64,000 nt of DNA from Dioscorea cayenensis subsp. rotundata (lineage: Eukaryota > Streptophyta > Magnoliopsida > Dioscoreales > Dioscoreaceae): positions 868,001 to 932,000 of the forward strand of contig NC_052482.1 of NCBI RefSeq assembly GCF_009730915.1, written 5' to 3'. How positions within the stretch are numbered: the first letter of the stretch is position 1; each line of letters starts with the position of its first letter. The translations under genes and the position numbers were made by a program. The notes beneath the pieces are model-generated. The model was not told the origin of the DNA. It was given only the letters and a program-made list of their open reading frames with translations, and searched no databases. Shown here in pieces: positions 1 through 64,000 of this stretch.

Positions 1-698
1 AGGTTAACTTCATTAAATGACGAAAAAAATGAAGAAAATAAAGTATTTCTAAGAACCAAATGATTGTCCAAAATGTGTTATTTGCACTATTTTGTTCAAA
101 ATGCGGATCAAAATCCTTTTAAGAATTCTACTTCTCAAAAGAAAGGCAAGCATCCAACCTTGATGACGTGGGTCTATGCTTAACATAGCAAAAAATGTTT
201 TTGCTTCTTGTGGGAAAAAAGTACAAAGAAACGGGTGATTACAAGTACATAATAAAGTAGAGCAGCATTCCTTTCAAAGTTAGCTCCAGAACTTGAGTGG
301 CCAAGGGGCAACAAGAATGGCATTTTATCACGAAAATTTCATAAATTAAAACAAAACTCAAGAAATTTATAAGCGGACACAGAATTAGGCACCCCTGTAT
401 TATACTACTTAATTGTCTACAGGTTGTTAGAGAATTAGATTTAACTTAAAGATACAAAAGTTCTTAAAAGTGTCAAAACTGCTACAACATCGACAAGAAA
501 TGCAATTTCAAATCATCACAGACATGCGCACCCACACAGGCACACAAGAAAGAAGTAACATTCAAATGTACATAAAGAAAAAAATCATGGCTGACAAAAC
601 ATATCCATTTCACACTCCTTAGGAAACTAGTTCTAGTGAGTGTGACTTCTGATGTACTTCCAAGAAGTTTAAATTAAATGCCACATTTTCAGCAGCAT

Positions 699-943
699 GA
701 AATTCTACTAAGTAGAAGATGGCATAGCAGCGACAGAACTCATTATAAAACAAGAGAAAAAAACAACTAAGAAACGAGACTTTTACTTGCATTCAGACAT
801 GGGAGACCCAATGTAGTGTGAAATTTTATGAGGTAGAAGATTGCATAGCAGCAAACAGAATTCACCAAAAAAACAAGAAAGGAAGAATCAAGGGGAGAAA
901 GAGAGAGAGAGACTTTTAATTTCATTCAGACATAGGAAACCTA
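699..943. repeat. Two-copy tandem duplication (~121 bp unit) in DUF789 intron
   Basis: Two head-to-tail copies, 699-819 and 820-943, share the pattern aaattctactaagtagaaga / aaattttatgaggtagaaga, then gcatagcagc, an A-rich stretch, and a tail of cattcagacat plus a short purine run. The second copy ends at the 5' splice site of the DUF789 intron. The copies are diverged by eye, so this is not a recent event. The rest of 1-698 is AT-rich intronic or flanking sequence in which I see no exon. Confidence 0.75.
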
Positions 944-950
944 ATCATAC

Positions 951-1582
951 CTTGATCTCATGATCAGACGGGATGAATCCACAAGTATCTGGATAGCTGA
1001 CAAGTACGGCACATAGTACTGAACCACACTGTCACTGCCATTCAACACCAGCGGCACCCCAGCACCATAAGCACTCCACTCGTTGAACGACTCCCAAAGA
1101 TCTCCAAGGTTGAAGTAAGGACACGAATCCACTCCTTCGCAGCTCCTCCACTGCCTCACACTCGTCTGCACCATCCACACCAACAAACCCATTATCAAAC
1201 CAAAGAAGCACTAATCCAAAGCCTCCATTAAAACAAAAACCATGGAAAAAAGGGAACCTTGGGAAAATACTGTGCCCGCACGGTCGGTGTAGTATAATCA
1301 AGAAACCGGTCCAGGTTCCCAGCTGCCGCCGGAGGCTGCCCCGGCGACGGAGAAGAAGATGAAGACGATGAAGAAGAGCAGGAAACAGAGGTCTTTGACG
1401 ACGAATCATCGGATTCAACGCGGCTATCCACCGCCGCGGCCTTCTGAGACGTCGGCTGCTGCTGTTGTTGCTGCTTCTGAAGCTTCTGCTGGTTTAGCTG
1501 GAGCTGGAGTCTCAAGGCTGGGGGATTGTAGAATCGATCCACACCATAGACGCGGGCCGAGGGACGATGCCCCGGCGACCAT
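951..1582 (-). CDS. DUF789 family protein, first two exons (partial, runs off window)
   Basis: The two exons seen are 1258 to about 1582 and 951-1165 (minus strand). The AAG|GT donor at 1257-1256 and CAG| acceptor at 1166-1168 join in phase to read [20 protein letters not shown] then [10 protein letters not shown], and the motif [19 protein letters not shown] follows. This is the hallmark of plant DUF789 proteins, whose function is not established. Exon 1 also carries poly-Q and a long poly-S run. Exon 2 ends with a good GTATGA donor at 950, and later exons must lie below coordinate 1. The 5' end is unresolved. The reading frame giving [12 protein letters not shown] is open back to a TGA near 1606 but holds no ATG, while the nearest ATG (1582-1580) is one base out of frame. 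A one-base error or indel, an upstream exon or a non-AUG start are all possible. Confidence 0.8.
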
Positions 1583-1675
1583 ATTGATGATGAAAGCTTC
1601 GAAGATCAATGGATTCAAGGATGCGAAGCGCAAGCGTTTGGAGGGGCAAGGTCAGCAATGGCGATGTGATGCGAA

Positions 1676-1694
1676 TTAGGGTTAGGGTTTAGGG
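1676..1694 (-). promoter_or_regulatory. Telo-box run in the leader of the DUF789 gene
   Basis: Three near-consecutive TTAGGG(T) units lie at 1676-1694, about 95-110 bp upstream of the first ATG of the DUF789 gene, next to a CGT trinucleotide run (about 1719-1740, read on the minus strand). Telo-boxes (AAACCCTAA) are common in plant promoters and leaders of growth- and translation-related genes. The role here is inferred only. Confidence 0.5.
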
Positions 1695-2641
1695 ATTGAG
1701 GACGAAGAAGAGCAGACGACGACGACGACGACGACGACCCTCTCTGGATTTCTTGGTTCCCGTTTCCAGATCGAACTCCATTTCGTAATTAGAAAGAATT
1801 CTCAGGGCTAAAAAAGTAAACTTGTTACGGATGACGTCATTATTCCTTCTATTATTTCCAAATATTAAACAATGAAAAATCATGCCATATATACGCCTTG
1901 TTGTTGATTATAATTCTTATAAGACAAAAAATATTAGATTCTAAAATATAGCTATAAAATCTTCATATTTATTACGTCATATTTAACATTTCTAACTTCA
2001 CATAATTCCATACATACCCCCTCAGATGAACAAACAATCAGATCACTCACCTCCACAATTTCTAAATAAAGATTGCAGAAAAATTAATGATGTTTCAATG
2101 CCTAAAAATTGGAATTTGGACAAGTTTTTATCAAAGATTAAATGATTGATAGTAAACATAAATTAGATAGAGAATACAACAAAAGAATTAAAGGTATTTA
2201 GAAGAAGGTACACACAGCACAATGTTGGCTGGCCTGTCAATACAACATTCATTTAACAAGGAAAAAAAATAGGGACATGTTCCTGGGAATGATCAAGGAC
2301 AATTTAGGTAGAAAATTATTTAATAGAAAAAAGCAAAAGGCTATGTAATGTGATGTATACCTCACCCTTGATCTTCAAAGTAAGAAGCTTGCTGCACAGT
2401 TTCAAGTCTTTTTATTTCTGAAGCTAAAGACATGAATCTGGTTTTCCCTTGGTAATTGTCCATCCATCCTTGAGCACAAGGCTTCACATTTTCGGTCATA
2501 TTACACGGCGAAGTAAGTCAGAATGTTGTTTGCGAACCACCGACGCATTGACAAGAATCCCCCAAAGAGAAATAAAGAATTAAAGATTTTATATCAATTG
2601 CTGTTGATGGTTTTCATGGATGAATTCAATCTGAGATTTGT
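1695..2641. other. Intergenic: DUF789 leader and 3' flank of the RING/PHD gene
   Basis: The space is AT-rich between two genes on the same strand. It should hold the DUF789 promoter and leader (about 1695-1900) and the RING/PHD 3' UTR (below 2642). The only coding-like stretch is a 45-codon ATG ORF on the minus strand at 2499-2362 (starting MTENVKPCAQGWMDN), which ends in sequence resembling a splice donor. I do not recognise it, and it could be a chance ORF in the 3' UTR. Confidence 0.4.
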
Positions 2642-5600
2642 TCAGGAATCCTTCATCAGCTTCTCCACAACCCCTTGCACAAACAAGGAAAAGCAAGCTG
2701 AGCAGCAATTTTTCATCAGATTTCCCGGTCCGTCTTCAGAATCATGAATGCAGGTATTTGGAAGCTGAACTGGGCTCGTCACAATTTCTCTGCGATGTTC
2801 AATTCCACATGCTGCTAAAATAGTGTGGGTAGAACGTCGTGCAATATCTTTGTAAGTAGCCCGATCTTCAAATATAGTATCAGAAATAGACAGTCAGTGC
2901 CATGCAAAACTAATCAATAATGACAAGCTTTTCATATAGCTGAAATAATGAGGTGATCCGTGTATAAAAAGAAAATAACCACAGTGACTATGTATAAAGG
3001 ACAAATAGGTCTAACCTAATGTGATGTTCCGGGATAAGCTTTTCATTTGACTTCTCACCATAGATTGCACTTGTTCCTTGGCCCCATCTGCTACTCGGAA
3101 ACTACTTCCTTCATTTACTGTACTTTGCTGAATGATTGGGCCACTGTTTTGTCGGAACTGGACAGAATCTGATAAATTTTGCAGAGGATTTGGGTGAATC
3201 AGGCTGTCCAAATGCGGTAAAGGTCCCCCTCGTTGGAGTCCTGAGCTGATCACAGGTTCATGTGCCACATCTCTGGCAAAGCTTTGTCTTGATCTGTTAA
3301 ACAGAATCCGTATTCTTTGCTGTATTGCACGTCTCCCAGACAAAGTCGATGCACCGGTCCTAGGTGATTGTGAAGCACATTCATGTTCTTCCCTCCATGG
3401 ATATCTGGGTGAAACATTTAGATCAATTCCCAGAAATGGAGATTGACCCTGAGGAGTTATTGGTTGTTGGATTGTGCTGGAATGTGTGTTTCTATAATTG
3501 TCAATCCCGGAAAAGGAGAAATGACCAGATAATGGATCAGCACTGCTCGCTCCTTGATCCATGCCATTAAAAAATTGAGCATATGAAAATCCATCCTCCA
3601 TCGGCCTACAACCTTCACAGTACCAGTTGCCCTCTGGTACATCCCTTCCAAGACCAACACAATATGTATGTGCTGGGGTATCACATATATCACATAATAA
3701 CATCAAATAATCATCTCCACCTTGTTGGCATTCGACACACACTACATTCTCATAAGGATCTAGAAAGCCTCTCATCTCCTCTTCAGAAGGTTGATAAACC
3801 TTCAAAAATATCAAGAAAACATTTTAAAAAAATCAAAAAGGAAATATGCTTAAACATTTAGATGATGAGATACATGTCATGTAAACACATATGTAATTCA
3901 TGCAATTCACAACTATGATTACTACAGGTATTCTAGAATTCAAAATAATAAAAACATAAACTGCAGTGACAGAAGGAATAACCCTAATTTTTATTGCTTG
4001 TCAGAAAATTCTAAGTGAAAAATGTGCATGATATATAACTCCTAAGGTGAAACAAGAACATCAAATAGTTTGATCGTGTAACTAGGAATCTCAACAGAAA
4101 TGCTTGAATGCGTACAAATTTTAAACATCTCATTGCTGAGACCAATCTGCTTGATGTATGTATATTCATGAGGCATGACCTGAAAAATAGTACTAACTGA
4201 AATCTTAAACACAATGTGCATTCATATACAGATATACTCTGTCTCAGAAGTATTTGACACATTAGACAAGACTATGCCAAACATCAGTTCTGCAAGACAA
4301 TAACATCAACAGAAATTGCTAGCTCTAGACATGCATGGGGAATTTAACCTTCGAGTTTTCCATTTCATATCCTCATTTTTCCAATAGCTTAATCTTGTCG
4401 CTTGCCTAAGCAAATAACGACATGGACCTCGAAAAGCGATACATATCATATCATGCAATCTAGAGCTAAATAAAGCAAGCAATATGCCAAATTACCTGAT
4501 CCCGCTTTGGGACCCTGATGACAGCCCTCCTGTTCCCTAGCCCTGGGTTCAACGGCCCCCCGGACTTGCTAATGGATGCAAACCTCCTCTTGCACACCGG
4601 GCACCGGGACTCCACCTTCGACCACTCCATTATGCATGCAAAGCAGAAGTAATGTGCACAGCACTCCAACAAACCCTGAACAGTGGTCTTCTTTTCTTCC
4701 GACAAACATATTCCACAAACCTGCTTCCCTGAATCCACCTCTGCCTTCTCTTTCCCCTTTTCCTCTTCCTTCTTCTCTGCAACAATTCTCTTTGCCTGTT
4801 GTTGTTGTTGCTGTTGCCTTTGCTGTTCTTGCTGCTCATTTGATTCTCCTCCAATTCCCAAATCCCTCAACTCCTCATCCGAAATCACAAAATCGGAAAA
4901 ATCCGATTCAGAATCAGCCAACCTTGTTCTCTTTTTCCTCTCATTCTTCTTCTTCTTCTTCTTCCTCAGCCGACCTCTCCCCCTAACTTTCTCTTCATCT
5001 TCCGAAACCACGAAATCCGAAAACTCTGAATCTGAATCTAATATTCTTGATCTATTCTTCCTTCTTGGTTGACCCTTAGGTTTCTCCTTCTCCTCCTCTT
5101 CCTCTTCCTCCTCCTCCTCCTCCGAGGAAACCTCATAATCAAAATCAGAGGAATCAGAACCCTCCGCAACCAATCTCTTCCTCCTTCTATTGCCCCTATT
5201 CTTTTGATTCTCAAAAACCATACTTTGATCCTTCTCAACAAAATCATCATCTTCTTCCTCTCTAACCCTAACCCTTCTATTCTCTGGAGATTCTCCCGTG
5301 CTCTTCTTCACCTTCTTAGCATCATTCTTCGGCTTCAAAGAAGCCTTCGATCTCTTTCTCTTCGGACACGGATTCAAAACCGATCTCCTACTCGAGATCA
5401 GGCTAACCTCCTCCTCATCAACATCATCGGGATCGAAATCCTCATCCTCCTCATCATCATCATCCGAAACCCTAGCCTTCCTCGTCCGAGATCCGACCCC
5501 ACCCCTCGGCTTTCTCCTCGCCGGACCCCTTCCTCCCCGCTGCCGCCTACCACCGCTTGCCACCCCCTTCCTCGCCTTCGGCTTCGGCTTCAGCTTCGGC

Positions 5601-5833
5601 TTCGACCTCGCCCTCGCCACCACGATCTCCTCGTCCTCCGAATCCACCTCAACCTCCGATGAATCACCACCACTCCCCGAATCGGACGAAACGAAAGACT
5701 CCTCCGAGCTCTCCTCCTCCTCCCCATCCGCTCCGACGACGTACTCCTCGTCGTCGTCGCTACAGTCCTCCGCCTTCGGCCGGCCGCGCCGCCGCCGTGT
5801 CTTTTTCTGAGCAACCACCCCACCCCTCGTCAT
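2642..5833 (-). CDS. RING and PHD finger protein (putative E3 ligase / chromatin reader)
   Basis: Three exons give 781 aa: 5833-4496, 3799-3016 and 2865-2642. All junctions are GT-AG and keep frame (phases 0 and 1). Residues 1-370 are low-complexity and highly charged, with acidic, Lys/Arg, poly-Glu and poly-Gln runs, and look disordered. A C3HC4 RING lies at about 373-418 (CGIC...CAHYFCFAC...CPVC) and a C4HC3 PHD at about 467-510 (CVEC...CDIC...HTYC...CEGC). A Ser-rich linker follows. The last exon carries a conserved-looking tail (ARRSTHTILAACGIEH; CCSACFSLFVQGVVEKLM). The architecture matches the plant RING/FYVE/PHD protein I recall as Arabidopsis At3g05670. The RING implies ubiquitin ligase activity and the PHD implies histone-tail or protein binding; both are family inferences. 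The start is the first ATG. The 3016 exon end also has an in-frame stop just after the donor, so intron retention would give a shorter protein lacking the tail. Confidence 0.9.
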
Positions 5834-6450
5834 ATTACGTCCTAGTCCCTGTCCCAGTGGTCAAATTCCTAATTAAAAGTTTCTCGAGGGGTTTTCTAAA
5901 AATTTCCAAACACGCCTACACAGAGAAACTCCAATGTGATATTTTTCTAAAAAAAACCCTCAACTTCCTTAAATTTTCACGACCCATTCTATCTCGTAAG
6001 AACTCAAAGGACTAAATTATAAATATAAAAAAGCGAGGGGGTTTTCATACCTGAGAAAAAAAGAGAAGAAGATGCGCACGAACAGAGAGACGTGGAATTG
6101 AAGGTCGGGGGTGGTTTATCTACCAAAAGACTCCTCCCTTTGCCCATGAAATTACCATTATACCCTTCTTTGTTTTATGCGTATCTGCTGTTCCGCCGGA
6201 GTAGGTTAATAGGGTCGGATTGTTGGTTTTGAGGCTTTGGTAGCCAGTTGGAGAATGCCAGGTAAGTGGACTATTTTAGTATTTATTGTTCCGCGTCTAA
6301 GCGGTGTAGCCAGTGTGAATTCCAAACTTGGCTTCTGGTTTCCCATTTAGCCCATTTTGAATTTGTTTTTATTTTTTTTTTATTTAAAAAATAATAAAAT
6401 GAAAATTTGATCACTTTTTACACTATATAAAACCGTAGTTTAACATAGTA

Positions 6451-7108
6451 TTTGGATTCAAAAGTCGAAGAAAAAGTAAAGGAAGGGAAGGGGAGGGATA
6501 GTGAGAGAAAAGAAAGAACGGGTTCAACCCTCGTTTGGATAAACAAATTTTATAGAGAGAAAGGAAAGGAGAGTTCTTTAATAAACCTTGTTTAGTTACG
6601 GGAGGGAAAGAAAAGGAAAGAATATATAATAATGTGATTTACCAATTATACCCTTCTTATTAAATAAAAATTATTAATTTCTATTTAAACACATGCATTA
6701 TGATTATCTCGAATAAATTCACACTTTAAGTATATTTTTTTAATAAATATTAAAATTATTATTTTTATTTTTATTTTTATACCTTAATTTTGTCTCTTCT
6801 CAAATACAACTATTTATTAGATTGAAAAAAGTGAAAGAAAAAACTTATGAAATGGTGTTATGTAATTAATTTTTTTAAAAAAATAAAGGGTAATAAGGTC
6901 TTTTAAAAAATTTAAAAATCTTTACGAGGTTCTCCTTCCTCGGCACCCCAAATCGAGGGGCTAAGAAAAGGGGGGTTTCGGAGGGTCAGAGTTAACCCTT
7001 CCTTTCCCTTCGTTAAATTAAAAATACGAATCCAAACGAGGGAAGGCCCGACTCTGACCCTCCAAAACCCTCGCTTTACTTTACTTTTCCTCGTCGACCC
7101 TCAATCAA
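6451..7108. mobile_element. Foldback MITE-like element with imperfect 9-bp target duplication
   Basis: The ends are long, imperfect inverted repeats of roughly 80-90 bp. The left end runs TTTGGATTCAAAAGTCGA and then purine-rich, to CCCTCGTTTGGAT near 6530. The right end is the reverse complement (ATCCAAACGAGGG near 7030, TCGACCCTCAATCAAA at 7108). Flanking 9-mers are aacatagta (6442-6450) and aacatagca (7109-7117), one mismatch. A 9-bp duplication with long TIRs suggests a Mutator-like non-autonomous element; an 8-bp reading would suggest hAT. The centre is AT-rich and has no ORF. Confidence 0.7.
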
Positions 7109-7117
7109 AACATAGCA

Positions 7118-8408
7118 TAAGTTTCAACCACAGTTTAAATATTGTTCACGACTGGTGTGTAGATATTCTGTGGGAAAAATATGATTTCATCTTTAATTTT
7201 ATTAAGAGGTCAATAACTTATTGTAACTGATGCATCTCTATACTGTCTCTCTTTTTAATAATTTCTGAACATCGAGTATGTATTGCTTATTCATTCATAT
7301 TAAAAAAAAAACATTTAAGTTGACTTTTCTTAGTTGATGCACTTAAATCATGAATATGTTACGTACAATATAGAATGACCTCATGATAGAAAAAAAAAAA
7401 AAACTTTATTAGTGGAGAAGATATTTTTATTTTTATTATTATTATTTTAAGAAATTATCAAGTTTTTTATGACAATAACTCATTTAAATAGACAATGCCA
7501 TTTATTTATTTCCAAAAACCACACTGCATCATTTGCCAACCAAAGAAATACATAAATATTTCAAATATAAATTTTATTAAACTTTTGCCATCATTTATTC
7601 GGTTGTCTCTGGTATGTTTTGAGATTTTTAAAATAAAAAAAATAATATCATTTTTATTATATTTTTATTATTTTAAATATTATATATATAATGGTTTAAT
7701 TCACTATCGCCAAATCAGTATGTGTATTGAGAATTTTAACTCCAAATTTGCACAAGCCCAATCTGACTTATCCATTTTATTTATAAAAAATTAAAAATAT
7801 TTACCCCATTACTATCAAAAGTATTGATGGTAATGAGGTAAATATCAAATTTATAAACATATAAATCTCTCCTAAATAATTGTTTAAGTGACTCAAATTT
7901 ATATTTCTAATTTTTTAAAAAAATATTTTTTTTCCAACAAATATCGAACGTTGAAGTATATATATATTCTTATTTTATATTTCTCTATTAATTATATAAA
8001 TAATAGAACAATAATAGATCACAGTGACACTATAGAAAACATGTTTTCTTACAGGATTTTAATTTTAAAATCCAATTAAAAAAATTTTGGTACTATGCAA
8101 ATATATAAACAGTGTTAAAATTATTTGTAGGGTACTATGCAATGAAATCTAATGATTAATAAACTAAATTTAAAAAGTGAGATAATCATACAACGAAAAG
8201 AATTTTAATTTGAATTGTCAACACGTGACAAAATCTTAATTAAAAACACTCTTAATTAAAAAAATAAAATAAAAAATCACCTTTCTAAATAATATATACA
8301 AACTCATAATTTTCTCCGCGTCTAGCAAAAAAATACGAATTATTAAATAATTAAATGCACTTGCATTTCAAGCCGGTAAATTTGACCAGAACTTTCAACG
8401 ACCAACTC
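7118..8408. other. AT-rich intergenic DNA
   Basis: The stretch is strongly AT-rich with homopolymer runs and TA-repeats. No supported gene, RNA gene or structured repeat was seen. Open frames here are low-complexity Ile/Tyr/Phe/Lys-rich translations expected by chance. Confidence 0.5.
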
Positions 8409-8843
8409 CCCTGATCCTGACCGTCCAATTGAAAATCAACGGTTAGATCGAGATCTCTAGGGCCCACATATTCGACGGACTGGATTGGCTTGTGGAACAG
8501 ATCTCCCAATCTTAACCGTCCGGATCATAATCGACGGTCATCAAATTCAACGGTCTGGATTAATTTAAAAGTCTCCTGATCCTGACTGTCCGTCCAACTG
8601 AAGATCAACGGTCACGCTGAGATCGTTGGGCCCCACAAATTCAACGGTCTGGATTGTTTCAGGGGTCAGGAACAAATCTGTCGATCACAACCGTCCGATT
8701 GAAGAAGAACGATTCAACGGTCAGAATGATGTCACTGGAGGTTTCGATCACGACCGTTCAATAGAAATTAAACGGCTCGATTTCGATCTCAGGGCCGATG
8801 AATTCAACGGTCTGGATTGTCTTATGGGTCGGGTTCGCGGGTT
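8409..8843. repeat. Three-unit ~168-bp promoter repeat with CCGTCC / CAACGGTC modules
   Basis: Units begin near 8410, 8577 and 8747 (spacings 167 and 170). Each has gatc(c/a)(t/c)gac(c/t)gt, a stretch with TCAACGG or TAAACGG, then AACGGTCTGGATTG or a close variant. The CCGTCC(A)ATTG and CAACGGT modules are partly inverted to each other, so the block can fold. It lies directly upstream of the NDT1 leader. Similar modules (ccgtcagattgaaatccaac) occur upstream of the neighbouring LPEAT1 gene at about 19110-19145, which suggests a dispersed family. Confidence 0.7.
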
Positions 8844-8924
8844 CAACGGAGACTGTTCTTATCCATACCCGGCCCGTCAAACCTCGAGAGATCGAGAGAG
8901 AGAGAGAGAGAGAGCTAAGCTTCA

Positions 8925-9121
8925 ATGGCGATCTCTCTCTCCTCTTCGATCCCATCGAAACGATAAATCCCAAGCTCCATTGATCCTCGAGGAGCTCACT
9001 GGAGAAGCCTTACTTGCCATGCGACGCTGGAACGTGGCGGTGATCTCCCTCGAGAACGAGGTAACCCTAGAATTTGGCGGAAGTCTGAGTTTTTCTTGGT
9101 CTTTTACATCGGTTTGCAACG
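8925..9121 (+). promoter_or_regulatory. Upstream AUGs in the NDT1 leader
   Basis: After a GA microsatellite (about 8891-8914) the leader has an ATG at 8925 opening a 13-codon uORF that stops at 8966. Another ATG at 9019 opens a frame running past the main start to a stop at 9141, overlapping it. These would reduce initiation at 9122 unless they are removed by leader splicing (a GTAACC donor-like site lies at 9061) or the transcript starts further downstream. Confidence 0.45.
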
Positions 9122-12100
9122 ATGCATCCAGAGCATCATAGTCCGTCCACGCGGGGCCTTCTATGCAACGCTGCTTCCGGCGCTGCTGCTGGTGAGATCG
9201 TCTGGGTTTGGATTGGAGGTATTGGGGGCTTTTTCTTGATGGGGTTTGATGAATTTTGGGGTTTTTTTTAGGTGTGATTGCGGCTACGTTTGTGTGCCCT
9301 TTGGATGTGATCAAGACCCGGTTTCAAGTTCATGGGCTGCCGAAGCTTGGTAGTGGCAGCTTGAAAGGTGTGAGCTTTGAGATCATTTTTGTTTCTTTCG
9401 TTGGGTTTCTGTTAATGCGATGGCATAAGTTTGTTTTCCAGTAGTTTGTTTCGTATAGGCATTTTGTGGAAATTGTTGGTATTTTTGGAAAGGACTTTTC
9501 AATTTCATGCGAAAGAAAAATGAGGCGTGGGTGTTTCTATTGTTAGTACTGAAAATCAAAGAAATGACATAACGAGATAAAGGATCTTCTTTTATGAAAA
9601 CATCTGGTAGTGGGTTTTTATTTTATTATTGTTTCGTTAGTTGTTTGTAAGATTGTGGACAAGCTGGCTTATATATATATATATATATAGTTGATATAGA
9701 TATAGGTATAGATATAGATATAATAAGCAACACTCCTTGAATTCTAGTGTTTCATCAATTCTTCTATAAGTTTTTGGATGGAGTATATCTTTATGAGTTT
9801 GTACTATTCCTCGATGAAGTAGCTTGAACTAAAAGCTTAGTGAAGATTGGATTTAAAGAATTGTTGGGAACATGAGGCTATCCAGTTTTATAATTTCTTT
9901 AAGGAATGTGTGGTGGAAGGATGTGACATCCATTAGGAATATCAAAACGTGTTGGTTGAGATATAACATCATAGCGTATAGAGAGGTATTGAAGGTGAGT
10001 TCTACACCTGTTACACTTTTATTGTGTATTTGAAAAGAAAGCAGGACAAAGTAAATTGCAGGCATAGATTTGTTAGTGTAAATAAATTACTCACTTTGAT
10101 TTGCCCAATGATAATATGCTTTATCATTATTTTTTCTGCAGGAAAGCAGTAGTTTTTTGCCTTATAATGAGTGAATGAAATTGGTAATTCTTTTTTAAGC
10201 AGGTAGTCTTATAGTTGGGAGTTTGGAGCAAATAGTCCAAAGGGAAGGTGTCCGTGGCATGTACCGTGGTCTTTCACCCACTGTTTTGGCATTACTTCCA
10301 AATTGGGCAGTAAGTTCTATTTTCTCATTCCATTCTATTATCACTAATCAAGAATCTAAAGCAATCAACATTGTACTTCCATTCAGTTGATGACCTGTTT
10401 TTGCTATATGTGAATTAAAGACAACTTTATGTTATCAAAGGGCGTTTATGTTTGTCTACTTAGATTCCCCTTGTTATCCTCTCCTTTGCTCTTCAGCTAA
10501 TTTCATCTACGGTGGGTTTATGCTTCAGTTAAAAAAAAATTTCAGCTTATATTTGAAAACTACTGTAATCCAGCTCATTGTGGGTGATGAACTGGTATGT
10601 AGATGTGGGATGATGGGATCCATAATTTAAAAAATCCTACCAGGCTGATTGTTTAGAAATGCTGGATACTAGGTCCTTGTGTTATTTGTTAAGTGTATGT
10701 TGAAGCTGAAATAAAGATGGTGATTAATCATTTGTATTTCTGAAGAGTTTAAACCACTTACTGCTACAAAATGTGAACTGTGCAATTGATGCTTAAATTT
10801 CATCATGCTTTAGCTGACCCTTCACTGTCATGTATTTACTATGATGAAAGCCGTCCTGTTCTGGACTAATTTTAAAGTATGGTAGGCTCAGTAAATATAT
10901 GTTGATTCATGGCGACATCTGATTTTGGTTGAATAACTATGAATAACAAGGGTCATTGGTCCACTGGTCTTTAACATTATAAAATTAAAATAAATGTTTG
11001 AAGAGGATTAAAAATTTTGTGTGATTGAGAATTATTTTCATCTTGATTCTTCTTGATGCTGGACTTTACTGTCTTGATCTTTAAATTCTGCTTTGTGATG
11101 CAATTGGCTATCAATATTCACATGGATTATCTACTGTCTTCAACCAGGTTTACTTTACTGTATATGAGCAACTGAAAAGCGTGCTTTATTCGAATGGTTA
11201 GTCCACCTTATACCAATCTGGTTAAGTAGCATCTGTTGTTCTATAAACTTGTCCTAACAGTTGGCAGTTTATGCATGTGTGTGTGTGTGTGTGTGGTGTA
11301 TTTTATTCTTGATTTTAACAGCACTAAGTTTTATCATTCTGATTGATATAATTGGTTCTAACATTTTTATTTATCCAAATGTCTGCAGATAGCAATGAGC
11401 TTTCTGTAGGTGCAAACATGATAGCTGCAGCCGGGGCAGGAGCAGCAACAACAATTGCCACTAATCCACTGTGGGTCGTCAAGACAAGATTTCAGGTGCA
11501 TAGTGAATGGTATTAGTATTTTTCATACTCATAATTCCCTGAAATTTGCTATGTGCCTCTGTGGGTAAAATTAATACCATGACACTAAGCTTGAACACTA
11601 AAGTGGACGAATATTTTAGGGTTGATAATGTTTTTTTCTTTTCTTTTCACTCAACTTTATCTTGTCTTTTATATTCTTGGCTTTGTCTTCCTGTCACCAC
11701 ACGCTTCATGAGTGTGCTAGTCTTATCTTGTCCTATTTCCTTCACACGCTAGAATCATTTCACTCCTTGCCAGTGTATTAGTTCTACTATGGTGTAAATA
11801 GTGAAGCCATTTAAATAGTTAAATTTCTCACTACCTTTGTTGGAAACTAATAATTTGGAGTGAAGTTAGTCATTACTAATCTTAGCGTTTTTCCAGGCAT
11901 TGGTACTCATCCATGCAAGTCTCATGTGTGTTATCCAGTATTTAATATGTATCAGGCTATCAGCAACTTGCTATGATTTTGCCATTGACTCATGATAATA
12001 TCTACCTTATCATTCTTGATAAATAATGAAATATGAACGAATTTATCACTTTATAAACCATTATGCCTTATCATGTTGACTGATGGTGTATTAGGAGCAA

Positions 12101-13338
12101 TTATTTCTAGAATTTCTGTTAGTGAATGTTATGTCACCAAATTTTAAGCTGTGTTCTGTACTTCAAAGTTCAAACATGTATTGAGCTCTCTCTTAGGTTT
12201 TCGGTAAATATGCTCTCAGCAGCTATTGATTTTATCTTGTGGAAATGTTTATTTATATGAATGAAAACAACTATTATACTATTTTCTTTGTATGTGTGTG
12301 ACACCTACTCCATTTTATGCATGTGAATGATGATCATGGATTTTTACCTGTGAAACATTACTTAGAATGATTTTTTTTCTTAATTTTTAAATTTTTATTT
12401 TTTAACTTTACAACTCTGTTGAAGAATTACTCTAAAATACTACACTCTGTATGTGGGAATTCCGGTTCCGTTAAACTTTTGGCTGCATTATTATCTACAG
12501 ACTCAAGGACTGAGGGTGGGTGTTGTGCCATATAGAAGCACTTTCTCTGCATTGAGAAGAATAGCCCATGAAGAAGGAATCCGTGGTCTTTACAGGTAGG
12601 ATATTTCTCTTTGTATGATTTTTTTTTTTCTTTTCTTGAGTGCATTACATTAATTTTTTTTTTTTGGGGTAACTATTGCTAGTATTTGAACTAAGTGTTA
12701 ATATATATATATATATATATATTCTGTATAGTGGTCTTGTGCCTGCATTGGCAGGGATTAGTCATGTTGCCATCCAGTTTCCAGCCTATGAAAAGATCAA
12801 AGCTTACTTAGCAGCCCAAGGTATTTCTTTTTTTCCCGGCTCCCCTATCGAATTTTCTCGACAAAAACTCGGTTTTCAATTATTTCACGCCTCATTGTCA
12901 TGAATTCATATCTGGTTTTTCAATCAGACAATAGAACTGTGGATTCTCTTAGTGCTGCTGATGTTGCTCTAGCTTCATCAATCTCTAAAATAGCAGCATC
13001 AACCATGACTTACCCTCATGAGGTACTCCGAGCTCTGAATTTTCCGTCTAAATTGTATTATTTTTTTTAAATATATTGTTTGGACCTCACAACTTCGATT
13101 GTAGGTTGTTCGATCGAGGCTTCAAGAACAGGGATTTCATTCAGAAGTCCGATACGAAGGTGTTGTCGATTGTGTAAAGAAAGTGTTCCAAAAAGAGGGC
13201 CTTGCTGGTTTTTATCGTGGTTGCGCAACAAACCTGATCCGCACCACTCCGGCCGCTGTGATTACATTCACTAGCTTTGAAATGATCCATAGATTTCTAA
13301 TTAATCTATTCCCCGAACCACATCCTCATCCAATATAA
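9122..13338 (+). CDS. NDT1: NAD+ transporter of the mitochondrial carrier family (NDT1-like)
   Basis: Nine exons give 313 aa: 9122-9191, 9272-9367, 10203-10309, 11148-11196, 11389-11495, 12501-12595, 12732-12820, 12928-13022 and 13105-13338. All introns are GT-AG and all phases agree. Three carrier repeats each carry the P-x-[DE/W]-x-x-[KR] signature: PLDVIKTR (33-40), PLWVVKTR (134-141) and PHEVVRSR (234-241). The sequence tracks Arabidopsis NDT1 (At2g47490, 312 aa) closely, for example LCNAA-GAAAGV at the N terminus and [17 protein letters not shown]. The family exchanges NAD+ for ADP or AMP across organelle inner membranes. For NDT1 both plastid and mitochondrial locations have been reported, so I do not fix one. 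The start was chosen because the 24 residues before exon 2 align with NDT1. The first and third repeats have the usual charged residues; W in the second is typical of NAD/pyrimidine/folate-type carriers. Confidence 0.95.
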
Positions 13339-13797
13339 ATCCGGGTTAACACATCAAAAAACATTTCGATTAGCATATTTAGTTGATTATTTTATATCAG
13401 TTACAGCGCCGCCAATATTTATCGTTGCTGCGATACCAACTTGACTTCTTTCACTTGCTAGTAGTTTGAAGTACTTTGCGCGATGATTTGGTTTATGCTG
13501 ATGGGCATTTCAGGAGTGGAACAGGCTAAAACATCGGCAAAGATAATGATGAAAAAGAAATTATCATCACATTATTTGTTATTGTAAGATATTGTTCCAG
13601 GAAATTCATTAATTTTATGTTCTGTGTTAGTATTTATTTGTGTTTTTCAATTATGTAATGAACTCAGTTAATCACCAGATGAATATGATTGACATATTTA
13701 GATCCTAACGTATGAATTCTTTATTAGCTTAACTTAATTTCCTTAATGAATCATCACATGAACTTGTACAAGAAATGATGTACTTGAAACTATTGGT

Positions 13798-14148
13798 TAA
13801 ATTTTTTAATAGGGTATTAAATTATGGTTTTTTTTATTTGGGGTCCAAACTTTAATTTGCATCAGAATGGCTATCCAATGTCAATTTTGTTTCACCAAAG
13901 GATCATCGAACAAATTCTGATTTATTTTTGATGAAGTAATGTCAGAATTACTAGTATAACAGACAGTGTGTCATATAATATAATAACAGAGAATTTCAGT
14001 CATATACATCATCAAAAATAGGTTAAAATCTCTCATATGACCGTTTGATTAAACAAAATTAAAATTAGATAATTATTTTGATTCAAATTGAAATTTGGAC
14101 CTTAAAATGAAACTGTGCTATAGTTTGGCGACCTATCAAGAAATTTAC
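13798..14148. mobile_element. Foldback MITE, family A copy 1
   Basis: The ends (TAAATTTTTTAATAGGGTA at left, the reverse complement of CCTATCAAGAAATTTA at right) open arms of about 100 bp. Both arms include (a/t)aGGTCCAAA(c/t)TT(t/c)AATTTG(c/a)ATCA-aAtgg or its complement. The centre is unpaired and has no ORF. The same family occurs at 44191-44571. It lies just beyond the 3' end of NDT1 and before the 3' end of LPEAT1. No target duplication could be fixed. Confidence 0.65.
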
Positions 14149-14884
14149 TACTACTTCTCAAAAAGGTTGATCAAATAGTTTATAAGCACAGAATAAAAAA
14201 AATTGCAGCCAAAAAACATAGGTATTCTTAATGCATCAAGATGAGATGAGCTAGGACAATCAAATGTCTAAAATGCTTCTGGGGAGACAAAAAACACTTG
14301 AACATATTTGAGTAACAGAGAGTGAAGCAGACAAATGAAAGAATATTATCAAAAGTTCATCAGTTGAAAATAAATGAGGATCAAAGGTGATCAAAAAGAA
14401 ATGCACAGATCAACAAGCCATATTTTTTCTTTAAATTTTCCCTAGTGGTATAAAATCAGTCATCTATGGAGCATTTACAGGTACGCAAATCCAAACTAGC
14501 TTTGAGAAAACATACCTGCAGAAGACCAAAGAGATGATTTTAGATTCAACGAAGACGATGACACAAGATTAACAAGAACCTGATGAGGATATACTTCATC
14601 TAAGAGATTATGTTAACAAAAAAATATGACAGAAAAATCGATGGATTATGGATATGGAGAACGGTAAATGATTCATTAAATGATACCAGTATTCCAAATC
14701 TGTACACGATTTATCGATATAAAGTTTCTTCATCAATGACCAACGTTTATAGGTATAAGAACATGCATAGCACCCATCTTCGATTAAAACAAACCAGAAA
14801 AATGATAAATGTCTGAATACATGTAAATGCATGAAATATACTCGAACTGACTATAGACGTCTTGTGAGTGAGGTCAAGAGGTTT

Positions 14885-17800
14885 TCAATCATCTTTCTGA
14901 TGTAAAGCACGAGGTAGACTATTACCATTCAGCGCTGCATGGTAGATACGTTTCTCGGCCAGTCCGATTTCAGAAAGTGTCAAATTACCCTAAAAACGAC
15001 AATTAATAAATCAGAACAAATCCTAATAATAATATTAGGATTATTAGCTTTGACATCACATGTATTGATAATCAATTAGTATGTTACGTCTAAGTTCATG
15101 GTTAAGTTGGGAGAAAATAAATGGTTGGATATCAATCAAAATTTATTGAGCCTTTACATGTATTCATGTGATTAGGACAGAAATGGAAAAGAGCAATGGG
15201 CATACCTCTACAGCCATTAATTTTCGAACATTGTTAGCATAGAGTTTAGGATTCTCCTTTTCTTCCTCTGAAGGATAGTAAGCAGGCAAGTGGACCACCT
15301 CCATATAATTGACAAATTGACAAAGAAGTAAAAAGATATGACGCGCCTGCCAAAAAATTTGAAAGGAAACAGTCACACACTCAAGAACTTGCAGATAGTA
15401 TTCTAATAAATAAGACTAGATTCTAAAAGAAGTAACACTCAAATGATTTTTACCAGTTTCAACATATATATTGTTTAGGTTAATGTAGTGTTATATCAAT
15501 AAACTTCTCAACATAAAGTTTTTTTAAGACCCTCTATCCTCTTATATGTAGTTGGCAAATAACAACTATCATATCTACAAATAAAAATAAGTTTATAATG
15601 TGTGAATGTAGCAGTCCAGAGACAATCATAAAAGGTACAGGTCGGGAAGGTTAATCAACTTTGGACTTAACAAACATGATGATGCTTATTTGGAATAATC
15701 AGTATGTAATCATAAGTTTTAAGGAAGTTAATAGAATCATTTAGCAATAGTATTGGCTAGTGTAAAGGGCAATGCCTTTGATAGAGGAATGAAAGCAGTC
15801 ATCAAATGCATTTCAAAATCACTAGTTAGCAGCAAGATTGTGAGTACTTGCAAAGAATAATGATATGCACATACTCAAATTATGAATAATTTTTAAAACA
15901 TATACAGTTCTCTTAACTCTAATCTTTCTAGCAAAAAACAAAAGGCCATCAGGCAGCAGAGGTCACTCTCCTGGTTCAAAACTTCAAACTTGTTCTACAA
16001 TCATGGAAAAAAGTGTGATTAAACAATAAATGAAATCTTCTAAGACATCCATCAATTGGAGAGGAAATAATTACAGTGTAATTGAACAAACAAGAAAGAG
16101 AGATTTTACCAGATAAGATGGGAATTAAATTTAACTTCCAAAGCTATACAAGGCCAAGTGGTTTCTCACCCCTGATATGGTGTCCCATGCTGGACTGAAT
16201 CTACTGTAAGGATATCTCACAATTACGGGAAGAACTGGCACTTTTGCAAGAAAAGCTCCTGTCTTGAAGGGAAGGAGAAAATCTCCATTTGTTGTCGTAC
16301 CCTCTGAGAGAGGAAAAGCAAGTCAGATAACAGGGCAAATCAAATAAGAGTATAATAGACATAAATCAACAAGTGGCAAATAAAACAACATAGAATATCC
16401 AGTAAATGAGAAGTTGGAATTGATCTTAGAGAAACATGATGATTTTAATAAAACAACAAATTTTTCAAATGGAAGGTATTGAAAAGGATTTGCAGAACCG
16501 ACAAACGCAGATGCTTCAAGAAGCTGAAGCTCTATCGGAAAGGATGAGGACAGGCAATAATAGAAATAATCATACAATCATTGGAACTATGACATTAAAA
16601 TCCATTTGACGATAAATATGTTTGACCTGGAAACAGCAACATCCTTGGAGATAGCTCATTCTGATGAGCCTCAATTATTCTTTGTGTCACAATACCTGGA
16701 AACAGATAATTAAAAGTGTGAGTCTTTCTGAAAAGAAAAACAAAATCAAAACAGGGTCAAAAAATTAAAAGATAAAACCCCTCATACACTTAAAACCTGA
16801 ATCCTTACTAATTGACAAAAACATAAAGATGAGTTAGGCTCAAGTATTCAGAAAATATACACATAATTGAATAAAGAGTTCATGGAAGAAATAATTCAAT
16901 GTGAATTCTGATATACCTGCAACACCCTTAAAGTCTGAAGATTTTGATTCTCTTTGAACATAGACACATCCAAGGCATTTGCTGAAAGCAAATAAAATTA
17001 GTAATTAACCCTATCCAACCAATTAAGGTTCCACATATGAAAGAATAATAAAGAGTAAATTTTGCTAAATTATAATCTGAAGCAACAACATGACAGCAAA
17101 GAAATCAATAGGGCATATCATCCTAATCACAACCATAAAAGCATCAAAATACCCAATATTGAGTCATCACAATTTCATCAGAATCATTTTGAGAAAAAGA
17201 TCATTGCCAACTAACCTGATAAGACCAACTAGGGGAAGCTTGGCCACTGAACGCTTCAGTGATTAATCCAGAAAAATATTAAAAGACACAGGAGAAAATG
17301 TCAGAACAGGATCAGCTCTTTTAAATATGCACTGTACAGATATCATAATCAGAATCTGCTACATAAAATACCTTCGCTACAAAACTCGGAAAAGATGATG
17401 ACATGTGATAAAGAATATCTAGATGAGACACATGGTTAGACACAATCGCCCCTGGTCTTTCAGATTCATCACGCAATCCTGTGCTTTCACCCTTCACAAA
17501 GTAAAAATATAACGATAAAAAAAAGGCATGATTTTGTGGTTCCAAAGGCTTATAGCATAAGAAAATAATTAATATATTACTGTATTCAGATAATAAAATA
17601 TGGAAATCCATATTGAAAGCAGACAACGGTCATCAACAAAGCTACAAGCACAACTATTACCATTACTAGATCTTTATCAGTAATAATCAGAAGATAGAGA
17701 AAATGGATAGCATTCTCATTCATAGTTGTCCTCCTACAATGCAAGACTGAGATTTTTGAAAATGTCAAAACACTTTACAAGCTAACTGAATTTTTATTAA

Positions 17801-18820
17801 TTTTACATGTAATCAACATTTCTCAAGCCAAAAGTTAAAGTTTAATAATACCGAATTGAAGCACTAACGATGAGTGCATTACAAAAGCGCCCATATCATG
17901 TTTGGGGGAATTCACACGAAAAGCCTCCGTCATTGTTTTCAGGGTGTCTTAATCATACAAAGGCATTAGATATACACCAGATTATGCCTATACACCAGAT
18001 TATGCCTATTTAGTTCATTAAACCTATCTTCACACGGTTCATGCAATGATTGTCGCTACTAATTCCTCAGCTTGCACAACCAATGTAACAAGTTTGTTTC
18101 GAATGACTTAGTATTTCTCCAAGGGCAACAAAACATATAACAAAAAACTTAATTTCACCGAAATAACTGTAAAGATAGAACGCAGACGCAGTTCAATGAG
18201 CGGGAAAAAAAAAAAGTCCCAACTTTTAATTAGCATAGCATGGTTTCATATTGCAGGAATTAATCACAGGATGGCATAATTCTCCAAGGAATTCATCAAA
18301 GTTTGAACTATGATACCTGATCTGATGAGCTCCGGTGAGACTCGCTGATCCAATAAAACCCAAGAGTGAACAGCATCGCCCTGGATAGAAACCTCCCAGA
18401 ATTGATAACCGTTGTTCTCCTCCACCCACCCATATGAGCATAGTCCTCCTGCTCTTCATCCCTATTCGGAGCAGAGAACAACGTGCAGATCCGGCAAATC
18501 AAGTAGTACAAAACCAGTATCAACATCCCAATCACCAATCGGATAGGCACGAGGATCGACAACGCAATCCCTAACAGCACCTTCTCCTTCGTCTCCCACG
18601 GACCTAGCCCCATCGTCCCGTAGACGTCATGGCGGACGTATGGCGCGTACTTCTTCTCCATCTCCTCGATGCTCTCCGTCGATTCGGCTACTCCGGCGTT
18701 GGAATCCGATTTAAGGAGCGGCCGCTCATCTTTGAACGCCCCAGAGACTCCGCGTGGGGAGTCCTCGTGCTGCGCTAGGGAGCCATTGCTCCCAGTGAGG
18801 CTCTTGAGCTCGCTCCCCAT
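14885..18820 (-). CDS. LPEAT1: Lysophospholipid (lysophosphatidylethanolamine) acyltransferase, LPEAT1-like
   Basis: Eight exons give 391 aa: 18820-18317, 17491-17372, 17253-17216, 16981-16917, 16695-16627, 16303-16170, 15346-15206 and 14989-14885. All are GT-AG and in phase. Membrane segments lie at about residues 83-113 (LLGIALSILVPIRLVIGML onward) and 148-158. Acyltransferase motif I is NHVSHLD (187-193, the H-x4-D catalytic pair) and motif III is FPEGTTTNG (264-272), followed by VPVLPV. The sequence follows Arabidopsis LPEAT1 (At1g80950, 398 aa) throughout, including YAPYxRxDxYGTMGLGP and the tail KRIYHAALNGN. The family re-acylates lysophosphatidylethanolamine and related lysolipids with acyl-CoA, probably at the ER. 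The leader has a telo-box (18832-18846) and an 8-codon uORF (18869-18843). Its 3' end faces NDT1 (convergent pair). Confidence 0.94.
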
Positions 18821-18920
18821 TGATAAAGCCCAAACCCTAACCCTAATCAGCGAGGAAGGAGGACGCCATTGATGAAGATGAGGGCGAGAGAGTCGAACGT
18901 CTCGTGGTTGCGGGAGCACT

Positions 18921-20555
18921 GAAAGTCGAAAGGTTAGGCCTCGTCGGAGAATCCTGACCGTTAGATCTGACCAAAATAGATCTTCACCGTTGATAGGGTT
19001 AGATCAATCCTTGAGATCATCCCGAGGCGTTTGGATTTAATTTATATTTCATTTTTTAAAAATTTTAAATTTCCAAGATTTATATATGAAGGAATTATCT
19101 AGTAACGTTGCTTCCCAACCGTCAGATTGAAATCCAACGGTTCTATTAAATATACAATAAGAGATAAGATGTACAATAATTTTTAAAAATAGTGTTGCAT
19201 AAAAAAAAAAATAGAGTACACAATTTTAAAAAATTATCCTCTCATCGATAAGGTACAACCCAAAATCACTGTATATATTATTATTTTTTTATATTTTGGT
19301 TCAGTTTTCTTTCTCTGATTCTCTATCTTTTCATTCTCTGCGCATGTTCATAAGCTTTTTACGTATGTTTACGCATTGTTAGTTTTTTTTTTATCCTTAA
19401 ATTTTTATAATTAAATTGTTAAAAAAATACTAGTTTTAATTTCAAGGTTTTGAAATTTAAGATAAATAAATATTAATAGAGATTTATGAAGAAAGTTTAC
19501 ATTTATTATTTATTAAAACTCCCAATCTATTATTAAAAATTTCATTTTATTAGAATATAAACTGTAAAAAAAGATACATCTTTTTTTTATTTTAATTGTG
19601 TGAGTTGGGATGGGACAAGATGAAGTGGTTTCATAACTTTCATTGTCATGGTGGGATGTGTCACCAAGTTTGTTTTCTTTTGGAATAATTAAAAAACTTT
19701 TAATTGGAACAAAGGTCTAAGATTCTCAAGCCATGTGTTTGATTTGAGTGGAAGATAAGAAAACAGATAATTGGAGAATATTTAATTTAAATAACTATCA
19801 GTTATATATATATATATATTTATATATGCTAGTCATCCACATGAGCAACGAAAATAACATTTTGAAGTTTTTTATTTTTTATTTTTTATTTATTTATTTA
19901 AAAATTTTATATAACATTAAATATTATTCTTAAAAATTTATTTTTTATATTTAATTTATTTTTATAACTTTCAATAATTTATATTCAACTATATATTTTT
20001 TAAAGCATATTTTAAATGAGGGTAATATTAAAAATTAATATAATTTTTATAAATTGTAAGTTATCAACTAATTTCAACAATTTTTTTTTAATCGGTGTGA
20101 ATTAGATAAAATTTACAACTAAAAAAAATGGAGGGAGACATTATTAATGAAAGGTTAGGGAAATAAAATAAATAAATAATGATATAGATAAAATAGTAAT
20201 TTAAAAACATTAACTGTTTATGGTTAACTTTTTTTTATAAGTCCCCTGATTTAATGCCCATTTAGAAAGTAGTAGGGACCTAGAGTTCATTCTGAAACTT
20301 GTCAAGGGACCTATAGGTTCTTTTCTGAGTTTTCTCTATAAACTAAAATAAAGTGTGTTTAAATTTAAGGACAAAAATGGCAAAAATATATTGCCAAGTT
20401 TTTTGGGCTGTGGGCTTGATCTATTAATTTGTTTTGAAGTTTCTTGATCAGACTCTTTTAATTGGGCTTTAAATAATTTTGGGCCAACCAGTCCTCATGT
20501 TTTTAAATTTCAACCAATATCATCAAGAATTGTGAAATCTAGTATTTATATTTAC

Positions 20556-20595
<40 letters not shown>

Positions 20596-22082
20596 ACATT
20601 AACTAAAACGCCAACGATCTTTTGGTCTATTAGCACCAGGGATATCTACATAAAATGTTTGTAATTTCATATCCTCATGAAGAAGTGGGTTCAAAATTCA
20701 AGCTATATAGAATGAGGAAACAGGTGTATTGAGGGAATTAAATTCACGCCTTTAATGTATGATTTGTTTATATTTTGTAAAAAAAATTGTATTAACTAAA
20801 ATTAGTATTTGAACTGGAATATTAATCGACTAATATTTGATTTAGTTGAGCTATATGAACAAGGCTCAAAACTAATTAGCATGATTTTCGAGCTTGAAAT
20901 TACTCAACTTCCATTTTGATAGCTCAAAGTTAAAATTAATTTTTGTACAAAATTAAAAAAATCAGATTTATTTTTAAAATAAATAAAAATTAATTGTGTA
21001 AAATTTCAACTAACTATATAAAACCAAATATGATACTTTCAATATATACCAATATAGAATAGTATACATCTCAAACCCAGCTCATGTTGCTAACAAATAA
21101 AATCCTAAAATTTATAAATTTTTTAAAAATCAGCTCCTCCTACCTACCATTTTTTTTTATTGCATTTTCCAAAAAATAAAAATAAAAAAAAGACACATGA
21201 TTGCAGATATATTGGTTCAAAATTCCAAGTAAAAATAAAATCCAAAAAATAATGAAAACAGAACTTTAACAACATAATTAAAGTTAAATAAAAATTCAAT
21301 CCAATTAATCATCAATTGCAACATATAATTAACACCAATTAGAAGAATGACAACTTGGTTTGGAGACAATGAAAGTTGGGGTCCCATAATTCATGACAAA
21401 ATCTAACTGTAAAGATTCAAGGGAACATAAAAACCCTAAAAAAGTAAAATTAATAAAATTAAAATAAACAAAAAAAAAGTTCCAAAGTGCTATTGGATTT
21501 CTTTACTAACCCATTCATCCTTAAACAAACTCACATTGCCTTTGAATCTATTGCTTTGTCCTCTCAAAACTCTTTCTTTATTTTCCACTCCATTCATTCT
21601 TGAACTTTGCTTCACTTTGTGCTATCATTGCATTCATTGTTAGACAAATTTTCTAACATTTTTCATGGCATTATTAGATCCAAGACTTTCTTCATTTTTT
21701 TAATGTGAATTATTATTGTAAAATATTAATATATGATAAAATATTTTTTTCTTTATTTTTGATTGTGATATGTGACCAATCTTTCCATTAAGTTGGGTAC
21801 TTATCTATGGGGATTGATTCAATAAAAGGCTAATAATTTTTTGTACCATTTTAATCTTAAAAAAATTACTGCAAAGAGTAAGGGGTTAGAAAATTTTATA
21901 AAGCACTCCATGTTAGATATGTTTCCACTTTAGTTATTATTAAAAAAAAAAAAAAATCATTTCATCTTATTATTCGTTTAATATTTTATAATTTATCTAG
22001 GATTACATCTGTAGATTTCTTATTATAATTCCATATAATGATATATAGACTAAGTTTATATATATATATATATATATATAAT
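18921..22082. other. Gene-free AT-rich DNA upstream of LPEAT1
   Basis: The proximal 200 bp is the LPEAT1 promoter and holds two ccgt(t)ag/ccgtcag-type modules (about 18956 and 19118). The rest is AT-rich with TA and ATA microsatellites (for example the ATA run at about 20558-20594). A SINE-like dispersed repeat lies at about 20611-20750: gccaacgatcttttggtct at the head and gggttcaaaattcaa in a B-box-like position. A related copy is at about 24729-24835. No gene was seen. Confidence 0.5.
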
Positions 22083-22087
22083 CCATC

Positions 22088-22951
22088 TTGTTTGTTTCCC
22101 TTTGAGACAAATTTTTTTTTAAAAAAATTCTCAATATTTTGATATTTTTTATAATATTAAAAATAGTTTTGTTTTGCCGGTACAAGGATAAGACCATTCT
22201 TTTTAGTGCAGACACACTAGAGGAGGTTCTTGTTTGTTTCCTTTTTGAGGCAAATTTTTTTTAAAAAAAAAGTCTCAATATTTTGATAATTTTTTATAAT
22301 ATTAGAAATAGTTTTGTTTTGCTGGTACAAGGACAAGATAGCTCCTTTTACTGCAGACACATTAGAGGAGGTTTTTGTTTGTTTTTTTTTTTAGGCAATT
22401 TTTTTTTAAAAAAAATTCTCAATATTTTGATAATTTTTATAATATTAAAAAAATAGTTTTTGTTTTCTTGAGTACAGAGGACAAGATAGCTCCTTTTTAC
22501 TGCAGACACATTAGAGGAGGTTTTTGTTTGTTTTCTTTTTTAGGCAAATTTTTTTTAAAAAAAATTCTCAATATTTTGATAATTTTTATAATATTAAAAA
22601 TAGTTTTGTTTTGCTGGTACAAGGACAAGATAGCTCTTTTTACTGCAAACACACTAGAGGAGGTTCTTGTTTGTTTTCTTTTGAGACAAATATTTTTTTT
22701 TAAAAAAAAATCCTCAATATTTTGATAACTTTTTATAATATTAAAAATAGTTTTGTTTTGTCGGTACAAGGACAAGATCGCTCTTTTTACTGCAAACACA
22801 CTAAAGGAGGTTTTTGTTTGTTTCCCTTTGAGACAAAATTTTTTTTTAAAAAAATCTCAATATTTTGATATTTTTTATAATATTAAAAATAGTTTTATTT
22901 TGTCGGTACAACGACAAGATCGCTCTTTTTACTGCATACACACTAAAGGAG
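22088..22951. repeat. Six-unit tandem array (~145-bp monomer)
   Basis: Monomers start near 22088, 22229, 22373, 22523, 22668 and 22814, each at the motif tgtttg(t)tttcctttgaga or a close variant. Each then has a poly-T/poly-A foldback, ctcaatattttgat, ttttataatatta-aaaatag, ttttgttttg(c/t)(c/t)ggtacaagg, gacaaga, and ctgca-acacactagaggagg. The spacing is 141-150 bp. Units differ mainly in homopolymer lengths, so the array looks fairly young. Open frames across it are translations of the repeat and not genes. Confidence 0.85.
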
Positions 22952-23116
22952 GTGAGATCATCCCCTTATTTATGTCTAGTAGCAGAGAAGTTAAGGTCAT
23001 CCCCCTTACGTCTAGTAACAGGGAAGCTAACGAGCCCGCCACTCTTATAGTTCTCTTATATGCCACTCTTTTTGCCCCTCATTGCAAAAGTATTTATATG
23101 AAATTTCAGTGCCCAA

Positions 23117-23757
23117 TGTTGGGTATTGGGCTCCTTTCTTATGTGGAGAAAAGCCCAAATGGTCCAAGCCCATTAGGGTTCACTTTATTAAGTGTTTTCC
23201 ATCATATCATGGTTGAGTGAGTGAAAAAATCTGGAGAGATATAGCAGCTGCAAAGGGAAAAAAAACTGCAAATTTTCTCAGGTTTGGATTTGACAGGGGC
23301 AGCAACTTCAATATGGTGTTTGGAGGGTCAAACGAAGTCCGATTGAGCTGAAATTTTGTGGGCATGTTCTGGACTTGTAGAGCTTGATTTCCACTAGACG
23401 GTTTGTGATTTGGCTTCTCTTAGCTCGAGATATGAGGGTCAGAACGAAAGCTGCAGAATATTGCTTTTGCTTCCAATATAGATTTGTTTTAGATATTGTT
23501 TTGGTCAAGTTGTATTTTTCTGATTTGTGCTCGTTCTTGAGACTCTCTTGTATCCTGAATTTAATCATAGTGGAGCTTGGCTTGGTTAAAATTGATCCGT
23601 GGGTTTTTGCCCTTGATTTAAGTGTTTTCCATGTAAAAATCTGATGCCTTGTGTGATTGCAATTTTTGCTTTGTTTAGGTTGCTCTCCTTAATCTAGCAA
23701 GCTTGGGGATTGTTTATTTGCTCTTAATCTATTGAGATTATTTCTTAATTCACATCA
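23117..23757. mobile_element. Possible solo LTR-like fossil
   Basis: The segment starts TGTTGGGTATTGGGCTCC, is much less AT-rich than its surroundings, has paired 'agcccaaatggtccaagccc' motifs near the start, and ends near ...TTCACATCA. Flanking 5-mers cccaa/tccaa differ by one base. Length and tone are like a Copia-type LTR, but no internal retrotransposon region, primer-binding site or second LTR is present here. If this call is right it is an old single LTR. The boundaries are tentative. Confidence 0.3.
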
Positions 23758-23759
23758 TC

Positions 23760-25528
23760 CAAGTTTAAAACAGCTGAATAAAATGATGATAATGGGTCCT
23801 CCCTTATGATGCGGCCTTACAGCTCAATCCTCGTGTTAGCGGGTGAGATCACAAGGCTGGAAGTTCAATTCCTTGTGTGAGCAACCCTTGACTCTACATG
23901 CCCTGATTGAATTTGTAAATAAAAAAAAATTACATGATATAAAAAAAATTATTTATTTTTAATAAAATTGAAAAAATAGGAGGGTCTCCTATTATTTTTC
24001 TAATTTTGAATTTATTTATGCAATTATTGAAAGTGGGGGAAACATAATAAACAATATGTAGAAAAAATCCAAGAAAACAAAAGAAACAGAACTTGTATAT
24101 GAGTTTTGTATTTGGATGGGGTCCACAGGAGCGGGAGGAGCGGGGTGGCGGAAAAGCGCGCCACCACGGGCCCACCCACTTTGCCACGTCATCAGAGGAC
24201 CTACCTTAGTTTTCAATAACTTTTGTTTTTTTCCCTTTCTTTTTTGGAATTTTTTTTGTTCTTCTTTGACCATGTGTACAAATAAAAATTTGTATATAAT
24301 CTTGTAAAAAACAATATTTATTCGTATTCATCTCCAGATTATTACTATTATTATTATTATTATTATTATAAAAAATTTAGTTAAAATTTTTTGATAAAAT
24401 TAAACTATTATTTGTTTACCTTGTCATTTTTATTTATTTTAAGAAATAAAAAAAATATCTTTATTTTCATAAAATGTATAAGCTAATAGTTACCAATATA
24501 TATATATATATATTGATTTATAAGTTAATAAATCATAAATCTCTTATGACTCAACTTCTTTGAATCTTATCTTACTCCAATACTCATACCCTATATATAT
24601 AATTTTGAGGTTTATTAACAAATAAATAGTTTTAAAAATTTGAGTTTCAGTTATAAATATTTATACCATTTTAAGTTATTGTTTATAATGAACAATATTT
24701 ATAATAATAATATATATATATATATATAGGCAGCCAACGATCGTTTGGTCTTAAAAATAAGGTATTCATTTTGTTGAAGAGACAGATTCAAATTCTAGCC
24801 AGCCTAAATGGAGGGCATACATGACAAGTAAATTGTTCATATTTATCTATCTATATATTATTATTTTTTTTACTTTTTTAAAAATTTAGTGAGGGTTGAT
24901 TTTCATTTTTTTAAACTTATTTAATTTTTTTATGAAAAAGAATTTTAATTCAAGTTCAAAAGGAATATTGATAACTAAGGACCACAAATGTGGATGAATG
25001 CCAACCCAATCCAACAGAGAGAGCCATGCTCAGTCCTTGATTAAGTCTTTGAATCCTCATTACACAATTCCCTTCTCAATCATGATAAACAATTAAATTA
25101 CTCATTTATGCTCCACTTTTATTTTAAAAACTTATATATATATATATATATATAATCATGGTTAGCACTAGCACTATGATAGTATCATTTATTATTTCAA
25201 GTTTTTATGCTTTCAAATTCTCATAATATTTTCTTCTAAGAGTCATTATATTAGCAACATAAAAGGAAAGCAAGAGATAAGTACACTCCAACATCTTTTT
25301 CTGACCAAATCCCAAAAATTATTTAAAAAAAATAAAAAAAAAGCCCTTAAAAATTCTTAGGTAAATACTCAAGGCCACTTTATATTATATTATATTTTTA
25401 TTTTTAAAGATGAACCATAAAATTCAGCAGTTTAAATATTATACTATATAGTTAACAACAACCCAATAAAAGAGGAGAGGCTTTTTATCCATACAGAAAA
25501 TTAAGGAATTTTTATATTAAATTTTTTT
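23760..25528. other. Repeat-derived intergenic DNA
   Basis: A SINE-like stretch lies at about 23815-23905 (agcgggtgagatcacaaggc then ggaagttcaattccttgtg, A- and B-box-like). A short GC-rich island is at about 24115-24190 (ggagcgggaggagcggggtg; cgcgccaccacgggcccac) inside otherwise AT-rich DNA. A second member of the gccaacgatc..tttggtct repeat is at about 24729-24835. TA microsatellites lie near 24498, 24710 and 25135. No gene was seen. Confidence 0.4.
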
Positions 25529-26471
25529 TTTTCTGTCAAATCTCTTTACAGTTCAAATCTGACCATATTGAGTTAGCAGAGCGAGTCGCAAATCTTGGAC
25601 TTGTAGTTCTCGGAGCTGTAGACACCAAGAAGTGGGCCCTTACTTCAAACGGCATCTTTTCTGTCAAATCTCTTTACAGTTGTCTCATTCATGGTGGCGT
25701 TACCTGTGGAATCACCAACTCAATCTGGAACTCCCTTTGCCCAAAGAAAATCATCTTGTTTAACTGGCTCGTATGGGATAATAGTATTCTTACTCTGAGT
25801 AATCTCGCTGCTAGAGGCTGCAATAAACTTCCGACAGCTACTTGTGTGTTATGCAATGCGGATATTGAAACTGTGGACCATTTGTTCCTTTTGTGTCCTT
25901 TTGTTGTTAGATTGTGGGCTTTCCTTGCAGCTCGCTTTCATTTTCCACCCCCTCCTCGCTCTGTTGAAGAATTGTGGGGGAGCTGGCGAACTCTTATTCC
26001 AAAACCTATCAAGGATGCCGTGGACCTTGTTATTAGATCTTTATTGTGGCATGTTTGGCTCGAGAGAAATGCTCGAATTTTTAACAATGCTTATTCTGTT
26101 CATCAGTCTGTGTTGTTGAAAGTTATTTATATGTTCTTGTCTTGGATAAATGCAGTGCCAGATGCCAAAAAGCAAAATTGGAAGGGTCTGTGTCTACGGC
26201 CAAGCGTAGTTTGCAGTTCCTTGGTGGACAGATAGGGATTGACATTGTTCCTACGGAGTAGTTCGTTTTGACGATGTGGTCTCCAGTTGCTCTTTTTGGG
26301 CCTGAGTGACCTGTTCTTCAGTGTTGTTTTGGTGTTGGTCTTTTGTTTGTTTTGTTTCTTTTGTCTCTCTTGTACTTTTCAATTGCTCTCTCGCCACTTC
26401 TTGTGGGGTTTTGTTTTTTTTTTTTCTACTTTTTTAATGCATGTGGTTAATCCACTTTATTCAAAAAAAAA
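25529..26471 (+). mobile_element. 5'-truncated LINE 3' end with zf-RVT domain
   Basis: An open frame from 25552 to the stop at 26235 (about 227 codons) reads W-x-L-x-x-NG-x-FSVKSLYSCL, then IWNSLCPKKIILFNWL, NLAARG, CVLCNADIETVDHLFLLC and WHVWLERNARIF. This is the zinc-binding reverse-transcriptase C-terminal region (zf-RVT) of plant L1-type non-LTR elements. A T/G-rich 3' tail and poly-A (about 26462-26471) follow, which sets the plus orientation. The catalytic RT and endonuclease parts are missing. The first 25 bp (25529-25553) repeat exactly at 25657-25681 inside the element, so the 5' junction is rearranged. No target duplication is evident. Confidence 0.85.
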
Positions 26472-26659
26472 TTTCTTTATATCTTAATTAAAAAAAATAA
26501 AATTCAATTTTTACTAAATTACCTCTAACTTTGCTCACAGTATGAGTCTGGTGAGCTCATTAGTATGCTTATAGCTTAGAATCAGGGGACGAGTTCATCT
26601 CTTGGGTGCGTATGCAACACGATGTGAGCTTAACTCGTCAGGGGAAGCCCTGTTCGAAC

Positions 26660-26990
26660 TGTAAAACCAAATCGGAACCACCACTATTGGAACCGAACCA
26701 GAACCGTAAAAACGGTTTTGGTTTCAAACTGGAACCTTGAATCGGAACTTTAAGGTTCCGGTTAAGGTTCTTATGAGTTGAAAACCGGAACCTGAACCAT
26801 CGGTTCCCGTTCTATTTTTATTTTTTAAATAAAAAGTATATATAATATAATTTTTTATATATTTTAATTAATCAGAATTAAATTATTTAGAACCGAACCA
26901 GAACCAAACCGAGAACCGGAACCTTAAGACTATAGTTCGGTTCCGGTTCTATAGTTTATAAAATCAGAACCGACAGTTTTGAACCGAAAT
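26660..26990. repeat. GGAACC / GGTTCC-rich degenerate palindromic block
   Basis: Dozens of short ACCGGAACC, GAACCGAACCAGAACC and complementary CGGTTCCGGTTC words occur in both orientations, flanking an AT-rich core (about 26815-26885). The two sides are largely reverse complements (left AAACCGGAACC..., right ...GGTTCCGGTTC), so the block can fold. It has no coding potential. Repeats of this style are common in plant intergenic DNA, but I cannot name the family. Confidence 0.6.
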
Positions 26991-27507
26991 CAGATCTATA
27001 GTTAGCTCATCTCACACATATGAGCAAAGAAAGTGAACACAAATGACGGGGGAGATCATAGTATTTTTGGTATTATAAGAATTATCAATATGATAAAAAT
27101 TAAAAATTTGAAAAATAAGAGCCAGGAAATATTGAAAAAAAAAGTCAAATTAATTGATAGAAAATGTCAAATTTATAGGGACTGATAGATATGTTTTCCT
27201 TATTATTTAACATGAATAATATTCAAAACAAATAAAGAAAGAAAAAAAAAAAACTCAAAAGTTGACAGGGGAGGGAAAGTGGAAGAGTGGAGAGAGGTTT
27301 GGAAGCAGGCTTGGCTTGAGGAAGTGGAAGCCATAATAAGGGAAGCGGAAAGGTCTCATCTTTGCTTCCATTTCTCCTTCTTTTTCTCTTTTCCTTTCTC
27401 TGTTCATCAAACTACTACACTCACAACATCACCTCAATCCCTCTCCCTCCACTTTCCCAAACTCTCTTCTTCTTCTCCACCTTCTTCTTCCTTCTTTTGT
27501 TGTGATT

Positions 27508-27537
27508 ATGGCTGAAAAAGCTATCAACTTTGCTTGA
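27508..27537 (+). promoter_or_regulatory. Nine-codon uORF in the kinesin leader
   Basis: ATG at 27508 reads MAEKAINFA and stops at 27537, 39 bp upstream of the first in-frame kinesin ATG. The leader is CT-rich (about 27368-27500), as in many plant 5' UTRs. Reinitiation is plausible with this spacing. Confidence 0.5.
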
Positions 27538-27576
27538 ATTTGTGGTCTTGTTCTGTTGATTTTGGTTCTTTTGGGA

Positions 27577-30500
27577 ATGCCAATGGCTTCAGAGGGTGTT
27601 TTCTCAATTTCAGTTGTTTCTGTCATGGAGGAGGTGCTCAAGCAACATGGGACAAGGCTCAGTGACATTAACTTGGCTTCCAGGAAGGCTGAGGAGGCTG
27701 GTGATTTCCCTTCTCTTTTCTATTTTTTTTTTCTTTCTCTCATTCTATTTGTAGTTTGCATTATGGTTTTTTGGTATCAAAATGAGATCTTGATGAATGT
27801 GCTTTAATTATTGACATAGAGTTGTTTGGTTTGTGTGTTTGATAACATTGCTGTAGCTTCAAGAAGGTATGAGGCAGCAAGGTGGCTGAGGAAGACTGTG
27901 GGAGTAGTCGGTGCTAAAGATTTGCCCGAGGAGCCTTCGGAGGAAGAATTCCGGCTTGGATTGAGAAATGGTTTGATTCTTTGCAATGCACTCAATAAGA
28001 TTCAACCTGGAAAAGTCCCAAAGGTTTGCTCCAAATAGACTTACATTTTCAGCTCCATGTTTGATGTGTTTATGTGGTATATATTATTGATATCATTGAT
28101 TCACATAGGTTGTAGTAACTCCTGGAGATTCAGTTCATCTTCCTGATGGTGCCGCATTGTCTGCATATCAGTACTTTGAGAATGTAAGGAACTTCCTTGT
28201 TGCTGTCCAAGAGATGGGTTTCCCTTTGTTTGAAGCATCAGACTTAGAACAGGTTTCGGTCGAGACCTTTTTATTTCTGCAATGTTTTATTTGCATTATC
28301 AGCATAGTTTCTCTGTTGTGAATTTTGATTTACTTTGTTTTATTTACATTTTTATTGATCCATGATCACCTTTTGGAGGAAATGCAGGGAGGGAAAAGCA
28401 CAAGAATTGTCAACTGTGTTTTGGCTCTTAAGTCATATGGCGAATGGAAACAAGTCGGCGGGAATGGTTCTTGGAAGTATGGTGGAAATTTGAAACCCGG
28501 CAGCTCTGGAAAATGCTCAATGAGGAGGAATTCAGAACCTTTTGTGAACTCCTTATCAAGAAATCAGTCAATGGATGAGAAATTCCAAGAACTCGAGCAC
28601 AACATCCTTGGAGAATCCAATGAAATGGTCAGTAAGCCGAAACTTTTTAGGTGTTGCTAGTTGATTTAATTCATTCATTCTAAGAATTCTCTGAATCTTG
28701 CATTACAGACTACTTCAAATTCTCTTAACATGCTTGTGCACGAAGTTCTATCAGACAAGAAGCCTGATGAGATTCCATTAGTAAGTATTCAAGCTTCCCT
28801 TAACCGATGAACTTATGTCAACCAATGCGAAGTAAAGATGATAATTCTTTTTCCTTTTGCAGCTGGTGGAATCAGTATTATGTAAACTCATGGAAGAATT
28901 GCAGCATCATATTACAAACCGAAATGAAATGGTACAATTGAACTTAGTTTAGACCAATATAAACACTAAATAGTTTTCATTGTACAAGTTTTATCAATGA
29001 CTATATGCTCCACAGGTACAAGTACCTTCAAAGGATCAAGCTGATGGAAACCGGTCTTTTCTTAAGCAAAAGGTTTCCTCTGAGCTTGTATCTGTTTCTA
29101 GTGAATCAAAGGTATTATCTTCTTTAAACATAAACATGAATTAGCATCGAATGTTATAAATTAGTGTGATTTAGTATTAGTTGCATTAGATAATTTTGGA
29201 TTTTAATGCTTAAAATGGAGGCCGAAGAAAGTAACCTCATAAAGCCAAAGAAGGAGAGTGGCTTTCAAATGATCTCAAAAGTAGAAGAGGAAACAGCATC
29301 GAAAGACAGGCTTATAAAACAGTGTGCGATATTTGATGAACAAGAAAGGGTTATTCAGGTAGTTCAACTTCAAAAATATTTTGAAAGGAAACTTTGTTCC
29401 AATTTACTATATTCTTTTTGTTTCTTTGATAGGAATTGAAACGAGATCTCTACGATACTAAATCCGGTATGAAGTTCATCCAAATGAAGTACTTCGAGGA
29501 ATGCAACTATCTCGGTATGTTAAATCAAGAAAGATATATACTAAATATGAATCATCTTGCTAATATCGCATTCTCTGTGACAGGAAAATATCTGCATAGT
29601 CTTGCTCATGCTGCTACTGGTTACCATAAAGTTCTCGAGGAAAACCGAAAGCTCTACAACCAAGTACAAGATCTTAAAGGTAATTGAGGACACTTATCTT
29701 TTAACTCTAATCACATTACACTAAATTACTTTTATAGTTTATACTAACTAGCTTCATTCTTTGTCAGGAAATATAAGAGTTTACTGTCGTGTAAGGCCGT
29801 TCTTACCAGGACAATTGTGCAGTAGCACTGTTTGTAGTATCGATGATGGTAATATTTCAATCATCACTCCTTCAAAATACAGTAAAGAAGCGCAAAGAAC
29901 ATTCAGCTTCAATAAAGTTTTTGGCCCGTCCGCTAGTCAAGGTTTGGAAAACTATAATTTATTTTGTTTTGTCCTGATATCTTTGCTATTGTTTGTATAT
30001 CCTATGATTCGATCTCTACTCTTTATGATTGTGCAGCTGAAGTTTTCTCAGATACACAACCTCTAATTCGTTCTGTTCTTGATGGTTATAATGTTTGTAT
30101 ATTCGCATATGGACAAACAGGATCAGGGAAAACATTTACAATGGTGAAGAACTCTACATAAAAAAAATCAACTTACTGAATTTAGTTAGTTGGAGAATTA
30201 TGATTTAATTTATTGTTGTTTGGCATGCAGAGTGGACCGAAGGATCTGAATGAGCAAAGTCAGGGTGTGAATTATAGAGCATTGAGTGATCTTTTTTTTC
30301 TTTCAGAGCAGAGAAGAGACATGTTTTGTTATGAAATTGCCGTGCAGATGATCGAGATTTATAATGAACAAGTGAGAGATTTGCTTGTTAGTGATGGTCT
30401 AAACAAAAGATATCCTTTTAACAGTATCATTTTCTATTATCTTTTGTCCTAATCAATGTTGAATTTCCTTTACACGTGAATACATTAGAAATACGAAATA

Positions 30501-32204
30501 ATTCGCAGAACAGGCTCAATGTGCCAAGTGCTAACTTGGTTCCTGTTTCATCAACATCCGATGTTATTGAGCTGATGAACATCGGGCAAAAGAACCGTGC
30601 AGTGGGTGCTACTGCATTGAATGACCGTAGTAGCCGCTCTCATAGGTTTGATTCTTCACACTTATCTTAGTTTCACAATTGAATTCTTTGCACTCTTGAG
30701 TTAAGTTCTTATATAAATTGATCTGCAGTTGTCTGACAGTACATGTTCAAGGAAGGGACATGACATCTGGAGCTGTTCTTCGTGGATGCATGCATTTGGT
30801 TGATCTTGCAGGAAGTGAAAGAGTTGATAAATCAGAGGTTACAGGTGAAAGACTAAAAGAAGCACAGCATATAAACAAATCGTTGTCGGCTTTAGGTGAT
30901 GTAATTGCTGCTCTTGCACAAAAAAGCTCTCATGTTCCATATAGAAATAGCAAGCTCACTCAATTACTGCAAGACTCTCTTGGTATGATCATTTCTTTTA
31001 TATTTCAATGAATAACACTAAAAAAATGAATCAACTCTTCGATGTTAATCTCTTTTACTTCTAATATAAGGCGGGCAAGCGAAAACTTTGATGTTTGTGC
31101 ACATAAGTCCTGAGATGGATGCCATTGGAGAAACAATTAGCACATTAAAATTTGCAGAGAGGGTATCAACAGTTGAACTTGGTGCTGCTAAAGCGAATAA
31201 AGAAAGCGGAGAAGTCAAGGAACTTAAGGAGCAGGTTGTTCTTCATCCATTATTGCCTTGTTTTTCCATTGCTAATTTTTATATTGTCGACGATCTTTAT
31301 TGTTCTTTGTCTTAGATACAACACCTTAAGTCAGCATTAGCAAGGAAAGGCGGGGAAGAGCATGTTCAAGTAGTGAACTCTGCACATCAAATGAACCATA
31401 GACAACCAATGGAGGATGTCGGAAACATTGAGGTAGCAATTTAGTATAAACTCAAATCAAAGTGTGAGTTCTGATCTTAGTACTTATCTATATATTTGTT
31501 GCTCTTTAGGCAAGGAGCAAGTATTCATCATCAAAACAAAAGAAACCGAGCTATGATTTTCAAGAGCTGTTATCAACGAGTGATTCGCCGCCATGGCTAG
31601 ACCAAAGTCCAAGATTAAACTTTCAGAAAGACGATGAGAGGGATATCAGTTCAGGGGAATGGGTTGATAAGGTCATGGTAAACAGAGAAGAACCTGATAT
31701 CTTTTACCAGAGATTTTTACATGATACAACCGGCATTGGCGATCAACAACAATCTTTAAATGCTGCTAGAAGAAAAGGTAGCTATGACTTCGACATGCAA
31801 AGAAATCGGTTTGATTTTGCAATGACTGATGATTCAGATGAATTGGATATGGAGACAAGTGATTCATCTGAAGCAGACATGCTATGGCAATTCAACATCC
31901 CACAAGTTGGTGCTGCAAGTTGCGGTGTGTCAAAGATCAAGAAGCCTCATCCAAAGGCGGCAAAGAGCCCGGATATAAGGTAATAGTGTCTTTTGAATTA
32001 TAAGACATAAACATCAATAAGATCATGAAATCATTTAAGCTTTTGTGATGTAGGACACCAATTCAATCACACATACCACCTCCGTCGCAGAAAAATTCAA
32101 GTGGTTCCGGTCATGCAGCAAACCGGGCAGTAAGGCACACTATTTCCGGCAGCAATGACAGTAAACGAGGCTCGTCCGGTGGAAAGATGGGAAATATGAA
32201 GTAG
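27577..32204 (+). CDS. Kinesin-14 with calponin-homology domain (KCH type)
   Basis: Nineteen exons give 1001 aa: 27577-27700, 27857-28023, 28109-28252, 28388-28627, 28709-28780, 28863-28931, 29016-29111, 29221-29358, 29433-29514, 29584-29679, 29768-29941, 30037-30143, 30231-30409, 30484-30645, 30729-30982, 31071-31234, 31316-31432, 31510-31979 and 32054-32204. All phases agree. A CH domain lies at about residues 43-165 (actin/microtubule binding). A linker with coiled-coil potential follows, then the motor at about 410-735 after the kinesin-14 neck [13 protein letters not shown]. The P-loop GQTGSGKT is at 493-500, switch I NDRSSRSH at 609-616 and switch II DLAGSE at 642-647. The tail is Ser/Asp-rich. 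A motor C-terminal to its neck implies minus-end-directed movement. The protein tracks the Arabidopsis CH-kinesin I recall as At2g47500. A second in-frame ATG (27583, MASEGVFS) matches homologue starts better and would give 999 aa. The intron after exon 13 is AT-AC; the exon 8 acceptor (29219-29220) has a weak pyrimidine tract. Confidence 0.95.
30410..30483 (+). other. U12-type AT-AC intron of the kinesin-14 gene
   Basis: Exon 13 ends ...AACAAAAG with no GT available. The next bases are ATATCCTTTT, the exact U12-type 5' splice site. TTCCTTTAC at 30465-30473 matches the U12 branch consensus with one change, putting the branch A at 30472, 11 nt from the 3' end. The intron ends AC at 30483. Joining gives AG|A = Arg and continues N-K-R-L-E-I-R-N-N-S, which agrees with kinesin-14 homologues. 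The intron is 74 nt. Any GT-AG alternative would break the frame or drop conserved residues. Confidence 0.9.
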
Positions 32205-32535
32205 GGAAAGTGTTCATAGAGAGTGTGTGATTGCTTTGTTATCTTTTGTTTTGCTTATGACCGGCATGATTGGTTGGTGTGTGTTTCAATCACTTGAGTT
32301 GCTTGTGTTTTTGTATGAAGGTCATGTTGTATCTTTTCATTGGTTTTACTTGTTCATACCAACAAAGAAAGTGAATCACAGAGAGAAGAAGAAGAAGAAT
32401 AAATTGTATTCTTTTGTGAAAAACATGGCTACACTGTTTTGGATGGATTCATGAAATGGTTGTAATGAAAACATATCTGTTACAAGATTGTTATTGTGAA
32501 CTGAATGTTGTAAACAAGGTTGCAGTGTTCTTGAA

Positions 32536-33450
32536 TTACACAGCAGAAGTTGAGGCCTTGTCATGCAGCTGGTTTTCAGCAGAGAATGGAAGTTGAGGAG
32601 CAGCGGGAATGCTGTGCGGATAGCCTTGGTGAGGCATGTATTCAGAGGGATCGATGTTTTCGTCCTGCTGATCCAGCTTTTGTGCTAATAGCGCAGTTAG
32701 ATAAAGTCCAACTCCGAGGAAAATAGTAACCAACCCGAAGACTCCTGCTGCTGCAAACATCCCCGGCCGAACAGCAGGACAGCTTGATCTCGGCTGTGTC
32801 CAGTTTCTCAGGTGACTTGATTCAACAACAATTCCGACTAACAGAAGAACCTCCGCAATTGCAAAGCATATCCTATCAACGAGATTATATATGTTTGAAC
32901 CTATAAAGCTGTTTACCGTCGAAAATTCACAAAGAATTTGTTTGAAGTTTTACATTACCATGTAGTGATGATTAAAATGCAGGCTTGTAACGTGAAAGCT
33001 TTGGATGAGTGCGACACTCGTGGATTCTGTGATGATGTCCAAGGGACAATAGCAGGCTGTTGGGTGCTGGTGACGACGACCAGCATGTTTGCGTGCTCTG
33101 TAAACATAGCAACTGCAAGGAGCAACAACGCAACAACAGCGCACAAGAGTGCAGTTTTCCCGCTCCCGCTGTAAATGCACATATCCGATTTTTCGTTGCT
33201 TGGTCTGTTTATGATCATCCATGATACCTGCAATGTTACATAAATCATGATGATGATTTTGAATTATAATTCATGAGGACAAGATTGTGATTTTGATTAC
33301 CTCGGACCTGGCGGCCTCCGCGGTGAGGCAGAGAATGAAGCTGAAGAGGCCACATACAACGGAGAAAACTACGAGGGAGTGAGCTAACTTGCTGTTGATG
33401 TTACTGAACTTGTGACGCCGGAGGGAAAGATCATCATGAGTTATAGCCAT
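32536..33450 (-). CDS. DUF1218 family four-transmembrane protein
   Basis: Three exons give 251 aa: 33450-33301, 33227-32959 and 32872-32536. All are GT-AG and in phase. Four hydrophobic segments are seen: SLVVFSVVCGLFSFILCL, TALLCAVVALLLLAVAMF, CILIITTWICFAIAEVLLLV and GVFGLVTIFLGVGLYLTALL, with a hydrophilic tail. Conserved-looking Cys and the layout match plant DUF1218 proteins, some of which (MWL, DESIGUAL/VCC types) act in lignin deposition or leaf and vascular patterning; which subgroup this is cannot be said. An in-frame ATG at 33549 would add 33 residues; 33450 (MAITHDDLS) was preferred because the extension looks unstructured and Ser/Thr-rich. A TATA-like TTTATATAC at about 33690 would make either start available. 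Its 3' end converges on the kinesin gene, with 331 bp between the stop codons. Confidence 0.85.
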
Positions 33451-34014
33451 ATCGAAGAAAGCCGATGATGTAAATGGTGACGAGTGGGGCAAACTGACTT
33501 GAGAATTATAAGGTGTGATGAGAGCCTGGGTATCAGTTCTCCCTTGCATAACTTTGGTCAAGAGGAGAAGGGAGGAATCCGTGTATGTCTTTGCTTGTGC
33601 ATGGATTTAGATGTGGCAATGTTGCTTGCTGTGAGAGATATTCCTGTGCTTTCTCATGTTCTAAAGAAGTGAATGTAAAGAAACAGTATATAAAGTTTAT
33701 GGAAAATCTGCATAAATAACACTTGAGAATTATGCTGTTTTTAAGGTTTGCATAGGAACATCCTTAACAGATTTAAGGTGTAATGTGCTCTTGGACCTAG
33801 CAAATACAAAGATTATGAAAGATATCATAACACTATACACAGGATTTGGGAGCACTTATCGGTTTGTATACAAAACATTTTGAAGGACTACGTTGAGGGA
33901 AATGCCAGCCGGGTGCTCGTGAATCAGTTGAACAACAATTCTGCAATACGCTGCACTTGATCGGGGTTCCCTCAGGATGACGCGGGATTTAGAGGGACTT
34001 CGGACAGCCATCCC

Positions 34015-36127
34015 TCATAATTCATATATTGTAGACAACAGAAGCCCTTGGACAAATTCACTCCTTTGAGCTCTCTCCTCCTGATCCTTGTCAGGTAAAG
34101 ATGGCTCAGCACTGAACATTCTGCATATAAAGCATTACTTAAATCAGATAACCTGATTACAATAGAGAGCAGAAAGATGTGATTTATTTAGTTATTTATT
34201 TATGTTAAAGAAACAAATAAGAAATTTTAAGTTGAACGATCAATAACATGAGAAATCATCACAAAGTGCAAAACACATCTAACAAACCAACCCGTCTCAT
34301 AAGGGCAAGAAGTACCTACAGTTCAGCTATTCAAATCTAATACAATAAGGTTAGATAGACCAGAAGAACTAAATGAAGACCATTAAAATATCGGCTATAT
34401 GACTCAAATTTAGTTAAACATTGTGACACAATGCACTGAACAAAACCATAGCATCATTTTATATTTTAAAGTTCATAACACTGCAAGTAGAAAATGTAAT
34501 ACCATGGTTCTTATAAGCCCTTATATTTTGTCAAAAATTGCATTTGAATTCTTATCCAGGCAAATGCCAATCTCCTGAATAGTTTGTCCTTGAAAAATGG
34601 CATTTTGTAGATAGGAAAAACTGAAACAACTAAGCGGAGAAAATCTTAGTGTACCTTTCCACCACTTTCTCATCTGAACACTCGTTAGTTAGGCTTTCTT
34701 CATCTAAAGAGTCAGGTTGTGAGTCTCTTGACGAATCAGCAGTAGGCAAAGTACAAATGAAGGATGACAACAATGGATCTGGCGATGTAGTGGTAGCTGC
34801 AATGGTACAAGAAGAACCATCAAAATGGTCTTGCAAGTACCCTTCTCCTACTTCCTTCAACAATGAAAGCATAGAATGGTACCCTGAAGAGCCTTTGTGC
34901 AATTTCCTCCGAAGTTGTAGGTAGGTTCTTATTATGGAATTCAAGACCTATCACCAAAGATTAATCATTACTAAAAGCAAGGAAAGTAACCACTTCACCG
35001 CTCTTGAATTACAAGTTCTCAAGTTCTCAAGTCAACCCCTATAAATGTGACAAGGCTTGCACATACAGATATATATATATATATATATATAAATACATTT
35101 GTACATAAATACACATACATATAAGGATATATATATTGTCTCAGATGGAAAACAATAAACAACAAAAAGCATAACTAAAAGAAATTGTCATTTGCCTCGT
35201 TATACAATAAACCATATCTGTACCACAAACCAAAAAAGCATAGTACATCCCAACCTTAATTATGAATTGTCATGCTTCAGCATCTACTTTCTACATAAGA
35301 AAATCATCACAAAATCGAACAAGCAGCGTTGATTACAAACTTGATACACAGTCCAAGGAAGTATTCTAAGTAATCTACAGTACCAGAACTTCATAAACTA
35401 AACTATAAGCAAGAGTGAAATAATAACTCAATCTTGACATTTAAAATCTTCACAATTACAAAGTTGTAAAACAGATAATTGGCACAAATTGCATGAACAC
35501 AGATAACAAGTTTTTCTGTGTAAACGAGGAAAATACAAATCCACAGACATGAAACCTAAGCATCATAGAAATTTAACACAACCTGGCTGTGATCATAAGA
35601 GACAAACTGCACAAAGAGTCAATTTTTCTTTTTTTTTTAAAAAAAAAAGAACATAGTTTCCAGCTAAAGATGCAACCTTTACTGATTCAGTGAATAATTG
35701 AGCTAAATCCTAACTCCTACAAACAAAAAAGAATTAGTTTTTATCCATTAATTTCAACAGACATCTATGAAAAAACAAAAAATTGAACATATAGGAACAA
35801 AGAAATCATCGGATAGAATCAAATACCCCATTCTTAGCCTCGGCTGGGTGTTCATCAACGATGTGGCAGCAAAGCTCAAGAAAATCAAAATCCTCCTCAC
35901 AAAAAGGGCAAGCATAAGACGTCTCCCAATCCCCACCATCGTTCTCTTCCAACTCTGAGTACATATCTAACAATCAAAGCACTCAATCACAACCCTAAAT
36001 CACTCAAAAGAGACAAACACACACACAAATCCACAATCCCAGTTCAAGCCTCACCGTGGAGCGATTGATGCGCAGGATTGTGGCAATTCGACACGGATTT
36101 GCAGCACCTCCATGAATCGGATGCCAT
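34015..36127 (-). CDS. Di19 (drought-induced 19)-like protein, zinc-finger domain apparently incomplete
   Basis: Four exons are supported: 36127-36055, 35954-35827, 34947-34655 and 34120-34015. They give 199 aa in frame. Exon 2 holds the first half of the zf-Di19 domain (CPFCEEDFDFLELCCHIVDEH, then PAEAKNG). Exons 3-4 hold the Di19 C-terminal domain (GSSGYHSMLSLLKEVGEG; DPLLSSFICTLP; DEKVVER; DQEERAQRSEFVQGLLLSTI). In family members AKNG is followed by a second C-P-x-C...H finger and a nuclear-localising basic stretch. I could not find that finger anywhere in the 880-bp intron, and splicing 35827 to 34947 keeps frame without it. Either a small exon has diverged past recognition or the gene has lost it. 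Di19 proteins are nuclear transcription factors responding to drought, salt or light via calcium-dependent kinases. The N terminus (Cys/His-rich, MASDSWRCCKSVSNCHNP) is also unusual. Exon 3's acceptor could alternatively be at about 34929. Confidence 0.8.
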
Positions 36128-36254
36128 TGATCTCCAGCTCCCAAAAAATCCCCCCAATTGTGTAGAGTGATCCGAAACCCTAGAATTTATATACAAGACT
36201 TTTCTAATTATGAAAATTTTCTGGATCTATATATATATATATTTTTAATTAGAG

Positions 36255-36547
36255 CACGTGGGTCATACAAAGCTATGTCAACCGTCCAATGTGCTCCGAG
36301 ATGCGATTGAAATTGATAAATGGTTGCCACCTACTTAGGCTGTGAGAGTGACACGTGTCCTACCATGATGTGTTTCTTTATTATTAGTGGAATTGGTGTT
36401 TGGTGTTATGTAGAGAAGAGCGGATGAGACGATGTGAGGAGAGAATCCGGCTTTTGCAATGGGATCAGAGTAGAGTCAGTAGACACGTGTGGTATACGTG
36501 GCACGTGGTGATCAAGTGATCATTGCTCTGGACTCGGAGAACACGTG
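36255..36547. promoter_or_regulatory. G-box / ABRE cluster upstream of the Di19-like gene
   Basis: CACGTG cores lie at 36255-36260, 36352-36357, 36484-36489, 36502-36507 and 36542-36547, plus TACGTGGC at 36495-36502. Another CACGTG lies at 36681-36686. Several are in ACACGTGT(G/C) context. These sit 130-560 bp upstream of the Di19-like start codon. ACGT-core elements in pairs are bound by ABF/bZIP and bHLH factors and drive ABA and drought induction. The density is far above chance in this AT-rich DNA. Confidence 0.75.
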
Positions 36548-36689
36548 TGGGGCCCAAGCCCGTTTACTTGGTTCTCAAGCAAATAATTAATTAAAAATAA
36601 AAAAATAAAAAACAAATGATAATGAATTCTAATTTCTAAATTTACTATTTTTAAAAATATTCAAAAATAATGTGGAAAGGCACGTGAGT

Positions 36690-38371
36690 GTAAGCGGGGA
36701 TGGGAGGTCGAATCCCACCGCCATTCAACCCTCTACCAAAAAAATATTATAAAATACAGTATTATTTATTGGGTCTTTTTATTATGGAAGACATTATATT
36801 TTTACCCCATAATTATAAGGTTTTTTTTTCAGTATATCATATTAGGCGTACGTGGTAGGGCATCATTGCCCCATATGTTACTAGATTAGGACGCTCACAT
36901 AGTAAATTTACACGAAGTTTTAAATTACTATAATTGGTGTACCCCTTAACAGTCTTTATTTTATGATAATTCCTACATGGCACTTATCTCTTTTGTTAAA
37001 TAAAAAAAAACTTTTTATTAAAGAATTTTTAATTTAATTGTACTAGCTCCATTGCAAAAAATATGGTGCAAGACTTTCAAATGTTCTGAGTTCAAGTCTC
37101 ATTGGACATATATGACAGTGACGAAAAAAATGTAGGTATTAGCTTGTAATCTAAAATTTCACATCATTTTGTGTGGGTGATGATCAATTCTCACTCCAGT
37201 ATTTGCCTCAAAAAAAACTTTAATTTAAATTATAAGTTATTAATGATTTAAATTATTTAATAAAATTATTTTAAAATGAAATTCAATATGATAGCTTTCA
37301 TAGCTCAGTTGGTTAGAGCATTTATGTATCTCATTTTTCTATTTTTCATAAATAAAAATTCAAACTCTCAATGAAAGCACATTCAAGGTTTTCATATTTA
37401 TTTTATTTTATTCTTTTTGCATTTTTCTACTTTTTCATAAATAAAAATTCAAACTCCCGCTTTCTAGACATACAAAACATGAATATTCATGCACACAGTC
37501 TAATTAAACATCAATTAATACATGATTTACTATAATTATCAATATATCCATTCAATTAATGTTCTTCATATTTACATTTTTGTACCTATAATTTGAACAT
37601 TTCATAAACACATACCCAATTTGATCTTTAGAAACATGCATTGCATCTGTGAGTTTTATTAATTTCCTTTTTTATCTTGAATAATTAGTATATTCACAAA
37701 TAATAATTTTTTTTTAAAAAAAAACACACACCCCGTCAAAATTTATAAAGATATTTGGATTAGTCAAATCAAGATAACCCGGGTCTATTTTTAAATTCCT
37801 AATCATTTGCCGATTTTGAATAACTATAAAATCTTTTAATTTTTTTTTAAAATTTCAAATTTTAAATTTTCTTGAATTTTCTTATTAAGTCAAACAAAAA
37901 ACAATCTAAATCTAAATTTAAAAATAACAAATAATTAGAAGCCCTCAACACCCAAACAACAAAAAGAAAAAAACCTACCAAAATGGAAGCATATCCAATT
38001 TTTTATTAATTATAAGATCTTATTTCCTTTTCCAAAACTTTCCAAAAATAAAAAAAAATAAAAAAAAGACCAAATATAAATATCCCTTCTCTTGCATTTC
38101 CAATAAACACCTCCATTTTTATATCCCTAAAAAATAAAAAGAAAGCTACTATTTTTTTCCCCTTCATTGCTCCAAGTAATTTTTTTTTTGAATTTATATT
38201 TTTTAATATATAAAAAAAATTTAATTTAATTTTTTAATATGGAACTATAATAAATAAATAAATAGAAAATTAAGGGTTTTGTTTTTTTTTTTTCCATTTT
38301 TGAAGAATTTGAGAAGAAAGCGAAGCTCTCTCACTCTCTTCTTCTTCTTCTTCTTCTTCTTCTTCATTCTC
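36690..38371. other. AT-rich intergenic DNA with SINE-like and tRNA-like pieces; RR leader
   Basis: gggaggtcgaatcccaccgc at about 36704-36724 is a good B-box-like sequence followed by A-rich DNA, as in SINE heads. A tRNA-like segment is at 37294-37378 (separate entry). The TTC repeat at about 38339-38364 marks the 5' leader of the response-regulator gene. Nothing else is recognisable. Confidence 0.45.
37294..37378 (+). pseudogene. Degenerate tRNA-like sequence
   Basis: GCTTTCA (37294-37300) and TGAAAGC (37372-37378) form a perfect 7-bp acceptor-like stem. TAGCTCAGTTGG (37301-37312) is a perfect A box with a plausible D arm. The 3' part has only a weak B box (aattcaaactc) without a paired T stem, and the anticodon arm is not clean over 85 nt. 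About 35 bp of the 3' half recur as a direct repeat at about 37422-37459. It is best read as a decayed tRNA gene or the head of a tRNA-derived SINE. Confidence 0.5.
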
Positions 38372-38485
38372 ATGAGGTTTATGGTTCACAGATTAATCAA
38401 AGATGGAGTCTTTGATGTGAATTCGCGTCCTGGAACAATCCATTGGGTTCGCAGAGTCTTCTCCAAATGCTGCCGAGTTTCTTGA
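38372..38485 (+). promoter_or_regulatory. 37-codon uORF abutting the type-B response regulator start
   Basis: ATG at 38372 opens 37 codons (MRFMVHRLIKDGVFDV...) and stops with TGA at 38483-38485, only 3 nt before the main ATG at 38489. A second, 5-codon uORF (38403-38420) is nested in another frame. Too little spacer is left for normal reinitiation, so the main frame would depend on leaky scanning, on initiation regulated by the uORF peptide, or on a downstream transcription start. Confidence 0.65.
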
Positions 38486-38488
38486 TCC

Positions 38489-41400
38489 ATGGAAATCAGT
38501 AGAAGAGTTAGTGCTGGTCCAAGTCTAGTAACAGTGAAGCTTCCGATGGATTTCCCTGCTGGGCTTAGGGTTCTTGTCGTTGATGATGATCCTTTGTGCC
38601 TTAGAACCATTGAGAGATTGCTTTGGAATTGTCATTATGATGGTATTGTTATTTTTCTCCCAAATTTTTGACCTTTTGATCTTTTTTTTCTTTTTTTTTT
38701 TTTGTTGAAAGTGATGGTTTTGAAATTTTGATGGTGTTTTTGATGTGGGGATTTTGATTTATTTGCTGTTAAATGTTGTGGTTGTTAAAACCTTGTTGAA
38801 TCTAATGAGTTTTGATTGGTTTTCATTGGTTTTGGATTGAATGATTAGTTTCCTCTAGGGTTTTTCCTATGATAGAGTTTTGAATCATTTGATGAATTTT
38901 GATTTGTATTTCTTGTGGTGTTTTTGAAAATGGCTTTTGAGTTTCTTGATTTATTTAAAATCAATGTTGATGGGAGATACACTTGAACAATTCACACTCA
39001 AGAGAATGCTCAAGATTTGTTCTTGCGATGGTATTTTGATCATTTTCTTTTAGTTTTCATGTTGAACTTGGTGAATTTTGATTGTTTATCACTGGTTAGA
39101 GAGTTATTAGCAACTTTTAGATTGAAAACAATTGTTCAAACAATGAATTGTATCTATGTTTTTTGTTAGATAGAGTTTCTGAAATTATTGAGGATTCAAA
39201 TATCTGCTGATGTTTTTGCATTTGTCTTTTCGATCAGTCACTACTTGTCCGAGGGCAGACACTGCACTCTCCATGGTAAGGGAGAGAAAGGGAGGCTTTG
39301 ATCTTATACTGAGTGATGTCCATATGCCTGATATGGATGGTTTCAAGCTCCTCGAGCTCATTGGATTAGAGACTGATCTCCCTGTTATCAGTAAGCATGC
39401 ATTGATGAGCTTTCTTATTGATTAACTATTCTATATTTTGTTAGTCATTAATGCTTTATTGATTGCCAGTGATATCGGCTGATGATGGGAAGGATGTAGT
39501 CATGAAAGGTGTCACTAATGGCGCTGTGGATTACATTGTAAAGCCGGTGAGAATTGAGGCTGTGAAGATTATGTGGCAGCATGTAGTGAGGAAGTATCAG
39601 ATGAAAAAAAAGGTTTTGGAGCCTGTGGAATGTGCGGAGGAGAAGAAAGCCGATGAGAATGGTGATAATGCGTCCTTGGCAGAGGATGATGAGAGCTGGA
39701 AGAATGGCAATAGGAAAAAGGATGAAAATGATGGAGAAGATGAAGATGAGCAAGGGGAAGAGTCACCGCCACTGAAGAAGCCTCGGGTGGTTTGGTCTTC
39801 TGAACTCCACCAAGCGTTTGTTTCTGCAGTGACTCGACTTGGCATCGACAGTGAGTAGAACATTATTTTTTGATGTTATTTGTTTGCATTTGGAACAGGT
39901 TAATCAATTTATGAATGTGTTTTTTATTTTTGTTTTATTGTCATTATGTTTCACAGAGGCTGTTCCGAAGAAAATTCTTGAGATGATGGATGTTCCGGGC
40001 ATTACAAGAGAAAATGTTGCTAGTCACTTGCAGGTTTGCACTTGATTCAGTCAAACATTTTGTTTAGAATGTTCTGTGACACAATAAATTGAATAGTATA
40101 AATTTTCAGTTGATTATAATTGATTTTGAATTATGAAAGTGAGCCAAAATTAACAAAATCTGAAACATAGTAGAGGTTGTGTTGCAGTTTTGTATGTACT
40201 CTTCACTATCTTTGTTTGTATGTCATGACATGTATTCGAATATTCAATGTATTGTTTGTCATCATGATGTTATCCAGTGTAATTGATTCAATAGCACTCC
40301 ATCGTATAAGAAAACTAGAATGGATTTACTCACTTTCTTGTTTATGTAATTCTACTTCAGCAAAAAGTGATCATGTGTTTAAATGCAATTCATATGCAAC
40401 AGAAATTTCGTTTGTTTGTGAAGAAAAATAACATACTCGGCGATCAAAAGCAATTGTCTGATGGCACAAGGGCAGGATACGCTCCAATCAATTCAGTCAG
40501 CTCCTTCGATCTTCAAGGTCCTCATATTCCTGGTCAACATATGCTGCAAAACCAAATGAATCTGCGATCTGGACCAAGACAACTCGCAGCAACGGGGTCA
40601 ACCTTATCACTTCTTGATCGGATGAATCGCTTCAATTCCAATGCTCAAACTTCAAATACTTCAAGAATTGTACCATGGGAGCAATCATTCAACAATCGGC
40701 AAATGAACTCGATCTTGAGATCTCAAACTAACATGGAATCAAGGCAGTCACAGCAAGTGCTCCAATCAGACTCCAATCTCGGTCTACAAGCAACGCAAGG
40801 AACACCGAGCTTTCTGGATCCTTTTCCTACGAGTACAAACCTTGCATTTAATTTGACCACCAGCAGTGCTTGCCCAGTGAACTCCATTCAGCAAAGCCGA
40901 CAATTCGATCAATTTCGACAGCAAAACAATTTCACTGCAGACGTGTCTACAAGGGGGCAATTAATGAATGGAATCTCAGGTGAACTTGATGATGTGCTTT
41001 TGTCAAACTTATGCCAGCAGATAACAACTCCAAATTCTCATGTTGGAGGCACATCAGCAGCTGAAACTTTGCTGCCTAGTTCATACGGTTCGGCTTCTCA
41101 AACTTTATATCCTTGTGTTGGGGACAACTACACAAATGCATTGGCAGGAAATTCTTTTCCTCTGGTAACCAGCACGGCCACACGGGACATCTTGCCATTA
41201 GGTATGTTCGGGGAAACTGTACCTCCAAGAAGCGACATTGAATTACTGGATCACATGATTGGTTCAAAACCGGAAGACAACTTTGCTCCAAACCATTGGA
41301 ACAGTAACAGGAACACCGGCATTGAGAGCAATGTGGTTATGCCAAACGGAACAGAGACCACCGATTGCAATAAAATCACCGGTGCAGTTCAATGCAGTAA

Positions 41401-41715
41401 CTCCATTACAGCTGAAAGTTCTGCAGCAGTAACCACGAACGATGTGCCAGAATCAAGTATTAATGTTTTCCCGAACGAGCTAAAGAATGTGGTTTCAGAT
41501 CAGGTTTGTTTCCTTTTGCATTATGGATGAAAATTAACAACCAAACATGAATTTTCATACTTACTGATTTCTGAATACATAACATGCAACTTTTTTTTCT
41601 TGGGCTATAGTTTCTGCAGCAAGAAGGCATTGGAGTGATCGATACTGAGTTTAACTATGAAGCTTTTTCGATGGATGACATTTTGAATTACACACCGGGG
41701 CCTTTACCGATGTAG
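38489..41715 (+). CDS. Type-B response regulator (ARR-B, cytokinin-signalling transcription factor)
   Basis: Six exons give 656 aa: 38489-38642, 39238-39390, 39470-39850, 39957-40033, 40403-41503 and 41611-41715. All are GT-AG and in phase. The receiver domain is at about residues 26-140, with the acidic pocket VVDDDP (31-35), phospho-acceptor Asp78 in [10 protein letters not shown] and Lys127 in VKPV. An acidic Lys/Glu linker and a basic patch lead to the GARP/Myb-like DNA-binding domain at about 207-263 ([16 protein letters not shown]...[14 protein letters not shown]). The rest is a Gln/Asn/Ser-rich activation region. Type-B RRs are phosphorylated by HPt proteins after cytokinin perception and activate type-A RR and other targets in the nucleus. 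GARP differs from the usual HLQKYRLYL ending ([11 protein letters not shown]), which may mark a particular subgroup. The 595-bp first intron and the uORF are notable for regulation. Confidence 0.95.
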
Positions 41716-43168
41716 TATCTTTCCTGAATTTGATCCATTCTTTGTAGTGCTTTTTTGCTGATCAATAAGCAAAATTTTGGTTCATCTATTTCAAGCTAAC
41801 AGCAGAGGTAGATTTGCATGGTGGTTTAGGGTTTATTTAGGGGTTATTTAGGGTTGGGCAATAACCATGGGACATTAAGCTTATTGTTGCTTAATTTCTC
41901 TCTATTTTTTTTCATAAATTAACTTCTTTATGTACATGTTCAAACTGAATTTTTTCAATTCAGTGAAGTCTTTTATTTTTATTATTATCATTATTGTTGT
42001 TGTTGTTGTTGTTTAATTTTAAACTTTGATTGAGAAGATTGATTGTTCAATCATTGTGATCACTTGAATTCAAAATCCATATTTTGATTAAAGTATTATT
42101 GGGGATTGTCTTGAAAGAGAAAAGGAGATTAGTATTTTTTTTATTTTATTTTTTTTTTTTTTTGAAGTTTGAATTAAAGGAAAAGTTTTATTTGATTCAA
42201 AACAAAACTAATTTTAATTTACTGTTAGTTGAAATAAATGTTTCTGTTAATAATTAGTAATTGCATTTATTTATCATTTTGATGTTATACAATAATCACT
42301 TCTGTTTTTAAGTTGACATAATCAATGTATTACAAAAACAAATTTACAATATATATATATATATATGTTGTTTCCCAAAAAAATTCAATTTCACTCGATT
42401 TATAAATTAAATTTATTCATTTCAACACCAAACTCAAGCAACCTTTCAAACATTATATTAGGGTTTATGGTCCCTCTACTTATGTGACTATCTACTATGA
42501 TTTAATATTATTTAGTCCTTTTATTTGTTCGTTTAGATCAATTAAATATATGTAACAAAAGTTATACTTACCATTTGATTTGGCTCACGTGGCTTGTTTT
42601 ATATTAACTTTTTTTATGTTAACATAGTGGAGTAAAACCAATGTTAACCTTTATTTTTTCCTGGTATATGTGCAAAACTATAACTTAACCACCGATTTAA
42701 AAGTAATAATATATTTTAATAGTATATCTAAAGTAGAGGAATATATATATACAAACAAATCGAGTTTTTAAGGGTATATATAATATTTTGTTTTATTGAG
42801 GAGTATATCTGTATATGTATGTATTTAGGTAGATTTATAGAGTTAAATTTATTTATTTATTTCTGAGATAAAGCTGGCAACTGTGTTACTTTTACGGTTG
42901 GAAAAAAGCCCGGGGGTTTCTGTGCAAAAGAACAAGAGTTGGTGGACTTTTAGTGAAGAAAGACAAGAGAACTCTTCTTTGTAATTCTTTGTGAACACTA
43001 GTGTTTTTGTGGTTCTTTTGTTTGAAGAGTTCTCAAATTCATTCCTTGTTTTCAAAAACAAGAAGAGAACTTTTGCTTATTGATTGAGTTGTTTTTGTGA
43101 TCATTTGTGTTTCATGTTTGAATAGTCCTCAAATGTATATACTTTGTGAGCATTATTTTTATTTATTT
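41716..43168. other. 3' flank of the response regulator and AT-rich intergenic DNA
   Basis: A degenerate telo-box-like run (tttagggtttatttagggg, about 41826-41857) follows the stop codon. The rest is AT-rich with a TA microsatellite at about 42350. A stretch near 42460-42545 (tttatggtccctct..tttagtccttttattt) resembles the ends of the MITE at 43169 but was not resolved into an element. No gene was seen. Confidence 0.4.
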
Positions 43169-43459
43169 ATGGTTTAATTGTCGTATAGGTCCCTATAATT
43201 ATATACTTTCTATTTTTTAGTCCTTTTAATACTTTTAGGTACAATTAAGTTCTCATATTTGCTTAAGTTGGTCGTTCTAGTCCACAGTAATATTTTTAGG
43301 TACAATTAAGTCCTTGCAATTTACACTTGCCCATCTACACCGCGGACTAGAATGACCCAACTTGACTAAATATGAAGACTTAATTGTACCTAAAATATTA
43401 CAAGGACTAAAAGGGCAAAAAGTACATAATTACAGGGACTTGTATAGCAATTAAACCAT
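43169..43459. mobile_element. Foldback MITE with ~130-bp arms
   Basis: The element starts ATGGTTTAATTG and ends CAATTAAACCAT. The arms pair over nearly their whole length: (t/a)aggtccct(a/g)taattat, tttagtccttt, taggtacaattaagt, tcatattt, ttctagtcc on each side. The turn is near 43320-43340 (ctacaccgcgg). An 8-bp repeat ATTTATTT borders it (43161-43168 and 43460-43467), suggesting hAT, but the flank is AT-simple and the match may be chance. It has no ORF. Confidence 0.75.
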
Positions 43460-44190
43460 ATTTATTTATTTGTTTTTTAAAACAAATGACAAACGTTTGT
43501 TTCTAGATATATGAGTGTAAGCTACGATATCACTCGTGAGTTAATTCCTCCAATAAAAATTTGAACCCTCACCATCCTGCACACCGTCGCTAACCACATG
43601 AATCAAGTGGCTTTGACTGTGAACATTATTTTTGTTCCTTGTTTTAAAGAAAAAAAAAAAAGCTTTGAGGTAATGAATGTTTTATTGGATTTCATTATTT
43701 ATTTATTTTTAAAATGCTAAGACTTTTTCTTTCATTATTAATGTTGTTTCTTTTTAGATTTTCACCAAGGAAAGAGTTGAAGATTGAGATGGAGATGATG
43801 ATGAAGAAGAAGAAGAAACTAACAATATATTTTTGGTTTCCAAAATGGTATAATCATAAACTCAAATTGAGTTTTTCTTTTTCTATTCTTAAAATTAAAT
43901 ATATTATTTTTAATTTAGAAGCATATTCCTGAAGCTCTTTTTGTGTGGTATTTTTCACTTGATGAGTCTAAATGCTATGATAGATTCCCTCAATTATTTT
44001 GTTTTAAAGTTCTTTGATTTAAGTGATGTTATCAAGAATGACTATGATTTCTGAAGAAAATCCTGCAAAGAAGGTACAAAGATTTACCAGCAGTTCAAAC
44101 TAAGGTTGATGATAAAAAGAGAAATTCTTTTGAAGATGTGAGACTACTACTATAATATCAAAATTGGAATTTAGATGAAAGAAAGTCGGC

Positions 44191-44571
44191 TAAATTTTTT
44201 AACCAGACACCCAACTATGACCTGTTTTTCATTTTGAGGTCTAGATTTCAATTTGAATCAAAATAATTATCAAATTTTAATTTTGTTTCATTAGGTGATC
44301 ACCGGAGAGATTTTAGTATATTTTTAATGATTTGATGTTAGAAATTTCTGTCAGCACCTAAGATGGAATTGCTATTTAGGTGGGCAATGTGTTATACATT
44401 TGTTGATAGAGAATTTCCGACATCTATATCATTAAAAAGGTAGGTCAAAATCTCACAGATAATCACCCAGTAAAATAAAATTAAAGTTAGTTAACCATTT
44501 TGATTCAAATTGAAGTTCGGCCCTCATAATTAAAAAAAAAATCATAGTTTGGTACCCTGTTAAAAAATTGA
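44191..44571. mobile_element. Foldback MITE, family A copy 2
   Basis: Arms of about 150 bp start TAAATTTTTTAACCAGACACCCAAC and end with its inverse (gttaaaaaattga). Shared blocks include caatttgaatcaaaat, taattttgttt(c/t), ggtgat-a-c-g(a/t)gagattt and tttttaatgat. It has the same family structure as 13798-14148. The centre (about 44335-44400) is unpaired. No coding sequence was seen. Confidence 0.7.
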
Positions 44572-45109
44572 CCAGAAGAAAATCACTAGTACATTTTTGA
44601 AAAAAATTCTTTTTCTATCATAAATCTGTCTTTGAACATTTGCAGGTAAACCATTGTACTATACTTGCAGCATTTCCTTGGGAAACCATAATCCTTCTCA
44701 ATAACATCAATTAAGTGAAAGAATTTTGAAACAAAGTAACTGCTGAAAACTACATCAAAAGTAACTTTTTTTTTAAGGTCTGGTTGTTGTTGTTGTTGTT
44801 GTTGAAGGCAAAAGGATAAAGAAGCAGATTTTGTTCATTGGATGTAGAATCTAATGTTGGTAGTTTGGGCCTTTTTTAAGTGGAAGTGTGCATTCTTTTC
44901 CTTGTCAAAGACAGCAAAAACATTCTAGTGACCTTTTTATTTATTTATTTTATTTTTTAAGAAATGAAGCATAAATTTCTCAGCCCCTAAAAATAAACAC
45001 TAACATTTGTTTTTATAAAATATATAATTGTTGATATGATGATACTCAAGATCTTCTAATCAATATACACACACAAATAATATATATAGAGAGAGATTAT
45101 AATTTAAGG

Positions 45110-45345
45110 ATATCCCTAGATTATTGTTCTTTAGGAACGTTTTACTTACAGTGGTTGGATCATTATTCAATAGCTGTTTATTTATATAAATATTGTACAT
45201 CATTTATTGTTCACAATTATTGTATGACACTGTAAAATGCGTTTTTCTCTGTTTATGATTATCACAGTCGTCGGATTACTATCCGACGGCTACTGTAAAC
45301 GTTCATAGATTTGAAATCTAGTGATGTCCCTAGATTACCAGTCCT
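45110..45345. repeat. Dispersed repeat, family B (GGAT-x-A-TCCGACGGCT type)
   Basis: The block carries tatccctagattattg at its start, ttacagtggttggatcatt, a centre with attgttcacaatta, then cagtcgtcggattactatcc, gacggctactgtaaacgttc and gatttgaaatctagtgatgtccctag. The same end modules recur in the tandem pair at 58491-58921, showing a dispersed family. Parts are inverted to each other (gaacgttttac / gtaaacgttc). Confidence 0.55.
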
Positions 45346-45500
45346 CATATATATATATATTTATATACAAACAACGATGGATGCCCAAATTAAAAATCGT
45401 AAAAAAAAAAAAAAAAACAAACATTATTCTTACCACTTACTTTTTTTCTCAACTCTCCCTACATAAATTAATGGGAACAAAAAATTGAGAGCAAGAGGCA

Positions 45501-45812
45501 GCTTGCTATCTATAAAATTTTCCAATTAGCTTCTTATCAGAACTGTGTATAAATAAATATAACATGTAATTCCTGATTTCTATGAGTAATGCAAACCCTA
45601 TAAATCTTTATGCCACATAACAATTTAATTATGCATATAAAGAAATCAGATAAGTAGAGCTTGCTGTTAATAAAATTTTCAGTCAGCTTCTTATCAGAAC
45701 TGTATATAAATAAATATAATCTGTAATTCCTGATTTCAATAAGTATGCAAACCCTATAAATCTTTATGCCATACAACATTTAATGCATATAAAGAAATCA
45801 GATAGGTAGTCC
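45501..45812. repeat. Tandem duplication (~158 bp, two copies)
   Basis: Copies at 45501-45658 and 45659-45812 share gcttgct, taataaaattttc, agcttcttatcagaactgt, gtaattcctgatttc, gcaaaccctataaatcttta and gcatataaagaaatcagata. Similarity is high with a few indels, so it is a relatively recent duplication. No gene was seen. Confidence 0.85.
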
Positions 45813-47639
45813 ACTGATGAATGAATAATATTTTGTTTGCAAAAGATAACAAAGTAAGCACATGGGATGATGATCAAGTTAATATTAATATATATATATA
45901 TAAACAATAGCTGGATGTCAACTTGGCATCAGGCTTGAAATAGTTCCAATCATGAAATAACACCATCACTGGTCCATTTGTTCCAACCCACCAACAGCTG
46001 TGTCTTCTATAGATTCATTCCAACTCACCAAAATCATCCACATAATATATATTTTTATAATTTCCTCAAATTATAAATTCCCCTATAAATCCAAAAAAAA
46101 AAAACCAAGAAAAATCTCCATAATTTCACAAGCCTCATTCAATGTAATTCTCTTGCTTTCTCTAATTTCACTCAATGCAAACATAGACTTCATTAGTTTC
46201 CTCTAATTACACTCAATCCAAACACAACCTATGATTAGAAATGCAATTAAGAAACATTAAGAAAACATAGTTTTAACATGCAAACTAAACTAATCATCTG
46301 TATAGTTGGTATAGAACAATCACAGGACCCACTCAAAGAGCAAGAAGCAAAGAGCCTTCAAGTTCAAGTACCACAATAAACAAAAGAAAACCTTCTATAG
46401 TGGTCCAAGTGTACATCAAGCCATACACACTAGCCTACAACTAAATTGTTCTAGAATTATCTATCACCATGCTTATCTTGCACAAAAACTAAACTTAATG
46501 TCAAGATAATTAGAGAAGAAAGCAAATGTTTAGTGGTTTAAGAGTGATTAAAGAAGTGATTTTGGAGGTGATTGGTAGGGTTAAAGTCTAACAGTGACAC
46601 GTGTGGAGGACGAAAAGAGTAAGGAAGTGGGGCCCAACTCAATGAGTTCATTCCCATTGGCTAAGTGCTTTCCTAGTGGCCAGTCTCAAGTGTTAGTGTG
46701 GTTTTCTTGGCTTCTAATAATGCAAAAATGACCCTTCACCTTCTTTTCTTCACTTCTGTTTATTTTCACACCATCTTAACACCAAACAAGTTAAAAATAT
46801 TTTTTTAAAAACATAAAACACCATATATTTATATAAACTTTCATATGTCTGACAAATATATTACTTGCCATATTCCACAATGCAACAGATGAAAACAAAA
46901 CTTACATATTAAATGTGTTTGATTCAAAAGAATTAAATTTCTAGATTCTTTAATACTAAAATTAAAATAATCACTCCTGAAAAAAAAATATATATATACA
47001 TATATCTGTTTGTCCATGCCTTTTAAAAAATATACATTTTAAAAATTGGATATTTTATTATTTTTACAGTAGAACGATCGTAGTTCTTTTCTTGCCAAAT
47101 GAGAGATTGAGAGATCTAACTCCATGTCAGAGGTGATTAGTTTGTCCAACTTAATAATAATATAAAAAAAGATATTTTTAAAAAATATTAGTCTTTATTA
47201 AATGCAAAACAAACATATTATTTAGACCCAATTTAAATAAAAAATCGATAGAATGAGAAATCCCAACTTATATATCTAAATTTAAAATTTTCCAATTAAC
47301 AAACTATCTAATAGTTATATTATTCTATTCATAAGAACAACTAATAAAAGTGCAATGCGGCCAATAACAAACCATTCCAATAATATATATATTCATGAGC
47401 AATAAAATCATGGACAAGGAACAAAGAACAAGAATGTACTGACTGAAACTACCAAGACATTGTGAACAAAATCCAATAAAAATTCTAAAGATTTAAAAAA
47501 AGGAGGCAAAAAAAGGTTTGATGAAGGGACGGGTCGGTCACAAAATAGTGTGGCTGCCACCGAAGCCACGCCACGCCAGCTAAACACACAACCTATGCTA
47601 TTAGCCTACTTCCCCAATCCCTGATACTTATTCTTTGCC

Positions 47640-47671
<32 letters not shown>

Positions 47672-47906
47672 ATTAATATCCAAAGAATATGGGACCCCAA
47701 ATGCCTTTTGGCTTCATTAGCCGTCCAAGTAAAATGACAGAACATGTGAAAATAAATAACTCATTTTTTTTTTTTATTATTTTCAATGAAAATGGTGGAG
47801 AAATAGAAAAAAAAAAAAGTGGAATAAAAAAAATAAAATTACAAATAAAAAATCAGACAACAAAAAAAAATTATAATAATAATAATAATAATGGTAATGT
47901 GAGGTG
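45813..47906. other. AT-rich 3' flank of GATL; no gene seen
   Basis: TA and ATA microsatellites lie near 45885 and 47640, and a G-box (CACGTG, 46598-46603) sits in a less AT-rich 150-bp patch (about 46560-46715). An ATA/poly-A run (about 47800-47893) abuts the GATL stop codon. I see no open frame or RNA gene that can be supported. Confidence 0.45.
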
Positions 47907-48992
47907 TTACCGGGAGTTGGCGGTGGGACCGTACAGGTCGTAGGGGGCCCACAAAGCGTCTAGGGGGCATGGGTTGTTGGAATCGAGACGAGCCCAAGGC
48001 TTGCCGCTGCCGCTCCAGTGAAGGAGGCTGACCGGCCCCGGATGGAGATCCCGGCAGCTGCCCTTCACGTTGTCACCGCCGAGACCGTGCTGGTTCCATC
48101 GGTGCTCGATGGGCGCCACGTGTCCTGCGAAAACGAGAAGGAACGGTGGAAGAGAACCGAGCTCGTAGATCCGACCGGCTGAGCCGGTGCCGCCGAGCTT
48201 TTGAATTTCCATCCACTTCTCGATGCTTCTCGTGAACCCTGATTTCCGCCATTGATGGAGATCGATGACCATCACGCCGGTGTTGAAGTAGCACGGCCGG
48301 CGGCCGGAGAAGGTTCCGGCGAGGTGGGGATCCGACCAGAAGCGATTGGTGAAGTATTTGGTGAAGTTGGCGTGGCAGTACTCGGGTGCGCCGATGGCGC
48401 GTGAGCCGAGACTTGTGCGCCAGAGCTTGGCGACGTCGTCGACGAGGATGAGATCGGAGTCGAGGTAGATGACACGGCGGACGCAGGGCTCGAGGAGGTC
48501 GGCGAGGTAGTTGCGGGCGTAGTTGAGGGGTTGCTCGAGCGCGGAACGAACGGAGGTGGAGATGAGATTGCGGACGCGGTCGGGATCGAAGTAGTAGACC
48601 TTGAAGTGGAGATCGGGGAAGGCGGAGCGGACTACGGTTTCGAGCTTTGGTTCGGAGATGAGGAAGTGGAAGAAGATGCTCTCCGGGCAAAGGGCGTGCT
48701 GGAGTACGGAATGGACGGCGGCGATCGAGCCGCGGAGGTAGTCTTCATCGAGGGTTATCGCGATATGGACGAGAGATGGCTCGCAGATGGTAGTGTTCTC
48801 GTCGATTCCAGCGCCGCATTCGGCGGCATTGCGGAACGCCGGGGCTTGCCGGAATGAGAACCGGTCCGGCGAGGCGAACCGGCGAGGCGATCGGATGGCT
48901 TCGGCGGGGGGAAAGGATTGAAGGGATGGGAATAGGATAATGGTGAGCAAAGCGGCGGCGAAGAAACCGGAGATCCTCATGATCCACTGCAT
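47907..48992 (-). CDS. Galacturonosyltransferase-like protein (GATL, GT8 family)
   Basis: This is an intronless, very GC-rich 361-aa gene. The N terminus [16 protein letters not shown] onward is a signal-anchor or signal peptide. The start is the first ATG; the open frame runs further upstream but without an ATG. GT8 motifs are present: [35 protein letters not shown], the DxD metal/UDP-sugar site in [36 protein letters not shown] and [11 protein letters not shown]. The ending ([13 protein letters not shown]) matches plant GATLs, closest by memory to the GATL5/6/7 group. GATLs act in Golgi/ER synthesis of cell-wall polysaccharides (xylan or pectin). Their exact transferase activity is not settled. 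Base composition differs sharply from neighbouring DNA; bimodal GC of this kind is typical of monocot genes. Confidence 0.95.
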
Positions 48993-49900
48993 CCTCCGCT
49001 GCCGATCACCGCCGGCGGATTTCCTCCGGCGACGGCGGCGGGGATTGAAGTCAAAGAGATCGGCGAGAAGGAGAAACCCTAGTGTTGTTCCCTTCACCAC
49101 CGCCAGCGTGGTGGGAGGGGGTGATTGTAAGGAGGCGGTGATGGTATCGCCCGGTCTTCAGGGTTTGGATCGCTTAGGAAGCAAGCAAAGTCGGCGCGAA
49201 TCCAAAGAGAAACCCGTTGGAGGCTTGACCACCCCGATAACGGCACTCGCGGTACGCTTCTCCGCCCTTAACTCCTCTTTCTCTTCACTTTTCTTCCGCG
49301 CTTCAGCTCCTCTTTGGTCTTCTTCTTCTTCTTCCGCTGCCGCAGCGAACAACAAAACAGGTACATATTCCCGATAACTCCTGTTTTTTTTTTAAATTTT
49401 ATTTTTAAGTAATTAAATTGCTTATTTCCATTAATTTTTTACTAATTATTAATTAGTATTATATAATGAGGGATTTGTCATCGCGAGAGTTGTAGTATAA
49501 GGGTAGAAAGGTAAATTTAGGGAGGAGGTTGACACGTGGAGAGAATCTAGGGGTGTTTGTACGGGAGCGGTCAGGATGATCTCACACTGATAATAGTGTG
49601 GGGCGTCGTATGGCCGTCTCATCGCCGACAGTGTCTGGCCTCTGTGCCTCGGGATATGTACTGCCGAGGATCAACAGCTGGCTCGCACTTTAGCATTGAA
49701 GTGGCGGGAAAAACTTGCGGGTTTTTTCATCCTGGCTGAAGTTTAAATTCTGTTTGCTTCGTGGATATCCAATAGGAGATTGCCACCTGGCGTCCTAGAT
49801 GAAAATGTGCCTACGTGTCAGTTTCCCCTTGGAATTGTGATTAATTATCGGTAATTAAAGGATTTTATGGGAGAAATCACTGGTAATGACCACTAAATAC
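48993..49900. promoter_or_regulatory. GATL leader and promoter region
   Basis: GC-rich, purine/pyrimidine-biased leader runs to about 49370 (an uninterrupted antisense-looking frame is only a by-product of composition). A G-box GACACGTGG lies at 49531-49539 and ACGT-core ctacgtgtca at about 49812. The segment 49545-49740 is unusually GC-rich and unique compared with the AT-rich DNA beyond it and may be regulatory. No gene is recognised. Confidence 0.45.
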
Positions 49901-49924
49901 TAAAGTGGTTAGACTTAAAAATCT

Positions 49925-50395
49925 TGCCTTTTGTGATACTTAGCACTGTTTAATATACTATGGGTCGTCAGTACTATTTAATGGTGACAGTGTGAGTTCT
50001 CTACCATAGAAATAATTTTTTTTTTTTCTTTAAAATTGTATGATAAAAAGATTTATTTCTACATAATCATTAAGTTATTGTAATTGGTACTTCAATATGA
50101 CATTGTATATTATAGAACAGTATTATTTTATGGTCAAGGTGTGAGTCTTTTATAAGAAAAATAGTATTTTTTTACTCCTTCAGAATTATATGTCATAGAG
50201 ATTTATTTTTAAGAGTTCAGGTTTTAAACTCTCATAATTGGTACTTAGTACTGTTCACACATTATATATTATGGGTCATTATTATTTGATGATCATAGTG
50301 TGAGTCCCTTATAAAAAGAACAATAGTTTTTTTACTCTCAAAAGTTACATAATAAAGATATTTATTTATAGGGGTCGTTAAACTATCATAATTAG
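49925..50395. repeat. Three-unit diverged tandem repeat (~150-160 bp)
   Basis: Units centre on gtgtgag(t/g) at 49991, 50140 and 50299. Each has (a)ttggtactt-a, a tatta(t/g)gg..c-gtattattt-atggtca patch, then tttttttactc, a(t/g)aaagatttattt and taa-ct-tcataattggtac. They are diverged, so old. Single related pieces appear near 36930 and 53535. Confidence 0.65.
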
Positions 50396-50399
50396 TAGT

Positions 50400-53300
50400 T
50401 CTCTACATCTGCTTGGCGCCACTTTCACTTTGACGCCACTTGACATCTTTGTAAAAAATTAATTGGGTGAAATGAAAGGCACAATGAGGAATATTATAAG
50501 GTGATTCTAGTGACGATTATGATGATTAGTTAGGAATTAAAAAGGATTAGTGTAGTAATGTGATGGAATCCCTTCAACAGCTTTCATCCTTTCTGAATCA
50601 TGGATTGTGATGGTTCAACAGGTGGAATTCGGAAAGATGGAAATTTCCAATTGCTGGACACCATTGCATTCTAAAATGAGTGGATGTGTTTTCTTAAGTT
50701 AGTTTATTAAGTTGTGGATTAAGATAACAAGGTTTTTGCAGTTGTTAGAAGCTCACAAACTATGATAAATATATTTGTTAATCAATCAAAATCATACTCA
50801 ACTTAATTAAATGAAAAGTCACTATCTCAATATTTCCACATGTCAAAAACCCGGGACGATGTAAATGCATTGGGTGTGTCGCTTAACTCAATTTGCTATC
50901 ATAAGTTTAAATAATGGACAAAAAAAAAAAAAGTAACTTGTGTAGTTCGGAGCAATATTTTTAAAAAAATATAAATAAAAAAATTATATAATTCTCAACA
51001 CTTTAGATATATTAGAACTAGATCTTCTGGGAGCGGAAATGAAGGTCAAATCTGTCGTAATACAGGATAAAGATACATAATATATTTAGAAAACTACGCA
51101 TAACCTAACATATAGTTTGTCTATATTTATATTAAAAAAATTTATAATTTAATTTTTAGATATGATTAGTGATTTTAATTCATAAGGATCAATATTAGAT
51201 AATTTTGTAATATAAAAATTAACAAATTTTAGAGACTGAATTGAGATGCCTAACTTTAAACCTACATCTTAATCTTTAATCATGCATTACACACTCTGCT
51301 TACCTAATTAAATCTATTTATGATCTATCACTTGACCTCAAAACTCATGCCATGGTATCTTATAATTAAATTTGAATGCTCTTATTATTATAGGCAGTTA
51401 GAACTAAATAGAAATTATAAGAAGAGAACTAAAAAAAGAAAGAAGCACCCGGAGACTTGAATGAGTTGAAAGGTAGCAAATGATTGATTGATCACTAAGA
51501 AGCAAAGTCAATAAATGATAAGATACATAATGCTTGTTGTGTAAGACTTTATATCAAGATGGATGTCTAAGGTTTCCCAAAGAATACTTGGATGGCACGT
51601 TTAGGGCCACGTACTCATCATACTTTTTCCTTTTTGAATGAATATTTAAAGTGTATTCTTCCATTTGCATCCAATTAAATCACAAGCATAAAAAACTCAT
51701 TTTTAATTATGTCAAAAAGTAAAAGTACTTACTTTTTAATATCTTTAACTCTTTATATTTCAACTTACCGTAGTTTATGTGTAATTATTAATTAATGGGT
51801 CTAATAGTTTTTTTCCCAAGTTTCATTTATTTACATATTATCCCACTAAGTTTGGGTATTTTCAAAAAGTTTTTTTTTTACAACTCATTTTTATATTTTT
51901 TTTTATCATAAAAATAACTGATATTGACGGAAATATTTCTCAATTTGTTAAATTAAAACACATAATATTAAAAAAAATTAAATATTAAACAAAAATATCA
52001 TATTTTAAATAAAAATTTATGTGACTACACAAAAACACTCAATATTAAACGAAAATTGTACATTTTAAGTGAGAAAGTATGTGTTATAAAATAAAATAAA
52101 TTGATAGACTAAGCTGTTTTAACTTAAAAATAATCTGTCAGAAAAAATAAGGATTGTTTGGTAAATGCAAATATCAAATAGTATGTTTGGGATGTTTTAA
52201 AATTTTCAGAAGTTATAATTTTTTTTTTTAGAATTTATTGCTTATTTTTTGGACCAATGATGTAAGCATTGGCTAAGACATAACTAAATGATTAAGCTTA
52301 AAATGGAAAGGCGGAAAACTAGACACATCAACAGAAAACAATGAACATGGATTGAAGTAGATATAATAATAAAAAGCGCACTCCTTTTTTTTATTAATGT
52401 GATAATACTATAAAATTATGAATTTGAACGTCTTGGTATTACTTTCCTTTTTGTGTAACTAATTTGTTAGTTAGTACTCCCCAATTAGATTAGTTACAAT
52501 TAGGGACAAATTTAAGATTACGTGGCCAAAGTCATTGTCATGAAAAGAGAATTTGATTACGTTTCATCATATTAATAATATTGCCATGCAATGTGACATA
52601 TAAATATATAGTTAAGGGTATAAGAGTTCCTTTAGGACACCTGGAAATAGATAGGGTCCTCCAAAGAAGAGATTGGGTTAGAACTTTAAATTCATAATAA
52701 TTATTTCATGATATGATTTAAATTAAAAAATATTATCTATGTACAATCTATTTTGTCTTTGTCCAAAAAAAAATAAAATCTATTATGTTGAAAAATAGGT
52801 TATATCAGATAAATTCTTCTTCTTCCAACTCTATGGTGTTGTATGCATAAGGGTATATTTGTAATTTGGTTATTTCAGAAGGGTAGAGGTGTCAAAATAT
52901 AACTCAACCTATCAAAATATATTTGTAATTTTTTTTTTCAATATATATTCTCTTAAAATATAGAGACTTTTATAAATATTATTTATAATCACCCATTAGT
53001 TAATCTTTAAATAAATTTATTAAAAAATCCTTTTACCCGTTGTTTAAATACCTTGGGCACTAATTTTAAGTACATGTAACGTGTGTAGATATCAACATTG
53101 TGTAAATATGTATTTTTGAAATATATTATAATTAACTAAAACTTAAAATATAAAAATAAAATATATAGAAAATAAAAATAAAATTTTTATATTTATAAAT
53201 GAATTAATCTACTTTCTGTCCAACATAAAATAATAGTAATTATTTAATTCGGTTTAAAAACATTTATGTATGTAGAAAAAGCTTAATTATGGTTATGAAT

Positions 53301-55375
53301 AAAAGGAGAAATTTCATGACAGTATGCGGGCAATTTTAAGCTTTTATAAATATGCATTCATATATAAATTTTAATTTATTTTAAATATGTTACATACATT
53401 GAATTTATACAATTAATTAAGTATTGTATATCACGATAGTCAATGGACAACCCAAAAATTAAAACCATTGACGATATATATCATCTTGAACATATTTCGT
53501 ATTAGTCTATCTCACATAACAAATTTTTAAAGAGTCATTAAATCACCGTAATTAGTGTACTTCCATACATGTCTAGCATTTATTGTGTTTATCAAAATAA
53601 TAATTATTATAAATAAATAGATAAATAAAATAATTATGTAAATTAAAATTGTTTTAATAATATATTTATAAATGAATTAATAATTTCAGTCAGGTTGTGC
53701 ATAAATGGTGACCTGAACCTCTACGTACAAATGCATTATAACACCCCCTACACAAGATTGCTTTAAAAACAGAACACATAATTATTATTTATTTTATTTT
53801 TTAATTTTTTAAATACAACAAGCACTTATCAAGGACATTGTACAAACATGGAGTAAACTTAATAAGCACTTTTACTCTTATTTTGAGCAAATTTTTGGGT
53901 TTGATCTCGAATTTTTCTTCAAATGAATACCTTATATAAAAAAATCATTACCAATAGACTAAGTGATCATTGATAAAAGGATTTATTTCGTATTTCAACA
54001 TTATAAGCTAAATTACTACTGCCAATTTGTTCACTGTAAAAAAAAAAAAAAAAAGTTAGGTTAAAAAATGCATGCATTTAGAATTTTAACTTAAAACATT
54101 CATTCATGAATGGAGTTCCTGCAGCTGAATCTGACAACACTAACTATTATTTGAACACCTCTGAACATAAACCAAACCTATTAATCAGTTTTGTCATTTA
54201 TACTGACATAAAAGATGATGCTTTAAAACTCTTTCATCTTCTTGTTATTTATAGAGATTTGATATGCAATAACTTTACTGTAAGGTCATTAAATATGACT
54301 CCAGGTAACCTAATTCCAGTTCAGTGTGTGTTAAACATGACAAAATAAATAAGGTTAGATAAGACACAATAATTTTATTGTTTTAGTATTATGGTCAACA
54401 GACTATGAATAGTTTGTGTGATTATTATTGCTAAAGAACCTTTAATCTACAACATTGATCTCACTGTAAAAAAATATATGTATACCATGGGTTGTTGATT
54501 GATCAGATCTAAAGTACACTGAATGCAATAGTATCACAAGTCTCCAGCTATGAGTCTAAACTTACAGCATAAACTCCGTGTCACTAGAGTAAAGGAGCGC
54601 TTATTATTCTCCCTAGTCATGTACCCCTGATTTTAAATGTATTTGTCATATTTCGCCAAAAGATACGACAAAAGAAAAAAGAAATAAGGTTGGGAGATTA
54701 TCAAGCATGTTTCATTAAATAGACCGGACTAAGATAAATGCCCAAAAGGCATCATGTCCTCATAGAAATCTAAGGATAAATATAATAATATATATCCAAG
54801 AATTGTCCAGGTTGTGACAATTTTAATCAATGGTTTGGTCCAATGGAACATGAGAAAATTTAGTCTTTGTATGGTACAACCCTGTTGTACTAAGCATGCT
54901 ATCATAAATATTTGTCATGTCCTGTGCATACTTTGTCTCATTTAAACACTGTGCCTGAACGAACATATTGAATTGAAGACTATGAATAGAAGACAAAGAA
55001 TCACAAGAAGATTATAATACAGTACAAGAGCAAGACTTTTAAATTTCTATAAAACAAAAAAATCAGAATATTTTCTTTTCTTGAATAATGAGAAGTTAAT
55101 GTGAGGCTCTTTTGCTTTGGTTATTGAGAGCACTAATTTGTAATCCAGATTAATTGCATTCAAAATGCAGGAACAAAGAGATGTTATTATAAAATCTCTG
55201 AGAATAGTGTTAGCTTCCATTCAATTATTATTTCCATATTCAGGCCAACAGAAACAAAAACACAAGAAAATGAAGCTGGATTCATCAGATGAAAGAAAAA
55301 AGAAAGTGAAAGAATTAATTTAGCCTTTTAGCAAGAGATTGGAAGCAATGCAAATCTGTAGCGATGAAATTCACC
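50400..55375. other. Gene-poor AT-rich DNA
   Basis: Nearly 5 kb without a supported gene. It is AT-rich with long A and T runs and no recognisable transposon ends. The longest ATG frame (54106-54348, 80 codons, MNGVPAAESDNTNYYLNTSE) has no recognisable domain. The last 170 bp or so is probably 3' UTR of the OZI1-like gene. Confidence 0.4.
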
Positions 55376-55692
55376 TTACGCTTCGGATTGCTTGACGATA
55401 AAATTTTGGCGACTTATCGGGTTCATGACAACCGGTGGTCCGGCAGTGCGCGGCCAGGCCTGAAATTTCTTATCAGTTGCTTCCCACCATTCTTTATCAG
55501 TGATAGTTTTCGGTGTTGTGCCTAGTTTCAGTGTAATGCAATGAGTAAACTCAAACTCAATTAAACTAAATTTCGACAGATTTAGGGAATTTACAAACCT
55601 CCAAATATCTTCTTATCAGAAACAATAGTATCACATACATACGCAATCACACAGGTTCCTGCCAGAGCTCCAGTGATGCATTTTGCTGCCAT
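55376..55692 (-). CDS. Small stress-related protein, OZI1/DUF1138 family
   Basis: Two coding exons, 55692-55599 and 55521-55376 (GT-AG, phase 1), encode 79 aa. The N terminus MAAKCITGALAGTCVIAYVCD is one hydrophobic segment. The rest (KIFGGTTPKTITDKEWWEAT; KKFQAWPRTAGPPVVMNPIS; RQNFIVKQSEA) is nearly the consensus of plant DUF1138, whose Arabidopsis member ATOZI1 (At4g00860) is ozone-induced and has been reported with mitochondrial complex IV preparations. Role beyond this is unknown. The start codon is 7 bp inside the exon, after a TTTTGCAG acceptor at 55700. The 5' UTR therefore continues in an upstream exon (to 57870) across a leader intron of about 2.2 kb. Confidence 0.9.
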
Positions 55693-55699
55693 TTTCAAT

Positions 55700-57935
55700 C
55701 TGCAAAAGAACCTCTATTTGAAGTAAAATACAGTAAAAACAAGAAGAAAAAGTTTTAACTCAGTGACTTCTAAAGAATATATAACAAAATGAACAACAAG
55801 AAAAAAATCCACTGACTATACCATTCCAATAAGTACCGGTGCATAATTTTCAAGATTAAAATTCTTGTAGCAATAAATTGTACATTGAATAGGTAAGAGA
55901 GGAATTTCCAAGTGCTAAGAGTTTGGATCTTAAAGAAGGCATTTCATCATAAATGCCATGTTACTAAGTATATATAGATGTATAATACCGAAATTCCCTT
56001 CTTATAAGTGTTTGACAAACTGTCACATTTTCCCAAGACATCTTAATTTCAACATCAGACACTGATCATAAAATTTTCTCAAGCAACAAAATCAGAATCA
56101 AAGAAGCTTCAAGAGCATAAACAGTCTCAAAACCTTCATTCAAAATAAATGTTCTTTTCCAATCATCCAACCAATGTATTTTAAGGGTATCATCACAACA
56201 CCTTTAACTTCATCTCAACCAAGCACAGTAACTAAAGATTTTAATGAAATGTTCTTATGATTAATTGATAGAAACCTATAATTACTGTATTTGGCTTGAC
56301 TACCCATTCTCAAACAGCCTCGAGCTGAGTTCGAATCTGAGTCAAACTCAAAATACCGGTCCGTCTCAACCCCAGACCGGCCTCAAGAAGGCCAACCAAT
56401 CGCGGTATCTATTAGTGAAAAAAGAAAAATATGATCTAGACATATCAATAGATCGACCCGGAAACAACAATGATTAATTACTATTGCTGTAAATAGACAG
56501 GATAAAATATAGATGCAGTACAAATAAAATGCAGTCCCTTTTTCATATATATATATATTGAGCTTTCAAGCCAAACTTGTACAAACCACTCAAAGTTCCA
56601 GCTTGAAAATCAAGCTCAAATTTGTTTCCTTATTTTTCAATAGAGCAGAGTTTGAACTGCTCACAAACTGTTTGATCATTTACCACCATATTCGCAAAAT
56701 CTTTCTTTATTTGATTAGCCACCTTAATTGTCCAACAAACCAAAATTTCTTCTTATTTTCTAGACATTTCCTTAATTTGCCTTCAACACAAACAAAATAA
56801 ATTTCTCAGGCCCTCAGATTAACATACCATTACAACAAAATGCAAAACATTAAATACAAAATTATCAATAAAAATGCGTTGAAAATCAATAAATTTTTTT
56901 TTCCAATAATATAAATTACCCAAATGACGCATGTCAAGTCTAAATCAAAATAATAAAAGAGCTCTTTCATCATAACCAATATTGATGCTTTTCAATATAT
57001 AACATCATTAACAAATCATATAAAAACGAACACATTTAGATTAACAAAACTTTCAAAAAGTCATATAAAAAGGGCGCTTGTAGTTTATTATTCAAAAAAA
57101 AAAAAAAAAAAACCTTCAAAATAACTAACAAATTCACAGAATCAAACACCATAGATAACATCTACAGATCAAATCACAATGCAAGAAATGATATTCCATA
57201 ATCATCAAGGCCAAACCCCTAAAAATCAATAGAAAATTCATTGTTCAAACAACAAGATAAATTCCTAAAATGATGCAAATAAGTCCAAATCAATATAATG
57301 AAAGAAGTCCTTCATGAGACCAATCTGATGCTTTTTAAAATATAACATCAATAAAAAAAATAAAATAAAATAAAATTAACAAAAGCTTCAAAACAACTAA
57401 CAAATTATAGAAATCAAACAACATTGATAAAATATGCAGATCAAATCAAAATGCAAGCAATGATCCATGATCATCAAGCCCAAATCCCTAAAGATCAATA
57501 GAAAATTCACTGTGATGATTCTCAATATATATAACATCATGAATAAATCATACAAAATAAACAAATTAAAATTAACAAAAAATAAAAATAAAAAATAAAA
57601 ACCAACAAATTCATTGAATCACACTGCATAGATAACATTTAATCAAAATGCAAGCAATGAGCCATGATCATCAAGGCCAAAACCCTAGAAATCAATAAAA
57701 AAAATTCATGGTTTCCGTCTTAAATGCATTGATAAATCTCAAGAAACAAATCAAACATTAATGAATCCGCCATTTTCGCAGCTCCAAACGCAGTTGCCGA
57801 TCTGAGAACAGTGATCTGAAAACAAGATACCGATGGGAAATCGAAGAGGAGAAGGTTCGATCTATATACCTCAATGAGCCGCCGCCGATGGCGAGAGAGA
57901 GAGAGCGAGAGAGAGAGGTTTTGAAGGCAATCTCA
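55700..57935 (-). other. Leader intron and first non-coding exon of the OZI1-like gene
   Basis: A CT/GA-rich first exon (about 57935-57870; the plus strand shows GAGAGA repeats at 57891-57916) ends CTCATTGAG|GTATATAG at 57870. The matching acceptor CTTTTGCAG ends at 55700. The intron 57869-55700 is AT-rich and carries a three-unit tandem repeat (separate entry). Long leader introns often raise expression in plants. The exon call rests on splice signals and leader-like composition only. Confidence 0.55.
56925..57705. repeat. Three-unit tandem repeat in the OZI1-like leader intron
   Basis: Three copies of a module: gatgctttt-a-tatataacatca, then an A-rich stretch, ctaacaaatt-a-agaatca, gat(a)aacat--acagatcaaatca, aatgcaagcaatgatccatg, atcatcaaggccaaa, ccctaaa-atcaatagaaaattca. 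Copies end near 57240, 57505 and 57710, with spacing of about 260 and 200 bp and differing in A-tract length and a deletion in the last copy. Confidence 0.75.
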
Positions 57936-57945
57936 ATGTGGAAAC

Positions 57946-58170
57946 CCGGGTACTATATATATATATATATATATATCAGAGTTTAAGTCATGTACATATT
58001 ACTGTAGATGTACATTATCAGTCGTTAAATAATACGAGTTAATGTGAAAATCCGGGTACCAAATATATACACATATATATATATCAAAGTTTAAATCATG
58101 TACATATTACTGTAGATGTTCATTATCAGTCGTTAAATAATACGAGTTAATGTGAAAATCCGGGTACCAA
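57946..58170. repeat. ~107-bp tandem repeat upstream of the OZI1-like gene
   Basis: CCGGGTA(C) marks units at 57946, 58052 and 58160 (spacings 106 and 108). Between them are a TA microsatellite, agtttaa(g/a)tcatgtacatatt, actgtagatgt-cattatcag and tcgttaaataatacgagtta. Units 1 and 2 are nearly identical, and the third decays after the TA run. The repeat lies within 25 bp of the putative first exon, so it overlaps the core promoter region. Confidence 0.85.
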
Positions 58171-58490
58171 ATATCTATATATATATATACACCAGAGTAA
58201 GTTATGTGCATATTACCCTTTATCACGGATGTTATATATATATATATATATATATTCATAAGGAATATCAATCCTTTATGGATGTCTATTATTAGCCATT
58301 GGATTTTGATCTGACGGCTAACATTAATAAACAATAAATACTGTTTGGAATAATATAATAGTGTTTTATCAATATCAATTGTTGGATCGTGATATAACGG
58401 CTGATAATTAGACATCCATAGATTTTTTTTATCTATAGATGTCCATAGGAAATGTAAATTCATATATATATGGGTTTAAGTTTCTATATA

Positions 58491-58921
58491 TTATTGTTTA
58501 TGTAATGTTTATTTATAGTTATTGGATGATGATTTACAGACTATTATTTATATACATGTTATATAAATTTATTATTTATGGTCAATGTATTGTGTAATAT
58601 TATTTAATATTGTTTATGAATGAATTTTAGCTACTAGATGATGATCCAACGGCTACTGTGTATATTTATAGATTTCAAATCTAGAGATGTTCCTATTATT
58701 GTTTATTAGAAATGTTAATTTATGGTCATTGGATAATGATTTAACATATATTATTTATATAAATGTTGTATATATTTACTATTTATGATCACTATACTAT
58801 GCAATAATGAGCAATACTTTTTAATACTGTTTATGAATGGATTTTAGCTGTTAGATGATGATCCAATAACTACTATGGACATTTTTAGATTTCAAATCTA
58901 GGGACGTCTCTAGATGATGGG
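58491..58921. repeat. Tandem pair of family B repeat (~205-225 bp)
   Basis: Copies at 58491-58695 and 58696-58921 share ttattgttta, gttattggatgatgattta, tatttat-taaatgttgtata, ttatttatggtca, tactgtttatgaatggattttag, ctagatgatgatccaa, cta-tatg-acatttatagattt and caaatctag-ga-gt. Its ends match family B at 45110-45345. A related single arm lies just upstream (58285-58445), with gccattggattttgatctga. Confidence 0.7.
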
Positions 58922-59684
58922 TCTTCTATATATATTATATAACTTTATTTCTAAATTTTATGGATGATTTTATAATTATTTTGGGAATTTTAAAAAATAA
59001 TGAAAATTTAGAATAATATTTAAATTTATCTTATTAAAATTTTTAGTGAAATATTATTGAATGTTCTATAAAATATTAAAATGCGAAGAGTTCAAGTCTC
59101 TCATTTTTAAATGACTTCATTATATTAGCGTAATTATGAGCAAATGGTCCTCGTAGTTGAGACTTATGAGTTATGAATGATTTTATTTTATATTTTTTAA
59201 ATTATAATGAAATGATTTATAGTCGGACTTGAGTTAATTGTGGTTGAAATTTAACTTGGCCATAGACTTATTTGCGCATGAACAATATTCAATTTAATAA
59301 TTTATTATGATATATATATATATTTACTAATAATTTTTATAAATATGTCAATTTACCCTATATCTTGGAAATCCTAGGCATTTTGACACACGCACTTAAT
59401 TTACCCATATTTCATGTAAATAAATAAATAAATAAATTATTACTATTATTATTATTATTATTTTGAAACAATTTTAATTTTACCTTGCTAGTTTTTGTGG
59501 GTTTTAATATGGGTATTATTTAAAAAAAAAAATGCATGTTATCTCTGTTGACAATTTAGTCCATTTTATAATTAATACAAAAGTGATGTTTGGAGTCTTT
59601 GGACACTACCATTTCCATATTTCTCATTAATGCACTACCATTTCCATACTTTTCATATTTTATTAAATTATCTGGTTGCAAATA

Positions 59685-60225
59685 TGCCCTATCCATATTT
59701 TTCAACATATTTTTCATTATCCAACACTAAAGACCACTTCTTCAATTTTTTTAATAAATTTTATTTTATAATTTAATTAATTTTAAAAATAAAAATCATA
59801 CAATCTAAAAAAATAATAAAAAATATTTCTCACTCAAAAAATAAATCGTACTATAAAAAGTTTAAAATCAAGATTTCTAAATCTCTAGATCACAAACACA
59901 AATAGTTATCAATCTTGCTAGCTATTAAAAATATTCTTTAATTTTTTCATAATTTATTAACTTAATATGGCTTATCCATATCTTTCAACATATTTTTCAT
60001 TATCTAATACTAAAGATCACTTCTTCAAATTTTTTTTATAAATTTTCTTTATAATTTGACTAATTTTTTAGAAATAAATTTTGATCATAAAAAGAAAGAA
60101 TAAGAAATATATTTCATAAAAAAAAATAAATCATAATCTAAAAATTTTAAAATCGAGGCCTCTCAGTTATAAACATGAAGAAGCTAGTCTATTAAAAATA
60201 TTCTTCAATTTTTTATATAAATAAA
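59685..60225. repeat. Tandem duplication (~281 bp, two copies)
   Basis: Copies at 59685-59965 and 59966-60225. Shared blocks are ttatccatat-tttcaacata, tttttcattatc-aa-acta, aaga-cacttcttcaa, aaaaataaatc-ta-tataaa, aaatcgaggcctctca-type sequence, and agctattaaaaatattcttt. The copies have diverged moderately. Confidence 0.75.
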
Positions 60226-60355
60226 TATAACAAAAATCATATTCCCAACATTCTCCAAAATCATTTTATTATTATTATTATTATTTAAAAATAAAAAAAA
60301 ACATAACACCACACTCCCACAACTCAAAAACCTCCATCACGATCCAGCCGTACAT

Positions 60356-60850
60356 TCAATCACCGCCATTACCAACGGCCAAGATCTCTCCACTCTCCAA
60401 CGCCCTATATATCTCCACCAAAACCCTCTCATCGTACTCCTTCTCCGTCGTCGAGCTCCCAAACCCTCCGCCATTCCCTCCGATCGTCGCCGACCTCTCC
60501 AACCCCAGCATCATCCTCACATACCCATCCCTAATCGACGTCAATATCCTCATCGGCGTCGCCGTCGCCGTCCCAAACCCCGCCCTATAGCCTCCGATCA
60601 TCGCCGACCTCTCCAACCCTAGCATCGTCCTCGCATACCCATCTCGGATCCACGCCAGTATCCTCCTCGGCGTCACCTTCCGCAGCCGCCGCCATACCTT
60701 GATCCGGATCCTGATCCCTCTCCGCCGCTCTTCACCCAGCTCCGTCCGATCCACTCTTCTCCGCCACCATCGCCGCCCCGCCGGTGCTTCCAGCCTCTCA
60801 TATACTCTTCGTTTCCAGTAAGTCTTTAATCCATTGTTGAATTTCTCCAT
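60356..60850 (-). CDS. Small basic plant protein of unknown function with internal duplication
   Basis: A single GC-rich exon of 164 aa starting MEKFNNGLKTYWKRRVYERL. The first 60 residues are Arg-rich. Residues 63-93 and 101-131 are a tandem repeat, RIL(A/T)xIRDGY(A/V)RxMLGLERSA(M/T)IGG (period 38 residues, 114 bp), also clear at DNA level. The tail KEYDERVLVEIYRALES matches a conserved ending I associate with a family of short uncharacterised plant proteins starting MEKF/L..LK(T/S)YW+RR. Homologues as I recall them carry one 'R+RDAYVxMM' unit, so the duplication may be specific here. No membrane segment, signal peptide or catalytic motif was seen. The G/C-rich exon amid AT-rich flanks supports a real gene. 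Confidence 0.75.
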   Translation of the reverse strand: MEKFNNGLKTYWKRRVYERLEAPAGRRWWRRRVDRTELGEERRRGIRIRIKVWRRLRKVTPRRILAWIRDGYARTMLGLERSAMIGGYRAGFGTATATPMRILTSIRDGYVRMMLGLERSATIGGNGGGFGSSTTEKEYDERVLVEIYRALESGEILAVGNGGD

Positions 60851-61464
60851 TTTTGTTGATTTTTGGATGGATTTTTTGGGGTTTTTTTTTTTTCTGGGGT
60901 TTGGGGAAGAGGGTGGGGGGATATAATGGAGCTGGGATTTGGTTTTCGCTTTTTAGTTCGCGGTTGGGAAGCGGGTTGGCATCATTTGTTTGGTTTGGTT
61001 AGGGTCACATCACCGTCCTGAAAATTTCCTTTTTTCGATGTTTATTGTACAACCATCTTCACTCGGTGCAGTTCTTCAAAAATTTATTGTCACTGACAAG
61101 GACCTGTGTCTTGCCAAATTTCTGCCCATAATAAAGTAAATATACAACAAAAGTTTTCTTAAAAAAAATTATAATTTTTTTTTAGCTCATATGATCAAAC
61201 AGTGGAGTATGTAGGAATATTGTAAAACTTTATGAACAGTTAGTTATTAATAATAGAGTGGTCGTTGTTTATTATTATTATTATTATTAAAAAATTAAGA
61301 TGTAATTACAGCTGAAATCACGAAGAAGGATATATTTTTGATAATGAAAGAGTGAGTAGTAGCATCTACGTATGGATTTTATTCGCACTTGCTTCATAAA
61401 GTTGTGCACTCTTTTTTGGTATTGGTTTAATTATTTATTTATAAAAAAAATCTTTTATAGAGGC
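60851..61464. promoter_or_regulatory. Leader and promoter of the 60356-60850 gene
   Basis: The proximal 170 bp is G/T-rich (C/A-rich on the gene strand) as expected of a leader, then turns AT-rich with an ATT run (about 61270-61290). No clear TATA box or element cluster was identified. Confidence 0.35.
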
Positions 61465-61467
61465 TTA

Positions 61468-62269
61468 GGGTGCGTTTGGTTCGGAAGTAGTCCACCGAAG
61501 TGGTGGAAAGTCTTGCAGTCACTTGCTACCGAGTGAAAATTTCGATTAAGTGTTGGGTTCATGTGTTTAGTTGAAAAAGTGTCAAATCACTAACTACTTT
61601 TTGTTTAATCGATGAAAGTTAAAATTTAGAAAATGATGGAAATGAAACTTCTACTCATCGACTCGTTATGGGTGAGATTCTCATTTTTGTCATTATTGGA
61701 TTGAGAAACTTTTATAATTATTTAAAATTATAAATTTAAAAAATATTTTTTATAAACAATAAAAAATAATTAAATAATTAAAAAAACAATAACAGATAAA
61801 AATAAAAGATAAAAAATTAAAAAAATAAAAATATTTTTTATAAACAATAAAAAATAATTAATTAATTAAAAAAGAAACAATAGCAGATAAAAAAATAAAA
61901 AAATAATAAAAATAATAAAAATGAAAGATAAAAAAATGATAAAAAACGATAAAAAGATAAATAAAAAGATTAAAAAAATAAAAAGATTAAAAAAATAAAA
62001 AAATAAAAAAATAAACCATTGGAAAAAAATAAAAATAAATAAAATGGGTGATTTTAATCACCAATGCTAGAACTACACTAGCGAAAAGTGAAACAGCAAG
62101 TCCCCACTTTTGGCCAAAAATTTTCCCAAGTCGAAAGAGTGAAGTGGAAGATTTTTGGAAGTGCAGACTTCCAGATCTTGCACTTCACGTCGAACCAAAC
62201 AAGTGGAAGTGTCACATCAACTCCCACTTCCGTCACTTCGGTTTCCACTTCGGCGAACCAAACACGCCC
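61468..62269. mobile_element. Tourist-like MITE (PIF/Harbinger superfamily), 802 bp
   Basis: Terminal inverted repeats GGGTGCGTTTGGTTCG (61468) and CGAACCAAACACGCCC (ending 62269) differ at one position. They are flanked by TTA on both sides (61465-61467 and 62270-62272), the target duplication of PIF/Harbinger. Subterminal regions repeat gaagtgg / ccacttc words in inverse order. The centre (about 61735-62045) is a run of A-rich AAAAATAA repeats. There is no transposase; the short frames near 62050-62380 are by-products. Confidence 0.9.
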
Positions 62270-62379
62270 TTAGTGATTCATCTTATATAAAAAAAAACTT
62301 TGTGAATAGTTTGTGTAGCATGATAAATAATTATTATAGAAACTTAAATGTTACCTTACTACTTGTAGTTGAATCACTT

Positions 62380-62510
62380 TAGATATAGAATAATACTATA
62401 CATTAGGAATAGATTTTATGAAATTTGACACAATGCTAATCTCGTTTCCGGGGTTAGTGTCAAATTTCATGAAATCTATTTGTAATGTATGGCATTACTC
62501 TTAGATTATT
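62380..62510. repeat. Compact ~115-130-bp hairpin
   Basis: Left arm 62390-62431 (taatactatacatta..aatagattttatgaaatttgacac) pairs with right arm 62458-62499 (gtgtcaaatttcatgaaatctatt..taatgtatggcatta) with few mismatches around a 26-nt loop containing ctcgtttccgggg. ttagat flanks both sides. It could be a very short MITE or, if transcribed, a precursor-like hairpin. No expression evidence is available. Confidence 0.65.
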
Positions 62511-64000
62511 ACAATTTTACAATTAACTAAATGAGGTGATCATGAGCTTTATATTTGATTAATAGGTTGAGTTTGGCGTGACTAATGAAGTTTCAAGTAT
62601 GTTTGGGTTTAGTTAAAATAGTGCCAAAGCTAGTTTAAACATATCAATGATTGGTTCGGCTTAATTATAGCTTAAAAAGTTAGAATTTGTTGAAAAAAAA
62701 AGGTAAATGATATGATCAAATAGCTTTAAAAAAAAAAAAAAATACTATTTAGTAAAATTAAACTTGCTGGGTTCCTTTTGGTGAAATAGTGGCCGACATG
62801 GTGGACCAGTAATTGTAAATGCATCAAGGTCCAGATTGCTAAAGAGGACCATATGTTTTTATATCAAATCCCAATTCATAGATCTCCCAAGTTGAGGAAT
62901 TAGAGAAAAAGTTGTTTTTTTTTTACTTGATTTTGGATCTTGTCTTCCTAGTTCTGTGTGACAATAAAAATGTAATTTACTATTTAGAAAGGAAAAACAT
63001 AGAGCCCCGGCCCGTTGTGAAGGTCCGGTAACATAAAGTGAGGAGTTGAGTTTGAATCCGTGAACCTAATTTTTTACCTTATTATTACCTTAAAAAAAAA
63101 AAAGAAATTTTCATAAGATGCAAGTACTTTTGCTTACGTTCTTTTAGTTTAGTAGCATTGTATCTCTTATGTAGAATGTTTATGTTTTTTTTTTTTTTAA
63201 AGAGACATATTCGGATTTTAGCTCATACAAGGTGAAGGCATAGATATATTAAATTGGTGAATGCATTGATATATTGAATTGTTAATTTTATGTTTGTGCA
63301 CATCTCTATCGTGACATGTTCATATTTTATAAAAAAAATTGATAGTCCTTTTCAAAACTATCAAGCTTTTGGTTCTTCACTTATGATTTACGTTAATCAA
63401 TCCATTTGAATTTGATGCAAGTTTACTGAAAGAAAATTTCATAGTTTTGCTATTATTGCCTCTATCAGGAGAGCATTTGCCTTCATTTTAAAAAAAAAAT
63501 ATATATATGAATAATTCACGGTGTTGAATTTTCATATGTTTAGTTTGAAAAAATAAAATAAAAAATAAAATAAAATATTAACTTTACTATGGAGGGGTGT
63601 TTTCACTCATATGATAAAGTAGATTTAATGTAAAGTTTGTTCTACTTATTGCATTAAATGTGTTATATATATATGCACACACATATATGTATATCAATGA
63701 AAACATAATTTTATGATTTAGAAAAAAATTTCCTTCATTAGGTTGATACAATTTTGAGGTTGGTGAGATGTATATGATTTGGCTGTTGTATCTCATATTA
63801 AATGATGGTACCTTTGACTTAAGCTCATTAATTAACTGTAATAAGAATTAGAGAACCTTATAGAACCTCTGGATCCTTTGAACTACACATTATGCAATAT
63901 AATTATTTTCATAAAAATATACATATTACATTATTGAGAAGTTTGGAGAATGTTATACAAAACTTTCCTTTTATTTTTTTGAAGATAATATTAGATTTGA
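62511..64000. other. AT-rich intergenic DNA to the window end
   Basis: A SINE-like head with B-box-like gttgagtttgaatccgtga lies at about 63000-63065 and is followed by a T/A-rich tail. A TA/CA microsatellite is at about 63665-63695. No gene was seen. Confidence 0.4.

What the first reader, a model, noticed from the sequence alone, without database searches (positions are those of the whole stretch)
30410..30483. U12-type AT-AC intron inside the kinesin-14 motor domain
The donor ATATCCTTTT, branch site TTCCTTTAC 11 nt from the end, and terminal AC all fit the minor spliceosome, and only this splice gives the conserved KRLEIRN junction. AT-AC introns are rare, and automated gene callers usually mis-model them (losing the frame or skipping an exon). 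It makes expression of this motor dependent on U12 splicing.
Basis: partly seen in the sequence, partly recalled or inferred. Interest (0 to 1): 0.7.

Follow-up and report, generated by a model that had tools for sequence, protein, structure and literature searches.

The report
Rare-class intron in plant kinesin gene
A plant kinesin motor gene carries what is almost certainly a rare-class (AT-AC, U12-type) intron; six sister genes in the same genome share it, while some more distant kinesins have an ordinary intron at the same spot.

Summary
Confirmed from sequence. At 30410-30483 lies a 74-nt intron with U12-type AT-AC signals, in the motor domain of a calponin-homology (CH) kinesin-14. The donor motif alone is at chance level (1 seen, 2.64 expected); the donor-branch pair is not (0 of 100 shuffles, pattern set after seeing the site). 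The strongest evidence is conservation: of 10 loci found with the upstream exon, 7 including the window start ATATCCTTT(T/C) and end AC at the same codon and phase; intron lengths in the six measured run from 74 to 244 nt. The genome has U11, U12 and U6atac genes above Rfam cut-offs. Two refinements. First, the branch site TTCCTTTAC lacks the purine before the branch A, so "all fit" is slightly too strong and splicing may be slow (prediction only). Second, five other kinesin-14 genes have GT-AG introns at the same or nearly the same position, so intron class appears to have changed within the family, direction unresolved. No RNA data and no other plant genome were available. Ordinary as a kind; modestly interesting as a within-genome class difference.

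The parts
30410..30483 (+). U12-type AT-AC intron, 74 nt, phase 2
30410..30419 (+). 5' splice site ATATCCTTTT; 8 of 8 match to TATCCTTT at +2..+9
   Evidence: the first nine bases are ATATCCTTT in all 7 AT-AC introns, the tenth is T in 5 and C in 2
30465..30473 (+). branch site TTCCTTTAC, 8 of 9 match to TTCCTTRAY; putative branch A at 30472, 11 nt from the intron end
30482..30483 (+). 3' splice site AC
30450..30452 (+). in-frame stop met if the intron is retained (...[15 protein letters not shown])
   Evidence: (ORF 30204..30452)
30231..30409 (+). upstream motor exon, ending ...SDGLNKR, 179 nt
30484..30645 (+). downstream motor exon (LEIRNNSQ...NDRSSRSH), 162 nt
29768..31234 (+). motor-domain part of the gene: six exons and five introns, of which only 30410-30483 is not GT-AG
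   Evidence: Pfam Kinesin PF00225, 369.5 bits
27868..28023 (+). exon with the first part of the calponin-homology domain of the same gene
   Evidence: C12:895868-896023, window offset 868000; Pfam CH, 56.8 bits, on the joined CH exons

Best explanation
It is a genuine U12-dependent AT-AC intron, inherited from the common ancestor of a clade of internal-motor kinesin-14 genes that includes the CH-domain ones. Shown from sequence: ends, donor, branch-site spacing, junction and conservation in seven paralogues. Inferred: U11 and then U6atac pair with the donor, U12 pairs with the branch region, and the minor spliceosome removes the intron. If it is not removed, translation stops 13 codons after the split arginine codon, before the SSRSH and DLAGSE motifs of the motor, so no working motor is made. 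Skipping both flanking exons (341 nt) would shift the frame. The branch site lacks the purine that normally precedes the branch A, so splicing of this gene and its two closest paralogues may be slow.
For: Sequence and junction. Seven of ten loci with ATATCCTTT(T/C)...AC at the same codon and phase. In six of these seven, those with equal loop length, the best protein junction allows AT-AC in 6 of 6. Donor-branch pair in 0 of 100 shuffles. Five neighbouring introns of the gene are GT-AG and match the U12 donor at 1-4 of 8 positions, against 8 of 8 here. U12, U11 and U6atac RNAs above Rfam cut-off. The genome's own U6atac (AAAGGAGA) and U12 (GTAAGGAA) can pair with donor and branch region. Independent of any splice choice here, the solved chains of KIFC3 and KCBP read through the junction as ...EKLEIR and ...LKLEIKKDS, and the genome's own KCBP-type gene, which has no intron at this place, reads ...PRLEIKKDS.
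Against: No transcript data. The branch site has one mismatch, and in the lowest-energy computed duplex with U12 a U, not the branch A, is bulged. The donor motif alone is at chance level. The motif pair is not clearly enriched genome-wide. The reference loops used for scoring were themselves read with this junction, so that test is partly circular. The U4atac model found nothing, but it rang nowhere else and the output calls this uninformative. A U11-48K zinc-finger match (39.7 bits) is weak support, because the same model also rang over its cut-off in an archaeal control.
Confidence: 0.96

Rival explanations
1. A GT-AG (U2-type) intron is used here: 30424-30488 (giving KRYPFNKIRN) or 30372-30508 (deleting 21 residues around RDLL...RNNSQ).
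For: Both keep the frame open, and 30372-30508 has good-looking U2 sites.
Against: The first inserts YPFNK in place of RLE, the second removes the conserved RDLL and KRLEIRN; both go against the paralogues and the solved relatives. Neither explains why ATATCCTTT and the terminal AC are kept in seven genes.
Confidence: 0.02
2. The AT-AC intron is spliced by the major (U2) spliceosome.
For: Such introns are reported (a passage of PMC6310983 seen).
Against: The full U12 donor, the U12-like branch site close to the end and the genome's minor snRNAs favour U12.
Confidence: 0.02
3. Evolution, version A: the position was U12-type in an ancestor of kinesin-14 and turned U2-type in the genes L060, L061, L070 (labelled 'mdk' in my tree; the label is recalled) and in L088/L089.
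For: Conversion is thought to run almost only from minor to major (passages of PMC2831892, PMC7367187, PMC10639083), and PMC2426677 argues for much U12-to-U2 conversion in plants (passages).
Against: On the rough tree it needs one or two conversions, the opposite direction one. AT-AC introns convert rarely: 5 of 79 single-subtype clusters in PMC2831892.
Confidence: 0.6
4. Evolution, version B: the introns in the different clades are independent insertions at the same site.
For: The KCBP-type (L067) and ATK-type (L073) genes have no intron here.
Against: Same codon and phase 2 in four further genes (L060, L061, L070, L081/L088); L085/L089 fits with a one-residue shift (read by eye).
Confidence: 0.2

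Closest known systems
U12-type AT-AC introns of plants, e.g. the CBP20 U12 intron (PMC5932401, passages)
   Same: AT-AC ends, TTCCTTRAY-like branch site, one such intron among U2-type ones, position kept in related genes
   Different: Here in a kinesin motor domain; the branch site has T in place of the purine (TTCCTTTAC); shared across seven paralogues of one genome, whereas CBP20 was compared across species
U12/U2 class-switched intron positions (PMC2831892, PMC7367187; passages)
   Same: Same position and phase, different spliceosome class
   Different: Seen here among paralogues of one genome, and between AT-AC U12 and GT-AG U2, the less common combination
KCH kinesins: CH-domain kinesin-14 (PMC5852081, passages)
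   Same: CH domain followed by an internal kinesin-14 motor; the paper gives at least 7 in Arabidopsis
   Different: Of the 7 AT-AC genes here a CH exon was found near 5, not near the C17 and C20 genes

Membership tests
U12-type AT-AC intron | AT...AC ends giving the conserved protein junction | tested here: met
U12-type AT-AC intron | donor ATATCCTTT | tested here: met
   8 of 8 at +2..+9
U12-type AT-AC intron | branch site TTCCTTRAY close to the 3' end | tested here: met
   8 of 9, T at the R position; branch A 11 nt from the end. Met with one deviation
U12-type AT-AC intron | minor spliceosome in the genome | tested here: met
   U12, U11, U6atac (control 0 of 14 each). U4atac model uninformative. 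U11-48K finger found but the model also rings in an archaeal control
U12-type AT-AC intron | signals conserved in related genes | tested here: met
   7 of the 10 loci are AT-AC at the same position; the other 3 are GT-AG
U12-type AT-AC intron | spliced in vivo by the minor spliceosome | not testable with these tools
   no RNA data
kinesin-14 with CH domain (KCH) | kinesin motor and CH domain in one gene | tested here: met
   PF00225 369.5 bits, PF00307 56.8 bits; one search places the CH exon 5' of the motor on the same strand
kinesin-14 with CH domain (KCH) | closest solved relatives are kinesin-14 | tested here: met
   KIFC3, KCBP, KIFC1, Kar3 and Ncd head the list (that these are kinesin-14 is recalled)

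The most novel reading that the evidence does not exclude
The AT-AC intron arose by conversion of an ordinary U2-type intron at the base of this kinesin-14 clade, a direction regarded as nearly forbidden, and has since been kept in all seven copies found.
Probability: 0.15. Interest if true: 0.6.

Novelty: new member of a known kind. Interest (0 to 1): 0.27.

Why it matters
It points to a set of seven plant motors likely to need the minor spliceosome, a possible link between minor-splicing mutants and defects in cell division or cytoskeleton. It also gives a within-genome set (seven AT-AC, five GT-AG at one position or very nearly so) for testing the direction of intron class switching. For annotation, all seven genes need an AT-AC splice in the middle of the motor.

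Tried and rejected
The motif alone as proof was rejected: the donor is at chance level in the window and motif pairs are near their controls genome-wide. The seventh AT-AC gene (C7), whose loop differs in length, and the GT-AG genes were read by eye. Relatives outside this genome: none confirmed in viral contigs (1 pattern match) or genome contigs (26 pattern matches); no other plant genome is held. U4atac: no hit, uninformative. No Rfam family was found in the window itself. Direction of class switching: the tree (19 genes) was built from rough motor alignments (stitched tblastn pieces; C12c fills 217 of 336 columns) and does not resolve which kinesin-14 clade branches first (support 0.343 and 53 at the relevant nodes). 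In the kinesin-13 gene L068 an intron of the same phase lies within one codon of the site, but the alignment there is ambiguous and kinesin-13 genes were not counted. Papers: the searches showed none that ties this intron to kinesins, but searches listed only 25 of 159, 40 of 283 and 15 of 310 papers. Of the listed papers holding both kinds of words I looked at passages of five (PMC6359015, PMC9865405, PMC8547070, PMC10161547, PMC7808418), none of which makes the link; PMC13115098, PMC4394429 and PMC11709435 were not opened. Word counts of 'kinesin' were 0 in PMC2831892, PMC2426677, PMC6310983, PMC4892727, PMC7367187 and PMC5932401. Databases and supplements (U12DB, ERISdb) could not be read; I expect, from recall only, that Arabidopsis copies are listed there. 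Lewandowska 2004 and the DOI that I tried, from recall, for an Arabidopsis U12-intron survey are not held; Lewandowska is cited through passages of PMC5932401.

Full report
WHAT IS THERE. The window is C12:868001-932000 of a 584 Mb genome; that it is a plant is my inference from its genes (CH kinesins, which PMC5852081 calls exclusive to land plants; passages). The gene on the + strand, with recognised exons from about 27.8 kb to 32.2 kb, encodes a CH domain followed by a kinesin motor. Seven exons from 29768 to 31432, spliced by hand, read without a stop. Of the six introns between them five are GT-AG and one, 30410-30483, is AT-AC.

IS IT MORE THAN CHANCE. The donor 9-mer alone is not: RTATCCTTT occurs once in the window with 2.64 expected. 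Donor plus branch site is: once, with none in 100 shuffles, though the pattern was set after seeing the site. Over the whole genome a similar pair is found 14 times against 8 for the reversed control, and a stricter one once against none; both ask for a purine before the branch A and so cannot match this intron. The motif pair is thus weak evidence by itself. The protein junction is stronger: of 88 frame-keeping pairs in six dinucleotide classes only 30410/30483 gives NKRLEIRN, which agrees with solved relatives and with the genome's own intronless KCBP-type reading PRLEIKKDS.

PARALOGUES. A search with the upstream exon found 10 loci. Seven (C12 = the window, C19:30689, C6, C8, C17, C20, C7) start ATATCCTTT followed by T (5) or C (2) and end in AC, at the same codon and phase. 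In the six whose loop has the same length the best-scoring protein junction allows AT-AC in 6 of 6; sliding-equivalent readings are TA-CA in all six and AT-AT in four, and the reference loops were themselves read with this junction, so the test is partly circular. Intron lengths in these six are 74, 151, 228, 244, 234 and 98 nt, so the ends are kept while the lengths differ. The other three loci (C4:3916, C15, C19:29200) have GT-AG introns at exactly the same position with donors unlike U12 (GTAAGCCCAT, GTAGCCTACA, GTAAAAATCT).

WIDER FAMILY. Pfam Kinesin gave 162 matches in the genome, not all listed; I grouped the listed ones by eye into about 61 places. By eye the 29 fall out as: AT-AC at the position 7; GT-AG at the position 5 (the three above, L081/L088, and L085/L089 with a possible one-residue shift); kinesin-13 with an intron nearby 5, of which only L068 was followed at base level; no intron at the position 10 (L059, three kinesin-5, L067, L069, L073, L083, L084, L086); an intron nearby in another phase 1 (L087); not settled 1 (L062). 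On a rough tree of 19 genes the seven AT-AC genes form one clade (ultrafast bootstrap 100, SH-like 0.992). A search with the CH exon gave six matches: five lie 5' of AT-AC kinesin genes (C12, C19, C6, C8, C7); the sixth, on C17, is not near the C17 kinesin, and none is near C20.

MACHINERY. The genome has one U12 (96.1 bits), one U11 (71.8) and four U6atac (44.1-87.0) matches over Rfam's cut-offs. A U11-48K zinc-finger match is present, but that model also rang over its cut-off in an archaeal control, so it counts for little. The U4atac model rang nowhere. The U6atac AAAGGAGA and U12 GTAAGGAA can pair with the donor and branch region.

BRANCH SITE. The site is TTCCTTTAC, not TTCCTTRAY. The C19 copy shares it and the C6 copy reads TTCCCTTTAC with an extra C; C8 has TTCCTTGAC, and C17, C20 and C7 have TTAAC at the end of the motif. 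[quoted passage not shown] Against a weak site, computed pairing energies to U12 are -7.9 here and -7.9, -7.7, -7.6, -11.3, -6.2 and -5.4 for C19, C6, C8, C17, C20 and C7: the copies with the proper purine are not consistently stronger. In the computed duplex here a U is bulged and the branch A is paired. Slow splicing of this gene is a prediction only.

HOW IT WORKS. Inferred: removal by the minor spliceosome is needed for a working motor. Retention gives ...[15 protein letters not shown] and a stop at 30450-30452, before the NDRSSRSH and DLAGSE motifs. Skipping both neighbouring exons (179 + 162 = 341 nt) shifts the frame (lengths).

EVOLUTION. The same position holds AT-AC U12-type introns in one clade and GT-AG U2-type introns in genes of two others. 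Papers seen in passages hold that conversion runs almost only from minor to major (PMC7367187; PMC10639083), that it is rare for AT-AC (5 of 79 single-subtype clusters) and that one reverse case was found in flies (PMC2831892). The present tree is compatible with both directions, so I favour the usual one on prior grounds.

RARITY. AT-AC makes up about 0.06% of splice sites over 121 plant genomes (PMC6310983, passages), so rare but of a known kind.

Noticed in passing
L018 (C8:7733679-7733801 and around): A stray partial copy of the kinesin-14 exon that follows the AT-AC intron lies just downstream of what looks like the 3' end of the C8 gene, without the rest of the motor next to it: apparently a local duplicate fragment (read by eye).
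   Followed up: partly
L080 and L082 (C5:23680820-23681500, C5:23492850-23493560): Two very similar kinesin-13 fragments about 187 kb apart on opposite strands, each with an in-frame stop in the SSRSH region: probable pseudogene duplicates.
   Followed up: no
G000:C17:9536252-9536404: A CH exon like that of the CH kinesins with no kinesin-14 motor match near it.
   Followed up: no
L065 intron (C6:20962416-20962643): Branch site TTCCCTTTAC with an extra C and no upstream purine, the only one of the seven with both deviations.
   Followed up: partly
window 48001-50000 and 4001-6000: A GC-rich stretch (0.535, neighbours 0.307 and 0.267) and a stretch with strong negative GC skew (-0.409) in the composition profile.
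   Followed up: no
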